From: Pseudacidovorax sp.
GTDB taxonomy: Bacteria; Pseudomonadota; Gammaproteobacteria; Burkholderiales; Burkholderiaceae_C
Assembly (NCBI RefSeq): GCF_017991995.1
Contig: NZ_JAGOPN010000003.1
Location: forward strand, 310,001 to 374,000
DNA length: 64,000 nucleotides
Reading direction: 5' to 3'
The position numbers and the translations under genes are program-made. The notes under the pieces are model-generated. The model had not been told where the DNA came from and did no database searches. It worked only from the letters and a program-made list of their open reading frames with translations. Below, in pieces: positions 1-64,000 of the stretch (its first letter is position 1; each line of letters starts with the position of its first letter).

Positions 1-519
1 AGCCTCAATCTCACGGCCTCGGTCACCGGCAGCGCGAGCCGGGTGGGCGACCTCTTCAATGCCTCGAACCTGCTGTGGGCGCTGGGCCTCTCGGCCGCGC
101 AGACGGTGTTCGATGGCGGCGCCATCGCGGCCCAGGTGGATGCGGCCGGCGCCACCTACCAGGGCGCGGTGGCCAGCTACCGGCAGACCGTACTGACTGC
201 CTTCCAGGCGGTGGAGGACCAGTTGAGCAATGCCGCTGCGCAGGCCGAGCAGGCCGTGCTGCTGCGCCAGGCCTCTGAAGCCGCGGACCTGACGGAGCAG
301 CAGATCCTCAACCGCTACCGCGCTGGCCAGGTGAACTACACCGACGTGGTGACGGCCCAGGCCTCGGCCCTGAGCGCGCGGCGCAGCCTGCTCAATGCCC
401 AGCTGTCGCGGCAGGCCTCGGCGGTGGCGCTCATCCAGGCGCTCGGGGGTGGGTGGGAGGCCGACTGGTTGCGCACGCCGGTAGCCGCGCCGTCCGCACT
501 CCCTGGGGCCACGCGTTGA
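1..519 (+). CDS. Outer-membrane efflux channel (TolC/NodT family), C-terminal part
   Basis: Only the last 172 codons are in the window; the frame is open from the first base, so the start lies upstream. The product resembles the C-terminal part of an outer-membrane factor, the trimeric channel through which RND-type pumps expel substrates across the outer membrane. The support is long helical stretches rich in Ala/Gln/Glu, the family segment YRAGQVNYTDVVTAQ, a following Arg/Leu helix, and the typical ending ALIQALGGGW with a short variable tail. Pump and adaptor genes would be expected just upstream, out of view. The substrate cannot be told. Confidence 0.85.
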   Translation, partial: SLNLTASVTGSASRVGDLFNASNLLWALGLSAAQTVFDGGAIAAQVDAAGATYQGAVASYRQTVLTAFQAVEDQLSNAAAQAEQAVLLRQASEAADLTEQQILNRYRAGQVNYTDVVTAQASALSARRSLLNAQLSRQASAVALIQALGGGWEADWLRTPVAAPSALPGATR

Positions 520-698
520 GCCGGAACTGAGGCTCGCCATGAGCAGACGGTTGCGCGCTGCACCGCTGCGTGGCCTGAGTTCTCCCAGTTCACCTCAAGG
601 TTGCTTTCGAGAATCGGCCTAACATTCCTGCCGCCCGGCATTTGACCGGGCCCGCTGCTGCAGCCCCGCGGCGGCGAGATTCATCAGGGAGTAGGGCA

Positions 699-1397
699 AT
701 GAATGAACGAAATGCCGGCGCGACGGCGAGGGTGTTGCCGTGGCTGATGCTGGCGCTCACCCTTGCAGGCTGCGCACCCAGTCGCATCGCGTGGCGCAAT
801 GCATCGCCGCAGGACGAGGAGCAATGGCGCCGCCAGCAGAAGCTGCAGCAGCAGCCCGACTGCAGCGTCGCCTTGTGGGGAGATTCCATCCTGCATGGCG
901 CCCACAACGGCGCCCATCGGCTGGCCGAGCCGCCGGCCTCCATCCTGCGGCGGCTGCGGCCGCTCTATGCCGTGGAGGACAACTCGGTGCCCGGCGACAG
1001 CGCCTACGCGCGCCAGCCGCAGTTCGAACGGCTCACGCTGCGGGCCCGCATCGTGGTGCTGCAGTACGGCATCAACGACGCCGGCCACCACTATCCCTAC
1101 GAGCCCTCATTCCGGGCGATGGTGGCGCATGTGAAGGCCCAGGGGCGCACGCCGCTCATCACCGGGCTGTCGCAGGTGATCGGCGCAATGGCGGGCCGCG
1201 ACGAGAACGACGCCATCGCCCGCCGCATCGCTGCCGAGACCGGCAGCGTGTTCGCCGACTGGGGCGCGGTGCGCTTCGATCCGGCCGACATGGCCGACGG
1301 CGTGCACCCGGGGCCGCGCTATGCCGAGCGGCTGACGGCGCAGCTGGCGAAGGCGCTGGACCGCGTGGCACCCGAGTGCGCCGCGTCCGGCGCCTGA
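699..1397 (+). CDS. SGNH/GDSL-type hydrolase, predicted lipoprotein
   Basis: A 232-residue protein with a lipoprotein signal: a hydrophobic stretch ending in LAGC, with the lipidated Cys at residue 25. Mature sequence motifs fit an SGNH esterase/acyl hydrolase: GDS with nucleophile Ser63, GIND with Asn126, and DGVH with Asp200/His203. It would act in the periplasm or on a membrane face; the substrate is unknown. The ATG at 699 was chosen over an upstream in-frame start at 642 because it has an AGGGAG-like ribosome site and places the signal peptide at the N-terminus. It is convergent with the GGDEF-EAL gene downstream. Confidence 0.8.
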   Translation: MNERNAGATARVLPWLMLALTLAGCAPSRIAWRNASPQDEEQWRRQQKLQQQPDCSVALWGDSILHGAHNGAHRLAEPPASILRRLRPLYAVEDNSVPGDSAYARQPQFERLTLRARIVVLQYGINDAGHHYPYEPSFRAMVAHVKAQGRTPLITGLSQVIGAMAGRDENDAIARRIAAETGSVFADWGAVRFDPADMADGVHPGPRYAERLTAQLAKALDRVAPECAASGA

Positions 1398-1431
1398 GCG
1401 CGCCGATCACACCCCGCGGCGCGCCAGGCGA

Positions 1432-4400
1432 TCAGGCCGCCGCCAGCTCCGCCGGCCGCTGGCTGCGCAGCCAGCGCTCCAGTTCGGCCGGCGGCATCGG
1501 CCGGCCGAAGTGGAAGCCCTGCAGCTCGTCGCAGCGCGCGGCATGCAGCATCTGCGCATGCTCAAGTCGCTCCACGCCTTCGGCCACCACCCGCAGGCCC
1601 AGCGTGTGGCCCAGGCCGATGATGGCCCGCGCGATGGCCAGTTGTGCCGGGTCCTCCAGCATCTGCTGGACGAAGGAGCGGTCGATCTTGAGCTTGTCGA
1701 TGGGGAAGCGGTTGAGGTAGTTGAGGTTCGAGTAGCCGGTGCCGAAGTCGTCGATGGACAGCGTCAGCCCCAGCGCCTTGAGGGCGTGCAGCTGGGCCAT
1801 GGTCTCCTCGGCCGTCTCCATCAGCGTGGACTCGGTCAGTTCCACCTCCAGGTGGGCGGGGTTGACCTGGTGGCGGGCCAGTGCCGTGCGCAGCACCTCG
1901 GGCACGCCGCTGGTGCGCAGCTGTACCGCCGACATGTTGAGCGAGACGGTCAGCTCGCCCAGCCCCGAGCGGCGCCAGGCATCGTGCTGGGCGCAGGCCT
2001 GCTGGATCACCCAGTCGCCGAGCGCCACGATCTGGCCGCTTTCCTCCGCGATGGGAATGAACTCGGCCGGCGGCACGGCGCCCAGCTCGGGGCTGTGCCA
2101 GCGCAGCAACGCCTCCACACCGATGGTGCGGCCCGAGCCGGCCTCGATGCGCGGCTGGTAGGCCAGCCACAGCTCGCCTCGCTCGATGGCGTGGCGCAGG
2201 CAGGACTCGACCTGCTGGCGCTGTTGCGCACGGGCGTTCATGGCCGGCGTGAAGAAGCGGGCGGTGTCGCGGCCGCTGGACTTGCTGTCGTACATCGCCA
2301 TGTCGGCATGCCGCATCAGCGTGTCGATGTCGGCACCGTCTTCCGGGTACATGGCCATGCCCACGCTGCACGAGACGTACAGGCGCGAGCCGTGCACCTC
2401 GTGCGGCTCGCGCACGGCGGGCAGGATGCGCTGCTCCACCACCGCAGCCAGGTCGTCGCTGCCGCGCACGCCGTCCAGGATGACCATGAACTCGTCGCCG
2501 CCCAGGCGGCTGACGGTGTCCACGGGCCGCACCGAGTCGGCGAAGCGCTGCGCCACCGAGCGCAGCAGCGCATCGCCCACATGGTGGCCCAGCGAGTCGT
2601 TGATGTTCTTGAAGCGGTCCAGGTCGATGAAGAGCACGCCGACGCGGCGGCCGGCGGACTGCGCCCGGTCGATGGCCTCGCGCAGCCGCTCGGCGCACAG
2701 GGAGCGGTTGGGCAGGCCGGTGAGCACGTCGTGCAGTGCCAGGTAGCGGATGCGTTCCTCGCTGCGCTTGCGGTCGCTGATGTCGATGGAGGTGAAGATG
2801 TAGTGCGAGATGCGGTCCGGCCCGTCGCGCACCACGCTGGCCACGATCCAGGCCGGGTAGGCATGGCCGTCCCTGCGGCGCATCAGCACCTCGCCCTGCC
2901 AGGCGCCGCGCTTGTCCAGCGCCGGCCACAGCGTGCGCAGGTGGGCGCCGTCGTCGGCCAGCAGCAGGGCTGGGCTCTGGCCGACCAGGTCGGCAAGGTC
3001 GTGCCCGGTGCCGCGGCACAGCGCGTTGTTCACGGTGATGATGTCGTGCTCGGCATTGATGATCAGGATGCCTTCGGAGGAGGCCTCGAACACCTTGGCC
3101 CACAGCTTGAGCCGCTGTTCCATGTGCTTGAGCTGGTTGATCGGCGTGAAGGCGGTGAGCATCGCCTCCTGGCCCTGGTAGTGGATCAGCCGGGCCGACA
3201 GCACCGCCCAGCCCGGTGCGCCGCCGCCCTGCCAGCGCACCTCGAATTCGTCGACGGCGCGGCGGTCGGCCAGCTGCTGGAAGAAGCGGGCGCGCACGCC
3301 CGGCTCCAGCCCCTGGGCCCACGGATCCTGCGAGCGGCCGCCCAGCCAGGCCTGCGCCGGCGCATTGGCGTTGAGCACCTCGTGGCCCGGGATGGCCGTG
3401 ACCATCAGCGGGATCGGGATCGATTCGACCAGCTCGCGCTGGGCATCCGCCGCCCGCGCCGAGGCCGCCAGCTCCTGCTGGATGCGCCGTTCGCGGTCGA
3501 GCTGGGCCAGCATGTCGTTGAAGCCCAGGACCAGGCGGCCGATCTCGTCGTTGCTGTGCCAGCTGGCGCGCAGCGTGTGGTCGCCGGTGCGGCGCACGGT
3601 GTCCACCACATCCGACAGGCGGCGCAGCGGCCTGGAGATCTGCCGCGCCACATAGAACACCGCGCTCAGGATCAAGAGCAGCAGGAACAGCGCCGTGCCC
3701 AGGTGCAGCCACATGCGGGTGAAGAAGCCGTGTTCGCGCACGGCGAGCAGCGTGCTCATCTCGCGGCTGGTGGCGCTCCAGGCCTCGTCCAGCCGGGCGA
3801 ACAGCGCCTGCTGGGCGGGGTCGAAGGCGGCCAGCGGTGCGCTGTCCTGCTCCTGGGCCGCGCGGGCGGCGCGGCGGAAGTCCTCGATGGCGGCCAGCAG
3901 CCGGCCGCGGGAAGCATCCAGCGCGCCGGCCAGCGGACCCCGCGCGGCGGCGAAGGCCTCGCCGTAGTCGCTGCGGATGGCGGCGGCCACGGTGTCGAGT
4001 CGGCCCTCCAGGATGAAGAAGCGCGTGTTCGATTCCGTCCGCTCCAGGGGCGTGCGGGTCTGGCGATGGGCGACGAGCTGGCTGCGCATGGCCGCGCCCA
4101 GCTCCATCAGCTCCGGAAAGCGCAGCAGCAGCAGCGACATGGTGTAGTAGCTGTCCAGGTCCGGATCGAGGATCAGGTTGGACTGGTTGCCCACGCGCGT
4201 GACCAGCGCCCGGCCGCTCTCCAGCGCCTGCCGGGCCGTGGCATCGCGCTCGGGTTGCGGCGCTCGCCTCCAGGCCTGCGCGTCCTGGCGGAAGTGGCGG
4301 CTGGCCTCGGCGCTTTGCATGCCTTCGCCCCAGTGCCGCTCGACGCGCGCCAGCGTGGCGTCGTCCGCCGCCCGCGCGCCCTGCCAGCCGGCCAGTGCCA

Positions 4401-4593
4401 TGAGGGTGGGCCGCACGCCGTCGATGTAGGCCGTGCCCGCGGCTTCCTTCCGGCCGAAATCGATGGCGATGAACTTCTCGTTGATCAGGATGCCGCTGAT
4501 GAAGATCACCGCCGTGAGGTCCAGCAGGTAGATCACCAGGAGCTTACGGCCGACGCTGAGCCGTCCGAGGCGGCGCGAAAGAAAGTTCAACAT
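1432..4593 (-). CDS. Membrane GGDEF-EAL protein with HAMP and PAS domains
   Basis: A 1053-residue c-di-GMP enzyme. Order: a membrane segment near residues 18-38, a periplasmic region to about 290, a second membrane segment, HAMP, one or two PAS-like regions, GGDEF (motif at 698-702) and EAL (EALLRW from 827). The cyclase site is intact and has an RPVD inhibitory I-site five residues upstream. The EAL half keeps ELTES, DDFGTGYS and AEGVE, so both cyclase and phosphodiesterase activity are plausible. The ATG at 4593 gives a short cytoplasmic N-terminus before the first membrane helix; an in-frame start 63 codons upstream yields only low-complexity sequence. The ligand is unknown. Confidence 0.93.
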   Translation of the reverse strand: MLNFLSRRLGRLSVGRKLLVIYLLDLTAVIFISGILINEKFIAIDFGRKEAAGTAYIDGVRPTLMALAGWQGARAADDATLARVERHWGEGMQSAEASRHFRQDAQAWRRAPQPERDATARQALESGRALVTRVGNQSNLILDPDLDSYYTMSLLLLRFPELMELGAAMRSQLVAHRQTRTPLERTESNTRFFILEGRLDTVAAAIRSDYGEAFAAARGPLAGALDASRGRLLAAIEDFRRAARAAQEQDSAPLAAFDPAQQALFARLDEAWSATSREMSTLLAVREHGFFTRMWLHLGTALFLLLLILSAVFYVARQISRPLRRLSDVVDTVRRTGDHTLRASWHSNDEIGRLVLGFNDMLAQLDRERRIQQELAASARAADAQRELVESIPIPLMVTAIPGHEVLNANAPAQAWLGGRSQDPWAQGLEPGVRARFFQQLADRRAVDEFEVRWQGGGAPGWAVLSARLIHYQGQEAMLTAFTPINQLKHMEQRLKLWAKVFEASSEGILIINAEHDIITVNNALCRGTGHDLADLVGQSPALLLADDGAHLRTLWPALDKRGAWQGEVLMRRRDGHAYPAWIVASVVRDGPDRISHYIFTSIDISDRKRSEERIRYLALHDVLTGLPNRSLCAERLREAIDRAQSAGRRVGVLFIDLDRFKNINDSLGHHVGDALLRSVAQRFADSVRPVDTVSRLGGDEFMVILDGVRGSDDLAAVVEQRILPAVREPHEVHGSRLYVSCSVGMAMYPEDGADIDTLMRHADMAMYDSKSSGRDTARFFTPAMNARAQQRQQVESCLRHAIERGELWLAYQPRIEAGSGRTIGVEALLRWHSPELGAVPPAEFIPIAEESGQIVALGDWVIQQACAQHDAWRRSGLGELTVSLNMSAVQLRTSGVPEVLRTALARHQVNPAHLEVELTESTLMETAEETMAQLHALKALGLTLSIDDFGTGYSNLNYLNRFPIDKLKIDRSFVQQMLEDPAQLAIARAIIGLGHTLGLRVVAEGVERLEHAQMLHAARCDELQGFHFGRPMPPAELERWLRSQRPAELAAA

Positions 4594-4699
4594 GAGGGAT
4601 GCTTTGGACACAATTTCTTGCAAATTGCGTGCCGCGGTCTTGCCCCATGCTGGTGCATCGCCGACGCCCGGTTGCACCGCCGGGCGCCCGAGGGACGTG

Positions 4700-5419
4700 T
4701 CAGCGCGACATGTACAGCTGCGGATCGACCGCCACACCCTGGCGTCGGATCTCGAAGTGCAGGCGGCTTTCTTCGCCCGCATCGCCGTCGTCGATCTCGG
4801 CGATCACCTCGCCCTGGCGGACCATCTGCTGCTCGCGCACGCGGATGTTGCGCACATGGGCATAGGCGCTGATCACCTGGCCGCCGTGCTCCACGATCAC
4901 CGTGCGGCCGTAGCCCGCCAGCTCGGTGCCTACGAACGCCACCTTGCCGTCGGCGGCCACGGCCACCGGATCGCCGGCATGGCCGGCGATGTCGACGCCC
5001 TTGTTCTGCTCGCCATCGAAGGCCTGGAGCACGGCGCCGGGTGCTGGCGCGGCAAAGCGCGGCATCTCGCCGGGCGTGGCACTCAGGGCGGCAGCGCCGG
5101 CCGCGGCCGGGGCGGCGCGGCGGGCGACCGAACGGCCCTTCTTGCCGGGGGCTGGACGGCCGCGCGCGCTGGTCCCGCGGGTGGCCTGCGCGGTTTTGGC
5201 CCGCCCGGCGCTGCGTGCCGGCGCGGCCTGCCTGGACTTGGAGGCGGCCGGCTTGGACGCGGCGGGTTTCGAGGATTTGGCCGGCGTGTGACTGGCCGGG
5301 GCGGCCATGGCGAGGCTGGCCGCGAGCATCAGGCTGCCGCCCAGCAGGGCGGCCCAGCCCGCCGACAGCGGGCGCGGCGGCCGCGGGCGGGGGCGCAGCA
5401 ATGAAATGGGATTGAACAT
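4700..5419 (-). CDS. NlpD-like M23-fold protein, probably non-catalytic
   Basis: 239 residues: an N-terminal Arg/Pro-rich segment and a membrane/signal stretch (about 20-40), a long Ala/Lys/Ser/Pro-rich linker, then an M23 (LytM) domain in the last 105 or so residues. The first metal-binding position reads NKGVDIAG, with Asn where active enzymes have His; SAYAH and LHFEIR are kept. E. coli NlpD has the same substitution and activates amidases rather than cutting peptidoglycan, so an amidase-activator role in cell separation is inferred. Unlike NlpD I see no LysM domain. The gene lies 106 bases upstream of the GGDEF-EAL gene on the same strand. Confidence 0.78.
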   Translation of the reverse strand: MFNPISLLRPRPRPPRPLSAGWAALLGGSLMLAASLAMAAPASHTPAKSSKPAASKPAASKSRQAAPARSAGRAKTAQATRGTSARGRPAPGKKGRSVARRAAPAAAGAAALSATPGEMPRFAAPAPGAVLQAFDGEQNKGVDIAGHAGDPVAVAADGKVAFVGTELAGYGRTVIVEHGGQVISAYAHVRNIRVREQQMVRQGEVIAEIDDGDAGEESRLHFEIRRQGVAVDPQLYMSR

Positions 5420-5499
5420 GGGGCGCTTGGAGCGATTGGCGGGCCGAGGGTTCAGCGTCGCGCGGTTCGGGAGCGTGCGTGACGCATGCCGGGATGTTC

Positions 5500-7248
5500 T
5501 CAGGCCGAGGCACCGGCGACCTGCGCCGCGAGCGCCGGGTGGCGGGCCAGCACGGCCTCGCGCGGACCGGCGTCGGCCACCCGCCCGGCCTCCATCAGCA
5601 CGACGGTGTCGAAGCGGCCGAGCAGGGCCAGCCGGTGGATGGAGGCGACCACGCAGGCGTGCGGGAATGCCGCCGAGAGGCGGTCGAGCACCTGGGCCTC
5701 GGTGGCGGCGTCGAGGGCGCTGGTGGGCTCGTCCAGCAGCAGCAGGGAGCTGCCGGCCGCAGCCAGCGCGCCGCGCGCCAGGGCGAGGCGCTGACGCTGG
5801 CCGCCGGAAAGGTTGAAGCCGCGCTCGGTGAGCGGGCTGTCCAGGCCCTGCGGCAGGCGAGCCAGCACTTCATCGAAGGCGCTGGCCGCGGCGGCGGCCT
5901 GCAGCTCGGCGTCGGGCCGGGCGTCGCCGAAGTCCAGGTTCTCGCGCACGCTGGCCTCGAAGACCTCGGCCTCCTGCGGAATCAGGGTGGCCATCTGGCG
6001 CAGGCTGGCCCAATCGGCCGGGCGGCCGTCCCGCAACAGCGTGCCGGCCTGGGGCGCATACAGTCCGGCCAGCACGCGCAGCAGCGTGCTCTTACCGCCG
6101 CCGCTCGGGCCCACCAGCGCCACCCGGCTGCCGCGCCGCAACTGCAGGTCGATGCCCTGCAGGCCATGGCCGCGGCTGCCATCGGCATAGCGCCATTGCA
6201 TCGCCTCCAGCGAAAGCGTCGCCCAGGCGGCTTGCCCGTCCACCGGCGGCACGGGTTGCGATGGATCGCCCGGCGCAGCCCAGATGGGGGCCGCACTGCC
6301 CCAGTCGGTGTGCATGCGCGCGAAGCTCTGGAAGTTGGCCGCCATGGAGCCCACGACGGACGCGGCCTGCTGCGCGTACTGGTAGATCATGAACACGGTG
6401 CCCAGCATCACCGGCTGGCCGGGCACGCGGTTCTGCCACACGTACTCCATGACCAGCGCCCAGGTCAGGCCCAGGCCCAGCAGGTCGACGGTGAACCACT
6501 TGCCCTCGTTGACCACCACGGCCCGCTTGAGCGGCGCCGACACCGCGCCCATGCGCCGGCCGAGCAGCCGGCGCGAGGCCGCCTGCAGCCGCAGGCCGAT
6601 CACCGTGCCGGCATTGCCGATGAAATCGAACAGCGCGGCGGCATAGCGCCGGTCGGCATCGTTCTCGGCGCGGGCCAGCTGCATCAGCGTGCGGTCGAAA
6701 CGCACGATGACGACCGCGATGGCGACGAAGCCCGCCAGCGCGATCAGCCCGCTGGCCGGCGCCAGCAGCGCCAGGGCCACCAGCGGACCGATGAAGCTGA
6801 AGGCGTTCTGCACGTAGACGAACTGGTTCTGGGTGAAGTCCGACAGCGCGCGGCTGGCCTGGTGCACGCGGTGCTGCAGTTCGCCGGAATGGTGGCCATC
6901 GCGCCACACCAGCGGCGCGGCGGCGATGCGGGCATAGAGCTGGTCGGCCACTCGCTCGCGCACGCGCAGGCCCACGTTGCGCTCCAGCACGCGGCCGGGG
7001 CCGTGCAGCATCCACGAGACGAGGTAGATGGCCAGCAGCAGCAGGATCCAGCGGCCCGAGCCGGCGATGTCGCCGCGCTGCAGCGTGTCGATGGCGCGAC
7101 CGGCGAGCCATGGCAGGGTCAGGCGGATGAGCTGCGAGGCCGAGATGAGTGTCGTCGCGCCCACCAGGTGCGTGCGCACGCCCGCGGCATGACGCCATAG
7201 CGCCTGGTAGAGCTCGCGGACGGCGCGGGCGGGGGACGACGTCGCCAT
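5500..7248 (-). CDS. ABC exporter, fused membrane and ATPase domains
   Basis: A 582-residue half-transporter with an N-terminal six-helix exporter domain (to about residue 320) fused to an ATPase. Walker A is GPSGGGKST (380-388), followed by the signature LSGGQRQR, Walker B SLLLLDEPTSALD and an H-loop SIHRL, so ATP hydrolysis should be intact. The fold matches the MsbA/LapB-like exporter class; substrate (lipid, peptide or drug) cannot be assigned. It starts 12 bases after creA ends, suggesting cotranscription with creA, the NUDIX gene and the FAH gene. Exporters of this type act as homo- or heterodimers, and no partner half is nearby. Confidence 0.9.
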   Translation of the reverse strand: MATSSPARAVRELYQALWRHAAGVRTHLVGATTLISASQLIRLTLPWLAGRAIDTLQRGDIAGSGRWILLLLAIYLVSWMLHGPGRVLERNVGLRVRERVADQLYARIAAAPLVWRDGHHSGELQHRVHQASRALSDFTQNQFVYVQNAFSFIGPLVALALLAPASGLIALAGFVAIAVVIVRFDRTLMQLARAENDADRRYAAALFDFIGNAGTVIGLRLQAASRRLLGRRMGAVSAPLKRAVVVNEGKWFTVDLLGLGLTWALVMEYVWQNRVPGQPVMLGTVFMIYQYAQQAASVVGSMAANFQSFARMHTDWGSAAPIWAAPGDPSQPVPPVDGQAAWATLSLEAMQWRYADGSRGHGLQGIDLQLRRGSRVALVGPSGGGKSTLLRVLAGLYAPQAGTLLRDGRPADWASLRQMATLIPQEAEVFEASVRENLDFGDARPDAELQAAAAASAFDEVLARLPQGLDSPLTERGFNLSGGQRQRLALARGALAAAGSSLLLLDEPTSALDAATEAQVLDRLSAAFPHACVVASIHRLALLGRFDTVVLMEAGRVADAGPREAVLARHPALAAQVAGASA

Positions 7249-7260
7249 CGCCGCGGGGCC

Positions 7261-7737
7261 TTACTTCAGCGGGATGGGCGTGCCCCGGTCCACCGGCACG
7301 GCGGTGACCGCATTGGTGGGCGAGCCGTCGATCAGCTTGTCGGAATAGGTGAGGTAGACCAGCGTGTTGCGCTTGGCGTCGACCATGCGCACCACGCGCA
7401 GTCGCTTGAACAGGATCGACTGCCGCTCGCTGTAGACCTCTTCCTGCTGCGGCAGGGGATTGGCGATGGCGATGGGCCCGACTTGTCGGCAGGCGATCGA
7501 GGCCTCGGCCTTGTCCTCGGCCAGGCCCACGGCGCCCGACAGGCCGCCGGTCTTCGCCCGCGAGACATAGCAGGTCACGCCCGTGACCTTCGGATCGTCA
7601 TAGGCCTCGACCACCACCTTGTGGTCCGGGCCGATGAGCTTGAAGGCGGTGCTGACTTCGCCGACCTTGGTGTTCTGGGCGTGGGCCAGGCCGGCACCGG
7701 CCAACAGCAGCAGGGGCAGGAGCAACGGTGCGCGCAT
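7261..7737 (-). CDS. creA: CreA family periplasmic protein
   Basis: 158 residues with a signal peptide (hydrophobic 5-18, cleavage near AHAQ). The mature part matches the CreA family: [35 protein letters not shown] and a C-terminal [15 protein letters not shown] segment. The molecular role of CreA is unknown. The ATG shares one base with the TGA of the NUDIX gene (TGATG), so translation is probably coupled, and that overlap decides the start. The two Cys in the mature part (CYVS and ACRQ) could form a disulfide in the periplasm. Confidence 0.88.
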
Positions 7738-8285
7738 CACTGGATGTCCAGGGTGTGGAACTGGAAGCGGCCGGCGCGCCGGTCCTCGAAGAAGCAGCGC
7801 AGCGCCTCGCGCACGGTGCGAAAGGCGATCTCGTCCCAGGGGATTTCGTCCTCTTCGAACAGGCGGGCTTCGATGGTCTCGTGGCCAGGGTCGAAGCGAT
7901 CGCTCTGCAGCTCGGCCAGGTAGAACAGGTGCACCTGGCCGACGCGCATCACGTTCATGAGGGCGAAGAGCTCGCCCATCTTGAACTGCGCCCCGGCCTC
8001 TTCGACCGTCTCGCGGGCGGCGCCGTCGGCGGTGGTCTCGCCCAGCTCCATGAAGCCCGCCGGCAGTGTCCACTTGCCCCAGCGCGGCTCGATGTTGCGC
8101 TTGCACAGCAGCACGCGCGCGCCCAGCACCGGCACCGTGCCCACCACGTTCAGCGGGTTCTCGTAGTGGATGGTGCCGCAGGCCGGACAGACGGCGCGCT
8201 CGCGCGTGTCGCCGTCGTCGGGCACGCGGTAGACCACCGCGGTGCCGCAGGCCTTGCAGTGCCGGATACGGGGGCGTTCGAACAT
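7737..8285 (-). CDS. NUDIX hydrolase with N-terminal zinc ribbon
   Basis: 182 residues. Two CxxC pairs near the N-terminus (CKAC at about 10 and CPAC at about 33) form a zinc-ribbon like that of NudC-type pyrophosphatases. The NUDIX box follows: [18 protein letters not shown], continuing VEEAGA, with the catalytic Glu residues in place. Family members cleave nucleoside diphosphates linked to another group, such as NADH or ADP-ribose; the exact substrate is not evident. The gene is coupled by a one-base overlap to creA and lies 25 bases after the FAH-family gene. Confidence 0.9.
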
Positions 8286-8310
8286 GGGGCGCCGGCTCCT
8301 CGGTGGCCGA

Positions 8311-9015
8311 TCAGGCGATGCGGACCGACAGGCGCGGCAGGCCGGCCACCTCGCCCTCCAGCAGGTCGCCCTGCACGACCGCGGCCACGCCCTCGGGCGT
8401 GCCGGTATAGATCAGGTCGCCGGGCTGCAGCTCCCAGGCGGCCGACAGGTGCTCGATGGTCTCGGCGATGTTCCAGATCAGCTGGCTCACGTTGCTGCGC
8501 TGGCGGTCGGCGCCATTGACCTGCAGCGAGATGGCGGCCTTCTCGATATCGCCGGCCTCGGCCTTGGGCACGATCGGGCCGATGGGCGCGCTCTGCTCGA
8601 AGCTCTTGCCGATGTCCCAGGGACGGCCCTGCTTTTTCATGTCGTTCTGCAGGTCGCGGCGGGTCATGTCCAGACCCACGGCGTAGCCGAAGATGTGCTT
8701 GTGGGCATCGGCCGCGGCGATGTTCTTGCCGCCGGTGCCGATGGCCACCACGAGTTCGATCTCGTGGTGCAGGTTCTTGGTCAGGGTGGGGTAAGCCGCG
8801 GTGCCGGTGGTGCCGGCGTCGACCACCACGGCCGCATCGGCCGGCTTCATGAAGAAGAAGGGTGGCTCGCGGCCGGTGAAGCCCATCTCCTTGGCATGCT
8901 CCTCGTAGTTGCGGCCGACGCAGTAGATGCGATGGATCGGGAAGCGCGCGGCGCTGCCCGCCACGGGAACCGACACCACCGGTGCCGGCGCAAAGACGAA
9001 ATCCTGGGAAGCCAT
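8311..9015 (-). CDS. Fumarylacetoacetate hydrolase family protein (fumarylpyruvate hydrolase-like)
   Basis: 234 residues, the compact form of the FAH fold. Visible motifs are IYCVGRNYEEHAKEMG at the N-terminus, the metal-binding HHEIELVVAIG, GYAVGLDMTRRDLQ and a C-terminal GDLIYTGTPEGVA. Enzymes of this type cleave C-C bonds in acylpyruvates during aromatic or tyrosine catabolism. The divergently placed glutathione-dependent isomerase gene 77 bases away supports a paired isomerase/hydrolase step such as maleylpyruvate to fumarylpyruvate to fumarate plus pyruvate. No ring-cleaving dioxygenase is in view, so the pathway is inferred. Confidence 0.88.
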   Translation of the reverse strand: MASQDFVFAPAPVVSVPVAGSAARFPIHRIYCVGRNYEEHAKEMGFTGREPPFFFMKPADAAVVVDAGTTGTAAYPTLTKNLHHEIELVVAIGTGGKNIAAADAHKHIFGYAVGLDMTRRDLQNDMKKQGRPWDIGKSFEQSAPIGPIVPKAEAGDIEKAAISLQVNGADRQRSNVSQLIWNIAETIEHLSAAWELQPGDLIYTGTPEGVAAVVQGDLLEGEVAGLPRLSVRIA

Positions 9016-9092
9016 GGAGACTGCTCTTGGGAGGTTGGAGGAGGGGAAGGGCGCAGTGTGCCAGAGGCGGCGCCGTCGTATGCTCGCCGACC

Positions 9093-9734
9093 ATGATCAA
9101 GCTGCACAACTACTTTCGCTCCTCGGCCTCCTTTCGCGTGCGCATCGCCCTGCAGCTCAAGGGCCTGCCGTATGACTACGTGCCGGTGCACATCGCCCGT
9201 GGCGACCACAAGACCGCGCCGTATGCGCAGATCTCGGCCGACCAGCTGGTGCCGCTGCTGGAGACGGACGACGGCCAGCGTTTCTCGCAGTCCATGGCGA
9301 TCATCGAGTACCTGGACGAGCTGCACCCCGAGCCGGCCCTGCTGCCGCGCGATGTGGCCGCCCGCGCCCATGTGCGTGCGCTGGCCCAGTCCATCGCCTG
9401 CGAGATCCATCCGCTGAACAACCTGCGCGTGCTCAAGTACCTGGTGCGCGAGCTCAAGCTGAGCGAAGACACCAAGAACGACTGGTACCGCCATTGGGTA
9501 CGCGACGGACTGGTGGCCTTCGAGCGCCAGCTGGCCGCCTCGCCCGCTGGCCGCTTCTGCTGGGGCGACACGCCCACGCTGGCCGATTGCTGCCTGGTGC
9601 CGCAGATCTTCAATGCCCGCCGTTTCGACAGCGACCTGTCGGGCCTGCCGCGCACCATGGCGGCGTACGACGCCTGCATGGAACTGCCGACCTTCCAGGC
9701 TGCGCAGCCGTCGCAGTGTCCGGACGCGGAATGA
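9093..9734 (+). CDS. maiA: Maleylacetoacetate / maleylpyruvate isomerase (zeta-class GST)
   Basis: 213 residues, a zeta-class glutathione transferase. The N-terminal thioredoxin half starts with the glutathione-binding SSASFRVRIALQLKGL, followed by LVPLLETDDG and QSMAIIEYLDE; the helical half holds HPLNNLRVLKYL and the CWGDTPTLADCCLVPQ stretch typical of MaiA/NagL. The Cys common in the zeta signature is Ala here. It would isomerise a cis-maleyl diketo acid for the divergent FAH-family hydrolase. The ATG at 9093 starts directly at the GST fold. PgeF follows after 28 bases on the same strand. Confidence 0.9.
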   Translation: MIKLHNYFRSSASFRVRIALQLKGLPYDYVPVHIARGDHKTAPYAQISADQLVPLLETDDGQRFSQSMAIIEYLDELHPEPALLPRDVAARAHVRALAQSIACEIHPLNNLRVLKYLVRELKLSEDTKNDWYRHWVRDGLVAFERQLAASPAGRFCWGDTPTLADCCLVPQIFNARRFDSDLSGLPRTMAAYDACMELPTFQAAQPSQCPDAE

Positions 9735-9762
9735 GCCTCGGATCGACGGCCGTAGCGCGGGC

Positions 9763-10515
9763 ATGCAACTGATCTGCCCCGACTGGCCGGCGCCGCCTGG
9801 CGTGCGCGCCCTGTGCACCACGCGCGACGGCGGCGTGTCCGGCAGCGCGCAGGGTGGCGGCTGGGCGGGCCTGAACCTGGGCACGCATGTGGGTGACGAC
9901 CCGGCGGCGGTGGCCGAGAACCGCGCCCGGCTGGCTGAGGCCGCCGGCGTGCGCCCCGTCTACCTGCAGCAGGTGCATGGCACGGCCTGCGCGCCGCTGG
10001 ACGCAGCCAGCCCGGACGGCCTGGAGGCGGACGCCTGCACGACCGCCGAGCCCGGCATCGCCTGCACGATCATGGTGGCCGACTGCCTGCCGGTGCTGCT
10101 GACCGATGCGATGGGCCGGCGGGTGGCCGCCGCCCATTGCGGCTGGCGCGGCCTGGCCGCAGGCGTGCTCGACAGTGCCTGCGCTGCTTTCGAAGCTGGC
10201 AGCGAATTGCTGGCCTGGCTCGGGCCCTGCATCGGTCCGACCGCCTTTGAGGTGGGGCCCGAGGTCCGCGTGGCCTTCCTGGCGCGCGACGAAGGCGCTC
10301 ACGCCTGCTTCGTGCCGGGTGCCGCCGAGGGCAAATGGCTGGCGAACCTGCCGGCCTTGGCGCGACGCCGCCTGGCCGCGTTGGGCGTGCGGGACGTGCA
10401 TGGCAACGACGGCAGCGCCGCCTGGTGCACCGTCGGCAATCCCTCAGTCTTCTTTTCGTACCGGCGCGATGGGCGCGTCAGTGGCCGTTTCGCGGCCCTC
10501 ATCTGGCGGGATTGA
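9763..10515 (+). CDS. pgeF: PgeF/YfiH multicopper-polyphenol-oxidase-fold protein
   Basis: 250 residues of the YfiH/LACC1 family. The metal-site motifs are all present: QQVHGT, ADCLPVLL and AHCGWRG, plus the closing FFSYRRDG. Family members have been tied to purine nucleoside phosphorolysis and, in E. coli (PgeF), to removing wrongly built UDP-MurNAc-L-Ser from the peptidoglycan pathway. Which role applies here is not decided by sequence. The ATG at 9763 starts at the conserved core; the longer in-frame version adds only atypical sequence overlapping maiA. Its last 72 bases overlap a convergent small gene. Confidence 0.9.
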   Translation: MQLICPDWPAPPGVRALCTTRDGGVSGSAQGGGWAGLNLGTHVGDDPAAVAENRARLAEAAGVRPVYLQQVHGTACAPLDAASPDGLEADACTTAEPGIACTIMVADCLPVLLTDAMGRRVAAAHCGWRGLAAGVLDSACAAFEAGSELLAWLGPCIGPTAFEVGPEVRVAFLARDEGAHACFVPGAAEGKWLANLPALARRRLAALGVRDVHGNDGSAAWCTVGNPSVFFSYRRDGRVSGRFAALIWRD

Positions 10516-10752
10516 AGCGCCCGGCTGCACGGGCCGCGCGTTCGCCCCCTCTGCCGCGGCCTCCCGCGCGCGCCGGGCCCGACGCCGCGCCGGCGTGGCG
10601 AGGATGTAGCCCACGATCCCCATGGGCAGCAGCCCGTACAGCACGAAGGTGACGATGGCGCCGAGCAGGCTGCCGTTGGTGGCCGTGGCCTCGGCCACGG
10701 CCATCATCACGGCCACGTAGAGCCAGGCGATCACGACGAGATGGAGGAACAC
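10444..10752 (-). CDS. Small membrane protein, function unknown
   Basis: 102 residues with two hydrophobic segments (about 3-20 and 28-50, the latter GAIVTFVLYGLLPMGIVGYI) and a charged, Arg/Ala-rich tail of about 50 residues that should be cytoplasmic. I do not recognise the family. The likely start is GTG at 10752, with no clear ribosome site. The 3' end overlaps the end of pgeF by 72 bases in convergent orientation, so part of its tail is encoded opposite pgeF codons. It is divergent from phaC, sharing a 97-base promoter region. Confidence 0.6.
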   Translation of the reverse strand: MFLHLVVIAWLYVAVMMAVAEATATNGSLLGAIVTFVLYGLLPMGIVGYILATPARRRARRAREAAAEGANARPVQPGASIPPDEGRETATDAPIAPVRKED

Positions 10753-10849
10753 GGGTCGGCTTTAGAGGTAGGCTTTCCGGGGGAAGAGGGGTCTCGAAAA
10801 TGCAGGATACTCCGCCGGACCATCCGTCAGGTGAGGCACCGGAGACTCC

Positions 10850-12583
10850 ATGAACCAGCAAGACGCGAAGGCCCAGATGAACGCCATGTTCGGGCCGTTT
10901 CAGCAGGCATTGACCGATGGTTGGGGCAAGGCGATGAGCGCCTTCGGCCAGCTCGGCAATGGCGGCAGCTTCGGCGGCGCCGCGCAGCCCGAGTTGCCGC
11001 GCTTCTCCTTCGACCCGGGTCGCCTGCAGGCCATCCAGCAGCAGTATGTGGAAGAGGCCGGTGCCCTGTGGCGCCAGGGCCTGTCGGTGCCGCCGCCGGG
11101 CGACAAGCGCTTCGCGGGCGAAGGCTGGGCCGCCAATCCCATGGCCGCCTTTTCGGCCGCGGCCTACCTGCTCAATGCCCGCACCCTGCTGGCCATGACC
11201 GAGGCGGTCGAGGCCGACGCCAAGACCCAGGCCCGGCTGCGCTTCGCGGTCGAGCAGTGGATGGCGGCTTCAGCGCCCAGCAACTTCCTGGCCTTCAATG
11301 CCGAGGCGCAGCAGAAAGCCCTCAAGACCCAAGGTGAGAGCATCGCCCGCGGCATGCAGAACCTCATGCACGACATGCGCCAGGGCCATGTCAGCATGAC
11401 GGACGAGAGCGCCTTCGAGGTGGGCCGCAACGTGGCCACCACCGAAGGTGCCGTGGTGTTCGAGAACGAGCTGTTCCAGCTCATCGAATACAAGCCGCTG
11501 GGCGACAAGGTGCACGAGCGTCCGCTGCTGCTGGTGCCGCCGTGCATCAACAAGTTCTACATCCTCGACCTGCAGCCCGACAACTCCCTGGTGCGCCATG
11601 CCGTCGAGCAGGGCCACCGCACCTTCGTCGTCAGCTGGCGCAATCCCGACGAGTCGCTGGCCCACACCACCTGGGACGACTACATCGAGAAGGGCGCCAT
11701 CACCGCCATCGGCGCCGTACAGGCCATCAGCGGCCAGGACAAGCGCGGCGGCAAGATCAACGTGCTGGGCTTCTGCGTGGGCGGCACCATCCTGGGCACG
11801 GCGCTGGCCGTGCTCGCGGCGCGCGGCCAGAAGCCGGCGGCCTCGGTCACCTTCCTGACCACGCTGCTGCGCTTCGAGGACACCGGCATCCTTGACGTCT
11901 TCATCGACGAGGCTTTCGTGCGCTTCCGCGAGATGCAGATGGGCCAGGGTGGCCTGATGCCCGGCGCCGACCTGGCGGCCACCTTCAGCTTCCTGCGGCC
12001 CAACGACCTGGTCTGGAACTACGTGGTGGGCAACTACCTCAAGGGCGAATCGCCGCCGCCCTTCGACCTGCTGTACTGGAACAGCGACGCCACCAACCTC
12101 CCGGGCCCCATGTACGCCTGGTACCTGCGCAACACCTACCTCGAAGACAAGCTTGCCGACAAGGACGCGGTCACGGTCTGCGGCGAGAAGGTGGACCTGG
12201 GCCGCATCGACATCCCGGCCTACATCTACGGCTCGCGCGAGGACCACATCGTGCCCATCGGCGGCGCCTATGCCACCACGCAATTGCTGTCGGGGCCGAT
12301 GCGCTTCGTGATGGGCGCCTCGGGACACATCGCCGGCGTGATCAATCCGCCCGCCAAGAAGAAGCGCAGCCACTGGCTGCGTGAGGACGACAGCTTTCCG
12401 CCCACGCATGCCGAGTGGCTGGAAGGCGCCACCGAATACCCGGGCAGCTGGTGGACCGATTGGGACGCTTGGCTCAAGCGCCATGCCGGCAAGCAGGTCC
12501 CCGCACCCAAGGCCTATGGCAACGGCGCGGCCTACAAGGCCATCGAGCCGGCGCCGGGCCGCTACGTCAAGGCCAAGGCCTGA
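10850..12583 (+). CDS. phaC: Class I polyhydroxyalkanoate synthase
   Basis: 577 residues, the normal size for class I PhaC. It polymerises 3-hydroxyacyl-CoA into storage polyester at granule surfaces. The lipase-like box GFCVGGT holds the nucleophile Cys309; Asp465 (in SREDHIVP) and His493 (in ASGHIAGV) complete the triad. The conserved PPCINKFYILDLQP and WRNPD segments are present. The start has a GGAG ribosome site six bases upstream. The thiolase gene follows after 41 bases; there is no acetoacetyl-CoA reductase (phaB) or phasin in the window, so the operon is of the phaC-phaA kind. Confidence 0.97.
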   Translation: MNQQDAKAQMNAMFGPFQQALTDGWGKAMSAFGQLGNGGSFGGAAQPELPRFSFDPGRLQAIQQQYVEEAGALWRQGLSVPPPGDKRFAGEGWAANPMAAFSAAAYLLNARTLLAMTEAVEADAKTQARLRFAVEQWMAASAPSNFLAFNAEAQQKALKTQGESIARGMQNLMHDMRQGHVSMTDESAFEVGRNVATTEGAVVFENELFQLIEYKPLGDKVHERPLLLVPPCINKFYILDLQPDNSLVRHAVEQGHRTFVVSWRNPDESLAHTTWDDYIEKGAITAIGAVQAISGQDKRGGKINVLGFCVGGTILGTALAVLAARGQKPAASVTFLTTLLRFEDTGILDVFIDEAFVRFREMQMGQGGLMPGADLAATFSFLRPNDLVWNYVVGNYLKGESPPPFDLLYWNSDATNLPGPMYAWYLRNTYLEDKLADKDAVTVCGEKVDLGRIDIPAYIYGSREDHIVPIGGAYATTQLLSGPMRFVMGASGHIAGVINPPAKKKRSHWLREDDSFPPTHAEWLEGATEYPGSWWTDWDAWLKRHAGKQVPAPKAYGNGAAYKAIEPAPGRYVKAKA

Positions 12584-12624
12584 TCCCTTTTCCTTCCCAA
12601 CGATTTCACTGAAGAGAGAGCACC

Positions 12625-13803
<1,179 letters not shown>

Positions 13804-13848
13804 ACCCCGGCGCCGCCGCTGGCCCCAAGGCCGGCGGCGCCACCCTCC

Positions 13849-13881
13849 CACAAGGCCCGGCATGTCCGGGCCTTGTGCTTT
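13849..13881 (+). terminator. Terminator-like hairpin after phaCA
   Basis: A perfect 12-bp stem (CACAAGGCCCGG at 13849-13860 with its complement at 13866-13877), a five-base loop and a short CTTT tail. It sits between the convergent phaA and diguanylate cyclase genes. The T-run is short, so efficiency is uncertain. A second GC-rich inverted repeat lies just before it (about 13809-13842). Confidence 0.65.
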
Positions 13882-15680
13882 CAGGGCGCGGACATGTCGC
13901 CCGCGAAGCTGAATCCGGGCGCGTGCGACTGCTGCTTGCTGTGGTACATCGCGCGGTCGGCGGCGCGCAGCAGTGCGTCCAGGCTGTCGCCGTCCTGCGG
14001 GCGGCAGGCAATGCCGATGCTCATGCCGACGCGCAGGCCCTGGCCTTCCCAGTCCACGGGCAGGGCGGCCTGGCCGAGCAGGCGCTGCGCCAGGGCGGCA
14101 AGCGCATCGCGATGGGGATCGCCCGCGACCAGCAAGGCGAATTCGTCGCCGCCTAGGCGGGCCACCAGGTCCGAGTCGCGCACCGACTCGCGCAGGCGGC
14201 CGGCCAGCGCCGCGAGCACGGCGTCGCCGGCCGCATGGCCGTGGCGGTCATTCACTGCCTTGAAACCGTCCAGATCCAGCAGCAGCACGGCGAAGGGGCG
14301 CCCCTCGCGCAGCCACCGATCGGCCTGCACCTCCAGGCCGGCACGGCTGGCCACGCCCGTGAGCGAGTCGGTCCGCAAGGCGTCCACCAGCTCCAGGTTG
14401 TGGGCGGCCAGCGCCTGTTCCGAGCGCAGCACCAGCCGCAGGCGCGAAGCGGCTGCCACGGCGAACACGACCAGTTCGAGCACCAGCGCACCTTGCGTGA
14501 GGTTCATGTGACCGGGCTTCCAGTCGATCAATCCCCAGCTGGCGAAGACGATGGCCCCCACGGTCAGCAGCAGCAGGGCCACGCCCACGCAGTACAGCAC
14601 TGCGGGCCAGTAGCGGCGCCGCCCCGCCACGATCGCGCCGGCGAGCAGGACGGCCGAGGCGAGCACCACCGACGCCTGCACCAGGTTGAAGGTCAGCAGC
14701 GGATGCGGCCCGAAGAGGCCGTACACGGCGGCCACGCCCAGCGCAGCCAGCAGGGCGACCACCAGCCGGTCGAGCCACGGCGCAAACTGCCGCAGGTTGA
14801 GCAGCCGTCGCCCGAACTGCAGCTTGCAGATCGCCCACAACGCCGGCATGAGCGTGTAGGAGACGCCCGCCGCTGCCGGCCAGTTGGCGAAGGGGTAGCG
14901 CAGCAGGTGCCCGTTGAAGCCGGCGATGGCACCGAGCGCGCACAGGCAGGACAGCAGGTAGTAGACGTAGATGGCCTCGCCGAAGACCAGCAGCAGCACC
15001 AGGCCGTACACCAGCAGGCCGATGAGGATGCCGTAGCTGATGCCGTCGAACATGCGCTTGTCCTGGGTGGATTCCAGGTAATCGGCGGTGCGCCAGACGC
15101 GCATGTCGTAGACGCGGGCGAAGGTGGATTCCGCCCGCACATAGACCGTATAGGGCTGCGCGTCGGGCAGGTGGAAGCGCCAGGCCATCTGTTCGGACGA
15201 GGCCTGGCGCGTGCGCCAGGGATGCCGCATGCCCGTCACCACGGGCTCGGCCAGCGCATGGCCGTCGGGCGCGAAGGGGCCGTAGAACCGCATCTCGTGC
15301 GTGGAGACCGAAGGGACCAGCAGCAGCCATTCCTGCGGCGCGTCGGCCGGATCGGCCAGCCGCAGCTGGAACTTGAACCACAGCACCCGATCGGCCTCGC
15401 GGCCCCGCAGCGGATCCTCCGGCAACATGAAACGCGACTGCCACTCGGGCCGGCGCACCTCGTCGAGCGTGAGCGTGCGGCTGGTGTCGTCCAGCACCTG
15501 CAGGTGCCAGGCCAGGGGCAGACCGCCGGCCTGGCGGCCGATGGCCGCGGGCGCCAGTCGCTCGGACGGCGAGGGGACGATGCCCTGCGCCACGGCCCAG
15601 GCCGCCAGGCCCAGCCACAGCAGCGCGCCGAGGCACAGCCTGCGCCAGTGGCGTGCGCCTGCCGCGGCGCCGGGCCTCAT
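13881..15680 (-). CDS. Diguanylate cyclase with 7TMR-DISM sensor
   Basis: 599 residues: a signal peptide (to about AVAQG), a periplasmic 7TMR-DISM extracellular domain (about 40-190), seven predicted membrane helices (about 200-400), then a GGDEF domain (LTGVASRAGLE onwards). The catalytic RLGGDEFALL motif is intact and an RDSD inhibitory site lies five residues upstream; the tail ends AADRAMYHSKQQ. It should make c-di-GMP in response to an outside, possibly carbohydrate-like, ligand. The ATG at 15680 overlaps the stop of the deoxyribosyltransferase-like gene by four bases (ATGA), which fixes the start and implies coupled translation. Confidence 0.93.
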   Translation of the reverse strand: MRPGAAAGARHWRRLCLGALLWLGLAAWAVAQGIVPSPSERLAPAAIGRQAGGLPLAWHLQVLDDTSRTLTLDEVRRPEWQSRFMLPEDPLRGREADRVLWFKFQLRLADPADAPQEWLLLVPSVSTHEMRFYGPFAPDGHALAEPVVTGMRHPWRTRQASSEQMAWRFHLPDAQPYTVYVRAESTFARVYDMRVWRTADYLESTQDKRMFDGISYGILIGLLVYGLVLLLVFGEAIYVYYLLSCLCALGAIAGFNGHLLRYPFANWPAAAGVSYTLMPALWAICKLQFGRRLLNLRQFAPWLDRLVVALLAALGVAAVYGLFGPHPLLTFNLVQASVVLASAVLLAGAIVAGRRRYWPAVLYCVGVALLLLTVGAIVFASWGLIDWKPGHMNLTQGALVLELVVFAVAAASRLRLVLRSEQALAAHNLELVDALRTDSLTGVASRAGLEVQADRWLREGRPFAVLLLDLDGFKAVNDRHGHAAGDAVLAALAGRLRESVRDSDLVARLGGDEFALLVAGDPHRDALAALAQRLLGQAALPVDWEGQGLRVGMSIGIACRPQDGDSLDALLRAADRAMYHSKQQSHAPGFSFAGDMSAP

Positions 15681-16231
15681 GGGGCGCCGGCCCCCAGCAG
15701 ACGGGCGAGCATCCGGATCGCGCTGGCGGCGTCCTCGGCCAAGGGCGTGGCGCCCGTGAGCATCAGGTTCAGCCGCTGTTCCCGGCCCTCGACCTCGGTG
15801 CCGTCCGCCTGCTCGCGCAGCACGCCGTGGCTGTCGGTGCCGCAGGGCCGTGCGGCCTGGACCCGGTCGGCATAGCTGCCCGCCGGCACGCCGTAGGCGA
15901 CCACCGGCTTGTCCAGCGCGATGGCGAAACCGACCTCGAAGACCGTGCCCGAATCGGGCTCCAGCCCGCGGAAGCACTGCAGGTTTGCGATCACGCCGCT
16001 GCAGCTGTGGATCAGGTCGATGTTGCCCTGGTAGATGCGGCGGGCCTGCTCGTCGTCGCCCACGGCACCGGCCAGGTCGATGTGGGCATCGGAAGGCGCC
16101 ACGCCTTCCAGGCCGCAGGCGCTGCACAGCCGCTTGAGTTCGCGGAACACGGCCGGATGGTCGGGCCGGAAGATGTCCGGGCCCGCCAGGTAGACACGCG
16201 GGCGCAGGGGGTCTGCATTCATCGCGCGCAT
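15677..16231 (-). CDS. Nucleoside 2-deoxyribosyltransferase family protein
   Basis: 184 residues. The motifs VYLAGPDIF, QGNIDLIHSCSGVIANLQ and DSGTVFEVGFAIAL match the nucleoside 2-deoxyribosyltransferase fold, with the catalytic Glu in the last of these. Enzymes of this type exchange bases between deoxynucleosides or hydrolyse the glycosidic bond of nucleotides; the substrate here is not known. ATG at 16231 and 16222 are both possible; neither has a clear ribosome site. It overlaps the diguanylate cyclase gene by ATGA and is divergent from the racemase gene. Confidence 0.8.
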   Translation of the reverse strand: MRAMNADPLRPRVYLAGPDIFRPDHPAVFRELKRLCSACGLEGVAPSDAHIDLAGAVGDDEQARRIYQGNIDLIHSCSGVIANLQCFRGLEPDSGTVFEVGFAIALDKPVVAYGVPAGSYADRVQAARPCGTDSHGVLREQADGTEVEGREQRLNLMLTGATPLAEDAASAIRMLARLLGAGAP

Positions 16232-16340
16232 TTTCGCGGTCCGACGTGCGTTTGGGGATGACGAAGACCATAAGCCGTGCTGATGGCTGCCGCCGCAGAC
16301 GCGATGGCCGCGGCCTCGGGCGGCCACCTAGCATCGGTCC

Positions 16341-17129
16341 ATGCCTGTTGCCGCCTCCTTGCCGACGATGACCGCGCCCGAGGCTGGCGGCGACACGCCC
16401 TCGCTGGCCCCCATCGGCATCCTGGGCGGCATGGGGCCGCTCGCGACCCTGGACTTCATGCACAAGGTGCTGGCCGCGACGCCCGCCCGCTGCGACCAGG
16501 ATCACCTGCCGCTGCTGGTCAGCTCCATCCCCCAGATTCCCGACCGGACCGCCGCCTTCCTGGGCGAGGGCGTGTCGCCGCTGCCTGCGCTCGTGGACAG
16601 CGCCAGGCGGCTGGCGGATGCGGGCGTTCGGCTGCTGGTCATGCCGTGCAACACGGCGCACCTGTGGTTCGAGCCGCTGCAGGCCGCGCTCGGCCTGCCG
16701 ATGCTCCACCTGGTGGATGTCGCGTTGGACGAGGCTGTGCGGCAGGCCCCGCCCGGGGCCGCGCTCGGTCTGCTGGCCACGCCGGCCACGCTGGCGTCGG
16801 GCCTGTACGTCCGGCGCGCCGGCGCCTCCGTCCACTGGCAGATGCCGACGCCGGACGAACTGGCACGGTGGGTGGTGCCAGGCATCCAGGCCATCAAGGC
16901 CGGCGATCTGGCACAGGGCGAAACCTGCCTGCGTCAGGCCGCCCAGGCCCTGGCCGACCGCGGCGCGCGCATCCTGGTGCTGGGCTGCACCGAGATTCCG
17001 CTGGTGCTCGATGCCGCTCGTGCCGGGTTGCCGGTCATCGATGCAACGGCCGCCCTGGCGCGGGCCACGGTGGCCTGGGCGCTGGCACAACGCGCAGGTG
17101 AACCGGTGCGGCAGAAGGCGTCGGCCTGA
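16341..17129 (+). CDS. Aspartate/glutamate racemase family protein
   Basis: 262 residues of the cofactor-independent Asp/Glu racemase superfamily. Both catalytic cysteines are visible, in VMPCNTAH and LGCTEIPL, and the substrate-binding IGILGGMGPLATLDF is near residues 25-39. Most likely it racemises aspartate or a related amino acid. Start choice is open: ATG at 16341 or the in-frame ATG at 16368 (MTAPEAGG). It is followed, convergently, by the LysR gene. Confidence 0.85.
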   Translation: MPVAASLPTMTAPEAGGDTPSLAPIGILGGMGPLATLDFMHKVLAATPARCDQDHLPLLVSSIPQIPDRTAAFLGEGVSPLPALVDSARRLADAGVRLLVMPCNTAHLWFEPLQAALGLPMLHLVDVALDEAVRQAPPGAALGLLATPATLASGLYVRRAGASVHWQMPTPDELARWVVPGIQAIKAGDLAQGETCLRQAAQALADRGARILVLGCTEIPLVLDAARAGLPVIDATAALARATVAWALAQRAGEPVRQKASA

Positions 17130-17204
17130 TCCCGCCCGCGTCGACGAGCCCGCCGCTGCCCGGTCCTGCCGGCCTTCCGGCCCTGCGTGGGTACAGCCGA
17201 CCGC

Positions 17205-18095
17205 TCAGCGAGGCTCGGCGGTGACGGCCCGCAGCGCCTTCAGGAAGTCGGCCACCGGCCGCGGCGAGCGCACGCCTTGCGGCAGCAGCGCCCGCACCTC
17301 CACCGCGATCTCCGGCAGCAGCGTGCGCACATGCAGGGCCTCGTCACGCCGGGCCTGGGCGGTGAAGGAGTCGACGATGGCCGGACCGAAACCCTGTTCG
17401 GCCAGCACCAGCGCGATGTGGTGCGTCTGCACCGTGATGCCGCCCGTGGGCGCCACGCCCAGCCGCGACCATTGTTCGGCCAGCATGGTGCCGATGGGGT
17501 CGCGCTCGTCGATGCGGATGATGGGGCTGCGCAGCACCTCGTCCAGCGCCACGGTGGCGCGGGTGTCGGCCCCGGCATGGTCCACCCGCGAGACGCACAC
17601 CAGCCGGCCGCTCGCGATGGCCTCCTCGTGCAGTGCCGGATGCGGCGCGCTGCCGTAGACGATGCCCACGTCGCCCTCGTGCAGCGCCATGGCCTGCGCG
17701 ATCTCGCGCGAATGCAGGGTGCGGATGGTGACCGGCATCTCGGGATGGCGGCGCTTGAAGACGGCCAGCGCATCGGGCAGCGCCCGCACCGCGAGCGAGG
17801 GCACGATCAGCACCCGTAGCGGCGTACCTTGGTCGCGTCCGAGCGCCAGCGCGACGCGGCGCACCCGCTCCAGCTGTGCCATCAGCGGCTGCACCTCCGC
17901 ATACAGTGCCTGCGCCTCGGCCGTCGGCACCAGCCGGTTGCGTTGCCGCGTGAAGAGGGCATAGCCCAGCTGGAGCTCGGCATGCTGCAGCGTCTGCGTG
18001 GCAGCTGGCTGCGTCACATGCAGCAGCCGCGCGGCGGCGCTCACGCTGCCCGTCAGCATGACGGCGTGGAAGACCTCGAGGTGCTTGAGTTTCAT
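17205..18095 (-). CDS. LysR family transcriptional regulator
   Basis: 296 residues. The N-terminal winged helix-turn-helix (about 1-60: LKHLEVFHAVMLTGSVSAAA, then LLHVTQPAATQTL) is followed by a LysR substrate-binding domain (about 90-295). The target and co-inducer are unknown. It is the last gene of the minus-strand thyA-folA run, 30 bases after folA, and faces the racemase gene convergently, so its target may be elsewhere. Confidence 0.9.
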   Translation of the reverse strand: MKLKHLEVFHAVMLTGSVSAAARLLHVTQPAATQTLQHAELQLGYALFTRQRNRLVPTAEAQALYAEVQPLMAQLERVRRVALALGRDQGTPLRVLIVPSLAVRALPDALAVFKRRHPEMPVTIRTLHSREIAQAMALHEGDVGIVYGSAPHPALHEEAIASGRLVCVSRVDHAGADTRATVALDEVLRSPIIRIDERDPIGTMLAEQWSRLGVAPTGGITVQTHHIALVLAEQGFGPAIVDSFTAQARRDEALHVRTLLPEIAVEVRALLPQGVRSPRPVADFLKALRAVTAEPR

Positions 18096-18125
18096 CGGCG
18101 GACGCAGCGGACGCCGGGCGGCCGC

Positions 18126-18626
18126 TCAGCCCCGCTCGTAGGTCACGAAGGCAAAGCGCAACCCCTCGAGCGCGGAGCTGACGTGTGATTCACGCGCCGT
18201 TTCGCTCCAGCCGGCATCGAGCACCGGCGCGAAGGCGTCGCCCTCGTAGTCGCGGTCGATTTCCGTGACGACGGCGCGCCGGGCCATGGGCGCGGCCTCG
18301 GCGTAGAGCTGGGCCCCGCCGATCACCCACAGTTCCGGCGCATCGCCGGCGGCGGCGATGGCCTCGGCCAGGCTGTGTGCGCGCACGGCGCCCTCGGCCT
18401 GCCAGGCCGCCTGCCGCGTGACGACGATGTTGGTGCGGCCCGGCAGCGGCCGGAAGCGCGGCGGCAGCGAATCCCAGGTACGGCGGCCCATGATGACCGG
18501 GCAGCCGCGGGTCTGCGTGCGGAAGTGCGCCATGTCCTCGGGCAGGTGCCAGGGCAGGGCGTTGTTCCGGCCGATGACGCCGTTGGCGGCGCGGGCGTAG
18601 ATCAGGTTCAGGCGGCCCTTCGACAT
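18126..18626 (-). CDS. folA: Dihydrofolate reductase
   Basis: 166 residues, normal for bacterial DHFR. It reduces dihydrofolate to tetrahydrofolate with NADPH. Family features: LIYARAANGVIGRNNALPWH at the start, LPEDMAHFRTQT with the conserved acidic residue, PVIMGRRTWDSLP, and ELWVIGGAQLY for cofactor binding. The ATG at 18626 lies 13 bases after thyA ends, and the pair forms the classic thymidylate unit: thyA generates the dihydrofolate that folA recycles. Confidence 0.96.
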   Translation of the reverse strand: MSKGRLNLIYARAANGVIGRNNALPWHLPEDMAHFRTQTRGCPVIMGRRTWDSLPPRFRPLPGRTNIVVTRQAAWQAEGAVRAHSLAEAIAAAGDAPELWVIGGAQLYAEAAPMARRAVVTEIDRDYEGDAFAPVLDAGWSETARESHVSSALEGLRFAFVTYERG

Positions 18627-18639
18627 GGCAGCGCCTGGA

Positions 18640-19461
18640 TCAGACCGCCACCGGCGCCTTGATGGCCGGGTGCGGGTCGTAGCCCTCGAATTCGAAGTCC
18701 TCGAACTGGTAGTCGAAGATGCTGGCCGGCCGGCGCTTGATGCGCAGCGTCGGGTAGGGCCGCGGCTCGCGCGAGAGCTGCAGCGCCACCTGCTCGGCAT
18801 GGTTGCTGTAGATGTGACAGTCGCCGCCGGTCCAGATGAAGTCGCCGACTTCCAGGTCGCACTGCTGCGCCAGCATGTGGGTCAGCAGCGCATAGCTGGC
18901 GATGTTGAAGGGCACGCCAAGGAAGATGTCGGCGCTGCGCTGGTAGAGCTGGCACGACAGGCGCCCCTCGGCCACATAGAACTGGAAGAAGGCGTGGCAG
19001 GGCATCAGCGCCATCTTCGAGAGCTCGGCCACGTTCCAGGCACTGACGATGATGCGGCGCGAGTCGGGGTTGGTCTTGAGCTGTTCGACCACCTGGGCGA
19101 TCTGGTCGATGTGACCGCCATCGGGCGTGGGCCAGCTGCGCCACTGCACGCCGTACACCGGGCCGAGGTCGCCGTCCTCGCGCGCCCATTCGTCCCAGAT
19201 GGTCACGCCGCGCTCGCGCAGCCAGTTGTTGTCGGACGAACCGGCCAGGAACCACAGCAGCTCGTGGATGATGGACTTGAGGTGAACCTTCTTGGTGGTC
19301 ACCAGCGGGAAGCCTTCGCGCAGGTCGAAGCGCATCTGGTGGCCGAACACGCTCTTGGTGCCGGTGCCGGTGCGGTCGCTCTTGAAGACGCCATGCGTGT
19401 CCACATGGCGCATGAAGTCTTCGTACTGGGAGCGGATGGGGTGGGTGTCGGCGCGGGTCAT
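18640..19461 (-). CDS. thyA: Thymidylate synthase
   Basis: 273 residues. It methylates dUMP to dTMP using methylenetetrahydrofolate. Family landmarks are [15 protein letters not shown] (phosphate-binding Arg), [15 protein letters not shown], the catalytic [11 protein letters not shown] with the nucleophile Cys, and [13 protein letters not shown]. It has the short bacterial form without a large insertion. Its partner folA is directly downstream; the DTW-domain gene ends 27 bases upstream, suggesting a longer transcript. Confidence 0.97.
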
Positions 19462-19488
19462 GGGGCGGTCGCAAAAGCAGGCCGGATT

Positions 19489-20274
19489 CTAGAAGGCGCC
19501 CTCCGGGCGCGCGTCGCCCGCGCCGGGATCAGTGGTCGGCGCTGATGACAGTGCGCGCAGCCGTTGCCGGGCGCTGCCGTCCGGGTCGACCGGTTGCTGG
19601 TTCTTCGCCTGCAAGTAGTGATGGGTGAAGACGTCCAGGTAGGCGTCGAGCACGCAGGCCGCCAGCGGCTCGTCGGCGAGTTCGAGGCACAGCGCTGCGA
19701 CCTCGCTGGTGCAGAGGTGGTGCTCGTGGCAGGTCTGGCGCAGGCGGTACTGGGACGACTTGGTCGGCGACAGGCTCAGCACCGGGAAGGCATCGAGGTA
19801 CGGGCTGCGTCTGAACATCTTGCGCGCCTCGGTCCATGTGGCGTCCAGCAGCACGAAGAGCGGGCGCCGACCGTCCTCACCGTTCGCCGCCGCAGCCGGA
19901 GGCACGGCTTCGACCACACGCTCGGGCGCGGCGTACTGGCCGGGAAACACCACCAGCGGCTGCCATTGCGGGTCGCGCAGCAGCGCCAGCAGGCCCGGGT
20001 CGGGCTGCGTCCGCGTCCAGCCGAAGGCGAAGGTGTCGGGCACCACGTCGGCCACCAGCCAGCCTGTGTTGGTGGGCTTGAGCGGCTCGATGTCGGCCAT
20101 GAGCAGGCACACGCCCGCGCGCACGGCCAGCGCCGGCCGCAGGGCGCACATGCAGTGGCTGGGCACCAGGCGGCAGGCCGGACAACGCTCGCGCTTGAAG
20201 CCGCCGCGCGCCATGAAGGGCTTGGTGCTGCGCGCGAGACGGTCCGCACGCAGGCGGGCGACGGCATGGGGCAT
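19489..20274 (-). CDS. DTW-domain protein, probable tRNA-uridine aminocarboxypropyltransferase
   Basis: 261 residues. A Cys-rich motif (CPACRLVPSHCMC, residues about 30-42) precedes the DTW domain, with LLDATWTEARKM carrying the D-x-T-W signature. Related proteins (TapT/TuaA and human DTWD1/2) add the aminocarboxypropyl group from SAM to uridine 47 in the variable loop or uridine 20 in the D-loop of tRNA. Which position is modified cannot be told. The ATG at 20274 was chosen because upstream in-frame sequence runs antisense through the FAD oxidoreductase gene. It lies 35 bases downstream of that gene. Confidence 0.82.
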   Translation of the reverse strand: MPHAVARLRADRLARSTKPFMARGGFKRERCPACRLVPSHCMCALRPALAVRAGVCLLMADIEPLKPTNTGWLVADVVPDTFAFGWTRTQPDPGLLALLRDPQWQPLVVFPGQYAAPERVVEAVPPAAAANGEDGRRPLFVLLDATWTEARKMFRRSPYLDAFPVLSLSPTKSSQYRLRQTCHEHHLCTSEVAALCLELADEPLAACVLDAYLDVFTHHYLQAKNQQPVDPDGSARQRLRALSSAPTTDPGAGDARPEGAF

Positions 20275-20309
20275 GCAGGAGTGTCCCAGGCTCCGGGTCG
20301 CGCAGGCGT

Positions 20310-21740
20310 TCAGGCGGCCAGGACCCGGCCCGGATTGAGCAGGCCCTGTGGGTCCAGCGCCGACTTGATGGCACGCATCATGCCCAGCGCCACCGGCGAC
20401 TTGTGCTGTTCGAGCGTCTGGACCTTCAGGCTGCCGATGCCGTGCTCGGCCGAGAAGGAGCCGCCGAACTTCTGCACCTGGGCGTAGACCATTTCGTTCA
20501 CCCGCTTCTCCTGTTCGCGCAGGAAAGCCTTGGCATCGCCTTCGGCGGGCGCCTGGACGTTGTAGTGCAGGTTGCCATCCCCCAGGTGGCCGAAGTTGAC
20601 CAGCCGCACACCCGGAATCTCGCGCGCCAGCAGGGCGTCGGTCTCGGCGCAGAAGGCCGGGATGCGCGACACCGGCAATGAGATGTCGTGCTTGATGTTG
20701 AGCCCCTCCTCGGCCTGGGCCAGCGGAATGCTCTCGCGGATGTGCCAGAGCTCGTGCGCCTGCGACAGGTTCTCGGCCACCACGGCATCGGCCACGGAGC
20801 CGGATTCGAAGGCCGATTCGAGCAGCGATTCGAAGCGGGCGCGGGCGTGTTCCTCGGATTCGCTGTCGGAGTTCTCCAGCAGCACGAAGTAGGGATGGCC
20901 GTCGCCCGCCTCGTCGGCGAAGGGCACGCGCAGCTGCGGCATGTGCCGGCGCACCAGGCTGAGGGCGAAGCGGCCCATCACCTCGAAGCCCGTCAGGCCT
21001 GCGCCCAGGTGCCGCTGGGCCTGGCCCAGCAGCTGCACGGCGTCCTCGAAGGAGCCCACCGCCGCCCAGGCCGTGAGCCGCGCCGCCGGCTGCGGAAAGA
21101 GTTTGAGCGTGGCGGCCGTGATGATGCCCAGCGTGCCTTCGCTGCCGACCATCAGGTCGCGCAGGTCGTAGCCGGTGTTGTCCTTGCGTAGCCCGCTGCT
21201 GCCGTCCCACACCTCGCCCTGGGCCGTCACCACCTCCAGGCCGAGGCACAGCTCGCGGGCATTGCCATAGCGCAGCACCTGGGTGCCGCCCGCGTTGGTC
21301 GCCAGGTTGCCGCCGATGGTGCAGCTGCCTTCGGCGGCCAGGCTCAGCGGGAACAGGAAGCCGGCCTTGGCCGCCGTTTCCTGCAGCACCTGCAGCACGC
21401 AGCCGGCCTCCACGGTGATGGTGAGGTTGGCCGCGTCGATCTCGCGCACGCCGGCCATGCGCGCCAGGCTCAGCACCACCTGGCTGCCGCTCTCGTCGGG
21501 GATGGAGCCCACCGCCAGGCCGGTGTTGCCGCCTTGGGGCACGATGGCCGTGCCGGCGGCGGCGCAGGCCTTGACCACGGCCGCCACCTCGGCGGTGCTG
21601 CCGGGGCGCACGACGGCCAACGCCTTGCCGCGGGCCCGCTTGCGCCAGTCCTGTTCGTAGGCGGTGAGGTCGCCGTCGGTCAGCACATGGGCGGCGCCGA
21701 CGATGGCGCGCAGCGATTCGATCAGGGCAGGGGTTGTCAT
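20310..21740 (-). CDS. FAD-linked oxidase, D-2-hydroxyacid dehydrogenase type
   Basis: 476 residues of the VAO/GlcD-like flavoprotein family. The FAD-binding part holds VRPGSTAEVAAVVKACAAA, VPQGGNTGLAVGS and GSCTIGGNLATNAGGTQV; the C-terminal part holds NFGHLGDGNLHYNV and SAEHGIGSLK, typical of D-lactate and D-2-hydroxyglutarate dehydrogenases. It would oxidise a D-2-hydroxyacid; the exact acid is not visible. The start lies 5 bases from the end of the DUF2069 gene, so the two are probably cotranscribed. Confidence 0.9.
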   Translation of the reverse strand: MTTPALIESLRAIVGAAHVLTDGDLTAYEQDWRKRARGKALAVVRPGSTAEVAAVVKACAAAGTAIVPQGGNTGLAVGSIPDESGSQVVLSLARMAGVREIDAANLTITVEAGCVLQVLQETAAKAGFLFPLSLAAEGSCTIGGNLATNAGGTQVLRYGNARELCLGLEVVTAQGEVWDGSSGLRKDNTGYDLRDLMVGSEGTLGIITAATLKLFPQPAARLTAWAAVGSFEDAVQLLGQAQRHLGAGLTGFEVMGRFALSLVRRHMPQLRVPFADEAGDGHPYFVLLENSDSESEEHARARFESLLESAFESGSVADAVVAENLSQAHELWHIRESIPLAQAEEGLNIKHDISLPVSRIPAFCAETDALLAREIPGVRLVNFGHLGDGNLHYNVQAPAEGDAKAFLREQEKRVNEMVYAQVQKFGGSFSAEHGIGSLKVQTLEQHKSPVALGMMRAIKSALDPQGLLNPGRVLAA

Positions 21741-21744
21741 GGTT

Positions 21745-22152
21745 TCAGGAAGTCGATGGATCGGCAGCGCGCATCCGCTGGCCGGCCCGCAGCCGCAGGC
21801 GCACATGCCAGGCGCAGGCCACGAAGAGCAGCAGGCACAGCGCGATCTCGATGCCCGCGAGGGCGCGGCTCGTCGGCAGCGTGTCGCTCCAGGCGCGCAC
21901 CACGCCTTCGGTGAAATAGAGCCAGATCATCAGGCTCAGCCAGCGATAGGTGTACAGGCGCCACTTGAGCAGCCCCGCCAGCGGAACCAGCAGGGGCAGC
22001 ACCTTGAGCGCCAGCCAGCTGCCGCCGGGGCGCAGCGGCGCCAGCCAGAGCTCCCAGGCCAGGCCCAGCCCGATGAGCCCCAGCAGGCAGCCCACCGCCA
22101 GCACGCGCGTGGCGACGACGGAGGCCGAGGGAGGGGCGGAGGACGTGTTCAA
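21745..22152 (-). CDS. DUF2069 membrane protein
   Basis: 135 residues with four predicted membrane helices (about 15-35, 45-65, 70-85, 97-115). The segment WRLYTYRWLSLMIWLYFTEG is characteristic of DUF2069. No function is established. In related bacteria the family often sits beside YihY-type genes, as here, where the YihY-like gene is divergent. It appears to be the first gene of the minus-strand run down to folA. Confidence 0.85.
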   Translation of the reverse strand: MNTSSAPPSASVVATRVLAVGCLLGLIGLGLAWELWLAPLRPGGSWLALKVLPLLVPLAGLLKWRLYTYRWLSLMIWLYFTEGVVRAWSDTLPTSRALAGIEIALCLLLFVACAWHVRLRLRAGQRMRAADPSTS

Positions 22153-22214
22153 ACCGGGGGGAGGAAAAGAGGCCGCGGCAGACGGGCGCGGCGGGGGTGT
22201 CGAAAGGCGGTGGC

Positions 22215-23489
22215 ATGATACCCAGCATGATTCGCCATCGGCTCTGGAGGGATCTCACGCGCTTTCCGTGGCGCAGCACCGCGGCGGTGCTGGGCGAGCG
22301 GTTCCGCGACGATCGGCTGGCCCTGACGGCCGGCAGCCTCACCTTCACCACCACCATCGCCCTGGTGCCCTTCTTCACGGTGGCACTGGCGTTGTTTACC
22401 GTCTTCCCCATCTTCGCCACGCTGCAGGACCGGCTGCAGCGCTGGCTGGTGCAAAGCCTCATCCCCGAGAACATCGCGCGCCAGGTGCTGGGCTACCTGA
22501 CGCAGTTCGCCGGTGCGGCCAGCGGGCTGGGCATCGTGGGCCTCGGGGTGCTGCTGATCACGGCCATCGCGCTGATCCTGACCATCGACAAGACGCTCAA
22601 TGGCATCTGGCGGGTGCAGCGGCCGCGGCCCCTGGCGCAGCGGGTGCTGATCTACTGGGCCTCGATCACGCTGGGCCCGCTGCTGCTGGCGGTGAGCCTG
22701 TCGACCACGGCCTACGTGTTCAGTGCCTCGCGCGGGCTGATCGGCGAGTCTGGGCTGAACCTGCGCTGGCTGTTCGATGGGGCGGAGTTCCTGCTGCTGG
22801 CGCTGGGCATGGCCTCGCTCTACCACTATGTGCCGAACACACAGGTGCGCTGGGCCCATGCCTGGGCGGGTGGCCTGTTCGTCGCGGCGGCCATCGAGGT
22901 GGCCAAGCGGGTGCTGGCCTGGTATCTGAGCTTCGTGCCCACGTACTCGGTGCTCTATGGCGCCTTCGCCACCGCGCCCATCCTGCTGATCTGGATCTAC
23001 ACCGCCTGGGTGATCGTGCTGCTGGGTGCGGTGATCGCGGCCTATTTGCCGATCCTGCTGTCTGGCGTGGCCCGGCGCGGTGGTCGGCCGGGCTGGCCCA
23101 TGCAGCTCGGCATCGAGGCGCTTCGCCTGCTGGCCCAGGCCCGCAAGGGGCCCGCGCGCGGGATGGGGGTGCAGGAGATGGCCAAGCGTCTGCGGGCCGA
23201 CGTGCTGCAGCTGGCCCCGGTCATCGAGGCGCTGGTATCGCTCGACTGGGTGGCGCCGCTGGCCGAGGAGCCGGCGAGCGGCGATCCGCGCTACGTGCTG
23301 CTGGTCGACCCGTCCGTCACGCCGCTGGCGCCGATGGTCGAGGCGCTGCTCCTGCCTCGCAAGCCGGTGCTGGAGCCGATGTGGGAGCGGGCCCCGCTGG
23401 CGCGCCTGACGCTGGCCGACGCGCTGGCGTCGGAGCGCTCGCCGGGCTCTGCCGAAGGCATCCCGCTGGCGGGTGGTGTGGGCACCTGA
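22215..23489 (+). CDS. YihY/BrkB family inner-membrane protein
   Basis: 424 residues. The first 280 or so hold six predicted membrane helices and YihY family features (ALTAGSLTFTTTIALVPFFT, YHYVPNTQVRWAHAWAGG, WIYTAWVIVLLGAVIAAYLP). The remaining 140 residues are a soluble tail resembling a winged-helix region. Older 'ribonuclease BN' naming of this family is wrong; its function is unknown. ATG at 22215 has an AAGGCGG-like ribosome site at the right distance; GTG at 22197 and ATG at 22227 are alternatives. Confidence 0.85.
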   Translation: MIPSMIRHRLWRDLTRFPWRSTAAVLGERFRDDRLALTAGSLTFTTTIALVPFFTVALALFTVFPIFATLQDRLQRWLVQSLIPENIARQVLGYLTQFAGAASGLGIVGLGVLLITAIALILTIDKTLNGIWRVQRPRPLAQRVLIYWASITLGPLLLAVSLSTTAYVFSASRGLIGESGLNLRWLFDGAEFLLLALGMASLYHYVPNTQVRWAHAWAGGLFVAAAIEVAKRVLAWYLSFVPTYSVLYGAFATAPILLIWIYTAWVIVLLGAVIAAYLPILLSGVARRGGRPGWPMQLGIEALRLLAQARKGPARGMGVQEMAKRLRADVLQLAPVIEALVSLDWVAPLAEEPASGDPRYVLLVDPSVTPLAPMVEALLLPRKPVLEPMWERAPLARLTLADALASERSPGSAEGIPLAGGVGT

Positions 23490-23532
23490 GTGTCCGCGGC
23501 CGCGTTCGGGCGGCTTCCCTGCGCTGTCCCGA

Positions 23533-23886
23533 TCAGAGCTTGACGCGCCCCGCCCAGATGTCCCGGTACATCACCCAGTCGCCCATGAAGCTGTAGAGCG
23601 GCCGCTTGAAGGAGGCCGGCTTGTTCTTCTCGAAGGCGAAGTGGCCGACCCAGGCGAAGCCATAGCCCGCGAAGAGCGCGCCCAGCAGCCACCACGGGTT
23701 GGCCGTGACCACCAGCACCGCCAGGCTGGCCAGCGCAAGCGTGGAGCCGATGAAATGCAGGCGCCGGCAGGTGCGGTCTGCATGCTCGCTCAGGTAGAAG
23801 GGGTAGAACTCGGCAAAGCTCGAGAACTGGCGCGGATCGACGGCGGCACCGGCCGGCGTGCGCGTGGCGGCGGGGGAGGGATTCAT
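23533..23886 (-). CDS. DUF962 / Mpo1-like membrane protein
   Basis: 117 residues. Family features: FAEFYPFYLSEHADRTCRRL, LHFIGS, then two hydrophobic helices and WVGHFAFEKNKPASFKRPLY, which supplies conserved His and Glu. Yeast Mpo1 is an Fe-dependent dioxygenase acting on 2-hydroxy fatty acids; bacterial members keep the histidines, and an alpha-oxidation role is inferred only. It is divergent from the thioredoxin-like gene. Confidence 0.85.
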   Translation of the reverse strand: MNPSPAATRTPAGAAVDPRQFSSFAEFYPFYLSEHADRTCRRLHFIGSTLALASLAVLVVTANPWWLLGALFAGYGFAWVGHFAFEKNKPASFKRPLYSFMGDWVMYRDIWAGRVKL

Positions 23887-23979
23887 CGCAGTCTCCTGTC
23901 GCCTCGGAGGGCGTTGCCCATAATAGCGACGGCCTTTTCCGTGGCCAAAGCCCCTTCCCAAGACCCTGACGCCCGCACC

Positions 23980-24351
23980 GTGACCGACGCCCCCGCAGCC
24001 GATTCCACCTGGGCCGTGTGCCTGTGCGCCGAATGGTGCGGCACCTGCCGTGACTACCGCCCCCTGTTCGCCGAGGCCCAGCGCACGCATCCGCAGCTGC
24101 GCTTCGCCTGGGTCGACGTGGAGGACCATGCCGACCTGGCCGACGAATTCGACGTCGAGACCTTTCCCACGCTGCTGCTGGCGGGGCCGCAGGGCGTGCA
24201 CTTCCTGGGCCCGATGCTGCCGCACGCCGGCACCCTGGCGCGCATGCTGGAGTCGCCGCCCGCGGCCCGGCCCGCCGATGCCGCGGTCACCGCGCTGCTG
24301 CAGGCGCTGGCGGCGCGGCAGGACGATGCCTTCGCCGTCGACGGGGCGTGA
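23980..24351 (+). CDS. Thioredoxin-like protein
   Basis: About 123 residues with the thioredoxin fold: the redox motif AEWCGTCRDYRP (WCGTC in place of WCGPC), then FAWVDVEDHADLADEF and a cis-Pro segment ETFPTLLL. The Thr in the CxxC motif may shift its redox potential. It probably reduces or monitors disulfides in the cytoplasm, as no signal peptide is evident. The start is uncertain: GTG at 23980 gives MTDAP, GTG at 23941 adds 13 residues; neither has a clear ribosome site. Confidence 0.75.
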   Translation: MTDAPAADSTWAVCLCAEWCGTCRDYRPLFAEAQRTHPQLRFAWVDVEDHADLADEFDVETFPTLLLAGPQGVHFLGPMLPHAGTLARMLESPPAARPADAAVTALLQALAARQDDAFAVDGA

Positions 24352-24394
24352 CGGGCCTCAGATTCACTTCATCCTCGGACCCTAGGCTGCCTCC

Positions 24395-25054
24395 ATGCGG
24401 ATCCTGCTGGTCGAAGACGATGCCTCGCTGGGCGCCACCGTGCAGTCGTGGCTGCAGATGGATGGCCACGCGGTGGACTGGCTGCTGCGCGGCGACCAGG
24501 CCGTGACGGCGCTGGCCACGCACGACTACCAGTGCGTGCTGCTCGACCGGGGCCTGCCCGGGCTCGATGGCGACGGCGTGCTGCAGGCCCTGCGCGCCCG
24601 TGGCGCCACATTGCCCGTCCTGCTCATCACCGCTCGCGACACCCTGGCCGACCGCGTCGAAGGCCTGGACCTGGGCGCCGACGACTACCTGGTCAAGCCC
24701 TTCGACCTCGAAGAACTTTCCGCCCGTGTGCGCGCGGCGCTGCGGCGCGAAGCCCGGCAGCCCACGCCAGTGCTGCAGCATGGGGGCGTCACGCTCGACC
24801 CGGTCGCCAAGCGCGCGACGCGGGACGGCGCCCCCGTGTCGCTGACGGCGCGCGAGTTCGCCGTGCTCGAAGCGCTGATGCGCCGACCCACCCACATCCT
24901 CAGCCGCGCGCAGATCGAGGAGGCGCTCTACGGCTGGGGCGAAGAGGTGGAAAGCAACGCCATCGAGGTCCACATCTACAACCTGCGGCGCAAGCTGGGC
25001 AGCGGCTTCATCACGACGGTGCGCAACCAGGGCTACGGCCTGGCGCCCGCATGA
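24395..25054 (+). CDS. qseB: OmpR-family response regulator, QseB/PmrA-like
   Basis: 219 residues: a receiver domain (1-115) with acidic pocket ED at 7-8, phosphoacceptor Asp51 (VLLDRGLPG) and Lys in DDYLVKPF, then an OmpR-type winged helix (about 125-219). Its stop overlaps the kinase start by ATGA. With the kinase and the YgiW-type gene it forms the set known from the E. coli ygiW-qseBC locus, where signals and polymyxin-type stress are linked to virulence and envelope changes. The QseB name rests on similarity and context. Confidence 0.9.
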   Translation: MRILLVEDDASLGATVQSWLQMDGHAVDWLLRGDQAVTALATHDYQCVLLDRGLPGLDGDGVLQALRARGATLPVLLITARDTLADRVEGLDLGADDYLVKPFDLEELSARVRAALRREARQPTPVLQHGGVTLDPVAKRATRDGAPVSLTAREFAVLEALMRRPTHILSRAQIEEALYGWGEEVESNAIEVHIYNLRRKLGSGFITTVRNQGYGLAPA

Positions 25055-26406
25055 GGGCGGACCGCCCCTGGTCCCTGCGCCGCCGCCTGCTGGCCACCGT
25101 CGTGGCCGCCAGCGTGGTGGTCTGGCTGGTCAGTCTGGCCATCGTCATCCAGGTGGCCTGGCATGGCGTGAGCGAGACCTTCGACGAGGCGCTGGAGGAA
25201 AGCGCCCAGCTCGTGCTGCGCCTGGGCCGCGAGCCCGCCACGGCGGCGGCCGGCGCGCGCAGCGATGGGTTGCGCCTGCGCATCTACTACCAGCTGGTGT
25301 CGCCCGACGGCCGCGTGCTGCAGCGTGGCAAGGACGCGCCGGCGACGCCCTTCGTCGCACAACTCGCGGGTGACGACGAGCACTACAACGTGCGGGTGGA
25401 CGGCCACTACTGGCGCGTGCATGTGCGGCGCGACCCCGCCACCGGTCTGCAGGCCCAGGTCGGCCAGCCCTGGGAGGAGCGACTGGACCTGCTGGAGGAC
25501 ATCGCCGAGCGACTGGCCTGGCCGGCGTTGGGCCTGCTGCTGCTGCTGGTGGCCGTGTGCTGGTTCGCCATCCGCCGGTTTCTGCGGCCGCTGGAGACGG
25601 CCGCCGCCGGCATCGCCGCCAAGTCGCCGCAGGACCTGACGCCCGTCGACGCGCAAGGCATGCCGCAGGAGCTGCGTCCCATCCTCGGCGCGCTGGACGG
25701 CCTGCTGGCCCGCCTGGGGATGGCGATGGAAAACGAGCGCCGCTTCACCAGTGACGCCGCGCACGAGCTGCGCACGCCGCTGGCCGCCCTGCGCAACCGC
25801 GTGCAACTGCTCGCCCGCCAAGGCCACCTGCCGGCGGAGGAAGCGCAGCAGTTGCGGGCCGACGTGGACCGCAGCACGCAGCTGGTCGAAAGCCTGCTGG
25901 CGCTGGCGCGGCTGGACCCGGTGAAGACGTTGGAGGCGGTCGAGCCGGTGTCGCTGGCGCCCCTGGTGGACGAGGCGCTGGCCGGCGCCGGGCCGGGCCG
26001 TGGCGGCCCCGGCGCGGCGCCTGCCGACACTGTGCGCGTCGGGACGGCACTGTCGGTTCCGGTCATCGTCGGCCATCCAGCGCTGCTGGCCACGCTGGTG
26101 CGCAACCTGATCGACAACGCCCGCCGCTACGGCGGCCCCGACACGCGCATCCGCGTGGAAAGCACCGCCTTGCCTGGCGGCGGCGCGCGCCTGGCCGTGC
26201 GCGACGACGGGCCCGGCGTGCCGCCTGCGCAGCGCCGGCGGCTGGGCGAGCGCTTCTTCCGCGTGCTGGGCAGCGGCCAGCCGGGCAACGGGCTGGGCCT
26301 GTCCATCGTGGCGCGCATCGCGGCGCTGCACGGGGCGCGGCTGCATTTCGAGGAAGGGTTGGACGGGCAGGGGCTCTCGGCCATCGTGGACTTCCCGCCA
26401 CGCTGA
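25051..26406 (+). CDS. qseC: Sensor histidine kinase, QseC/PmrB-like
   Basis: 451 residues: a membrane helix at about 15-35, a periplasmic sensor region of about 120 residues, a second helix (ALGLLLLLVAVCWFAIRRFL), a HAMP-like linker, then the kinase core. The H-box is DAAHELRTPLAALRNRV, followed by N-box LVRNLIDNARRYG, G1 RDDGPGVPP and G2 GNGLGLSIV, all intact. The start is fixed by ATGA overlap with the regulator. The YgiW-type gene lies 142 bases downstream. Confidence 0.92.
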   Translation: MRADRPWSLRRRLLATVVAASVVVWLVSLAIVIQVAWHGVSETFDEALEESAQLVLRLGREPATAAAGARSDGLRLRIYYQLVSPDGRVLQRGKDAPATPFVAQLAGDDEHYNVRVDGHYWRVHVRRDPATGLQAQVGQPWEERLDLLEDIAERLAWPALGLLLLLVAVCWFAIRRFLRPLETAAAGIAAKSPQDLTPVDAQGMPQELRPILGALDGLLARLGMAMENERRFTSDAAHELRTPLAALRNRVQLLARQGHLPAEEAQQLRADVDRSTQLVESLLALARLDPVKTLEAVEPVSLAPLVDEALAGAGPGRGGPGAAPADTVRVGTALSVPVIVGHPALLATLVRNLIDNARRYGGPDTRIRVESTALPGGGARLAVRDDGPGVPPAQRRRLGERFFRVLGSGQPGNGLGLSIVARIAALHGARLHFEEGLDGQGLSAIVDFPPR

Positions 26407-26548
26407 CACGCACCGAGGCCATCAGTTGGCCTTCATCTTCGGGCCGCCCAATGGCTTCACTGGCCCGGGATTCCGGGCACAGCCTTCGTCCCGTCGGATT
26501 CGTCCAGCCGAACCGGCTTCGTCCCACCCTCTTCAGGAGCCTTGCACC

Positions 26549-26962
26549 ATGCGTTCTTCCATCCTCGCCTCGACCCTCGCCCTCTCGCTGCTGGCCGCCG
26601 GTACGGCCGGCGCCGCAGGCAGTGCCGCCTCCGCACAGAGCGCCGCGCCGACCCTGGTGGCCGCAGCGACCGGCGGCTACAGCGGCCCCAGCACCGTGCC
26701 CGTCAGCACCGTGCGCCAGTTGCTCGACAGCGGCCGTGACGACCAGCAGGTGCGGCTGCAGGGCCGCATCGTGTCGCACGATGGTGGCGAGAACTACACC
26801 TTCGCCGACGACACCGGCCGCATCCGCGTGGAAATCGAGCCACAGCACTTCCCGGCCGGCCGCACGCTGGGCGCCGAGCAGCGCGTGGAACTGCACGGCG
26901 AATTCGAGAAGGGCCTGCGCACCACCGAGGTGGAGGTCGAGCGCCTGATCGTCCTCAACTGA
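26549..26962 (+). CDS. ygiW: YgiW-type periplasmic OB-fold protein
   Basis: 137 residues: a signal peptide (cleavage near AGAAGS, about residue 23), a short linker, then a BOF domain with VSTVRQLLDSGRDDQQVRLQ, GRIVSH, YTFADDTGRIRVEIE and a closing LRTTEVEVERLIVLN. In E. coli, YgiW affects stress response and is encoded with QseBC; the same trio here supports a functional link. A CAGGAG-type ribosome site precedes ATG 26549. The 3' end overlaps the convergent hydrolase gene by 8 bases. Confidence 0.88.
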   Translation: MRSSILASTLALSLLAAGTAGAAGSAASAQSAAPTLVAAATGGYSGPSTVPVSTVRQLLDSGRDDQQVRLQGRIVSHDGGENYTFADDTGRIRVEIEPQHFPAGRTLGAEQRVELHGEFEKGLRTTEVEVERLIVLN

Positions 26963-27758
26963 GGAAGTCGCGCAGCGCGAACAGCACCGCGTCGGGCGCC
27001 TCGCTCATCAGGGCATGGCCGGCCTTCACCGTCACCACGCGGGCCCCCGGCGCCTTGTCGCGCAGCGCCTTGGTGGCGCGCGGCGGTGTCATCTGGTCGG
27101 CGCCGCCCAGCAGGAAGAGTACCGGGCAGCGTACCTTCTCCATCGCCGCCTCCCCGCCCGCATAGTCGTTGCAGGCCTTGAAGCCGGTGTGGAAGACGTT
27201 GACGGCCGTGTTGCTCGCCAGCACCCGCCGCATCAGCGCCCGCGATCCGCCCATCAGCCAGGTGCCCGGTCCGAGCGAGGAGGGCGGCGGCGCCAACATG
27301 GAATGCGAGAACACGTTGACCATGTCGATGGCCTTCTGCGGCGCGTTCAGCGAACTCTCCAGCAGCGCTGGCGACACCACCATCGGATAGGCCGTGCCCA
27401 CCAGTGCCAGATGCGTGATGCGATCCGGCGCCCGCGCCGCCGCCTCCAGGGCGATCAGCGAGCCGAAGCTGTGGCCCACCAGCGCGGCGCGCCCCACGCC
27501 AGCGGCATCGAGCAGCGCGAGCACGAAGTCGGCCGCCGCCTCCACCGAGGCGGGCGGCGCGCCCTCACTCCGGCAGTGGCCGGGAAGGTCCACCGCCAGC
27601 ACGTTCCAGCCGTGGTGCGCGAACCAGCGGCTCTGCAGGATCCACACGCTGTGGTCGTTGAGCACACCGTGGATGAAGACGACGGTGGGCCTGGCGGCGT
27701 CGAAGGGCTTGCCGCCGGTATAGGCATAGGCGCGGTGGCCGTTGACCTGCAATTCCAT
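26955..27758 (-). CDS. Alpha/beta hydrolase
   Basis: 267 residues of the alpha/beta hydrolase fold. The oxyanion segment is VFIHGVLNDHSVW, the nucleophile elbow LVGHSFGSLIALEAA, the acid LLGGADQMTPP and the catalytic His KAGHALMSEAPD. The substrate is unknown. It begins one base after the MetY-type gene ends, so translation is probably coupled. At 267 residues it is shorter than homoserine O-acetyltransferases (about 370), which share the fold, so I do not call it MetX. Confidence 0.88.
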   Translation of the reverse strand: MELQVNGHRAYAYTGGKPFDAARPTVVFIHGVLNDHSVWILQSRWFAHHGWNVLAVDLPGHCRSEGAPPASVEAAADFVLALLDAAGVGRAALVGHSFGSLIALEAAARAPDRITHLALVGTAYPMVVSPALLESSLNAPQKAIDMVNVFSHSMLAPPPSSLGPGTWLMGGSRALMRRVLASNTAVNVFHTGFKACNDYAGGEAAMEKVRCPVLFLLGGADQMTPPRATKALRDKAPGARVVTVKAGHALMSEAPDAVLFALRDFLS

Positions 27759-27759
27759 C

Positions 27760-29070
27760 TCAGGCTCCCGCTTTCTCGGCAGCCTTGAGGGCGCGCTTGA
27801 GGTCGTCGATCAGGTCGTCCGCATCCTCCAGACCGATCGACAGGCGGATCGTCCCCTGGCCGATGCCGGCGCCTGCCAGCGCCTCGTCGCTCATGCGGAA
27901 GTGCGTGGTGCTGGCCGGATGGATCACCAGCGAGCGGCAGTCGCCCACGTTGGCCAGGTGGCTGAACAGCCGCAGCGCCTCGATGAAGGCCTTGCCCTGC
28001 GCCCGGCTGCCCTTGATGTCGAAGCTGAACACCGCCCCCGCGCCGCGCGCGCCGCCGCGCAGCAGGCGACCGGCCAGTGCATGGCTGGGGTGCGATTCCA
28101 GCAGCGGATGCCCCACGCGCGAGACGAAGGGGTGGCTGGCCAGGAACTGCACGACGCGCTCGGTGTTGGCCACGTGGCGCTCCATGCGCAGCGGCAGCGT
28201 CTCGATGCCCTGCAGGATCAGCCATGCCGTGTGCGGGCTCATGGCCGCGCCGAAGTCCCGCAGGCCTTCGCGGCGCGCGCGCAGCAGGAAGGCGCCCACG
28301 GTGCTCTCCTCGCTGAACACCATGCCGTGGAAGCCGTCGTAGCCTTGCGTCAGCTCGGGAAAGCGGCCGGAGGCCTCCCAGTCGAAGCTGCCGCCGTCGA
28401 CCAGCACGCCGCCGATCACCGTGCCGTGGCCCGACAGGAACTTGGTGGCGGAGTGGTAGACCAGGTCCGCGCCCCAGTCGAAGGGCTTGATGAGGTAGGG
28501 CGAGGTGAGCGTCGAATCGACCAGCAGCGGCACCTTGGCCTCGCGCGCGATCTGGGCGATGGTGGGAATGTCCAGCACATCCAGGCCGGGATTGCCGACG
28601 GTCTCGCCGAAGAGCAGCTTCGTCTCGGGGCGGATGGCGGCGCGCCAGCCGTTGATGTCGCCGGGCTTGACGAAGGTGGTCTCGATGCCGAAGCGCCGCA
28701 TCGTGTAGTGCAGAAGGTTCTGCGAGCCGCCATAGAGCGCCGTGCTGGCCACGATGTGCGAGCCCGCGCCCATCAGCGTGGCCACGGCCAGGTGCAGTGC
28801 GGCCTGGCCGCTGGCGGTCGCGATGGCGCCGATGCCGCCTTCGAGCGCCGCCACCCGTTGCTCCAGCACCGCATTGGTCGGGTTGCTGATGCGGCTGTAG
28901 ACGTGGCCCGCGCGCTCCAGGTTGAACAGCGCCGCCGCATGGTCGCTGGACTCGAAGACGAAGGAGGTCGTCAGGTGGATGGGCACCGCGCGGGCGCCGG
29001 TGGCCGGGTCGGGCGCCGCGCCGGCATGCAGCGCCAGGGTGTCGAAGCCGGGGTCGGAATAGCCGCTCAT
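27760..29070 (-). CDS. metY: O-acetylhomoserine (thiol)-lyase family enzyme
   Basis: 436 residues, a PLP enzyme of the Cys/Met metabolism family with the longer MetY-type length. Motifs: GFDTLALHAG at the N-terminus, YSRISNPTNAVLEQRVAALE, ASGQAALHLA, and the PLP-lysine HSATKFLSGHGTVIGG. It would form homocysteine from O-acetylhomoserine and sulfide, or handle a related substrate. ATG 29070 (MSGYSD) is preferred over an upstream in-frame start because the family conservation begins with GFDTLALHAG. Confidence 0.92.
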   Translation of the reverse strand: MSGYSDPGFDTLALHAGAAPDPATGARAVPIHLTTSFVFESSDHAAALFNLERAGHVYSRISNPTNAVLEQRVAALEGGIGAIATASGQAALHLAVATLMGAGSHIVASTALYGGSQNLLHYTMRRFGIETTFVKPGDINGWRAAIRPETKLLFGETVGNPGLDVLDIPTIAQIAREAKVPLLVDSTLTSPYLIKPFDWGADLVYHSATKFLSGHGTVIGGVLVDGGSFDWEASGRFPELTQGYDGFHGMVFSEESTVGAFLLRARREGLRDFGAAMSPHTAWLILQGIETLPLRMERHVANTERVVQFLASHPFVSRVGHPLLESHPSHALAGRLLRGGARGAGAVFSFDIKGSRAQGKAFIEALRLFSHLANVGDCRSLVIHPASTTHFRMSDEALAGAGIGQGTIRLSIGLEDADDLIDDLKRALKAAEKAGA

Positions 29071-29229
29071 GGCTGGGCTCCGAGCATGGGGCGTGCGCAA
29101 AGGCGAGGTATCAAGCGTGTCTCCTTGTCAGTACCTGCGGGCTGGCCCTGAGAAAAGTGTCGAGGCCGGGCGCCAGTCGCAAGGGATTGTGGGCTATATT
29201 TTCAGGACGGTTTCTTGAGGAGCATCCCG

Positions 29230-29697
29230 ATGAAAGTCAGCGACATCCTGCGCGTGAAGGGCAACACGCTCTACACGATCGGCCCCGACGATCCGCTGGC
29301 CGAGGCGGTGGGCATCATGGCGGACAAGGACATCGGCTCGCTGGTGGTCATGTCCCATGGCGACCTCGTCGGCATGCTCACCTTCCGCGAGGTCATCCTG
29401 CAGCTCCAGCGCAACGGCGGCGCCATCGGCGACACCCGGGTGCGTACGGCCATGGACGATGCGCCGCTGACCTGCACCAACGGGACCGACCTCGACGAGG
29501 TCCGCCGCATGATGCTGGAGCGCCATGCCCGCTACATGCCGGTGATGGACAAGCGGATGCTGATGGGCGTGATCAGCTTCTACGACGTGGCGAAGGCCGT
29601 GGTGGACAGCCAGAACTTCGAGAACAAGATGCTCAAGGCCTACATCCGCGACTGGCCTGCGGAAGAAGAGAACGCGCAGAACCAGCCCTCGCTCTGA
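29230..29697 (+). CDS. Two-CBS-domain protein
   Basis: 155 residues consisting almost entirely of two CBS motifs (about 1-60 and 75-135): VSDILRVKGNTLYTI with DKDIGSLVVM, and RTAMDDAPLTCTNGTDLDEV with RHARYMPVMD. Such pairs bind adenine nucleotides or SAM and act as sensors; the partner is unknown. The GAGGAG ribosome site at 29217-29222 fixes the ATG at 29230. A clear terminator follows, so it is probably monocistronic. Confidence 0.9.
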   Translation: MKVSDILRVKGNTLYTIGPDDPLAEAVGIMADKDIGSLVVMSHGDLVGMLTFREVILQLQRNGGAIGDTRVRTAMDDAPLTCTNGTDLDEVRRMMLERHARYMPVMDKRMLMGVISFYDVAKAVVDSQNFENKMLKAYIRDWPAEEENAQNQPSL

Positions 29698-29716
29698 GGC
29701 GAGGCCGCGTCAAGAC

Positions 29717-29752
29717 AAGCCGCGTCGCCTGCTCGGGTACGCGGCTTTTTTG
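29717..29752 (+). terminator. Rho-independent terminator of the CBS gene
   Basis: A 9-bp stem (AAGCCGCGT at 29717-29725 with its complement at 29739-29747), a 13-base loop and a T-rich tail. It lies 20 bases after the CBS-protein stop codon and before the convergent PHA depolymerase gene. Confidence 0.85.
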
Positions 29753-29779
29753 CGGCCGTGTGGAGGCGACAGAAGGACG

Positions 29780-31006
29780 TCACCCCAGTTCAGCGGCTTG
29801 ATGGATTGTTTCGCGCACCTGCGGATAGATCTGCGCATTCCACTTGCTGCCGCTGAACACGCCGTAGTGGCCCACGCCCGCCTGCAGGTGGTGCGCCTTG
29901 AGGTAGGGCCGGATGCTGCTGCACAGGTCTTGCGCCGCTACCGTCTGGCCCACGGCGCAGATGTCGTCGCGCTCGCCCTCCACGGTGAGCAGGGCGGTGC
30001 GTCGGATGGCCCGCGGGTCGACGCGGCGGCCGGCGACGGTGAGTTCGCCGCGCGGCAGGTCGTAGGTCTGGAAGACCCGCTCCACCGTCTCCAGGTAGAA
30101 CTCGGCCGGCAGGTCGTTGACGGCGAAGTACTCCTCATAGAAGGTGCGGATCGCCTGGGCCTTGTCCATTTCGCCCTCGACAAGATGGGCATAGAGGCGG
30201 CGGAACTGCTCCTTGTGCCGCTCCATGTTCATGCTCATGAACGCCGACAGCTGCACGAAGCCCGGGTAAACCCGGCGCATGAAGCCGGCATGCGGCAGCG
30301 GCACATGGCTGATCAGGTTGCGCTCGAACCAGTCGATGGGCCGCTCGGTGGCCAGCCGGTTGACCTGGGTCGGGTTGATGCGGCAATCCACCGGCCCGGC
30401 CATCAGCGTCAGGCTGCGCGGGGCGGCGGGGTCGTCGTCCTCGGCCATCAGTGCGGTGGCGGCCAGGGCGGCCACGCAAGGTTGGCACACCGCCACCAGG
30501 TGCACGCCAGGCCCGACCGCGCGCAGGAAGTCCATCAGCTGCAGCGTGTACTCGTCCAGGCCGAAGCGGCCATGGGCCAGCGACACATCGCGCGCGTTGT
30601 GCCAGTCGGTGATGTAGACGTCGTGGTCGCGCAGCAGGGTGCGCACCGTTTCGCGCAGCAGGGTGGCGAAATGGCCCGACAACGGTGCGGCCAGCAGCAC
30701 GGGGGGCTCCGCTGGTGCATCGGCCGGCCGCAATTTGCGAAAGCGCAGCAATGTGCCGAAAGGGGCCTGGAGGGCCTTTTCCTCGACCACGGGCACGGCC
30801 TCGCCGTTGGTCGTCACCTCGCGGATGCCGTAGTCGGGACGCTGGTGGGTGAGCTTGAGCCGGTCGAAGACGTCCATCGCCGCCGACAGGCGCCGGGGAA
30901 TGGTGCGCTCGTTGCCCGCGGCAAAGAGGGCATGTCCGAAGAAGTGCGACAGCTGCCGCAGCGGCGACAGCAGGTCGGCCTGCATTTGATAGGCCTGGTA
31001 CAGCAT
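29780..31006 (-). CDS. phaZ: Intracellular polyhydroxyalkanoate depolymerase
   Basis: 408 residues, the size of Ralstonia-type PhaZ. These depolymerases use a Cys nucleophile; here the VCQPCVA motif places Cys at 174 and 177. Other family features are MLYQAYQMQADLLSPLR at the start, YITDWHNARDV, and FSGSKWNAQIYPQVRE at the end. It mobilises PHA from granules made by the phaC-phaA products about 18 kb away. ATG 31006 starts at the conserved N-terminus. It is divergent from the GST gene, whose promoter region carries a sigma-54 motif. Confidence 0.94.
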   Translation of the reverse strand: MLYQAYQMQADLLSPLRQLSHFFGHALFAAGNERTIPRRLSAAMDVFDRLKLTHQRPDYGIREVTTNGEAVPVVEEKALQAPFGTLLRFRKLRPADAPAEPPVLLAAPLSGHFATLLRETVRTLLRDHDVYITDWHNARDVSLAHGRFGLDEYTLQLMDFLRAVGPGVHLVAVCQPCVAALAATALMAEDDDPAAPRSLTLMAGPVDCRINPTQVNRLATERPIDWFERNLISHVPLPHAGFMRRVYPGFVQLSAFMSMNMERHKEQFRRLYAHLVEGEMDKAQAIRTFYEEYFAVNDLPAEFYLETVERVFQTYDLPRGELTVAGRRVDPRAIRRTALLTVEGERDDICAVGQTVAAQDLCSSIRPYLKAHHLQAGVGHYGVFSGSKWNAQIYPQVRETIHQAAELG

Positions 31007-31071
31007 GCCCCGGTCAAGGCAAGTTGCGGGCCAAGCCGGTGCACAGGCCGGCTGCGGCCCATGCACTGTTC

Positions 31072-31087
31072 TGGCACAGGCTTTGCA
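31072..31087 (+). promoter_or_regulatory. Sigma-54 promoter upstream of the GST gene
   Basis: TGGCAC-N5-TTGCA, an exact match to the -24/-12 consensus, with GG at 31073-31074 and GC at 31085-31086 (12-base spacing). Transcription should start near 31098, leaving a leader of about 26 bases before the GST ATG at 31124, with a GGAG ribosome site in between. No enhancer-protein site is recognised in the 66 bases between it and phaZ. Confidence 0.7.
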
Positions 31088-31123
31088 CTGCTGCCGGTGG
31101 AGTCACCGACTGGAGCATTCGAC

Positions 31124-31780
31124 ATGGCCAAGGCCGTTCTCACCATCAGCAGCAAGAACTACGGCGCGTGGGCCCTCCGCGGGTGGCTGATGTGCAGGCT
31201 GGCGGGTCTGGATTTCGTCGAGAAGGTCATCCCGCCCGACGATCCGGCCATGAAGGCGGAGATGCTGTTGCTGTCCTCGTCCATGCTCGTGCCCTCGTTG
31301 GAGCATCGGGGCATCCGGGTGTGGGACACCATGGCCATCGGCGAGTACCTGCACGAGAACTTCCCCAAGGCCGGCCTGCTGCCAACCGATGCAGCCGCCC
31401 GCGCCCACTGCCGGGCGATCTGCGGCGAGATGCATTCGGGCTTCTCAGCCCTGCGCGGCGCCTTGCCCATGAACATCAAGGCCCGCTTCAAGGACTTCAA
31501 GGTGTGGTCGCGCGCACAGGCCGACATCGACCGCATCGTGGCGATCTGGCGCGAATGCCTGTCGACCTATGGCGGCCCCTTCCTCTTCGGCGATCGGCCG
31601 GGCCTGGCCGATGCGATGTATGCGCCGGTGGTGACGCGCTTTCGCAGCTACGGCGTGGCGCTGGACGACCTGTGCGCGTCCTACAGCCAGCAGGTGCTGG
31701 AACTGCCGGCCATGCGCGAATGGATGGCCGCGGCCCTGCAGGAGCCCGAAGAGATCGACGAGCTCGACGCGGAGTTCTGA
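31124..31780 (+). CDS. Glutathione S-transferase family protein
   Basis: 218 residues. The thioredoxin-like N-terminal half holds SSKNYGAWALRGWLMCRLAG, SSSMLVPSLEHRGIRVW and DTMAIGEYLHENFP; the helical half includes RPGLADAMYAPVVTRF. It probably conjugates or isomerises a substrate with glutathione; the substrate is unknown. A consensus sigma-54 promoter directly upstream suggests expression under an activator such as NtrC, unusual for a GST. The gene is divergent from phaZ and convergent with mogA. Confidence 0.87.
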   Translation: MAKAVLTISSKNYGAWALRGWLMCRLAGLDFVEKVIPPDDPAMKAEMLLLSSSMLVPSLEHRGIRVWDTMAIGEYLHENFPKAGLLPTDAAARAHCRAICGEMHSGFSALRGALPMNIKARFKDFKVWSRAQADIDRIVAIWRECLSTYGGPFLFGDRPGLADAMYAPVVTRFRSYGVALDDLCASYSQQVLELPAMREWMAAALQEPEEIDELDAEF

Positions 31781-31828
31781 GCGCGTGCCGGCGCCTGGCG
31801 TGGCCAGGCGGGCAGGGAAGAAAAGTGC

Positions 31829-32428
31829 TCAGTCGCGGGCCGGCCGAATCGCCGACTTGGGCCGGAATGCCTTACAGACGTCGTCGTGCGTTTCGAGGTA
31901 GGGCCCGCCGATCAGGTCGATGCAGTAGGGCACGGCCGCGAAGATGCCGGGCACGATCTGGCTGCCATCGGCCGCCTTGAGGCCCTCCAGCGTCTCGGCG
32001 ATGGACTTGGGCTGGCCGGGCAGGTTGATGATCAGGCTGCGATCGCGGATCACCGCCACCTGGCGCGACAGGATCGCCGTGGGCACGAAACGCAGGCCGA
32101 TCTGCCGCATCTGTTCGCCGAATCCGGGCATCTCCTTGTGCGCGACGGCCAGCGTGGCCTCGGGCGTGACGTCGCGCAGGGCGGGGCCGGTGCCGCCAGT
32201 GGTCAGCACCAGGCTGCAGCCGGCATCCACCAGCTCGACCAGCGCGGCGCTGATGCGCTCGGCCTCGTCAGGAATCAGCCGCGGCTCGAAGGCGATGGGG
32301 TTCTTGAGCGCCCGCGTCAGCCAGTCCTGCAGCGCGGGCAGGCCCTTGTCCTCGTAGACGCCGCTGCTGGCGCGGTCGCTGACCGAGACGATGCCGATCC
32401 TGACCGGCGCGAAATCGGCGCCGTCCAT
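31829..32428 (-). CDS. mogA: Molybdopterin adenylyltransferase
   Basis: 199 residues of the MogA family. It adenylates molybdopterin before molybdenum insertion. Motifs: VSVSDRASSGVYEDKG, LVLTTGGTGPALRDVTPEAT and IINLPGQPKSIAETL. Its start shares one base with the stop of darP (TGATG), indicating coupled translation and fixing the start at 32428. The product is needed for molybdoenzymes such as the nitrate reductase encoded about 10 kb away. Confidence 0.94.
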   Translation of the reverse strand: MDGADFAPVRIGIVSVSDRASSGVYEDKGLPALQDWLTRALKNPIAFEPRLIPDEAERISAALVELVDAGCSLVLTTGGTGPALRDVTPEATLAVAHKEMPGFGEQMRQIGLRFVPTAILSRQVAVIRDRSLIINLPGQPKSIAETLEGLKAADGSQIVPGIFAAVPYCIDLIGGPYLETHDDVCKAFRPKSAIRPARD

Positions 32429-33084
32429 CAGGCGTCTTCCTCGCGCGACTGGGCCGCGGCCTGGTCGGCATGGTCGTCGTCCCCATGCACCGACAGTTGC
32501 TCGCGGATGCGCTGGAACAGCTCGCGGAAGGCCTTGCCCTGGCGGGGCGCCTCGCCGGGCTTGCCGGCCTGGTGGTCCTTGCGGGCTTGGCGCACCAGGG
32601 CCCGCATCTGCTGGGCGTCCGTGCCCGGGTGCGTCTCGATCCAGGCGCCCAGGGCATCGTCGTCGGCCAGCAGGCGCTCGCGCCATTGCTCGGCCTCGTG
32701 CAGCATGGCGGTGGCATGGGCGGGGCCGCGGGCCTGCTCGTCGAGGGCGGTGCGCACGGCCTCCAGCGTCTCGGGGTCCAGCTTGCGCATCAGCTTGCCT
32801 ACGAACTGCGACTGCCGCCGGCGGCCTTCGAAGTTGGTGATGCGGCCGAGTTCCTTGAGGGCTTCGATGAGCCGATCGGGCAGTCGCAGGCGCTCGCGGG
32901 CTTCGCCGCGCAGCGTGAGCAGGGCCTCGCCCAGCGCCTGCACTTCGGCGCTTTCGCGCTTGAGGTCGGTCTTGCTGGTCTCGATGCCGCCCTTGAGCTC
33001 GCGCTTGTATTCGATGTCGAGTTCGCTGCCTTCGGCGACGAACTGGCCACGGACGAAGTAGCCTTTTTTGGGTTTGCGGGGCAT
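32428..33084 (-). CDS. darP: Ribosome-associated 50S assembly factor DarP (YjgA)
   Basis: 218 residues of the DUF615 family; E. coli is about 183, so this one has longer charged ends. Conserved core: SKTDLKRESAEVQALGEAL, LPDRLIEALKELGRITNFEG, RRRQSQFVGKLMRK. DarP helps late assembly of the large ribosomal subunit. The ATG at 33084 (MPRKPKKGY) is preferred over an in-frame start 17 codons upstream. It is divergent from pmbA, as in E. coli, and coupled to mogA. Confidence 0.92.
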   Translation of the reverse strand: MPRKPKKGYFVRGQFVAEGSELDIEYKRELKGGIETSKTDLKRESAEVQALGEALLTLRGEARERLRLPDRLIEALKELGRITNFEGRRRQSQFVGKLMRKLDPETLEAVRTALDEQARGPAHATAMLHEAEQWRERLLADDDALGAWIETHPGTDAQQMRALVRQARKDHQAGKPGEAPRQGKAFRELFQRIREQLSVHGDDDHADQAAAQSREEDA

Positions 33085-33145
33085 GGCGGGGGAATTGGGT
33101 GCGCCGCCCGGCCATCGGGGGCGCGTCGCTATCATTGTCCCTCAC

Positions 33146-34516
33146 ATGAGCACCACCACTTCGCGCGCGGAAAGCGGCTTCGCCTACAGCCGAGATTACT
33201 TCGAGAACCTGGTCGACACCGCCCTGGCCCATGCCAAGAAGCTGGGTGCCACCGATGCCGGCGCCGAGGCGTCCGAAGGCTGCGGACTGAGCGTCTCGGT
33301 GCGCAAGGGTCAGCTCGAGAACGTGGAGCGCAACCGCGACAAGTCGCTGGGCGTCACCGTCTACGTGGGCAACCGGCGTGGCAATGCCAGCACCTCCGAC
33401 TTCTCGGAAGCGGCCATCCGCCAGACGGTGCAGGCGGCGTACGACATCGCCCGCTTCACGGCCGAGGACCCGGTCGGCGGCCTGCCCGACGAGGCGGACA
33501 TCGCCAAGGACCATCCGGAACTGGACCTCTTCCATCCCTGGGCCATCGACAGCGAAGGTGCTGCCAAGCTCGCGCTGGAATGTGAGGCCGCAGCCTTGAG
33601 CACCGACCGCCGCATCACCAACAGCGAAGGCGCGGGCGTGTCGGCTCAGCAGAGCCATTTCTTCAGTGCGCACACGCATGGCTTCCGCGGCGGCTATGCC
33701 AGCTCGCGCCATTCGATCTCGGTCGCGCCCATTGCCGGCCGCGGCGACGACATGCAGCGCGACGCGTGGTACAGCTCCATGCGCTCTGCGGATGAGCTGG
33801 CCTCGCCGCAGGCCGTGGGCCGCTATGCGGCCGAGCGGGCGCTGAGCCGGCTGAAGTCGCGCAAGATCAAGACCACCGAATGTCCCGTGCTGTTCGAGTC
33901 GCCGCTGGCTGCCGGCCTGCTGGGTGGGCTGGTGCAGGCCGTCAGTGGCGGATCGCTGTACCGGCGCAGCACCTTCCTGCTCGACTCGCTGGGCAAGGAT
34001 GTGCTGCCCTCGCACATCGACGTGACGGAAGACCCCCACATCCGCCGCGGCAAGGGCAGCGCGCCCTTCGATGACGAGGGTGTGATCACCCGCGCGCGCA
34101 CCGTGGTCGACGCCGGACGGCTGGAGGGCTACTTCCTGTCGACCTATTCGGCCCGCAAGCTGGGCATGAAGACCACGGGCAATGCCGGTGGCTCGCACAA
34201 CCTGACGCTGCGCTCGCGCCTGACCGACCCGGCCGACGACCTGGACGCCATGCTGCGCAAGCTGGGCACCGGCCTGTTCGTCATCGAGCTGATGGGCCAG
34301 GGCGTCAACTACGTCACCGGCGACTATTCGCGCGGCGCGAGCGGCTTCTGGGTCGAGAACGGGCAGATCGCGTTCCCGGTGCAGGAGATCACCATCGCCG
34401 GCAACCTCAAGTCGATGCTGATGGGCATCCAGGCCGTGGGGGCCGACGCCTACAACTACGGCGCCAAGACGGTCGGGTCGATGCTGATCGACCGCATGAA
34501 GGTGGCCGGGGCCTGA
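33146..34516 (+). CDS. pmbA: PmbA/TldE, TldD partner peptidase subunit
   Basis: 456 residues of the TldD/PmbA family. It keeps the family core (SEGCGLSVSVRKGQLENVER, GYFLSTYSARKLGMKTTGNA, NYVTGDYSRGASGFWVENGQ). PmbA pairs with TldD, which carries the zinc site, to process microcin precursors and cut unfolded peptides. ATG 33146 was chosen over a longer in-frame start that overlaps the darP promoter region. It is convergent with a LysR gene four bases away. Confidence 0.94.
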   Translation: MSTTTSRAESGFAYSRDYFENLVDTALAHAKKLGATDAGAEASEGCGLSVSVRKGQLENVERNRDKSLGVTVYVGNRRGNASTSDFSEAAIRQTVQAAYDIARFTAEDPVGGLPDEADIAKDHPELDLFHPWAIDSEGAAKLALECEAAALSTDRRITNSEGAGVSAQQSHFFSAHTHGFRGGYASSRHSISVAPIAGRGDDMQRDAWYSSMRSADELASPQAVGRYAAERALSRLKSRKIKTTECPVLFESPLAAGLLGGLVQAVSGGSLYRRSTFLLDSLGKDVLPSHIDVTEDPHIRRGKGSAPFDDEGVITRARTVVDAGRLEGYFLSTYSARKLGMKTTGNAGGSHNLTLRSRLTDPADDLDAMLRKLGTGLFVIELMGQGVNYVTGDYSRGASGFWVENGQIAFPVQEITIAGNLKSMLMGIQAVGADAYNYGAKTVGSMLIDRMKVAGA

Positions 34517-34520
34517 GGGT

Positions 34521-35426
34521 TCAGGCGCTGCGCGCCGCCTCCGGCAGGGCCGTGAGGTGCGCGAGCAGCGTGCGCGCCTGAGGCGACAGCGTCGCCTCGT
34601 CGCGCACGCAGGCCCGCAGTTGGCGGCCTGCCCATTCATCTGCCAAGGGCACCCGCGCCAGTGCCATGGTGCGCGCGCACCGCGCTGCCGCCGTGTGCGG
34701 CACCACCCCGGCGCCGATGCCCTGCGCGGCCATGCGGCACACCGCGTCGAAACTGCGCACCCGCGCCCGGTAGCGCGACGGCAGCCCGGCTGCACGGATC
34801 TGGCGGCTGATGTGTTCCTGCAGCGGATTGCCGGCGGCCAATCCCACCCATTCCGCATCGCCCAGCTCGGAGAGCGCTGCGCGGCGCCGACGGGCCAGCG
34901 CATGGCCGCGCGGCAGCACCAGCACCAGGTCGTCGCGGCGGAAGGCGTGGTCTTCCAGGCCGCCGAAGTCGGCGAGCTGCGAGGCAATGCCGATGTCCGC
35001 CAGGCCGGCGCGCACCGCATCCGCTACATCGGCGCTGGCGCGTTCGTCCAGGTCCACCGAGACCTGCGGATGCGCCGCCAGGAAGTCGGCCAGGGGACCC
35101 GGCAGGTGCTCCATCAGCGCGGCGGTGTTGGCCAGCAGGCGCACGCGGCTGCGCAGGCCCTGGCCGTGCTCGGCCATCTCGCCATACAGGCACTGCATCT
35201 GCGCCAGCACTGTGCGGGCATGGTGCAGCAACGTGCGGCCCGCCTCGGTGGGTGTCACGCCCGCCGCATGGCGATGCAGCAGCGGGCCGCCCAGCGCCTG
35301 CTCCATGCCGCGCACCCGCTGGCTGGCGGAGGCCAGCGTCATGGGGGCTCGGTCGGCGCCGCGGGTGAGGCTGCCGGCCTCGACCACGTGGACGAAGAGG
35401 CGCAGGTCGGTCAGGTCGAATCGCAT
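34521..35426 (-). CDS. LysR family transcriptional regulator
   Basis: 301 residues. The N-terminal helix-turn-helix (FDLTDLRLFVHVVEAGSLTR, residues about 3-60) is followed by a LysR effector domain with a RYRARVRSFDAVCRMAAQG segment. It lies divergent to the TauE-type permease gene across a 213-base gap, the usual arrangement for a LysR regulator and its target, so control of that permease is inferred. ATG 35426 begins right at the conserved DNA-binding domain. Confidence 0.9.
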   Translation of the reverse strand: MRFDLTDLRLFVHVVEAGSLTRGADRAPMTLASASQRVRGMEQALGGPLLHRHAAGVTPTEAGRTLLHHARTVLAQMQCLYGEMAEHGQGLRSRVRLLANTAALMEHLPGPLADFLAAHPQVSVDLDERASADVADAVRAGLADIGIASQLADFGGLEDHAFRRDDLVLVLPRGHALARRRRAALSELGDAEWVGLAAGNPLQEHISRQIRAAGLPSRYRARVRSFDAVCRMAAQGIGAGVVPHTAAARCARTMALARVPLADEWAGRQLRACVRDEATLSPQARTLLAHLTALPEAARSA

Positions 35427-35639
35427 GGGGCACAAGTTAGCACGCGAGGGCGGCCGCGGGGGTGGCCGGCGGCCGCCCTCAGGCATGGCCATAGGGGGCT
35501 GCGTTTCTTCCGCATTGGCGGGGAGCGGCCGGGGCGGCCAGACTTCGGGCCTTCACCCACTGCGTCGCCCTTGCCGACCCTCACGCCATGGCCCGTCCTT
35601 GCCACCCGCCGACTGCTGCATCGACCGGCCACGTGCGCC

Positions 35640-36398
35640 ATGTCGGCTGAGCTGTCCTCGGGCCCATTCTGGGCGCTGACCGCCGGCGTCTTCGTGCTCG
35701 CCGGGGCCGTGAAGGGGCTGCTCGGCCTGGGCCTGCCCACGCTGTCGATGGCCCTGCTCGCGCTCTGGATGCCGCCGGCCCAGGCGGCGGCGCTGCTGGT
35801 GCTGCCGTCGCTGGTGACCAATCTCTGGCAGGCCGGACCCTGGCGCGAGGCCTTGGCGCTGCTGCGCTGCACGATGGGTCTGCAGGTCGGCATGGCTGCA
35901 GGCACGCTGGGCGGACTGGCGGTTTGGGGCCCGCCTTCGGGTCGCAGCGGCGTGCTGCTGCTGGGGCTGGCGCTGATGGCCTATGCCGCCTGGGGCCTCG
36001 CCGGCCGTGCGGCGAGCTTGACGCCTGCGCAGGCGCGCTGGATGGGGCCGGCGGCCGGCTTGTTCACCGGCGTTCTGACAGCGCTCACCGGCGTGTTCGT
36101 GTTGCCCGTGGTGCCCTATCTGCAGGGCCTGGGGCTGCCGCGGGCCGCGTTGATGCGGGCGATGGGCCTGTCTTTCAGCACCTGCACACTGGCGCTGGGC
36201 ATCGGGCTGGCGGGCAATTCGGACGGCGTGCCGGCCGCGTCGTGGTGGCCTTCGCTGGCCTTGCTGGTGCCGGCCTGGCTCGGCATGGCGCTGGGGCGGC
36301 GTCTGCAGGCGCGCCTGCCGTTGCCGGTGTTCCGGCGCTGCTTCTTCGCCGGGCTCGCGCTGCTGGGCGGATGGATGGTGCTGCGCGGGGCAGTCTGA
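35640..36398 (+). CDS. TauE/SafE-type sulfite or anion exporter
   Basis: 252 residues with eight or so hydrophobic helices and the repeated glycine-rich motif of the TauE/SafE family (AGAVKGLLGLGLPTLSMAL in the first half, AGLFTGVLTALTGVFVLPVV in the second). Members export sulfite, sulfoacetate or related small organic anions. The ATG at 35640 begins before the first helix. Regulation by the divergent LysR gene is likely. The substrate is not determined by sequence. Confidence 0.85.
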   Translation: MSAELSSGPFWALTAGVFVLAGAVKGLLGLGLPTLSMALLALWMPPAQAAALLVLPSLVTNLWQAGPWREALALLRCTMGLQVGMAAGTLGGLAVWGPPSGRSGVLLLGLALMAYAAWGLAGRAASLTPAQARWMGPAAGLFTGVLTALTGVFVLPVVPYLQGLGLPRAALMRAMGLSFSTCTLALGIGLAGNSDGVPAASWWPSLALLVPAWLGMALGRRLQARLPLPVFRRCFFAGLALLGGWMVLRGAV

Positions 36399-36440
36399 GC
36401 GGATGCGGACTGGGCGCAGGCCCCGAACGGCGGCGCGCGT

Positions 36441-36902
36441 TCAGGCCCGCAGCGCCTGCCAGACCCGCTCGATGGCCTGCCGGTAGGGCAGGGTAAAGCC
36501 GTCCAGCGGCTCCTGCGGCGTGAGCCAGCGGAAGTCGAACACCAGACCGTCCTCTTCCGGGCTTCCGTGGGCGGTGTGTTCGAAGCGCTCGGGCAGCGGC
36601 GCGTCGATGCGCAGCAGGAACAGATGCCACAGCTGCTCGTGCGTGTGGTCGTTGCCCTCGTGGCCTGCGGCGCAATGGCGCAGCAGCGTGCCCAGAGGCT
36701 GGAGCGGGCCGTCGAAGCGCAGGCCGGATTCCTCCAGCAGTTCGCGGCGGACTGCTTCTTCGGGTGACTCGCCGGGCTCGATGGTGCCCTTGACCAGTTG
36801 CATGCCGCGGTCCCCCGGATGGTGGAAGACCAGCAGCCGGCCGCGCGCGTCCACCACGCAGGCGCAGGCCTTGCCGATGGGGGCGACGGCCGGCGTGTCC
36901 AT
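36441..36902 (-). CDS. NUDIX hydrolase
   Basis: 153 residues with an intact NUDIX box: KGTIEPGESPEEAVRREL followed by LEESGL. Flanking features are ACACVVDARGRLLVFHHPGD at the start and FDFRWLTPQEPLDGF near the end. The substrate is unknown. ATG 36902 (MDTPAVAP) is preferred; an in-frame start 12 codons earlier lies inside the YqeY gene. It lies 4 bases after yqeY ends on the same strand, so rpsU, yqeY and this gene may be one transcript. Confidence 0.88.
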   Translation of the reverse strand: MDTPAVAPIGKACACVVDARGRLLVFHHPGDRGMQLVKGTIEPGESPEEAVRRELLEESGLRFDGPLQPLGTLLRHCAAGHEGNDHTHEQLWHLFLLRIDAPLPERFEHTAHGSPEEDGLVFDFRWLTPQEPLDGFTLPYRQAIERVWQALRA

Positions 36903-36906
36903 GCAA

Positions 36907-37353
36907 TCAGCCGGCGAGTGCGGCCTTGACCGCGGCACTGACCTGGCCCATCTCGGCCTTGCCCGCCAGGCGCTGCTTGGCGGCGCCCATCACCTTGCCC
37001 ATGTCGCCGGGCCCGCTGGCGCCCAGCTCGGCCACGATGGCCTTGACCTCGGCGTCGATTTCGTCGGCGCCCAGGCGCTGGGGCAGGTAGGCCTCGAGCA
37101 CGGCGACCTCGGCGGCTTCCTTGTCGGCCAGTTCGGTGCGGCCGGCCTGGGTGAAGGCGGTGATGGAGTCCTTGCGCTGCTTGATCATCTTGTCGATCAC
37201 GGCCACGACGGCGGCGTCATCCAGCTCGATGCGCTCGTCCACTTCCTTCTGCTTCATCGCGGCCAGCAGCAGGCGGATGGTGCCCAGGCGCTCGGCTTCC
37301 TTGGCGCGCATGGCGGTCTTCATGTCTTCGGTGATGCGGGCCTTGAGGCTCAT
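36907..37353 (-). CDS. GatB/YqeY domain protein
   Basis: 148 residues, the full length of the YqeY family. Features: LKARITEDMKTAMRAKEAER, GTIRLLLAAMKQKEVDERIE, LPQRLGADEIDAEV and GDMGKVMGAAKQRLAGKAEM. The domain resembles the tRNA-binding tail of GatB; a role in tRNA-dependent amidation has been suggested but not proven. It sits 129 bases downstream of rpsU, a common arrangement in betaproteobacteria. Confidence 0.93.
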   Translation of the reverse strand: MSLKARITEDMKTAMRAKEAERLGTIRLLLAAMKQKEVDERIELDDAAVVAVIDKMIKQRKDSITAFTQAGRTELADKEAAEVAVLEAYLPQRLGADEIDAEVKAIVAELGASGPGDMGKVMGAAKQRLAGKAEMGQVSAAVKAALAG

Positions 37354-37398
37354 GGTGCGTCCTTGCTGGGTGAAGAAGAGGGAGTGGGAAAAAGACGA

Positions 37399-37428
37399 AA
37401 GCCGCGGCAGGTTTCCCCGGCGCGGCTT
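37399..37428 (-). terminator. Possible attenuator hairpin between rpsU and yqeY
   Basis: An 8-bp stem (AAGCCGCG with CGCGGCTT) with a 14-base loop, followed on the minus strand by TCGTCTTTTT. The T-run begins some bases after the stem, so it may only partly end rpsU transcripts and let yqeY be read at a lower level. Confidence 0.5.
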
Positions 37429-37482
37429 GCTTGGTGCGCGACCGGCGGCGTCGAGGACGTGCCGGTGTTGCCTGCAGATCGA

Positions 37483-37695
37483 TCAGTACAGCTTCTTGGG
37501 CAGCTGCATGCTGCGCACGCGCTTGTAGTGGCGCTTGACGGCCGCGGCCTTCTTGCGCTTGCGCTCGGCGGTCGGCTTTTCGTAGAACTCGCGGGCGCGC
37601 AGGTCGGTCAGCAGGCCGAGCTTTTCGATGGTGCGCTTGAAGCGGCGCAGCGCGACGTCGAAGGGCTCGTTTTCTTTAACGCGGATGGTGGTCAT
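37483..37695 (-). CDS. rpsU: 30S ribosomal protein S21
   Basis: 70 residues, the normal length of S21. Sequence features: [20 protein letters not shown] at the start, [14 protein letters not shown] in the middle and an Arg/Lys-rich tail ending MQLPKKLY. It binds 16S rRNA near the anti-Shine-Dalgarno helix and helps initiation. It has its own sigma-70 promoter and a leader of about 100 bases. Here it is followed by yqeY rather than being next to tsaD/dnaG as in E. coli. Confidence 0.97.
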
Positions 37696-37805
37696 TGATT
37701 CAAAGAGATGTTGAATGTGACCAGGGAAGATCGAGGCCCCCGGCCGGTGGTCCTCAACTCGAAAGATTTGCGGCCCGCTGAGGGGTAGGCCAAAGTTAGC
37801 CGGCT

Positions 37806-37834
37806 AATGTAGCAGATTTAGGAGCGCCGCTCAA
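37806..37834 (-). promoter_or_regulatory. Sigma-70 promoter of rpsU
   Basis: On the minus strand TTGAGC (37834-37829), a 17-base spacer and TACATT (37811-37806). Transcription would start near 37800, about 100 bases before the rpsU ATG. Confidence 0.65.
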
Positions 37835-37950
37835 GCTGCCTCGGGTGCTTGGCGGCGCGTGCCTGGCGCGACGCCGGAGACGATGGGGCTGAGGCGCCGT
37901 ATCCCCGGCAACCCGCGTCGTCGTGCTGCGCCAGCGGTGGCCCGGCGCGC

Positions 37951-39171
37951 TCAGCCGGCCTGCAGCGCCTGCGCGCAGGCGTGTGCGCTGGCCCAGGCCC
38001 ACTGGAAGTTGTAGCCGCCCAGCCAGCCGGTCACGTCCACCGTCTCGCCGATGAAGAAGAGGCCGGCCTGGCGCGCGGCTTCCAGGGTCTGCGAGGACAG
38101 CTCGCGCGTGTCCACGCCGCCGGCCGTGACCTCGGCCTTCTTGTAGCCCTCGGTGCCGTCGGGCACCAGCGACCAGCGGCTGATGCGCTCGGCCAAGCGG
38201 GCCAGTGACTTGTCGGCCGCCTCGTTGATGGGCCGCTGCAGGCCCGGGTCCTCGCCGGTCCAGGCATCGGCCAGTCGCGAGGGCACCAGCGTCGCCAGTT
38301 CGTTCGCCACCCGCTTGCGCGAATCGCGCTTCGCCTCGGTCAGGCGGGCCTGCACGTCGGTGCCCGGTGCGAAGTCCAGCGTCAGCGGCGTGCCGGGCTG
38401 CCAGTAGCTGGAGATCTGCAGGATGGCCGGCCCCGAAAGCCCGCGGTGGGTGAACAGCAGGTCCTCGTCGAAGCGCATCCGCGCCTTGCCGCTGCCGGTG
38501 CTGATGGCGACCGGCAGCGCCAGGCCGGCGAGTTGCGCATAGGGCGCCCAGGCCTGGCCGCCGAAGGTCAGCGGCACCAGCGCGGGCCGCGGGGCGATGG
38601 TCCGCAGGCCGAACTGCGCCGCGATGCGCCAGCCGAAGTCGGTGGCGCCGATCTGCGGGATGGCCAAGCCGCCCGTGGCGATGACCAGTTGTGGCGCCTC
38701 CACCGGCCCCCGTGCGGTCTGCAGCCAGTAGCGGCCAGCCCCGGCGTCGAAGGCGACCGACTGCACGGCGCAGGGCTGCCAGCGTTCGACCCGGCCGTCG
38801 GCGCATTCGGCCAGCAGCAGATCGATGATCTGCTGCGAGGGCCCGTCGCAGAAGAGCTGGCCCTTGTGCTTCTCGTGCCAGGCGATGCCGTGGCGGTCCA
38901 CCAGCGCGATGAAGTCGGCGGGCGTGTAGCGGGCCAGGGCCGAGCGGCAGAAATGCGGGTTCTCGCCCAGGTAATGGCGCTGCGGCGCGCGCGGGTCGAG
39001 TTCGCGGTTGGTGAAGTTGCAGCGGCCACCGCCGGAGACGCGGATCTTCTCGGCCACGCGCTCGGCATGGTCGATGAGCAGCACGCGCAGGCCGCGCTGG
39101 CCGGCCTGCGCCGCGCAGAAGAGGCCGGCGGCACCGGCGCCGATGACGATGGCGTCGAAGTTGGAGGACAT
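37951..39171 (-). CDS. HI0933-family FAD-dependent oxidoreductase (YhiN-like)
   Basis: 406 residues. The N-terminal Rossmann motif is AIVIGAGAAGLFCAAQAGQ (about 7-25); VSGGGRCNFTNRELDP and KHKGQLFCDGPSQQIIDLL are hallmarks of the HI0933/YhiN group, as is the closing GYNFQWAWASAHAC. These flavoproteins have no firmly known substrate. ATG 39171 starts at the FAD motif; upstream in-frame sequence does not fit the family. It is isolated, with about 250 bases to rpsU downstream and 137 to cobA upstream. Confidence 0.9.
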   Translation of the reverse strand: MSSNFDAIVIGAGAAGLFCAAQAGQRGLRVLLIDHAERVAEKIRVSGGGRCNFTNRELDPRAPQRHYLGENPHFCRSALARYTPADFIALVDRHGIAWHEKHKGQLFCDGPSQQIIDLLLAECADGRVERWQPCAVQSVAFDAGAGRYWLQTARGPVEAPQLVIATGGLAIPQIGATDFGWRIAAQFGLRTIAPRPALVPLTFGGQAWAPYAQLAGLALPVAISTGSGKARMRFDEDLLFTHRGLSGPAILQISSYWQPGTPLTLDFAPGTDVQARLTEAKRDSRKRVANELATLVPSRLADAWTGEDPGLQRPINEAADKSLARLAERISRWSLVPDGTEGYKKAEVTAGGVDTRELSSQTLEAARQAGLFFIGETVDVTGWLGGYNFQWAWASAHACAQALQAG

Positions 39172-39308
39172 GGGGCGCGCAGTATCCGTTGCCCGGCCGG
39201 GCTGCAAGTTGCTGAGGTCGGCGTCGCCCGGCGCGAAGTCGGCCGCGCAGGTCCTCATCGATGCCGGCCGAGGCTGACCTCTACCAGGGCGGCGCGGAAC
39301 GCTTCGGT

Positions 39309-40121
39309 TCAGGTCCCGAAGCGTGACGAGGCCGTGTCGCCGACCGCCGCCATGCCGCGCAGCACATCCCCCACCACGATGATCGACGGGCTGCCCAGGC
39401 CACTGTGCGCCAGATCGGCGACCAGCGTGCCCAGGGTGGCGACGATCTGCCGTTGCCGCGGCAGGCTGGCATGCTGCACTACCGCCACCGGCGTGGCGGC
39501 CGGCAGGCCGCCGGCCAGTAACTGCTGCTGGATGTGGGCCGCGCCGGCCACGCCCATGTAGATGACCAGCGTCAGCCGCGCGTCGCGGGCCGTGGCGGCC
39601 AGGGCGGCCCAGTCGGTACTGTCGTGGCGCGCGCTGTCGGCCGCGCCGGTCTTGGCATGGCCGGTGACGAACACCACGCCCGCCGCATGGTCGCGGTGGG
39701 TCAGCGGCACGCCCAGTGCCGTCACCGCGGCCAGGCCGGCGGTGATGCCGTTGACCACCTCGCAGGCGATGCCGGCCTCGCGCAGGTGCTCAACCTCTTC
39801 GCCGCCGCGGCCGAAGACGAAGGGATCGCCGCCCTTGAGGCGCACCACGGTCTCGCCTTCCTGCACGGCGGTGATCATCAGCTTCTCGATGAAGGACTGC
39901 GGCGTGCTCTTGCAGCCGCCGCGCTTGCCGACGTGCACGATGCGCGCGTCGGGCCGGGCCCACTGCAGGATCTCGTCGTTGACCAGGTCGTCCACCAGCA
40001 GCACGGTCGCGGCCTGGATGGCCTTCACGGCCTTGAGGGTGAGCAGTTCCGGATCGCCCGGGCCAGCACCGACGAGGGTGCAGCGGCCAAGGGGGCGGGA
40101 GGCGTTCGTGGGCGTGTTCAT
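39309..40121 (-). CDS. cobA: Uroporphyrinogen-III C-methyltransferase
   Basis: 270 residues of the SUMT family (single-domain, not the fused CysG type). It makes precorrin-2 from uroporphyrinogen III with SAM, the entry to sirohaem and B12. Motifs: TLVGAGPGDPELLTLKAVK near 15-33, VRLKGGDPFVFGRGGEE and a VVNGITAGLAAVTALGVPLT stretch. It overlaps ybiB by four bases (ATGA) and ends the nitrate assimilation run, where it can supply sirohaem for nitrite reductase. Confidence 0.95.
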   Translation of the reverse strand: MNTPTNASRPLGRCTLVGAGPGDPELLTLKAVKAIQAATVLLVDDLVNDEILQWARPDARIVHVGKRGGCKSTPQSFIEKLMITAVQEGETVVRLKGGDPFVFGRGGEEVEHLREAGIACEVVNGITAGLAAVTALGVPLTHRDHAAGVVFVTGHAKTGAADSARHDSTDWAALAATARDARLTLVIYMGVAGAAHIQQQLLAGGLPAATPVAVVQHASLPRQRQIVATLGTLVADLAHSGLGSPSIIVVGDVLRGMAAVGDTASSRFGT

Positions 40122-41026
40122 GCGTGGGCGGCCAGCTGGCGGATGTGCGCGACCTGGGCGGCGATCGCATCGGGAAGGGGCAATTCGCCCGCCAGCACGC
40201 GGCGGGTGTAGGCGGCGGTGGCGACGGCGTCGAGTTCGGCCGGCAGGCCGGGGATCTCGGCCAGTGTGCCGGGCTGCTGCGTCTGCAGCGCCTGGCGCTG
40301 GCCGCGCACGAAACCTTCGACGTGCAGGGTGCGGCGCGGATCCACCACCACCTCGCCTTCGAGGCCGCGCGAGAGCATGGCTGTCATGCCCAGCAACTCG
40401 AACAGCTCGGTCATCACCGTGCCGAAGGCGGGATGGGTGTAGCTGCCCACCACCACCGCCGGGCCGGCCACCGGCTGCATCAGCTTGACCACGCTGTGGC
40501 CCGCGTTGCGCAGGCCGACCACGCGGCGCACTTCCAGCAGGCGCTTGAGGCCGCCGTGCAGCAGGCCGGTGTCGACCACGGCGATCTGGCCGGTGTCCAG
40601 CGGCGTCAGCGTCGTCGCTTCGGCATGGCCCAGTTCGGCCAGCACCTCGGCGGCCGTGACCCGGCTGCTTTCGGTGCGGCTGCCGTGCACCAGCACCGGC
40701 AGGCCTTCGCGGGCCAGCAGCAGCGCCAGCAGGGGCGTGAGCACCGGCAAACGGCGCGCGCCGTTGTAGCTGGGTAGCACGACCACCGGACCGGCCAGGC
40801 TCTGCACGCAGGCCAGCCGCGCATGGGTGGCGTCGAGGAAGCCGGCCATCTCCTGCGTGGTCTCGCCCTTGACGCGCATGGCCAGGCAGAACGCACCGAT
40901 CTCCAGGTCGGTGACGCTGCCGTCCAGCACCTGGCCGAAGAGGTCGGCCGCCTGCTCGCGGGCGAGGGGCTTCGCGCCGCGCGCGCCGCGGCCGATTTCC
41001 TTGATGTAGTGCGCAATGCTTCCCAT
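40118..41026 (-). CDS. ybiB: YbiB family protein (TrpD2, anthranilate phosphoribosyltransferase-like)
   Basis: 302 residues. It has the glycosyltransferase family 3 fold (ARGAKPLAREQAADLFGQVL, CLAMRVKGETTQEMAGFLDA, LRNAGHSVVKLMQP) but not the normal TrpD phosphate loop. E. coli YbiB is a nucleic-acid-binding protein without TrpD activity; no trp gene is nearby. It is 47 bases after nasA and overlaps cobA by ATGA. Its steady place in a nitrate operon suggests a link, but the role is unknown. Confidence 0.85.
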   Translation of the reverse strand: MGSIAHYIKEIGRGARGAKPLAREQAADLFGQVLDGSVTDLEIGAFCLAMRVKGETTQEMAGFLDATHARLACVQSLAGPVVVLPSYNGARRLPVLTPLLALLLAREGLPVLVHGSRTESSRVTAAEVLAELGHAEATTLTPLDTGQIAVVDTGLLHGGLKRLLEVRRVVGLRNAGHSVVKLMQPVAGPAVVVGSYTHPAFGTVMTELFELLGMTAMLSRGLEGEVVVDPRRTLHVEGFVRGQRQALQTQQPGTLAEIPGLPAELDAVATAAYTRRVLAGELPLPDAIAAQVAHIRQLAAHA

Positions 41027-41073
41027 GGGTGGCCGGATTGTCCCGCAGCGCTTATGCCGGAATGCGAGGGCGC

Positions 41074-43911
41074 TTATGCCGCCTGGCGATGCAGGCGCAC
41101 CGGCGTCTCGCGCACCATGCGGCGCAGTTCGGGCACGCAGGAGCCGCAGTGGGTGCCGCAGCGCAGCGCCTGTTGCAGGCTGGCCAGGCGCTCGCCCTCG
41201 CTGCCGTCGCAGGCCGCCAGGTGCTCGCCGATGGTCTGCGCCGCCACGCCGAAGCAGTTGCACACGGTCTTGCCGCGCGACACCACCGCTACCGGCGCCG
41301 TCGCCTGGTACGACAGCAGGCGACGGCCGAAGGCCTGAGCCGGCAGCCGGTCCTGGATCAGCGTCTTGAGCCAGCCCTCGGCGCGGGTGTCGCCAGCCAG
41401 CAGCACGGCGCGCACATGGGCGATTTCACCGTCGCGCTGCAGCCGCACGGCGCGGCGGTGGCCGCGGGCCGGGTCGGCGTAGCGCAGGGCCTGACCGTCG
41501 CCCAGGCCGAGCAGGGCCTCGATGCGGTCGACCAGCGCGGCGGGCGGTGGCCTGTCGGCTGCGACGCGCAGCAGCACGCCGCCTTCGCCGCCACCGGCAC
41601 CTTCGTCGCCGAAGGGCACGCAGCTGACAAAGCGCAGGTCGCGCGCCGCCTCGCGCAGCGCCTGCCGCACGGCCAGCGCCCGGTCGGCGGGCAGCCAGGC
41701 GATGCCCAGCAGCGTCCAGGGCAGGGCCGCGCGGCGGATGCGCACGGCCGCGTGCTTGAGTTCGGGCTGCTTGGAGGTGGGGCAGAAGGTGGGCGTCGTC
41801 AGGCCGTTGACGCCGGTCATCTCCCGGCCCTGCGGGTCCCGGCCGCCGAGGAACTCCTCGCCCCAGTGCATCGCGAGGAAGGTCTGCGCCGGCGCCAGCG
41901 TGGCATCGGGCTGCACCGGCAGCACCGCGCTGCCGCGGCGGGAGCTGACCTCGACCAGGTCGCCGGCCGCCAGGCCTTCGCGGGCCATGTCCTGCGGGGC
42001 CATCTGCAGCGCCGGCTCGGCCACATGGCCGAACAGCCGGCCGAGCGTGCCGGTGCGGCTCATGCCGTGCCACTGGTCGCGCAGGCGGCCGGTGTTGAGT
42101 GCATAGGGCCAGTCGGCGTCGCGTGCCTCGGCCAGCGGGCGCCAGGGCTCGGGGCTGAAGCGGGCGCGGCCGTCGGGCGTGGCGAAGACGCCGTCCTGGT
42201 ACAGGCGCGCCGTGCCGGCCGCTTGCCCTTCCGGCATGGGCCACTGCTGCGGGCCGAGTTCGTCCAGCAGGGCGTAGGAAAGGCCGGTGATGTCCAGGTC
42301 GCGGCCACGGGTGGTGGCGCGGTGCTCGTTCCAGACCTGCTCGGGCGTGTCGTAGGCGGTGAGGGCGTGCGTGGCGGGTGCCAGTGCCTGCAGGGCCAGC
42401 CGCGACTGCAGCCGCCGGCCGAAGTCGGCCGCGATGGCCCAGTCGTGGCGCGCCTCGCCGGGCGCCGCGACGGCGGGCCGCACGCGCGAGATGCGCCGCT
42501 CGCTGTTGGTGACCGTGCCGTCCTTCTCGCCCCAGGTGGTGGCGGGCAGCAGCAGGTCGGCGAAGGCAACCGTGGCGGTGGTGGCGAAGGCTTCCTGCAG
42601 CACGACGAATTCGCAGCGCTCCAGCGCCCGACGCACCAGCGCCTGGTCGGGCATGGACTGGGCGGGGTTGGTGCAGGCGATCAACAGCGCGCGCACCCGG
42701 CCTTCGGCGGCGGCACGGAACATCTCGATGGCGCTCAGGCCCGGCGTGGCCGGGATGGTCGGAACGCCCCAGAAGGCGGCCACCTCGGCCCGGTGATCGG
42801 CGTTGGCCATGTCGCGGTGCGCGGGCAGCAGGTTCGACAGGCCGCCCACCTCGCGGCCGCCCATGGCATTGGGCTGGCCGGTCAGCGAGAAGGGGCCGGC
42901 ACCCGGTTGGCCGATCTGGCCCGTGGCAAGGTGCAGATTGATGAGCGCCGCGTTCTTGTCCGTGCCGTGCGAGGACTGGTTCAGTCCCATGCAATACAGG
43001 CTGAGCGTGGGCGCACGGCGCGCCGCATCGCCGGTGCCGCCGGTGGCGAACAGGCGCGCGGCTTCCACGATGTCGGCAATGGGCAGGCCACAGATCTCGC
43101 TCACGCGCTCGGGGGTGCAGTCCTGCACCGTTGCGCGCAGCGCCTCTAAGCCATGGGTGTGGGCGTCGATGAAGGCGGCGTCGGTCCAGCCTTCGCGCAG
43201 CATCACATGCAGCAGGCCGTGGAAGAGCATGACGTCGCTGCCCGGTTGCAGCGCCAGGTGCAGGTCGGCGATCTCGCAGGTGTCGGTGCGGCGCGGGTCG
43301 ACCACCACGATCTTCATGGCCGGGTTGGCGCGCTTCGCTTCTTCGATGCGGCGGAAGAAGATGGGATGCGCCCATGCCGTGTTGCTGCCGGCGATGAACA
43401 GGCAGCCGGCGTCCTTCACGTCGTCGTAGCAGGCAGGCGGAGCGTCGGCGCCCAGTGTCCTCTTGTAGCCGGCCACGGCGCTGCTCATGCACAGGCGCGA
43501 GTTGGTGTCGAGGTTGTTGGTGCCGATGAGGCCCTTGGCCAGCTTGTTGAAGACGTAGTAGTCCTCGGTGAGCAGCTGGCCCGACAGGTAGAAGCCGACG
43601 GCATCCGGGCCGTCCTCGGCGATCACGCGCGCGAAGCGATCGGCGGCGAGGTCCAGCGCCTCGTTCCAGCCGATGGCGTGGGGCGCTTTGCCGCGCGCGG
43701 GTCGCAGCGCCGGTGCCAGCAGCCGCGTCTGCTGCGCGATGGCGGGCGAGGCCGTCAGGTGCAGCGTGCTGCCCTTGGTGCACAGGCGGCCGAAGTTGGC
43801 AGGGTGGGACGGGTCGCCGCGCACGCCGGTGATGCGGTCGCCTTCGGTCTGGATGAGCACACCACAGCCCACGCCGCAGTACGGACAGGTGGAGCGCGTT
43901 TCCTCAGCCAT
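41074..43911 (-). CDS. nasA: Assimilatory nitrate reductase, catalytic subunit
   Basis: 945 residues. It reduces nitrate to nitrite in the cytoplasm. The N-terminus binds a [4Fe-4S] cluster (Cys9, Cys12, Cys16, Cys44), followed by the Mo-bis-MGD domains (YKRTLGADAPPACYDD, DPRRTDTCEIADLH, CMGLNQSSHGTDKN, LTGQPNAMGGREVGG). The C-terminal 50 residues form a BFD-like [2Fe-2S] domain with CNCFG and CGTHCGSCVPEL, which accepts electrons. Its start overlaps the upstream FAD oxidoreductase stop region by eight bases, pointing to coupled production of the electron donor and the reductase. Confidence 0.97.
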   Translation of the reverse strand: MAEETRSTCPYCGVGCGVLIQTEGDRITGVRGDPSHPANFGRLCTKGSTLHLTASPAIAQQTRLLAPALRPARGKAPHAIGWNEALDLAADRFARVIAEDGPDAVGFYLSGQLLTEDYYVFNKLAKGLIGTNNLDTNSRLCMSSAVAGYKRTLGADAPPACYDDVKDAGCLFIAGSNTAWAHPIFFRRIEEAKRANPAMKIVVVDPRRTDTCEIADLHLALQPGSDVMLFHGLLHVMLREGWTDAAFIDAHTHGLEALRATVQDCTPERVSEICGLPIADIVEAARLFATGGTGDAARRAPTLSLYCMGLNQSSHGTDKNAALINLHLATGQIGQPGAGPFSLTGQPNAMGGREVGGLSNLLPAHRDMANADHRAEVAAFWGVPTIPATPGLSAIEMFRAAAEGRVRALLIACTNPAQSMPDQALVRRALERCEFVVLQEAFATTATVAFADLLLPATTWGEKDGTVTNSERRISRVRPAVAAPGEARHDWAIAADFGRRLQSRLALQALAPATHALTAYDTPEQVWNEHRATTRGRDLDITGLSYALLDELGPQQWPMPEGQAAGTARLYQDGVFATPDGRARFSPEPWRPLAEARDADWPYALNTGRLRDQWHGMSRTGTLGRLFGHVAEPALQMAPQDMAREGLAAGDLVEVSSRRGSAVLPVQPDATLAPAQTFLAMHWGEEFLGGRDPQGREMTGVNGLTTPTFCPTSKQPELKHAAVRIRRAALPWTLLGIAWLPADRALAVRQALREAARDLRFVSCVPFGDEGAGGGEGGVLLRVAADRPPPAALVDRIEALLGLGDGQALRYADPARGHRRAVRLQRDGEIAHVRAVLLAGDTRAEGWLKTLIQDRLPAQAFGRRLLSYQATAPVAVVSRGKTVCNCFGVAAQTIGEHLAACDGSEGERLASLQQALRCGTHCGSCVPELRRMVRETPVRLHRQAA

Positions 43912-45121
43912 GCGCCGGCTCCCCGAAGATCAACTGCTCGCGCAACTCCGCCACGCTGCGGCCTTCGCGCAGCAGGTCCAGGTACCAGCCGCCGCCCTCG
44001 GCATCGCCGTAGAGGCAGGCGCCGACCAGCCGCTCGTCCTTGAGCACCAGCTTGCGGTAGACACCGCCTTCGGGGTCGCGCAGCACCAGCATCTCAGTGC
44101 CTTCGCCGCCCATGAAGTCGCCGGCCGACAGCAGTTCGACACCCGTCACTTTGAGCTTGGCCGAGACGGTGCTGCCCTCGTAGCGGCCGATGCCCATCTG
44201 CGCCAGGTGGTTGGCCGCCACGCGGCCCTGCTCGAACAGCGGCGCAACCAGGCCGTAGGCCACGCCGCGGTGCTGGGCGCATTCGCCCACGGCGTAGATG
44301 CGGCCGTCGGTCCCGGTCTGCAGCGTGTCGCTGACCACGATGCCGCGCTCGCAATACAGCCGCATCTGCTGCGCCAGCGCGATGTGCGGCCGGATGCCGA
44401 TGGCCATCACCACCAGGTCCGCGGGCAGCTCGCTGCCGTCCGTGAGGCGCACCGCGCGCACGCGGCCCTGGCCGTCGTCCAGCAGCGCCTCGGTCTGCGC
44501 GCCCAGGCGGAAGTTCAGGCCTTGTTGTGTTTCCAGCGTCTGGCGCAGCAGCGTGGCGGCCTCGGCGTCGAGCTGGCGCTCCATCAGCCACTCGTTGCGG
44601 TGCACCACAGTGACGGCCATGCCGCGACGGGCCAGGCCGCTGGCGGCTTCCAGGCCTAGCACGCCGCCGCCGACGACCACGGCATGGCGGTGCGTGCGGG
44701 CGGCCTCGATCATGGCCTCGGTGTCGGCGATGTCGCGGTGGGCGAGCACGCCGCGCAGGCCGGCGCCCGGCACCGGCAGCACCACGGGCTGCGAGCCGGT
44801 GGCCAGCAGCAGCCGGTCGTAGGCTGCCTCGGTGCCGTCGTCGGCGCGCACGATGCGGCGGGCGCGGTCCACCTGCGTGACGGTGCGGCCCGCATGCAGG
44901 GTGATGCCCTGCTCGCGGTACCAGTCCCAGTCGTTCAGCACGATGTCCTGCAGGCTGCGCTCGCCGGCCAGCACCGGCGACAGCAGGATGCGGTTGTAGT
45001 GCGGATGCGGCTCGGCACCGAACACCGTGATGTCGTAGAGCCCCGGCGCGATGGCCAGCAGCTCCTGCACCGTGCGCATGCCAGCCATGCCGTTGCCGAT
45101 CACCACCAGTTTCTGCCGCAT
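43904..45121 (-). CDS. NAD(P)H-FAD oxidoreductase, nitrate-reductase electron-transfer subunit
   Basis: 405 residues. It resembles the N-terminal half of NirB: FAD motif KLVVIGNGMAGMRTVQELL, NAD(P)H motif HAVVVGGGVLGLEAASGLAR, IYAVGECAQHRGVAYGLV, and the NirB-like YEGSTVSAKLKVTGVELLSA. It stops before the BFD and sirohaem domains of NirB, so it cannot reduce nitrite itself. It most likely passes electrons from NAD(P)H to the [2Fe-2S] tail of NasA, as NasB-type subunits do. It lies 38 bases after nrtD and overlaps nasA. Confidence 0.88.
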   Translation of the reverse strand: MRQKLVVIGNGMAGMRTVQELLAIAPGLYDITVFGAEPHPHYNRILLSPVLAGERSLQDIVLNDWDWYREQGITLHAGRTVTQVDRARRIVRADDGTEAAYDRLLLATGSQPVVLPVPGAGLRGVLAHRDIADTEAMIEAARTHRHAVVVGGGVLGLEAASGLARRGMAVTVVHRNEWLMERQLDAEAATLLRQTLETQQGLNFRLGAQTEALLDDGQGRVRAVRLTDGSELPADLVVMAIGIRPHIALAQQMRLYCERGIVVSDTLQTGTDGRIYAVGECAQHRGVAYGLVAPLFEQGRVAANHLAQMGIGRYEGSTVSAKLKVTGVELLSAGDFMGGEGTEMLVLRDPEGGVYRKLVLKDERLVGACLYGDAEGGGWYLDLLREGRSVAELREQLIFGEPAHG

Positions 45122-45159
45122 CCTTGTCTCCTGCGTGCCGTGTTCCCGCGTGGCCGCCC

Positions 45160-45990
45160 TCAGGCGGCCTGCTTCTCCACGTGGCCTTGCCGGGTGTAGA
45201 GGAAGTCGATCACCGCCTTGCGGTAGTGCACGTAGTCGCGGTCCTCGGCCAGTTCCACGCGATTGCGCGGGCGGGGCAGGTCCACCGCCAGCGCCTCGCC
45301 GATGGTGGCGGCCGGGCCGTTGGTCATCATCACGATCTTGTCGGACAGCAGCACGGCTTCGTCCACGTCGTGCGTGACCATCACCACGGTGCTGTGCGTC
45401 TTCTGCACGATGGCCAGCAGCTCGTCCTGCAGCTTGGCGCGCGTCAGGGCGTCGAGCGCGCCGAAGGGCTCGTCCATCAGCAGCACCTTGGGTTCCATGG
45501 CCAGGGCGCGGGCGATGCCCACGCGTTGCTTCATGCCGCCGGAGATCTCGCCGGGCCGCTTGTGCGTGGCCGCCGTCAGGCCCACCAGCGCGAGGGCATC
45601 GGTGGTGCGCTGGCGCAGCTGGGCCTTGGACTCGGTGCCGCCGAAGACACGCTCCACGCCCAGGTGGATGTTCTCGAAGCAGGTCAGCCAGGGCAGCAGC
45701 GAATGGTTCTGGAACACCACCGCGCGCTCGGGGCCGGGGCCGGCGATCTCCTTGTTGGCGCACAGCAGCGCGCCCTGCGTGGGCCGGGTGAGGCCGGCGA
45801 TGAGGTTCAGCAGCGTGCTCTTGCCGCAGCCGGAGTGGCCGATCAGCGCCACGAACTCGCCCTTGGCCACCGTGAGGTCGATGTTCTGCAGCGCGACGAA
45901 GCGGCCCTTGGGCGTCTTGAAGGCCTGCTCGACGCCCTGGATCTGGATGAACCTGGCATCGGCAGCGGAGGTGGAAACGGCGGTGTTCAC
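45160..45990 (-). CDS. nrtD: Nitrate ABC transporter ATPase
   Basis: 276 residues. Walker A GHSGCGKST, signature ISGGMKQRVGIARAL, Walker B VLLMDEPFGALDALT and H-loop MVTHDVDEAVLLSDK are intact. It lacks the C-terminal sensor domain of cyanobacterial NrtC. The start is GTG at 45990, fixed by a four-base overlap (GTGA) with the nrtB stop. It drives import of nitrate with NrtB and NrtA; sulfonate or taurine importers are close relatives, but the operon context points to nitrate. Confidence 0.93.
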   Translation of the reverse strand: MNTAVSTSAADARFIQIQGVEQAFKTPKGRFVALQNIDLTVAKGEFVALIGHSGCGKSTLLNLIAGLTRPTQGALLCANKEIAGPGPERAVVFQNHSLLPWLTCFENIHLGVERVFGGTESKAQLRQRTTDALALVGLTAATHKRPGEISGGMKQRVGIARALAMEPKVLLMDEPFGALDALTRAKLQDELLAIVQKTHSTVVMVTHDVDEAVLLSDKIVMMTNGPAATIGEALAVDLPRPRNRVELAEDRDYVHYRKAVIDFLYTRQGHVEKQAA

Positions 45991-46922
45991 GACTTGACCT
46001 CTTCGAAGGTGAATGCGGTGGCGAGCTTGACCAGGGCCATCTCCAGCAGCAGGCCCACGATGCCGATCACGAAGATGGCGATGATGATGTTCTTGACGTT
46101 GAGGTTGTTCCACTCGTCCCAGACCCAGAAGCCGATGCCCACGCCGCCCGTCAGCATCTCGGCCGCCACGATCACCAGCCAGGCGGTGCCCACGGCCAGG
46201 CGCACGCCGGTGAGCATGTAGGGCAGCACGGCGGGGAAGAGGATGCGGGTGAGGATCTTCCATTCCGACAGGTCCAGCACGCGGGCCACGTTCATGTAGT
46301 CCTGCGGCACGCGCTGCACGCCCACGGCGGTGTTGATGACCATCGGCCAGATCGAGCAGATGAAGATGGTCCAGATGGCGGCCGGGTTGGCGCCCTTGAA
46401 GACCAGCAGGCCGATGGGCAGCCAGGCCAGCGGCGACACCGGGCGCAGCAGGCTGATCAGCGGGTTGAACATGCGCGCCAGGAACACCGAGCGGCCGACG
46501 GCGAAGCCCGCCGGAATGCCGACCAGCGCCGCCAGGCCGAAGCCCACCGCCACGCGCTGCAGCGAAGCCAGCACGTTCCAGCCCACGCCCTGGTCGTTGG
46601 GGCCGTTGCTGTAGAAGGGGTCGGCGAAGACCTGCACCGCCTGCTTCCAGGTCTCGGCCGGGCCCGGAAAGCTGCCGCCGCTGCGCGCGGCCACCAGCTC
46701 CCACACCAGCAGCAGCAGGCCAAAGCCCAGCAGCGGCGGGACGATGCGCAGCCACAAGCCGCTGAAGTCGCGCGAGGCACGCGCCGCCTTGGCCGGCTGG
46801 GCGGGCGCCGCCGGCACATCGGGCGCAGACACCACGGTCAGCGGCTTGGCCGGCACATGCACGGACGGGGACGGGGCCGCGATGTCGGCCTCGCGCGGAA
46901 GATGGAAGACGGCGGCAACCAT
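45987..46922 (-). CDS. nrtB: Nitrate ABC transporter permease
   Basis: 311 residues: a Pro/Ala-rich cytoplasmic N-terminus of about 50 residues, a membrane helix (WLRIVPPLLGFGLLLLVWEL), then the permease core with five more helices. The conserved loop that contacts the ATPase is VPQDYMNVARVLDLSEWKIL; ISLLRPVSPLAWLPIGLLVF is typical of NrtB. It lies 34 bases after nrtA. NrtB dimers form the channel for nitrate. Confidence 0.94.
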   Translation of the reverse strand: MVAAVFHLPREADIAAPSPSVHVPAKPLTVVSAPDVPAAPAQPAKAARASRDFSGLWLRIVPPLLGFGLLLLVWELVAARSGGSFPGPAETWKQAVQVFADPFYSNGPNDQGVGWNVLASLQRVAVGFGLAALVGIPAGFAVGRSVFLARMFNPLISLLRPVSPLAWLPIGLLVFKGANPAAIWTIFICSIWPMVINTAVGVQRVPQDYMNVARVLDLSEWKILTRILFPAVLPYMLTGVRLAVGTAWLVIVAAEMLTGGVGIGFWVWDEWNNLNVKNIIIAIFVIGIVGLLLEMALVKLATAFTFEEVKS

Positions 46923-46956
46923 GGTGATGGGCTCCTGGTGGATGGAGGGTGCGGCC

Positions 46957-48204
46957 TCAGGCGCGGACCTTGAACGAATCGGCGTACTTGGCCGGCTCCT
47001 TGCCGTCCCACACCACGCCGTCGATGAGCTTGCTGCTGCGCATCGGGCTGGCGGGCACCGGCGTCTTGGTGGCGGCGGCGGCCTGCTTGTAGATGTCGAT
47101 GCGGTTGATCTCGGTGGCCACCTTCAGGTAGTCCGGATGCTCCTTGAGCAGGCCCCAGCGCTTGTGCTGGGTGAGGAACCACATGCCGTCGGACAGGTAG
47201 GGGAAGTTCACCGCGCCGTCGTTGTAGAACTTCATGTAGTTCGGGTCGTCCCAGGTCTTGCCCAGGCCGTTCTGGTAGCGGCCCAGGATGCGCTGGTTGA
47301 TGGCGTCCACGCTGGTGTTGACGTAGCTCTTCTCGGCGATGGTCTCGGCCATCTTGTTCTTGTTCGAGAGGCCGCCGTCGATCCACTTGCCGGCCTCCAG
47401 GATGGCGGCCGTCACGGCGCGGGCCGTGTTGGGGTACTTCTTGACGAAGTCGGCCGAGGTGCCCAGCACCTTCTCGGGGTGGTCCTTCCAGATGTCCTGC
47501 GTGGTCACGGCGGTGATGCCGATGCCGTCCATGATGGCCCGGTGGCCCCAGGGCTCGCCCACACAGAAGCCGTCCATGTTGCCCACGCGCATGTTGGCCA
47601 CCATCTGCGGCGGCGGCACCACGATGGACTTGGCGTCCTTCATCGGGTTGATGCCGTTGGCCGCCAGCCAGTAGTACAGCCACATGGCATGGGTGCCGGT
47701 GGGGAAGGTCTGGGCGAAGGTGTATTCGCGCTTGTCGGTGGCCATCAGCTTGGCGAGCGAAGCGCCGTCCACCGCGCCCTTGTCGGCCAGCTTTTTCGAC
47801 AGCGTGATGGCCTGGCCGTTGTTGTTGAGGGTCATGAGCACGGCCATGTCCTTCTTGGGGCCGCCGATGCCGAGGTGCACGCCGTAGATCAGGCCGTAGA
47901 GCACGTGGGCGAAGTCCAGATCGCCATTGACCAGCTTGTCGCGCACGCCGGCCCAACTGGCTTCCTTGCTGGGGACGATCTTCACGCCGTACTTCTTGTC
48001 GATGCCCAGCACCGAGGCCATGACGACGCTCGCGCAATCGGTCAGCGGGATGAAGCCGATCTTGACCTCCTCCTTCTCGGGTTTGTCAGAGCCCTGGGCC
48101 CAGACGCAGGCGCGCAGGGCAGGATCGATGGTCAGGGCGCTGGCAGCGGCGGCCTGCAGCACGCGGCGGCGGCTCAGCGGGGCGGGGCGGTTGGCGTCGG
48201 TCAT
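46957..48204 (-). CDS. nrtA: Nitrate-binding protein (NrtA/CmpA family), Tat-exported
   Basis: 415 residues. The N-terminus carries a twin-arginine motif (SRRRVLQAAAASALT), so the folded protein is exported by Tat to the periplasm. The binding domain shows VKIGFIPLTDCASVVMASVL, GIDKKYG, and NMDGFCVGEPWGHRAI typical of NrtA. It delivers nitrate to NrtB. ATG 48204 has a GGAG ribosome site seven bases upstream and lies 36 bases after the terminator stem of the proposed antitermination leader. Confidence 0.95.
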   Translation of the reverse strand: MTDANRPAPLSRRRVLQAAAASALTIDPALRACVWAQGSDKPEKEEVKIGFIPLTDCASVVMASVLGIDKKYGVKIVPSKEASWAGVRDKLVNGDLDFAHVLYGLIYGVHLGIGGPKKDMAVLMTLNNNGQAITLSKKLADKGAVDGASLAKLMATDKREYTFAQTFPTGTHAMWLYYWLAANGINPMKDAKSIVVPPPQMVANMRVGNMDGFCVGEPWGHRAIMDGIGITAVTTQDIWKDHPEKVLGTSADFVKKYPNTARAVTAAILEAGKWIDGGLSNKNKMAETIAEKSYVNTSVDAINQRILGRYQNGLGKTWDDPNYMKFYNDGAVNFPYLSDGMWFLTQHKRWGLLKEHPDYLKVATEINRIDIYKQAAAATKTPVPASPMRSSKLIDGVVWDGKEPAKYADSFKVRA

Positions 48205-48239
48205 GGGCAGACTCCGGGGCAAGAAGGGCAGCGAAGGGG

Positions 48240-48319
48240 AAAAACAAAAAGGCGTCCTCGCCGCGCCGGGCCCATCGCATGCGGTGCATGCCATGGAGCC
48301 AGCGGGAGAGGACGCCTTT
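48240..48319 (-). terminator. Attenuator terminator in the nrt leader
   Basis: A 12-bp perfect stem (48319-48308 with 48259-48248; AAAGGCGTCCTC and its complement) around a long loop that can fold further (GCATGC inverted repeat at 48277-48291), followed on the minus strand by TTGTTTTT. It would stop transcripts before nrtA. Its left arm overlaps the loop and 3' strand of the second ANTAR-type hairpin, so the two folds exclude each other. Confidence 0.82.
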
Positions 48320-48354
48320 GTCCTGTGTCCGGCCTGCCTTGCCCGCCTTTGGGC
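48309..48354 (-). promoter_or_regulatory. ANTAR (NasR) antiterminator: two hexaloop hairpins
   Basis: Hairpin 1 (48354-48341) is GCCC-AAAGGC-GGGC; hairpin 2 (48324-48309) is AGGAC-AAAGGC-GTCCT. Both show the same six-base loop, with A at position 1 and G at position 4 as in known ANTAR targets, 16 bases apart. Binding by NasR would hold hairpin 2 and prevent the terminator. The remaining leader (48205-48240) carries the ribosome site. Confidence 0.82.
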
Positions 48355-48396
48355 GCCGCCTGCCGGACGACCGTTTCCGGTCTGTGGTCAGGACTA

Positions 48397-48412
48397 TGCA
48401 AGCGGTGTGCCA
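48397..48412 (-). promoter_or_regulatory. Sigma-54 promoter of the nitrate operon
   Basis: TGGCAC-N5-TTGCA on the minus strand, GG at 48411-48410 and GC at 48399-48398. It predicts a start near 48386, giving a leader of about 180 bases that begins just before the antiterminator hairpins. Sigma-54 promoters also drive the Klebsiella nasF operon. Confidence 0.8.
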
Positions 48413-48513
48413 GGATGGGCTGATGGGCGGTCCAAGGTGGCTTCGTCAGAGGGAGAAGGGCCGGACAGGGCTTGCCGAGCCCACTGCTGCAGGCGTCCCC
48501 GGGCGACCGTCAT

Positions 48514-48528
48514 GCGCCACGGACGTGC
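48514..48528. promoter_or_regulatory. Possible NtrC-type enhancer site
   Basis: GCGCCACGGACGTGC keeps the outer GC...GC and 9 of 15 positions of the E. coli glnA NtrC site, about 130 bases upstream of the predicted start. A second inverted repeat, GCACCA-N10-TGGTGC (48547-48568), has perfect NtrC half-sites but abnormal spacing. The rest of 48413-48623 shows nothing else I can name. Confidence 0.35.
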
Positions 48529-48623
48529 GCCGCGGATTGCTGCTGTGCACCAAAAGCAGCTGTGGTGCGGGCGTCAGCGCCGGTTCTGTGTCAACCTGGG
48601 GCGCGGCTGCGCAGGGGCCCGGC

Positions 48624-49883
48624 TCAGCGCGGGGCGCTGCCGCCCAGCGGCAGGAAGTCGGCCATGGCCAGCACCGACTCCGCCACATCCACCAGGCGGC
48701 GGTTCTGGTTCATGGCGGTCTGGCGCAGCATCTTGTGCGCCTCTTCCTCGCTGAGCTGGCGGTGGGCCATCAGCAGGCCCTTGGCGCGCTCGACCACCTT
48801 GCGCTCGTTGAGCGAGGCGCGCACGGTCTGCAGTTCGTCGTTCATGGCCTGCAGGCGGCGCGACTGCTCCTGCACCATCTGCAGCACCGAACGCTCGAGG
48901 TTGCGGCCGTAGCCGGCTGCGGGCGCCTCGGCGGTCTCGCCGGCGGCGTCGGCGAAGAAGTCGCCCGGTGTCACCGCCTCGGCTTGCAGCGCCTCGTAGC
49001 GTTGCAGTTCGGCGCGGGCTTGTTCGATCTTGCGGCCGCAGAGGGCGCGCAGTCCGCGGGCCAGCCCGTCCTCGATGGCCTGCATGGCGTCGATGCGGCG
49101 GGTGCAGCCCTCGAACCACTGTGGGCTCAGGTTGGCGTCGAGCACCGTGCCGGCGGGCGAGGTGCAGCCGATGCGGCGCAGCCGCTCCAGTTCGGCCAGG
49201 TGGGCCGGCGCCTGGCTGGCCTGCCATTGGGCACGCAGCGCCTCGTCGCCGAACTCGCAGAACAGGCCGAAGCAGCGCTCCTGCGATTCGATGAGGTGCA
49301 GCCACTGTTGGCGCTGGGCATCGTCGTTGCCGCCGCGCAGGAAGGCGGCGGCGCCGAAGGCACGCTCCTGGCCGGCGAATTCCTTGCCCTGCATGAAATT
49401 GAACATGGCGACCAGCCAGCGGGAGATGTCCGGGTCGGTGGCGCCATCGGCTGCTTCGAAGACCACGGCCAGCAGGCCGGCGATCAGCTTCACGAAGGCG
49501 GCGGTGGCCAGGTCGGGCCCCAGCGCCAGCGCTTCGACGCGCGCGCGCAGGGTAGGCAGGGCGTCCAGCCCCTGCAGCACATAGGCCACGCGGGGAAACA
49601 GCCGGGCGCCGCCGGCCAGGCGCCGGGGATCGTCCACCAGGGGATCCAGGGCGGCACGCACCTGCTGCTCCTTCGCCAGGCAGTCGGCCACCTGTGCGGA
49701 CCGCTCGGCGGCGAAGCGCTGGCCGCCGGACCCCAGGAAGACGTTGGTGATGCCGCGTTCGCGCTGCAGTGCATGCACCAGCAGGCCGAGCGTGCCCACC
49801 ATTTCGCTGGTGCGGGCGAGCTGGTCGAGCTCGTCGATCTCGCAATGGCGGGCAGCGATCAGGAAGCCAAGGCTGGTCGTCAT
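48624..49883 (-). CDS. nasR: Nitrate/nitrite-responsive antiterminator NasR
   Basis: 419 residues. An N-terminal NIT sensor domain (about 30-290, with [19 protein letters not shown]) binds nitrate or nitrite; a C-terminal ANTAR RNA-binding domain (about 350-410) shows [20 protein letters not shown] and [20 protein letters not shown]. In Klebsiella, NasR relieves termination in the nasF leader when nitrate is present. The gene lies just upstream of the nrt leader on the same strand. ATG 49883 starts the conserved part. Confidence 0.94.
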
Positions 49884-50065
49884 GGGCAGGGGCAGTCGGA
49901 ATGTGTGGCACGCGCAAGGGGGCGAGAGCATGCCGCAAATTCCATGCCCCTCGGCCGGAGGTGGCACGTTTTCTTGCCTGTCACGAACGCACCGGCCGCC
50001 GACGGCCCGCAAGGGCAAGCCCAGCACCGCCTGCCCGGCCGCAGGCCGCCGCCTACACTGCCGCG

Positions 50066-51127
50066 ATGCGCATTCTGGGCATCGAATCCTCCTGCGACGA
50101 AACGGGCGTGGCCCTCGTCGAGACCCTGGCCGACGGCGGTGTGCCGCGCCTGGCCGCTCACGCGCTGCACAGCCAGATCTCCATGCACCAGGCCTACGGC
50201 GGCGTGGTGCCCGAGCTGGCCAGCCGCGATCACATCCGCCGCGTGCTGCCCCTGACCGAGACGGTACTGGCCGAGGCCGGCTGCACGCGGGCCGACATCG
50301 ACGTCGTCGCCTTCACCCGTGGCCCCGGCCTGGCCGGCGCGCTGCTGGTGGGCGCGGGCGTGGCCTGTGCGCTGGGCGCGGCCCTGGGCCGGCCGGTGCT
50401 GGGCGTGCATCACCTCGAAGGGCATCTGCTCTCGCCCTTCCTCAGCGTCGATCCGCCGCAGTTTCCCTTCGTCGCGCTGCTGGTGTCCGGCGGCCACACG
50501 CAGCTGATGCGGGTGGAAGGCGTCGGGCGCTACGAGCTGCTGGGCGAGACCATCGACGACGCCGCGGGCGAGGCCTTCGACAAGAGCGCCAAGCTGATGG
50601 GCCTGCCCTATCCCGGCGGGCCCTGGCTGTCGAAGCTGGCCGAGGGCGGCGATGCGCAGGCCTTCAAGCTGCCACGGCCGCTGCTGCACAGCGGCGACCT
50701 GGATTTTTCCTTCGCCGGCCTCAAGACGGCGGTGCTCACGCAGACCAAGAAGCTGGGTGCCGAACTGGAAGCCCGCAAGGCCGACCTGGCCGCCTCGACC
50801 CAGGCGGCCATCGTCGAGGTGCTCGTGCGTAAGTCGCTCGCGGCGCTGCAGCGCACCGGCCTCACTCGGCTGGTGGTGGCTGGCGGCGTAGGCGCCAACA
50901 AGCTGCTGCGCGAGCAGCTGAATGCCGCCTGCGCTAGGCGCAAGGTGCGGGTGCACTACCCGGAGCTGTCGTTGTGCACCGACAACGGCGCCATGATCGC
51001 CCTGGCGGCGGCCATGCGCATCCAGTCCGGCCTGTCGCAGCCGGAGGCGCGCTATGCCTTCGACGTCAAGCCGCGCTGGCCGCTGGATGCGCTGGCCGGG
51101 ACGCCGCTGCCGTCGCCGACGGCCTGA
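50066..51127 (+). CDS. tsaD: tRNA threonylcarbamoyltransferase TsaD
   Basis: 353 residues of the Kae1/TsaD family. It transfers threonylcarbamoyl to A37 of ANN-reading tRNAs with TsaB and TsaE. Features: [17 protein letters not shown] at the start, metal-binding His116 and His120 in [20 protein letters not shown] and [12 protein letters not shown]. The ATG at 50066 begins the conserved N-terminus. Its last 62 bases overlap the convergent fruR gene. Confidence 0.97.
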
Positions 51128-52133
51128 GCACACTCGACCCCCGCACCAGCAGCTCGCCTTCGAGCACGATGCGCCGCGGCGGCCGGCCGGGCTCGGTCAT
51201 GCGCTGCAGCAGCAGCTCGGCGGCCGTGCGGCCGATGTCGGCCGTGGGCTGGGCCATCACGGTGACGGCGGGCTCGGGCAGGGTGGTCCAGTCGTTGTTG
51301 TCGAAGCCGGCGATGGCGATGTCTTCGGGCATGGCCAGGCCCGCCTCGCGCACCGCCTTCCAGGCCCCCAATAGAAGAAGACCGTTGGTTGCAAGCAAGG
51401 CATCCGGGCGCTCGGCCCGGGCCAGCAGCGTGGAGGCCGCCGCCTGGCCCTCGGCCGCCAGCGGGCGCAGGGCCACCACCTGGGGCGCCAGGCCGGCCTC
51501 GCGCATGGCGGCCTCGTAGCCCGCCTGCCGTTCGCGACCGGTGCTGCTGCGCGAGCCGGCCAGCAGCGCGATGCGGCGGCAGCCCTGGGCGATCAGGTGC
51601 TCGGTCAGGCGGCGAGCGGCGGGGGCGTTGTCCAGCAGCACCAGGTCGGCGGGCGTGCTGCCCTCGGGCGCCCGGTCGACCATCACCACCGGAAAGGGAT
51701 GCTGGCCGGCACGGAATCGCCGCGTCAGCTCCAGCGTGGGCGAGAGGATCACGCCGCTGGCCTGCTCGTCCGCCATCAGCTCCAGATAGGACTGTTCCTT
51801 GGCCGGGTCCTCGTCGCTGTTGCACAGGATCAGGCGCAGACCGTGCTGGTAGGCGATGTCTTCCACCGCGCGGCTGATCTCGGTGAAGAAGGGGTTGCGG
51901 ATGTCCGAGACGATCAACCCGATGAGCGAGGCCCGCTGCTGCCGCAGCCGTCGCGCGGCCAGGTTGGGCCGGTAGCCCAGCTCGTCGATGGCCTGCTGCA
52001 CGCGCTGGCGCAGGTCGGGTCGCACCGCCTCGGGGTGGCTCAGCACCCGCGAGACGGTGGTGGTGGAGGCGCCGGCGCGTTCGGCGACGTCCTTGATGCT
52101 GGCGCTCTGGCGATGCGGCAAGGGCTGCGTCAT
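51066..52133 (-). CDS. fruR: LacI-family regulator of the fructose operon
   Basis: 355 residues: a LacI-type helix-turn-helix (about 12-60: [20 protein letters not shown]) with hinge [10 protein letters not shown], then a sugar-binding domain ([40 protein letters not shown]). It is divergent from fruBKA. Two matching operator-like 14-mers in the 187-base gap sit next to each start, suggesting repression of fruBKA and of itself, released by a fructose phosphate. The C-terminal codons overlap tsaD. Confidence 0.88.
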
Positions 52134-52143
52134 GGGTGAAAGC

Positions 52144-52157
52144 TGAAATCGATACCA
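52144..52157. promoter_or_regulatory. FruR operator-like site near fruR
   Basis: TGAAATCGATACCA, whose reverse complement (TGGTATCGATTTCA) differs by one base from the site before fruB. It is centred on ATCGAT and lies 11 bases before the fruR start, suiting autoregulation. Confidence 0.6.
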
Positions 52158-52252
52158 GGATTCTGCATTCCGAGGGCGGCGAGGCGATGAAGGTTCTATC
52201 GCCTGAATCTCGGTGTTTACCCTGATTTTTGAGACATATCAGCGGGTTTCAG

Positions 52253-52280
52253 TGGACAGCCGAGCGCCCGTTTCGATAAT
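52253..52280 (+). promoter_or_regulatory. Sigma-70 promoter of fruBKA
   Basis: TGGACA (52253-52258, five of six -35 bases), a 16-base spacer and GATAAT (52275-52280). Transcription would start near 52287, just before the operator at 52289-52302. Confidence 0.55.
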
Positions 52281-52288
52281 TCCGTCAT

Positions 52289-52302
52289 TGGTATCGATTC
52301 CA
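52289..52302. promoter_or_regulatory. FruR operator-like site before fruB
   Basis: TGGTATCGATTCCA, a near-perfect palindrome around ATCGAT at about +2 to +15 of the predicted promoter, so a bound repressor would block initiation. It ends 19 bases before the fruB ATG. Confidence 0.65.
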
Positions 52303-52320
52303 AAACTTTCAGGAGACGGT

Positions 52321-54879
52321 ATGGATCTTCCCGTGCAAGTCCAACTCGCCGCCGCGGTCGCCGACCGTGAGGCTGCCATCCGCGCCGCCGGCGCCCTGCT
52401 GGTCCAGGCCGGCTTCTGCGACCCCGCCTATGCCGACAGCCTGCTGCGTCGCGAGCAGGTCGCCACCACCTACATGGGCCGCGGCCTGGCCGTGCCGCAC
52501 GGCATGGTGGAAGACAAGGGCCTGGTGCGCCGCACCGGCCTGGCTGTCGTGCAGGTGCCGGGCGGCGTCGCCTGGGATGCGCCCGACCACCGCGTGCAGC
52601 TCGTGGTGGCGGTGGCCGCAGCTTCCGACCAGCACATCGCCGTGCTGCGCCGCCTGACCCGGCTGATGGCCGATGGCCAGCGCCTCGAAGCCCTGGCCGC
52701 CACCGGCAATGCGGAAGAGATCGTGGCCGCGCTCACCCGCGACGGCGCCGCCCCCGTCGCCACCGCCGTGCCCGAAGACCTGCCGATGGCGCAGGACGTG
52801 GTGCTCGACTACCCGAACGGCCTGCATGCCCGCCCTGCCACGCAGTGGGCGCAGGTGGCCTCGCGCTTTCTGGCCGAGCTGCGCGTGCGCCATGGCGACA
52901 CCGTAGCCGACGCGCGCAGCATGCCCGCGCTGCTGGGCCTGGGCGCAGGCCGCGGCGCGCGCCTGCGCATCTCGGCCGCCGGCCCGGACGCCGCGCAGGC
53001 GCTGGCCGCCCTCAAGGACGTGATCGTCCGTCTGGCGCAGGACGAAAAACGCCAGGCCGAGCAGGCCGCCGCCCGCGAGAAGCAGGCCCACGGCCTGGGC
53101 CGCGAACTGGCCGGCTGGCAACCCGAGGCACGCCAGCACATCGGCGGCATCGCCGCCAGCCCAGGCCTGGTGATCGGCACGCTGGTGATGGCTGACGCGC
53201 CCGCGCTGGAGGTGGCCGACCAGCCCGGCCAGGGCGTGGCCGCCGCTGCCGCCGCGCTCGATGCGGCGCTGGCCGCCGCCGAGGCCGAGCTGATCGAGCT
53301 GGCCGAAGGCGCCCGCCGCAAGAACGCCGCCGAGCAGGCCGGCATCTTCGAGGCGCACCGCCAGATCCTGGCCCACCCGGAACTGCTGCGCGACGCCACC
53401 CGGCTGGTCGTGCAGGGCCACGGTGCCGCCTGGTCCTGGCGCCATGCGCTGGCCGGCCATGTGGCGGCCCAGCGCGCCGTCGCCGACCCGGTGCTGGCTG
53501 CCCGCGCCGCCGACCTGCAGGACGTGGGCGACCGCGTGCTGCGCGCCCTGGTGGGCGAGGCCGGCGCCGCCGCGCAGGACCCGTCGCGCTGGCCCGCCGA
53601 CAGCCTGCTGCTGGCCGACGACCTGTCGCCCTCGGTCACGGCGCAGATCGACGTGCAACGCGTCAAGGGCTTCTGCACCGCCCGCGGCGGCCCGACCGCC
53701 CACACCGCCATCCTGGCGCGCGCCCTGGGCCTGCCGGCCGTGGTGGCCGCCGGTCCCGGCGTGCTCGCGGCCCGCAGCGGCGAGCGCGCCATCCTCGACG
53801 GCTACCGTGGCCAGCTGCACATCGGCCCCAGCGACGAAGCGCTGGCCCAGGCCCAGGCCATGATCGACCGCCTGGCCCGTCGCCAGGCGGAAGAGGCCCG
53901 CAGCCGTCTGCAGCCGGTGACCACGCTGGACGGCCACGGCCTGGAGATCGCCGCCAACATCAACAAGCCCGAGCAGGTGGCCAAGGCGCTGGACCATGGC
54001 GCCGAGAGCGTGGGCCTGATGCGCACCGAATTCCTCTTCCTGGAGCGCGACCATGTGCCCGGTGAAGAGGAGCAGTACGCGGTCTACCGCGACATGGTGC
54101 GCGCCCTGGGCGGCCGTCCGCTGATCGTGCGTACGCTGGACATCGGCGGCGACAAGCAGGTGCCGCACCTCGATCTGCCGGTGGAGGAGAACCCCTTCCT
54201 CGGCCTGCGCGGCGCCCGCCTGTGCCTGGTCCGCGACGACCTCATGCTGCCCCAGCTGCGCGCTCTGGTGCGCGCCGCGCAGGAGGGGCCGCTGTCGCTG
54301 ATGTTCCCCATGATCAGCACCCTCGACGAAGTGCGTCGCCTGCGCGAGCGCCTGGCCGAGGTGCAGCAGTCGCTGGGCCTGGCGCCCGAGCAGGGCGGCC
54401 GGCGCATTCCGGTGGGCATCATGATCGAGGTGCCTTCCGCCGCCATGATGGCCGACCGTCTTTCGCCGCATGTGGACTTCTTCTCCATCGGCACCAACGA
54501 CCTGACGCAGTACGCGCTGGCGGTGGACCGCCAGCATCCGCAACTGGCCACCATGGCCGACAGCCTGCATCCGGCCGTGCTGCGCCTCGTTGCGCAAACC
54601 GTGGAAGGCGCCCGCCGCCACGGCCGCTGGGTCGGCGTTTGCGGCGGCCTGGCCGGCGAGCCGCTGGGCGCGGCCTTGCTGGCCGGCCTGGGCGTGCAGG
54701 AATTAAGCATGAGCGTGGGCGACATCGCCGGCGTCAAGGCCCTGCTGCGCCGCCACAGCCTGGCCGAGCTGCAGGCGCTGGCGAAGGCCGCCCTGGACAT
54801 GGACGACGGCGACGCCGTGCGCGCTCTGGCCGCCCAGTTGCGCGACACCGCGCCGGCTGGCGACGAGGTGGCGGCATGA
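52321..54879 (+). CDS. fruB: Fructose PTS multiphosphoryl protein (EIIA-HPr-EI)
   Basis: 852 residues with three PTS domains in one chain: EIIA-Fru (1-150, phospho-His60 in AVPHGMV), HPr (about 155-240, His169 in GLHARPAT) and Enzyme I (about 265-840, His461 in GGPTAHTAI, with SIGTNDLTQYALAVDR at the active site). It carries phosphate from PEP to the EIIB of FruA without separate ptsH/ptsI. ATG 52321 follows an AGGAG ribosome site; a longer in-frame start would run through the promoter. It overlaps fruK by ATGA. Confidence 0.96.
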   Translation: MDLPVQVQLAAAVADREAAIRAAGALLVQAGFCDPAYADSLLRREQVATTYMGRGLAVPHGMVEDKGLVRRTGLAVVQVPGGVAWDAPDHRVQLVVAVAAASDQHIAVLRRLTRLMADGQRLEALAATGNAEEIVAALTRDGAAPVATAVPEDLPMAQDVVLDYPNGLHARPATQWAQVASRFLAELRVRHGDTVADARSMPALLGLGAGRGARLRISAAGPDAAQALAALKDVIVRLAQDEKRQAEQAAAREKQAHGLGRELAGWQPEARQHIGGIAASPGLVIGTLVMADAPALEVADQPGQGVAAAAAALDAALAAAEAELIELAEGARRKNAAEQAGIFEAHRQILAHPELLRDATRLVVQGHGAAWSWRHALAGHVAAQRAVADPVLAARAADLQDVGDRVLRALVGEAGAAAQDPSRWPADSLLLADDLSPSVTAQIDVQRVKGFCTARGGPTAHTAILARALGLPAVVAAGPGVLAARSGERAILDGYRGQLHIGPSDEALAQAQAMIDRLARRQAEEARSRLQPVTTLDGHGLEIAANINKPEQVAKALDHGAESVGLMRTEFLFLERDHVPGEEEQYAVYRDMVRALGGRPLIVRTLDIGGDKQVPHLDLPVEENPFLGLRGARLCLVRDDLMLPQLRALVRAAQEGPLSLMFPMISTLDEVRRLRERLAEVQQSLGLAPEQGGRRIPVGIMIEVPSAAMMADRLSPHVDFFSIGTNDLTQYALAVDRQHPQLATMADSLHPAVLRLVAQTVEGARRHGRWVGVCGGLAGEPLGAALLAGLGVQELSMSVGDIAGVKALLRRHSLAELQALAKAALDMDDGDAVRALAAQLRDTAPAGDEVAA

Positions 54880-55844
54880 CGTCCACGGCGATGCAGCTGA
54901 TCACGGTCACGCCCAACCCGGCGATCGACCACACCGTCTCGCTCGACCGGCTGGAGCCCGGCGCCGTGCACCGCGCTCGCGCCGAGCAGTTCGAGGCCGG
55001 CGGCAAGGGCATTGGCGTGGCGGCGGTCGCTGCTGCGCTGGGCCTGCGCACGGCGGCCTCGGGCTGGCTGGGGGACCAGAACCCGCAGCTGTTCGAACGC
55101 GCCTTCGCCGAGCGCGGCATCGCCGACGCCATGGTGCGCGTGCCGGGCCGCACCCGCACCAACATCAAGCTGGCCGACGCCGAACGCGGCGACAGCACCG
55201 ACATCAACCTGGCCGGCATCGCCTTCGACGCCCAAGCTACCGCGCAGGCCGAAGCCGCGCTGCTGGCGCGCCTGGCGCCGCTGGTGGGCGAGGGCACCTG
55301 GTGCACCCTGGCCGGCAGCCTGCCGCCCGGCGTGGGCGTCGAGAGCCTGCTGCGCCTGGCCGAGGCGCTGCGCGCCCGCGGCGCCCGCCTGATGGTGGAC
55401 ACCGGCGGCAAGGTGCTGGGCGAGCTGCTCGACCGGCTGCCGGCCGCGCCCGACTTCCTCAAGCCCAACCGCGCCGAGCTGGAAGAGCTGGTCGGGCAGC
55501 CGCTGCCCGCTGCGGCCGACGTGGCACGCGCGGCGCTGGCGCTGCGTGCGCACGGCGTGGGGCTGGTGGTCGTCTCGCTGGGCGGCGACGGCGCCGTCAT
55601 CGCGGGCGAGGGCGGCTGCTGGCTGGCCCTGCCGCCACGCGTGCCGGTGGCCACCACCGTTGGCGCCGGCGATGCGCTGGTGGCCGGCACGCTGGTGGCG
55701 CTGGTCGAAGGTCGCGACTACCCCGAAGCCGTGGTCTTCGGCATGGCCTGCGCCGCTGCCCGCATCCAGCGCATCGCGCCCGGGCTGCCGCCGCGGGTCG
55801 AGATCGAGGCCCTGGCCGCGCGCATCGCGCTGCAGCCGGTCTGA
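54876..55844 (+). CDS. fruK: 1-phosphofructokinase
   Basis: 322 residues of the PfkB family. It phosphorylates fructose 1-phosphate, the PTS product, to fructose 1,6-bisphosphate. Motifs: VTPNPAIDHTVSLDRLEPG at the N-terminus, EAGGKGIGVAAVAAALG, and TVGAGDALVAG with the catalytic Asp266. The start is set by the ATGA overlap with fruB. fruA follows after 85 bases. Confidence 0.95.
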   Translation: MTSTAMQLITVTPNPAIDHTVSLDRLEPGAVHRARAEQFEAGGKGIGVAAVAAALGLRTAASGWLGDQNPQLFERAFAERGIADAMVRVPGRTRTNIKLADAERGDSTDINLAGIAFDAQATAQAEAALLARLAPLVGEGTWCTLAGSLPPGVGVESLLRLAEALRARGARLMVDTGGKVLGELLDRLPAAPDFLKPNRAELEELVGQPLPAAADVARAALALRAHGVGLVVVSLGGDGAVIAGEGGCWLALPPRVPVATTVGAGDALVAGTLVALVEGRDYPEAVVFGMACAAARIQRIAPGLPPRVEIEALAARIALQPV

Positions 55845-55929
55845 CCGGCATCGAAGCCGCCGACGCCCCATTCAAGATTCCGTTATCCCTTCTGTCACTC
55901 ACCCCACCAAGACCCCGCCAGGAGACACC

Positions 55930-57699
55930 ATGGCCTCACTCATCGCCATTGCCGCCAGCCAGGCCGGACCCGCGCACAGCTTCATGCTGGGCGAGGTGCT
56001 GGCCGACGCCGCCCGCCAGCTCGGGCACGACCTGAAGCTGCAGGTGCAGAGCTCGCTCGGCACCCAGGGCCAGCTCTCGGCCGCGGAACTCGCCCAGGCT
56101 TCGGCCGTCATCGTGGCGGCCGACGCCGGTGCCGCCGTGGACCGCAGCGCGCTGCCCGCCGGCCGCGTGCTGGACGTAGCGCCCGACGCCGTGTTCCGCG
56201 ATGCCGGCGCCGTGCTGCGCCAGGCGCTGGCCCTGGCCGGTGCGCCGGCTTCTGCGCCTGTTTCCGCTGCGCCCGTGGCAGCCGCAGCAGCCAGGCCACT
56301 GAAGATCGTCGCCATCACCTCCTGCCCCACCGGCGTGGCCCACACCTTCATGGCCGCCGAGGCGCTGGAGCAGGGCGCCCGCGCGCTGGGCCACCAGATC
56401 CAGGTGGAGACGCAGGGCTCGGTGGGCGCGCAGAACACGCTGGGCGCCCAGGCCATCGACGAGGCCGACCTGGTGTTGATCGCCGCCGACACCCAGGTGG
56501 ACCGCAGCCGCTTCGCCGGCAAGCGCCTGCATTCCTCGGGCACCAAGGCTGCCATCCACGACGCGCAGGGCCTGATCGCCAAGGCACAGGCCGAGGCGGC
56601 CGTCTGGGGCGGGGAGGGCGCCGCGGCTGCCGCATCCACCGCCGCAGCCGGCGCCAAGCCGGCGGGCAAGGTCGCGGCCACCGGCCCCTACAAGCACCTG
56701 ATGACCGGCGTCTCCTTCATGCTGCCCTTCGTGGTGGCGGGCGGCCTGCTGATCGCGCTCGCCTTCGCGCTGGGCGGCATCTATGTCTACGACGACGCGC
56801 ACAAGGGCACGCTGGGCTGGACGCTGTTCCAGATCGGCGCCAAGGGCGGCTTCGCGCTGATGGTGCCGGCGCTGGCCGGCTACATCGCCTTCTCCATCGC
56901 CGACCGGCCCGGGATCGCGCCCGGCATGATCGGCGGCCTGCTGGCGGGTACCGTCGGCGCCGGCTTCCTGGGCGGCATCGCCGCGGGCTTCATCGCCGGC
57001 TACTCGGTCAACGCGCTCAACCGCTGGATCCGCCTGCCACGCGGATTGGAGGGCCTCAAGCCGGTGCTGCTGCTGCCACTGCTGGGTGCGGCCATCACGG
57101 GCGTGGCCATGATGCTCGTGATCGGCCAGCCGGTGGCGGCCATCATGGCGGCGCTGACCGACTGGCTCAAGGGCATGCAGACCAGCAGCGCCGTGCTGCT
57201 GGGCATCACGCTGGGCGCCATGATGGCGGCCGACATGGGCGGGCCGATCAACAAGGCGGCCTATGTGTTCTCCACCACGCTGATCGCCTCGGGCGTGGCC
57301 ACGCCGATGGCCGCCGCCATGGCTGCCGGCATGGTGCCGCCGTTGGGCATCGCGCTGGCCTGCCGCCTCTTCGCCAGCCGCTTCACGCCCGACGAGCGCG
57401 AGGCCAGCAAGGCCGCCGCGGTGCTGGGCCTGGCCTTCATCACCGAGGGCGCGATTCCCTATGTGGCGCGCGATCCGCTGCGCGTGATTCCGGCCTGTGT
57501 GCTGGGCTCGGCCACCGCCGGCGCGCTGTCGATGATGTGGGGCATCGCCCTGCAGGCGCCGCATGGTGGCGTGTTCGTGCTGGCCATTCCCAATGCGGTC
57601 AACCATGTCGTCCTGTATGCGCTGGCCATCCTGATCGGCAGTGTGGTGACGGCGCTGGCGCTGGGTGCGTTCAAGAAGAAGGTGGTGGTGGCGGCCTGA
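55930..57699 (+). CDS. fruA: Fructose PTS permease, EIIB'BC
   Basis: 589 residues: a first EIIB-like domain lacking its Cys (SQAGPAHSF in place of CPTGVAHTF), a functional EIIB with phospho-Cys132 (TSCPTGVAHTFMAAEAL), an Ala-rich linker, then EIIC with about nine membrane helices (from LMTGVSFMLPFVVAGGLL; GGPINKAAYVFS). E. coli FruA has the same inactive first domain. It imports fructose as fructose 1-phosphate. An AGGAGA ribosome site precedes the ATG. Confidence 0.95.
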   Translation: MASLIAIAASQAGPAHSFMLGEVLADAARQLGHDLKLQVQSSLGTQGQLSAAELAQASAVIVAADAGAAVDRSALPAGRVLDVAPDAVFRDAGAVLRQALALAGAPASAPVSAAPVAAAAARPLKIVAITSCPTGVAHTFMAAEALEQGARALGHQIQVETQGSVGAQNTLGAQAIDEADLVLIAADTQVDRSRFAGKRLHSSGTKAAIHDAQGLIAKAQAEAAVWGGEGAAAAASTAAAGAKPAGKVAATGPYKHLMTGVSFMLPFVVAGGLLIALAFALGGIYVYDDAHKGTLGWTLFQIGAKGGFALMVPALAGYIAFSIADRPGIAPGMIGGLLAGTVGAGFLGGIAAGFIAGYSVNALNRWIRLPRGLEGLKPVLLLPLLGAAITGVAMMLVIGQPVAAIMAALTDWLKGMQTSSAVLLGITLGAMMAADMGGPINKAAYVFSTTLIASGVATPMAAAMAAGMVPPLGIALACRLFASRFTPDEREASKAAAVLGLAFITEGAIPYVARDPLRVIPACVLGSATAGALSMMWGIALQAPHGGVFVLAIPNAVNHVVLYALAILIGSVVTALALGAFKKKVVVAA

Positions 57700-57723
57700 T
57701 TCAGCGCACACCGCCTTCCGCCA

Positions 57724-57763
57724 GCGGCGGGCCTGTGCATGCGCAGGCCCGCCGCCTTTTTTT
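57724..57763 (+). terminator. Terminator of fruBKA
   Basis: A perfect 12-bp GC-rich stem (GCGGCGGGCCTG at 57724-57735 with its complement at 57744-57755), an eight-base loop and a run of seven T. It lies 24 bases after the fruA stop and is the strongest intrinsic terminator in the window. Confidence 0.93.
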
Positions 57764-57806
57764 GGCGCGTTAAGCTGCGCCGCCTGATTTCCAAGGAGAG
57801 CCATCC

Positions 57807-58649
57807 ATGAGTGCTGCGAAGGACATGCGCCTGACCCTCAGCCGCGACACCAGACTGTGCATGTCGCTGTCGGGCCGGCCGAGCAACTTCGGCACCCGGC
57901 TGCACAACCACCTGTACCAGGCGCTGGGCCTGGACTATGTCTACAAGGCCTTCACCACCACCGACCTGCCGGCCGCCATCGGCGGCGTGCGCGCCCTGGG
58001 CGTGCGGGGCTGCGCGGTGTCCATGCCCTTCAAGGAGGCCTGCATTCCGTTGCTGGACGAGCTGACACCCTCGGCCGCGCGGCTGCAGTCGGTCAACACC
58101 ATCGTCAACACGGACGGGCGGCTGGTGGCCTACAACACCGACTACATCGCCGTGGCGGCGCTGCTGAAGTCGCACGGCGTGCCGCCGGGCACGCCCTTCG
58201 TGCTGCGCGGCAGCGGCGGCATGGGCCGGGCGGTGGCCGCGGCCCTGGTGGACCATGGCCTGGGCCCCGGCATGCTGGTGGCGCGCAACGCCGACAGCGG
58301 CCGGGCCGTGGCCAATCTGCATGGCCTGAAGTGGCAGCCCGAGTTGCCGGCGGAGGCACCGGGCGCGGTGCTGGTCAACGCCACGCCGCTGGGCATGGCG
58401 GGCGCGCCGGAGTCCGAGGCGCAGGCCTTCCCCGATGCACTGATTGCCGAGGCGGCCTGGGTGTTCGACGTGGTGGCGCTGCCCTCCGAGACGCCGCTGG
58501 TGCGCGCCACACGCCGGCTGGGCCGGCCCGTGATCACGGGCGAGGAGGTGATGGTGCTGCAGGCGGTGGAGCAGTTTGCGCTCTATACCGGCGTGCGGCC
58601 CGATGCGGCGCGGGTGGCCGAGGCGGCCGCCTTTGCGCGGGCCGGCTGA
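57807..58649 (+). CDS. Shikimate dehydrogenase-like protein
   Basis: 280 residues of the AroE superfamily. It keeps the substrate Lys and Asp (VSMPFKEAC, NTDYIA) and SVNTIVN, but the start of the substrate pocket reads SLSGRPSNFGTRLHN and the dinucleotide loop is RGSGGMGRA rather than GAGGAA. It may act on quinate or an aminoshikimate-type compound, or prefer another cofactor; this is inference. It is separated from fruA by a strong terminator, so it is transcribed on its own. Confidence 0.82.
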   Translation: MSAAKDMRLTLSRDTRLCMSLSGRPSNFGTRLHNHLYQALGLDYVYKAFTTTDLPAAIGGVRALGVRGCAVSMPFKEACIPLLDELTPSAARLQSVNTIVNTDGRLVAYNTDYIAVAALLKSHGVPPGTPFVLRGSGGMGRAVAAALVDHGLGPGMLVARNADSGRAVANLHGLKWQPELPAEAPGAVLVNATPLGMAGAPESEAQAFPDALIAEAAWVFDVVALPSETPLVRATRRLGRPVITGEEVMVLQAVEQFALYTGVRPDAARVAEAAAFARAG

Positions 58650-58680
58650 ACGACGGCATTGCCCGCACGTGCCGGGGACG

Positions 58681-58711
58681 AAGAAACGGCCTCCGAGGGA
58701 GGCCGTTTCTT
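58681..58711. terminator. Bidirectional terminator between aroE-like gene and hsp20
   Basis: A 14-bp perfect stem (AAGAAACGGCCTCC with its complement) around a GAG loop, between convergent genes. A/T-rich ends on both sides let it work in either direction. Confidence 0.85.
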
Positions 58712-58748
58712 CATTGGGCGCCCGAAGCGCTCGCCTTCGTCTCGAGGC

Positions 58749-59123
58749 TCAGGCGATGGTCAGCTGCGTGACCTTGCTCACCGGCGCCAGGCGGGCCAGC
58801 TTCAGGGTCAGAACGCCGTTTTCCAGCTTGGCTTCGCTGGCGGCGGTGTCAATCTCCTGCGGCAGCTCGTAGGCGGCCTTGTACTGGCGCTTGGCTTCGG
58901 CGCGGGTCTCGATGCGCACCACCTGGCCTTCGATGCCCACGCCCAGGTCTTCACGGGCGATGCCGGGCACGTCCAGGCTCAGGGTCCAGCCCTGCTCGGT
59001 GCTTTCGACCTGCACGCCGCGGGCGGTCGGGAAGAAGGCGTCGTTGACGAAGCGCTCGAAGCCGCGGTCGAAGCTGCGGGGCGAGGCGAGGGCGGCGGAA
59101 CGGATGGCGGGTGCGAACAGCAT
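58749..59123 (-). CDS. Small heat shock protein, Hsp20 family
   Basis: 124 residues. A short N-terminal part (FDRGFERFVNDAFFP) precedes the alpha-crystallin domain (about 38-122: EQGWTLSLDVPGIAREDLGV, GVLTLKLARLAPV). It has no clear I-x-I tail, so oligomer formation may differ from larger sHsps. It would hold unfolding proteins until refolded. A CTTGAAA -35-like element at 59240-59246 could be part of a sigma-32 promoter; the -10 is weak. Confidence 0.9.
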   Translation of the reverse strand: MLFAPAIRSAALASPRSFDRGFERFVNDAFFPTARGVQVESTEQGWTLSLDVPGIAREDLGVGIEGQVVRIETRAEAKRQYKAAYELPQEIDTAASEAKLENGVLTLKLARLAPVSKVTQLTIA

Positions 59124-59249
59124 GTGTTTCTCCAGTCTGAAAGAGGGTCGATCCAGGGGCGCAGGATGCGCCCCTTACACTGCGCGGCCTTTCAGTCGTG
59201 AGTGCCGCTTGAGACCTATCTAGGCACCCTCCCAGCGGCTTTCAAGAGC

Positions 59250-60533
59250 ATGTCCCAGACCTATATTTCTCGTCGTCGCGTCTTGAAAAGCGGCGCGGCG
59301 GCGCTATGTGCATCGACCCTCGGCGGCCTGGCCCGCGCGCAGGGCGGGGCGCCCATCCGGCTGGCCCTGGTCGAGAGCCTGAGCGGCCCCTTCGCCAACA
59401 CGGGCGAGGCCGTCTTCCGCAACCTGCTGTGGGCCGTGGAGCGCGTCAACGCCCGCGGCGGCGTCCCGCTGCCGGGCGGTGCGCGTCCGCTGCAACTGGA
59501 CCGCTATGACAGCAAGGGCCAGACCGAAGAGGCGCTGTCGGCCCTGCGTGCTGCCATCGACAACGGCGCGCAGGCGGTGCTGCAGGGCAACTCCTCGGCC
59601 ACCGCCGCAGCCATCCTGGATGCGGTGGACAAGCACAACGAGCGGGACGCGCGCCGGCGGCTGCTCTTCCTCAACTACTCGGCGGTGGACCCGATCCTCA
59701 CCAACGAGCGCTGCAGCTTCTGGCACTTCCGCTTCGACGCCCATGCCGACATGCGGGTGGCGGCGCTGATGGCCGTGTTCAAGGAAGACCGCGCCGTCGG
59801 CAGCGCCTACCTGATTGGCCAGGACTACAGCTTCGGCCAGGCCGTGCTGCGCGAAAGCCGGCGCCGCATCGCCGAGCTGCGGCCGGACGTGCGCATCGTG
59901 GGCGAGGAACTGCACCCCATGGGCAAGGTGAAGGACTTCGCGCCCTACGCCGTGAAGATCAAGGCGAGCGGCGCCCAGGCCGTGTTCACCGGCAACTGGG
60001 GCAACGACCTGACGCTGCTGGTCAAGGCGGCGCGCGAGGTCGGCTTCGAGGGCAAGTTCTACACCTTCTACGGCAATGCGCTGGGCGCGCCGGCGGCGCT
60101 GGGCGACGCCGGCGTGGGCAAGGTGATCGCCGTGGCGGACTGGCTGCCCAATGTGCCGACGCCGGAGTCGGCGGCCTTCTACAAGAGCTTCCGCGCGCGC
60201 TTCCCGAACCCGGCGGACGACTATGTGCACATGCGCATGCAACTGATGATCGAGGCGCTGGCGCAGTCCATCGCCCAAGCCGGCAGCACCGAAGCGGCCG
60301 CCGTCGCGGCCCGACTGGAGAACGCCAAAGTGTCGCTCGCCGGGCGCAGCGGGCGCATGCGGGCGGCGGACCACCAGTTCCAGCAGCCGCTGGTCGTGGG
60401 CCTGATGGACCGTCAGGGCACGCCGGGCGTGACCTTCGACGTCGAAGGCTCGGGCTACGGCTTCCGCGTCATCAAGGACATCGCGCCTGAAGTGGCCGAG
60501 CTCCCGACAACCTGCCGCATGCAGCGGCCCTGA
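59250..60533 (+). CDS. Periplasmic binding protein for branched-chain amino acid-type ABC importer, Tat-exported
   Basis: 427 residues. The N-terminus has a twin-arginine signal ([19 protein letters not shown]). The mature part is a type I periplasmic-binding fold of the LivJ/HmgA kind: [55 protein letters not shown]. No permease or ATPase genes are near, so it is an orphan binding protein; the ligand is unknown. ATG 59250 begins at the Tat signal. The aminotransferase gene follows after 14 bases. Confidence 0.9.
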
Positions 60534-60547
60534 TCCCGAGGACACCC

Positions 60548-61711
60548 ATGCGCCAAGCCATCGACAACCTCGAAGCCTCCAAGATCCGCGAAGTCGCCAA
60601 CGCCGGCATGGGCCGCAGCGACGTGCTGGCCTTCTGGTTCGGCGAGAGCGACGAAGTCACGCCCGAGCCGGTGCGCCGGGCCGCCATCGACTCCATCGAG
60701 CGCGGCGAGACCTTCTACGCCCACAACCTGGGCCTGCCCGAGCTGCGCGAAGCCATCGCGCGCTATGCCTCGCGGCTGCACCCGGCCGTGGGCATGGAAC
60801 GCATCGCCGTCACCTCCGGCGGCGTCAGCGCGCTCATGATCGCCGTGCAGGCGCTGGTGGACCCGGGCGACGAGGTGGTGGCGGTGACGCCGGTCTGGCC
60901 CAACCTGACGGCGCAGCCGGCCATCCTGGGCGCCACGGTGCGCTGCCTGCCACTGGCGCCGGTCGACGGCACCTGGACGCTGGACCTGGCGGCCCTGCGC
61001 GCCGCCGTAACGCCCGCCACGCGCCTGCTGATCCTGAACGCGCCCAACAACCCGACCGGCTGGACGCTCACGCGGGCCGAGCAGCAGGCCATCCTGGAGC
61101 ACTGCCGCGCCACCGGCACCTGGATCCTGGCGGACGAGGTCTACGAGCGGCTCTATTACGCCGGCGACACCGCCAACGGCTGCGCGCCCAGCTTCCTGGA
61201 CATCGCCACCGCCGACGACCGGCTGGTGGTGGCGCACAGCTTTTCCAAGAGCTTCCTGATGACCGGCTGGCGGCTGGGCTGGCTGGTGGTGCCGCCGGCG
61301 CTGTTGGACAACGTCGGCAAGCTGATCGAGTTCAACACCTCCTGCGCCAGCGTGTTCAGCCAGCGCGCCGGCATCGCCGCCCTGGCACACGAGGCCGAAA
61401 TCACCCCGCGGGTGGTGGCGCACCTGCAATCCTGCCGCGACACGCTGGTGCCGCTGCTGCAGCGCCTGCGGGGCCTGAAGGTGTCGGCCGCCAAGGGCGG
61501 CATGTACGCCTTCTTCCAGGTCGAGGGCGCGGCCGATTCGCTGGCGCTGGCCAAGCGCCTGGTGACCGAAGCCGGCCTTGGCCTGGCGCCCGGCAATGCC
61601 TTCGCGCCGGAGGCGCAGGGCTGGCTGCGCTGGTGTTTCGCCTCGCGGGACACCGGCCGGCTGGTGCAGGGCGTGGAGCGGCTTTCGGGTTGGCTGACCA
61701 GAAACTGCTAG
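60548..61711 (+). CDS. PLP-dependent aminotransferase, class I/II
   Basis: 387 residues of fold type I. Features: [54 protein letters not shown], and the PLP-lysine motif [16 protein letters not shown]. Aspartate-type or aromatic amino acid specificity is possible; the substrate is not clear. It lies 14 bases after the binding-protein gene, suggesting the two handle the same amino acid. Its stop overlaps the -10 of the rpsO promoter. Confidence 0.92.
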
Positions 61712-61714
61712 AAT
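61709..61714 (+). promoter_or_regulatory. Candidate -10 element of the rpsO promoter
   Basis: TAGAAT overlaps the aminotransferase stop codon. The -35 region is weak (no good match at the normal distance). It would start rpsO transcripts near 61720, just before two leader hairpins. Confidence 0.4.
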
Positions 61715-61720
61715 TTCAAG

Positions 61721-61770
61721 GCTTTGCGCGTTGCAAAGCTCCACGGCACCCCCGGTTCCAGGGAGTGCCG
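61721..61770 (+). promoter_or_regulatory. Structured rpsO leader, two hairpins
   Basis: Hairpin A: GCTTTGC (61721-61727), loop GCGTT, GCAAAGC (61733-61739). Hairpin B: CGGCACCCCC (61744-61753) pairs with GGGAGTGCCG (61761-61770) with one mismatch and a seven-base loop. rpsO leaders are often folded so that S15 can control its own translation; which structure does so here is unknown. About 80 bases of leader follow before the ATG. Confidence 0.5.
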
Positions 61771-61851
61771 CAAGTCAACAACCCCGCGCCCACGGCCATG
61801 CGTCTCAACCCCGCAGGCCGCCTCAGGTCGGGAATCACAGGACACATCATC

Positions 61852-62118
61852 ATGATTTCTTTCGAAAAGAAGGCCGAGGTCGTCAAGGCCAATGCCCGCG
61901 CTGCCAACGACACCGGTAGTCCCGAAGTGCAGGTTGCCCTGCTCACGGCTCGCATCAACGAGCTGACCCCCCACTTCAAGCAGCATGCCAAGGACCATCA
62001 CGGTCGCCGCGGCCTGCTGCGCATGGTGAGCCGCCGCCGCAAGCTGCTGGACTACCTGAAGTCCAAGGACGCCGAACGCTACACCGCCCTGATCGCCAAG
62101 CTGGGCCTGCGCAAGTAA
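61852..62118 (+). CDS. rpsO: 30S ribosomal protein S15
   Basis: 88 residues. Core motifs: [36 protein letters not shown] and [16 protein letters not shown], with AKLGLRK at the end. S15 binds the central domain of 16S rRNA early in assembly. The ATG at 61852 starts the normal N-terminus; there is a long leader. Followed by a terminator and pnp, the usual gene order. Confidence 0.97.
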
Positions 62119-62136
62119 GCCGCTTCGCATCGCACG

Positions 62137-62171
62137 AACGCCTGAGTTAGCCCGCTAGCTCAGGCGTTTTT
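62137..62171 (+). terminator. Terminator between rpsO and pnp
   Basis: A 10-bp stem (AACGCCTGAG at 62137-62146 with its complement at 62159-62168), extended by TTAG/CTAG-type pairs around a CCCG loop, then a T-run. It lies 18 bases after the rpsO stop; read-through or a separate promoter would serve pnp. Confidence 0.85.
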
Positions 62172-62206
62172 AACTTCGGAGACCGCAGAACGGATCGAAG
62201 CTGTGT

Positions 62207-62246
62207 CATTCCAACGGGCCCCTCGCGCGAGGGCTTCGCTGGAATG
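62207..62246 (+). promoter_or_regulatory. Hairpin in the pnp leader
   Basis: CATTCCA (62207-62213) pairs with TGGAATG (62240-62246); an inner CCCTC/GAGGG stem closes a GCGC loop. In E. coli, RNase III cuts a long pnp leader hairpin and PNPase then autoregulates its messenger. This shorter hairpin, 78 bases before the ATG, may serve a similar role. The rest of 62172-62324 shows nothing clear. Confidence 0.45.
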
Positions 62247-62324
62247 GCATCGTGTTCCGCCCCTGCGCTCCGCCACCCGCGGACCGGCCTCGACGCCGGC
62301 TCCGCACCACCCAAGGAGCAGAGC

Positions 62325-64000
62325 ATGAGCCTCTTCAACAAAGTCACCAAGAGCTTCCAGTGGGGCGACAAGACCGTCGTCATGGAAACCGGCGAGATCG
62401 CCCGCCAGGCCACCGGCGCCGTGCTGGTGGACATCGACGGCACCGTGGTGCTGGCCACCGTCGTCGCCTCCAAGTCGGCCAAGCCGGGCCAGGACTTCTT
62501 CCCGCTGACCGTCGACTACATCGAGAAGACCTACGCCGCCGGCAAGATCCCCGGCAGCTTCTTCAAGCGCGAAGCCAAGCCCAGCGAACTCGAGACGCTG
62601 ACCAGCCGCCTGATCGACCGCCCGATCCGCCCGCTGTTCCCCGAAGGCTTCCTGAACGAAGTGCACGTGGTGATCCACACGCTGTCGCTCAACCCCGAAG
62701 TCGACGCCGACATCGCCGCCATGATCGCCGTGAGCGCCGCCCTGTCGGTCTCGGGCATTCCGTTCAGCGGCCCGATCGGTGCCGCGCGCGTGGGCTACAT
62801 CAACGGCCAGTACGTGCTGAACCCGGGCAAGACCGCCCGTGCCGACTCGCAGATGGATCTGGTGGTCGCCGGTACCGAAGCCGCCGTGCTGATGGTCGAA
62901 TCCGAAGCGCTGCAACTGTCCGAAGAGATCATGCTGGGCGCCGTGGTCTTCGGCCACGAGCAGGGCAAGATCGCCATCGAGGCCATCCACCAGCTGACCC
63001 GTGAAGCCGGCAAGCCGCTGTGGACCGAGAACGGCACCTGGGCGCCCGAAGCCAAGGACGAGGCCTTCGAATCCAAGATCAAGGGCCTGGCTGAAGAGAA
63101 GCTGCGTGCCGTCTACCAGATCCGCAGCAAGCAGGCCCGCACGCAGGCCCTGCGCGAAGCCAATGCCAGCGTCTTCGAGGCACTGAAGGCCGAAGGCGCC
63201 GAGTTCGACGCCGGCAAGGTCAGCGACCTGCTGTTCGCCATCGAGGCCAACATCGTGCGCAGCCAGATCCTGCAGGGCGAGCCCCGCATCGACGGCCGCG
63301 ACACGCGCACCGTGCGCCCCATCGAGATCCGCAACAGCGTGCTGCCCCGCACCCACGGCTCGGCCCTGTTCACCCGCGGCGAGACGCAGGCGCTGGTCGT
63401 GACCACCCTGGGCACCGAGCGCGACGCGCAGCGCATCGACGCGCTGGCCGGCGAGTTCGAGGACCGCTTCCTGTTTCACTACAACATGCCTCCCTTCGCC
63501 ACCGGCGAAGTGGGCCGCATGGGCTCCACCAAGCGCCGCGAAGTGGGCCACGGCCGTCTGGCCAAGCGTGCCCTGGTGGCCGTGCTGCCGCAGAAGGACG
63601 AGTTCCCCTACACCATCCGCGTGGTCAGCGAGATCACCGAATCCAACGGCTCCTCGTCGATGGCCTCGGTGTGCGGCGGCTGCCTGTCGATGATGGACGC
63701 CGGCGTGCCGCTGAAGGCGCACGTGGCCGGCATCGCCATGGGCCTGATCAAGGACGGCAACAAGTTCGCCGTGCTGACCGACATCCTGGGCGATGAAGAT
63801 CACCTGGGCGACATGGACTTCAAGGTGGCCGGCACGACCAACGGCATCACCGCCCTGCAGATGGACATCAAGATCCAGGGCATCACCAAGGAAATCATGC
63901 AGGTCGCCCTGGCCCAGGCCAAGGAAGCGCGCATGCACATCCTGGGCAAGATGCAGGACGCCATGGGCGAGGCCAAGGCCGAGATCTCGTCCTTCGCGCC
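62325..64000 (+). CDS. pnp: Polynucleotide phosphorylase, N-terminal part
   Basis: 558 complete codons; the gene runs past the right edge (full proteins are about 700 residues). It degrades RNA from the 3' end with phosphate and acts in the degradosome. Visible: the first RNase PH domain ([53 protein letters not shown]), the helical linker, and the second RNase PH domain with [17 protein letters not shown] and [20 protein letters not shown] and S1 domains lie outside. An AAGGAG site at 62313-62318 fixes the ATG. Confidence 0.97.

Follow-up and report, generated by a model that had tools for sequence, protein, structure and literature searches.

The nasR-nrtA locus

The window, which is the whole 64,000-nucleotide stretch of DNA analysed here (Pseudacidovorax sp., contig NZ_JAGOPN010000003.1, positions 310,001–374,000), contains a gene for a NIT-ANTAR protein (nasR), a nitrate transport and assimilation operon beginning with nrtA, and between them a candidate leader with several hairpins (Table 1). 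The NIT and ANTAR domains of NasR both score above the curated cut-offs, and the protein, which is the sole ANTAR match in the 6.24-Mb genome, matches the solved Klebsiella NasR (4akk) over 400 residues with E 4.2e-49. The arginine-containing motifs of NIT domains have a role in nitrate binding, and those of the window protein (ERG, GQER and LRR) align with 4akk. The nasR reading frame opens at GTG, well ahead of the point at which the alignment starts in most relatives, and because most relatives align only from residues 30–55 the true start is probably internal, at Met33 or Met49.

The initial annotation of this DNA had named the neighbouring gene as nasR and placed a switch before an nrt-nas operon: the domain matches and the 4akk homology agree with the former, and the downstream genes from nrtA to cobA fit the latter. 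Within the operon, the NCBIfam models closest to the nasA-like protein are those for formate dehydrogenase and for NasA/NasC, none of which it matches above cut-off, and the protein with the PF02885 domain is presumably YbiB-like. A full-length siroheme nitrite reductase is absent from the operon, the nitrite/sulfite reductase domains (PF01077, three matches) lying on another contig. The Klebsiella operon has the order nasFEDCBA, which the window operon resembles apart from this reductase.

Table 1. Features of the nasR-nrtA locus and the downstream operon, in window coordinates.
Feature	Position	Strand	Details
nasR, NIT + ANTAR protein	48624..50027	minus	PF08376 E 2.9e-55; PF03861 E 1.2e-20
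NtrC-like inverted repeat (weak)	48513..48529	minus	3 mismatches; ~118 bases upstream of promoter
sigma-54 (-24/-12) promoter TGGCACACCGCTTGCA	48397..48412	minus	0 mismatches to consensus
H1, 5' hairpin	48369..48382	minus	GACCG-GAAA-CGGTC, GNRA tetraloop; from fold
H2, long hairpin	48327..48368	minus	inner stem 48341-48354 + outer helix GTCCGGC/GCCGGAC; from fold, arm swap, covariation
Inner H2 stem (first hairpin, P1)	GCCC 48354-48351; loop AAAGGC 48350-48345; GGGC 48344-48341	minus	from sequence
H3 (P2) hairpin	AGGAC 48324-48320; loop AAAGGC 48319-48314; GTCCT 48313-48309	minus	overlaps terminator
Terminator 5' arm AAAGGCGTCCTC	48319-48308	minus	perfect complement of 3' arm
Terminator 3' arm GAGGACGCCTTT	48259-48248	minus	perfect complement of 5' arm
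Intrinsic terminator hairpin	48248..48319	minus	outer 12 bp perfect; 5' arm = P2 loop + right arm
U-rich tail TTGTTTTT	48240..48247	minus	directly after terminator 3' arm
nrtA (nasF-like), nitrate ABC transporter substrate-binding protein	46957..48204	minus	PF13379 E 1.7e-102
nrtB, permease	45987..46922	minus	TIGR01183 above cut-off
nrtC-like ATPase	45160..45990	minus	PF00005 E 1.2e-35; start not fixed
FAD/NAD(P)H oxidoreductase like NirB N-terminal half (nasC-like)	43904..45160	minus	TIGR02374 positions 1-396/794, below cut-off; start not fixed
Assimilatory nitrate reductase catalytic subunit (nasA-like), molybdopterin	41074..43911	minus	PF00384, PF01568, PF04879
Protein with glycosyltransferase-3 N-terminal domain	40118..41029	minus	PF02885 E 3.9e-15
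cobA, uroporphyrinogen-III C-methyltransferase (sirohaem)	39309..40121	minus	TIGR01469 above cut-off

The consensus of sigma-54 promoters is TGGCAC-N5-TTGCA, and the spacing from the -12 element of the window promoter would place the transcription start near 48386, just ahead of the hairpins. A sigma-54-like site (0–3 mismatches) was found between nasR and the terminator hairpin in all 30 nasR loci that we compared (see below), taking the best site within 500 bases with a preference for sites having P2 downstream; the distance from the promoter GC to the P1 loop was 46–48 bases in four of these loci and 23–28 bases in the other 26. The NtrC-like repeat of the window is not significant alone, with approximately 19% of shuffled upstream stretches equalling or beating its match; in related promoters, matches with at most two mismatches occur upstream of 45 of 108, compared to 2.6% of shuffles. 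Since this sigma-54 promoter, which is absent from the initial annotation, precedes the leader, we infer a two-condition gate: nitrogen limitation and nitrate.

Alternative folds of the leader

Two AAAGGC hairpins, of which the second overlaps a perfect 12-bp terminator stem, had been described in the initial annotation, and both the coordinates of the hairpins on the minus strand and the overlap proved exact. The position of the terminator before nrtA also held, with the spacing requiring correction: the nrtA ATG (48204-48202) follows 35 rather than 36 bases after the U-rich tail. Bases 48319-48309 are common to H3 and the terminator, i.e. the second hairpin and the intrinsic terminator are mutually exclusive. 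RNA folding, which had been proposed together with the annotation as a check, returned both alternatives as minimum free energy folds: 48400-48230 folds into the terminator state (-100.2 kcal/mol, z -7.6, 0/200 shuffles equal), and 48386-48309, without the 3' arm, folds into three hairpins that make up 78% of the ensemble (-42.2 kcal/mol, z -6.6, 0/200 shuffles). As modelled, the terminator fold and the three-hairpin fold are the two states required of an antitermination switch.

Both hexaloops carry A at position 1 and G at position 4 (A1/G4) and are closed by a C:G pair (C-AAAGGC-G). The linker between the two hairpins is 16 nt when measured between the minimal stems and shrinks to 2 nt once the outer helix of H2 is paired, and the window leader has the short linker of ANTAR leaders, which is 5–12 nt in the Enterococcus faecalis eut system and for which the excerpts of PMC8164766 accept 2–25 nt.

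Conservation and covariation in nasR loci

NasR relatives were identified at E up to 1e-30 in 52 of 200 family genomes, and we examined the 30 loci with the best nasR matches, the window's own among them. Promoter, P1, P2 and terminator are all kept in the 30 loci: each has the P2 core GGACAA(A/C)GGCGTCC as well as a first A1/G4 hexaloop with a C:G closing pair (A1/G4 and C:G being search criteria), and the P1 stem reaches at least three contiguous pairs in 29. The initial annotation had named the loss of the two loops and the overlapping terminator from related genomes as one result that would speak against a switch; in these 30 best loci they are retained throughout.

Pair counts taken from an alignment anchored on P1 (A2) revealed covariation in both alternative structures of the 30 leaders. 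For the P1/P2 structure we counted 55 two-sided changes versus 20.3 +/- 4.4 in shuffles, with 80.2% of cells paired versus 31–52% when slid; for the terminator there were 43 two-sided changes versus 10.1 +/- 2.7 in shuffles, with 96.0% of cells paired. Position 3 of the P2 loop and its partner in the terminator 3' arm, which change together, are C:G in 24 leaders, A:U in four and unpaired in two: the terminator draws on the same loop strand that NasR is predicted to hold. Four pairs, the inner ones of P2, are invariant across the 30 leaders, and therefore covariation cannot separate P2 from the terminator.

In 20 further stretches around distant or fragmentary NasR matches (L278-L297), the covariance model described below matched 16 and did not find the leader in L290-L293. 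Several of the 16 have U:G closing pairs or less regular loops, unlike the window form. U:G takes the place of C:G in both hairpins of L280, L284 and L287, which lie beside divergent NasR genes, and the P2 hairpins of L281-L283 and L285 are likewise U:G-closed; here the protein and its two binding sites may have changed together. A separate variant is a P2 loop that starts with G (GAAGGC, GACGGC or GATGGC; L106, L107, L109, L256, L269 and L275), where the A1 rule seems to be broken in the loop overlapping the terminator, and five of these six leaders have two A1/G4 hairpins upstream.

Distribution of the leader and of ANTAR proteins

A covariance-model search over relatives had likewise been suggested with the initial annotation. 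Using a model built from 30 relatives, window leader included, we obtained the window leader with E 1.4e-12 in its own genome, the next of nine matches (up to E 10) having E 0.05, and found copies in 118 of 200 family genomes. The E 0.05 match was rejected as a second leader, as it sits within a 354-aa reading frame, and the remaining matches up to E 10 are weaker. The leader had no match in the plasmid collection. The short P2 pattern with two mismatches was uninformative in the own genome (145 and 96 matches versus 216 and 226 in the reversed control).

An ANTAR match is present in 117 of the 118 leader genomes, compared to 43 of 82 genomes without the leader (in Fisher tests that ignore kinship), and 51 of the 52 NasR genomes have the leader somewhere, G033 being the exception. 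At the limit used, 67 leader genomes are without a NasR match. We also took the stretches around 40 additional leaders from genomes in which NasR gave no match at this limit: 37 of them contain an ANTAR-like gene, and an approximate similarity criterion classed three of these genes as NIT-type. Many relatives have, next to the same leader, an ANTAR protein that lacks a NIT match, and hence the sensor cannot be told from the leader by itself. One leader (L115, G027:C175:6242-6346, E 2.5e-11) lies in a 99%-complete genome, G027, with no ANTAR match.

Extra leader copies stand before nirB, nirD, narK, nasA, a formate/nitrite transporter gene and one gene for a HAMP-domain protein, these names being taken from similarity or from reading of the translation. 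In the last case (L105, G052:C101, 1586-1680, minus strand), a leader with E 4.3e-10 and a perfect sigma-54 site is followed by a HAMP-domain membrane protein, possibly a receptor or chemoreceptor, in which HAMP was the only domain found, as the contig end cuts the gene. Six genomes (G022, G085, G190, G194, G167 and G187) have three to four leader matches and only one or two ANTAR matches each; one ANTAR regulator may serve several operons in such genomes.

A scan of genome contigs for P2 plus terminator gave at least 120 stretches, at least 93 of them from Betaproteobacteria, with the other listed stretches mainly from Gammaproteobacteria and some from Alphaproteobacteria, Spirochaetia, Clostridia or unplaced. 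In L130, L148, L159, L185, L187 and L193, from Clostridia and Spirochaetia, the identical P2-terminator pattern precedes what appear from the translations to be parts of glutamate/asparagine synthase genes, in agreement with the ANTAR regulons described in the excerpts of PMC3369931.

Comparison with known leaders

In Klebsiella, the operon adjoining nasR opens with a transporter gene. The initial annotation had likened the window arrangement to Klebsiella nasF, and the likeness is borne out for K. oxytoca as far as the excerpts of the published accounts extend: a NIT-ANTAR regulator, two A1/G4 hexaloop hairpins and an overlap of the second with the terminator. The window may differ by its GNRA-capped third hairpin and by its long H2 with a 2-nt linker. 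According to the excerpts of PMC3369931 and PMC7496416, EutV needs A1/G4 hexaloops in paired hairpins and NasR selects the same motif, and nasF read-through in vitro rises from 5% to 52% with nitrate. The E. faecalis eut/EutV system, again from excerpts, shares the dual hexaloop hairpins and antitermination by terminator occlusion, whilst it differs in having a two-component regulator and linkers of 5–12 nt.

No Rfam family matched the window at gathering score. Below it, P11 (RF00625) gave E 0.003 and 23.0 bits (gathering 70) with a match spanning the whole P11 model, and narK RNA (RF03032) gave E 0.009 and 24.4 bits (gathering 43.2); both alignments take in the sigma-54 site. By the Rfam rule the window leader is outside these families, which nevertheless seem to represent elements of its kind. 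Of 274 genomes sampled across the class, only one passed the gathering score for P11 and only two did so for narK RNA. The P11 locus (L298, 126 bits) resembles the window in having a sigma-54-like site, a P2 core (GGACAAAGGCGTCC) and a terminator, its first hexaloop being weak (three pairs); the narK RNA loci (L308, 55 bits; L309, 44 bits) have a sigma-54-like site, two A1/G4 hexaloop hairpins and a terminator. The narK RNA differs from the window leader in its compactness, with loops 22 bases apart and no H1. From these sequences, both P11 and narK RNA appear to be ANTAR leaders, with promoter DNA taken into their models as though it were transcribed. We take P11 to be the Pseudomonas NalA. 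NalA is described in the excerpts of PMC12830290 as a nirBD leader that is antiterminated by NasT, an ANTAR protein that the nitrate sensor NasS retains, and in this regulator it differs from the window with its NIT-ANTAR sensor. We found no statement of narK RNA as an ANTAR leader in the literature searched, the coverage of which was limited, so that its absence carries little weight.

A third hairpin ahead of the pair

The folds place the first hairpin of the initial annotation at the tip of a longer predicted stem (H2) with a conserved outer helix, and a third hairpin (H1) precedes the pair. The outer H2 arms have a mean energy of -10.27 kcal/mol with their own partner, compared to -6.03 +/- 0.21 with swapped partners (n = 107 leaders). 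In order to count hairpins, we used a family set and a named set of leaders, a segment of the named set occurring in 8 of 120 family-set leaders. Left out were 7 of 127 leaders without a P1 assignment (L103, L280-L285; mostly with a GGAT, U:G-closed P2 outside the C:G rule) and those without a sigma-54-like site within two mismatches, which kept 114 of 120 family-set and 85 of 120 named-set leaders; the automatic P1 assignment sometimes took H1 for H2.

Two A1/G4 hexaloop hairpins precede P2 in 25 of the 114 family-set leaders (shuffle mean 0.01) and in 30 of the 85 named-set leaders (none in shuffles). Measured from the promoter GC, the two hairpins fall at +17 to +22 and +44 to +50 in 19/25 and 24/30 of these leaders, respectively, with P2 usually near +77. 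When 113 leaders were pooled (P2 at +66 to +86 only; family set also limited to P2 loops AAAGGC or AAAGAC), the H1 loops comprised 50 A1/G4 hexaloops, 15 GNRA tetraloops (window included), 8 G1/G4 hexaloops and 40 of other types. One more closing pair could turn 27 of the 50 A1/G4 hexaloops into tetraloops, for which reason we reduce the claim for H1 to the 21 of 113 leaders that are strict triples with H2 present; the 38 H1 hexaloops unable to close further comprise 23 with A1/G4 and 15 without. Since A1/G4 was among the criteria used to locate H2, the H2 loop counts are no test. The link between the loop type of H1 and the type of regulator had p 0.029, a value uncorrected for kinship and not relied on.

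In the window, the hairpin approximately 19–20 bases after the promoter GC has a GAAA tetraloop and no A1/G4 hexaloop. The linkers of the 30 nasR leaders have a summed energy of -117.5 versus -48.9 +/- 8.1 in shuffles and mostly form a small hairpin without the signature. Taking this linker hairpin together with the position of the first hexaloop, 23–28 bases from the promoter GC in 26 of 30, many nasR leaders seem to keep H1 and H3, where the window keeps H2 and H3, with homology across the classes judged from position only. We tentatively suggest, as a generalisation that is possible although rather less than probable, that the ANTAR leader of the family is a three-hairpin element (at +19/20, +47 and +77 from the promoter GC) with up to three ANTAR loops and a long H2, of which lineages keep different pairs: H1 and H3 beside many NasR genes, H2 and H3 in the window, and all three elsewhere. 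If this is true, ANTAR dimers can choose among hairpin pairs, which would allow graded or ordered antitermination instead of one two-site clamp. In the literature searched we recognised no account of three-hairpin ANTAR leaders or of ANTAR control in the host's family, limited coverage making this a weak absence: the kind of switch is already known, and the third hairpin is a recurring feature for which we found no description.

Proposed mechanism and alternatives

The sequence-level predictions of a NasR-type antitermination switch, as proposed in the initial annotation, are borne out by the NIT-ANTAR neighbour, the hexaloops, their overlap with the terminator, the conservation in 30 of 30 loci and the covariation of both structures. 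Very probably, then, the leader is an ANTAR transcription-attenuation element that controls the nrtABC-nas-cobA operon, with a sigma-54 start and NasR-dependent read-through on nitrate. On this model, sigma-54 RNA polymerase, probably activated by NtrC under nitrogen limitation, would start near 48386, and the nascent RNA would first fold into H1, the long H2 and the short H3. With the hairpins unheld, the 3' arm would capture the H3 loop and right arm in the 12-bp terminator and transcription would stop before nrtA; with nitrate or nitrite on the NIT domain, an ANTAR dimer would grip the A1/G4 hexaloops of H2 and H3, and H3, held closed, would preclude the terminator so that the operon could be transcribed. 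Initiation by sigma-54 and NtrC, binding by NasR, the nitrate trigger and read-through are all deduced here from sequence.

A plain intrinsic terminator belonging to nasR, with two hexaloops that arose by chance, would fit the position of the hairpin, which has the orientation of nasR and lies approximately 300 bases past its stop codon, and its strength by fold. In 30 of 30 loci, nevertheless, a sigma-54-like site separates the hairpin from nasR, both alternative structures covary and the leader is also found ahead of nirB, narK and other genes, which makes this reading hardly credible. We regard it as equally improbable that the terminated leader is chiefly a trans-acting small RNA: the thought arises from the below-threshold P11 match and the Rfam name of P11, 'Pseudomonas sRNA', whereas the P11 locus has the sigma-54-like site, P2 core and terminator of a leader, and conservation is concentrated in the cis switch. 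If P11 is NalA, as assumed above, the description of NalA as a nirBD leader antiterminated by NasT, in the account excerpted from PMC12830290, also speaks against it.

A different pairing, in which the ANTAR dimer uses H1 and H3 and the long H2 is a spacer, would suit the placement of the first hexaloop in the 26 nasR leaders, the tendency of their linker to P2 to form a small hairpin, and the A1/G4 loop of H1 in many relatives. Against this, H1 of the window is a GAAA tetraloop without A1/G4, and H2 keeps AAAGGC; for the window we therefore hold this pairing to be very unlikely, and grip of H2 and H3 remains the preferred reading.

The natural two- and three-loop leaders lend themselves directly to testing which hairpins an ANTAR dimer has to grip and what spacing between them it tolerates, and P11 and narK RNA are indicated to be ANTAR leaders. 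For the family, a large environmental one, our findings place nitrate assimilation behind an inferred double gate of sigma-54 and ANTAR control in many of its genomes, and provide one RNA signature by which the regulon can be found.
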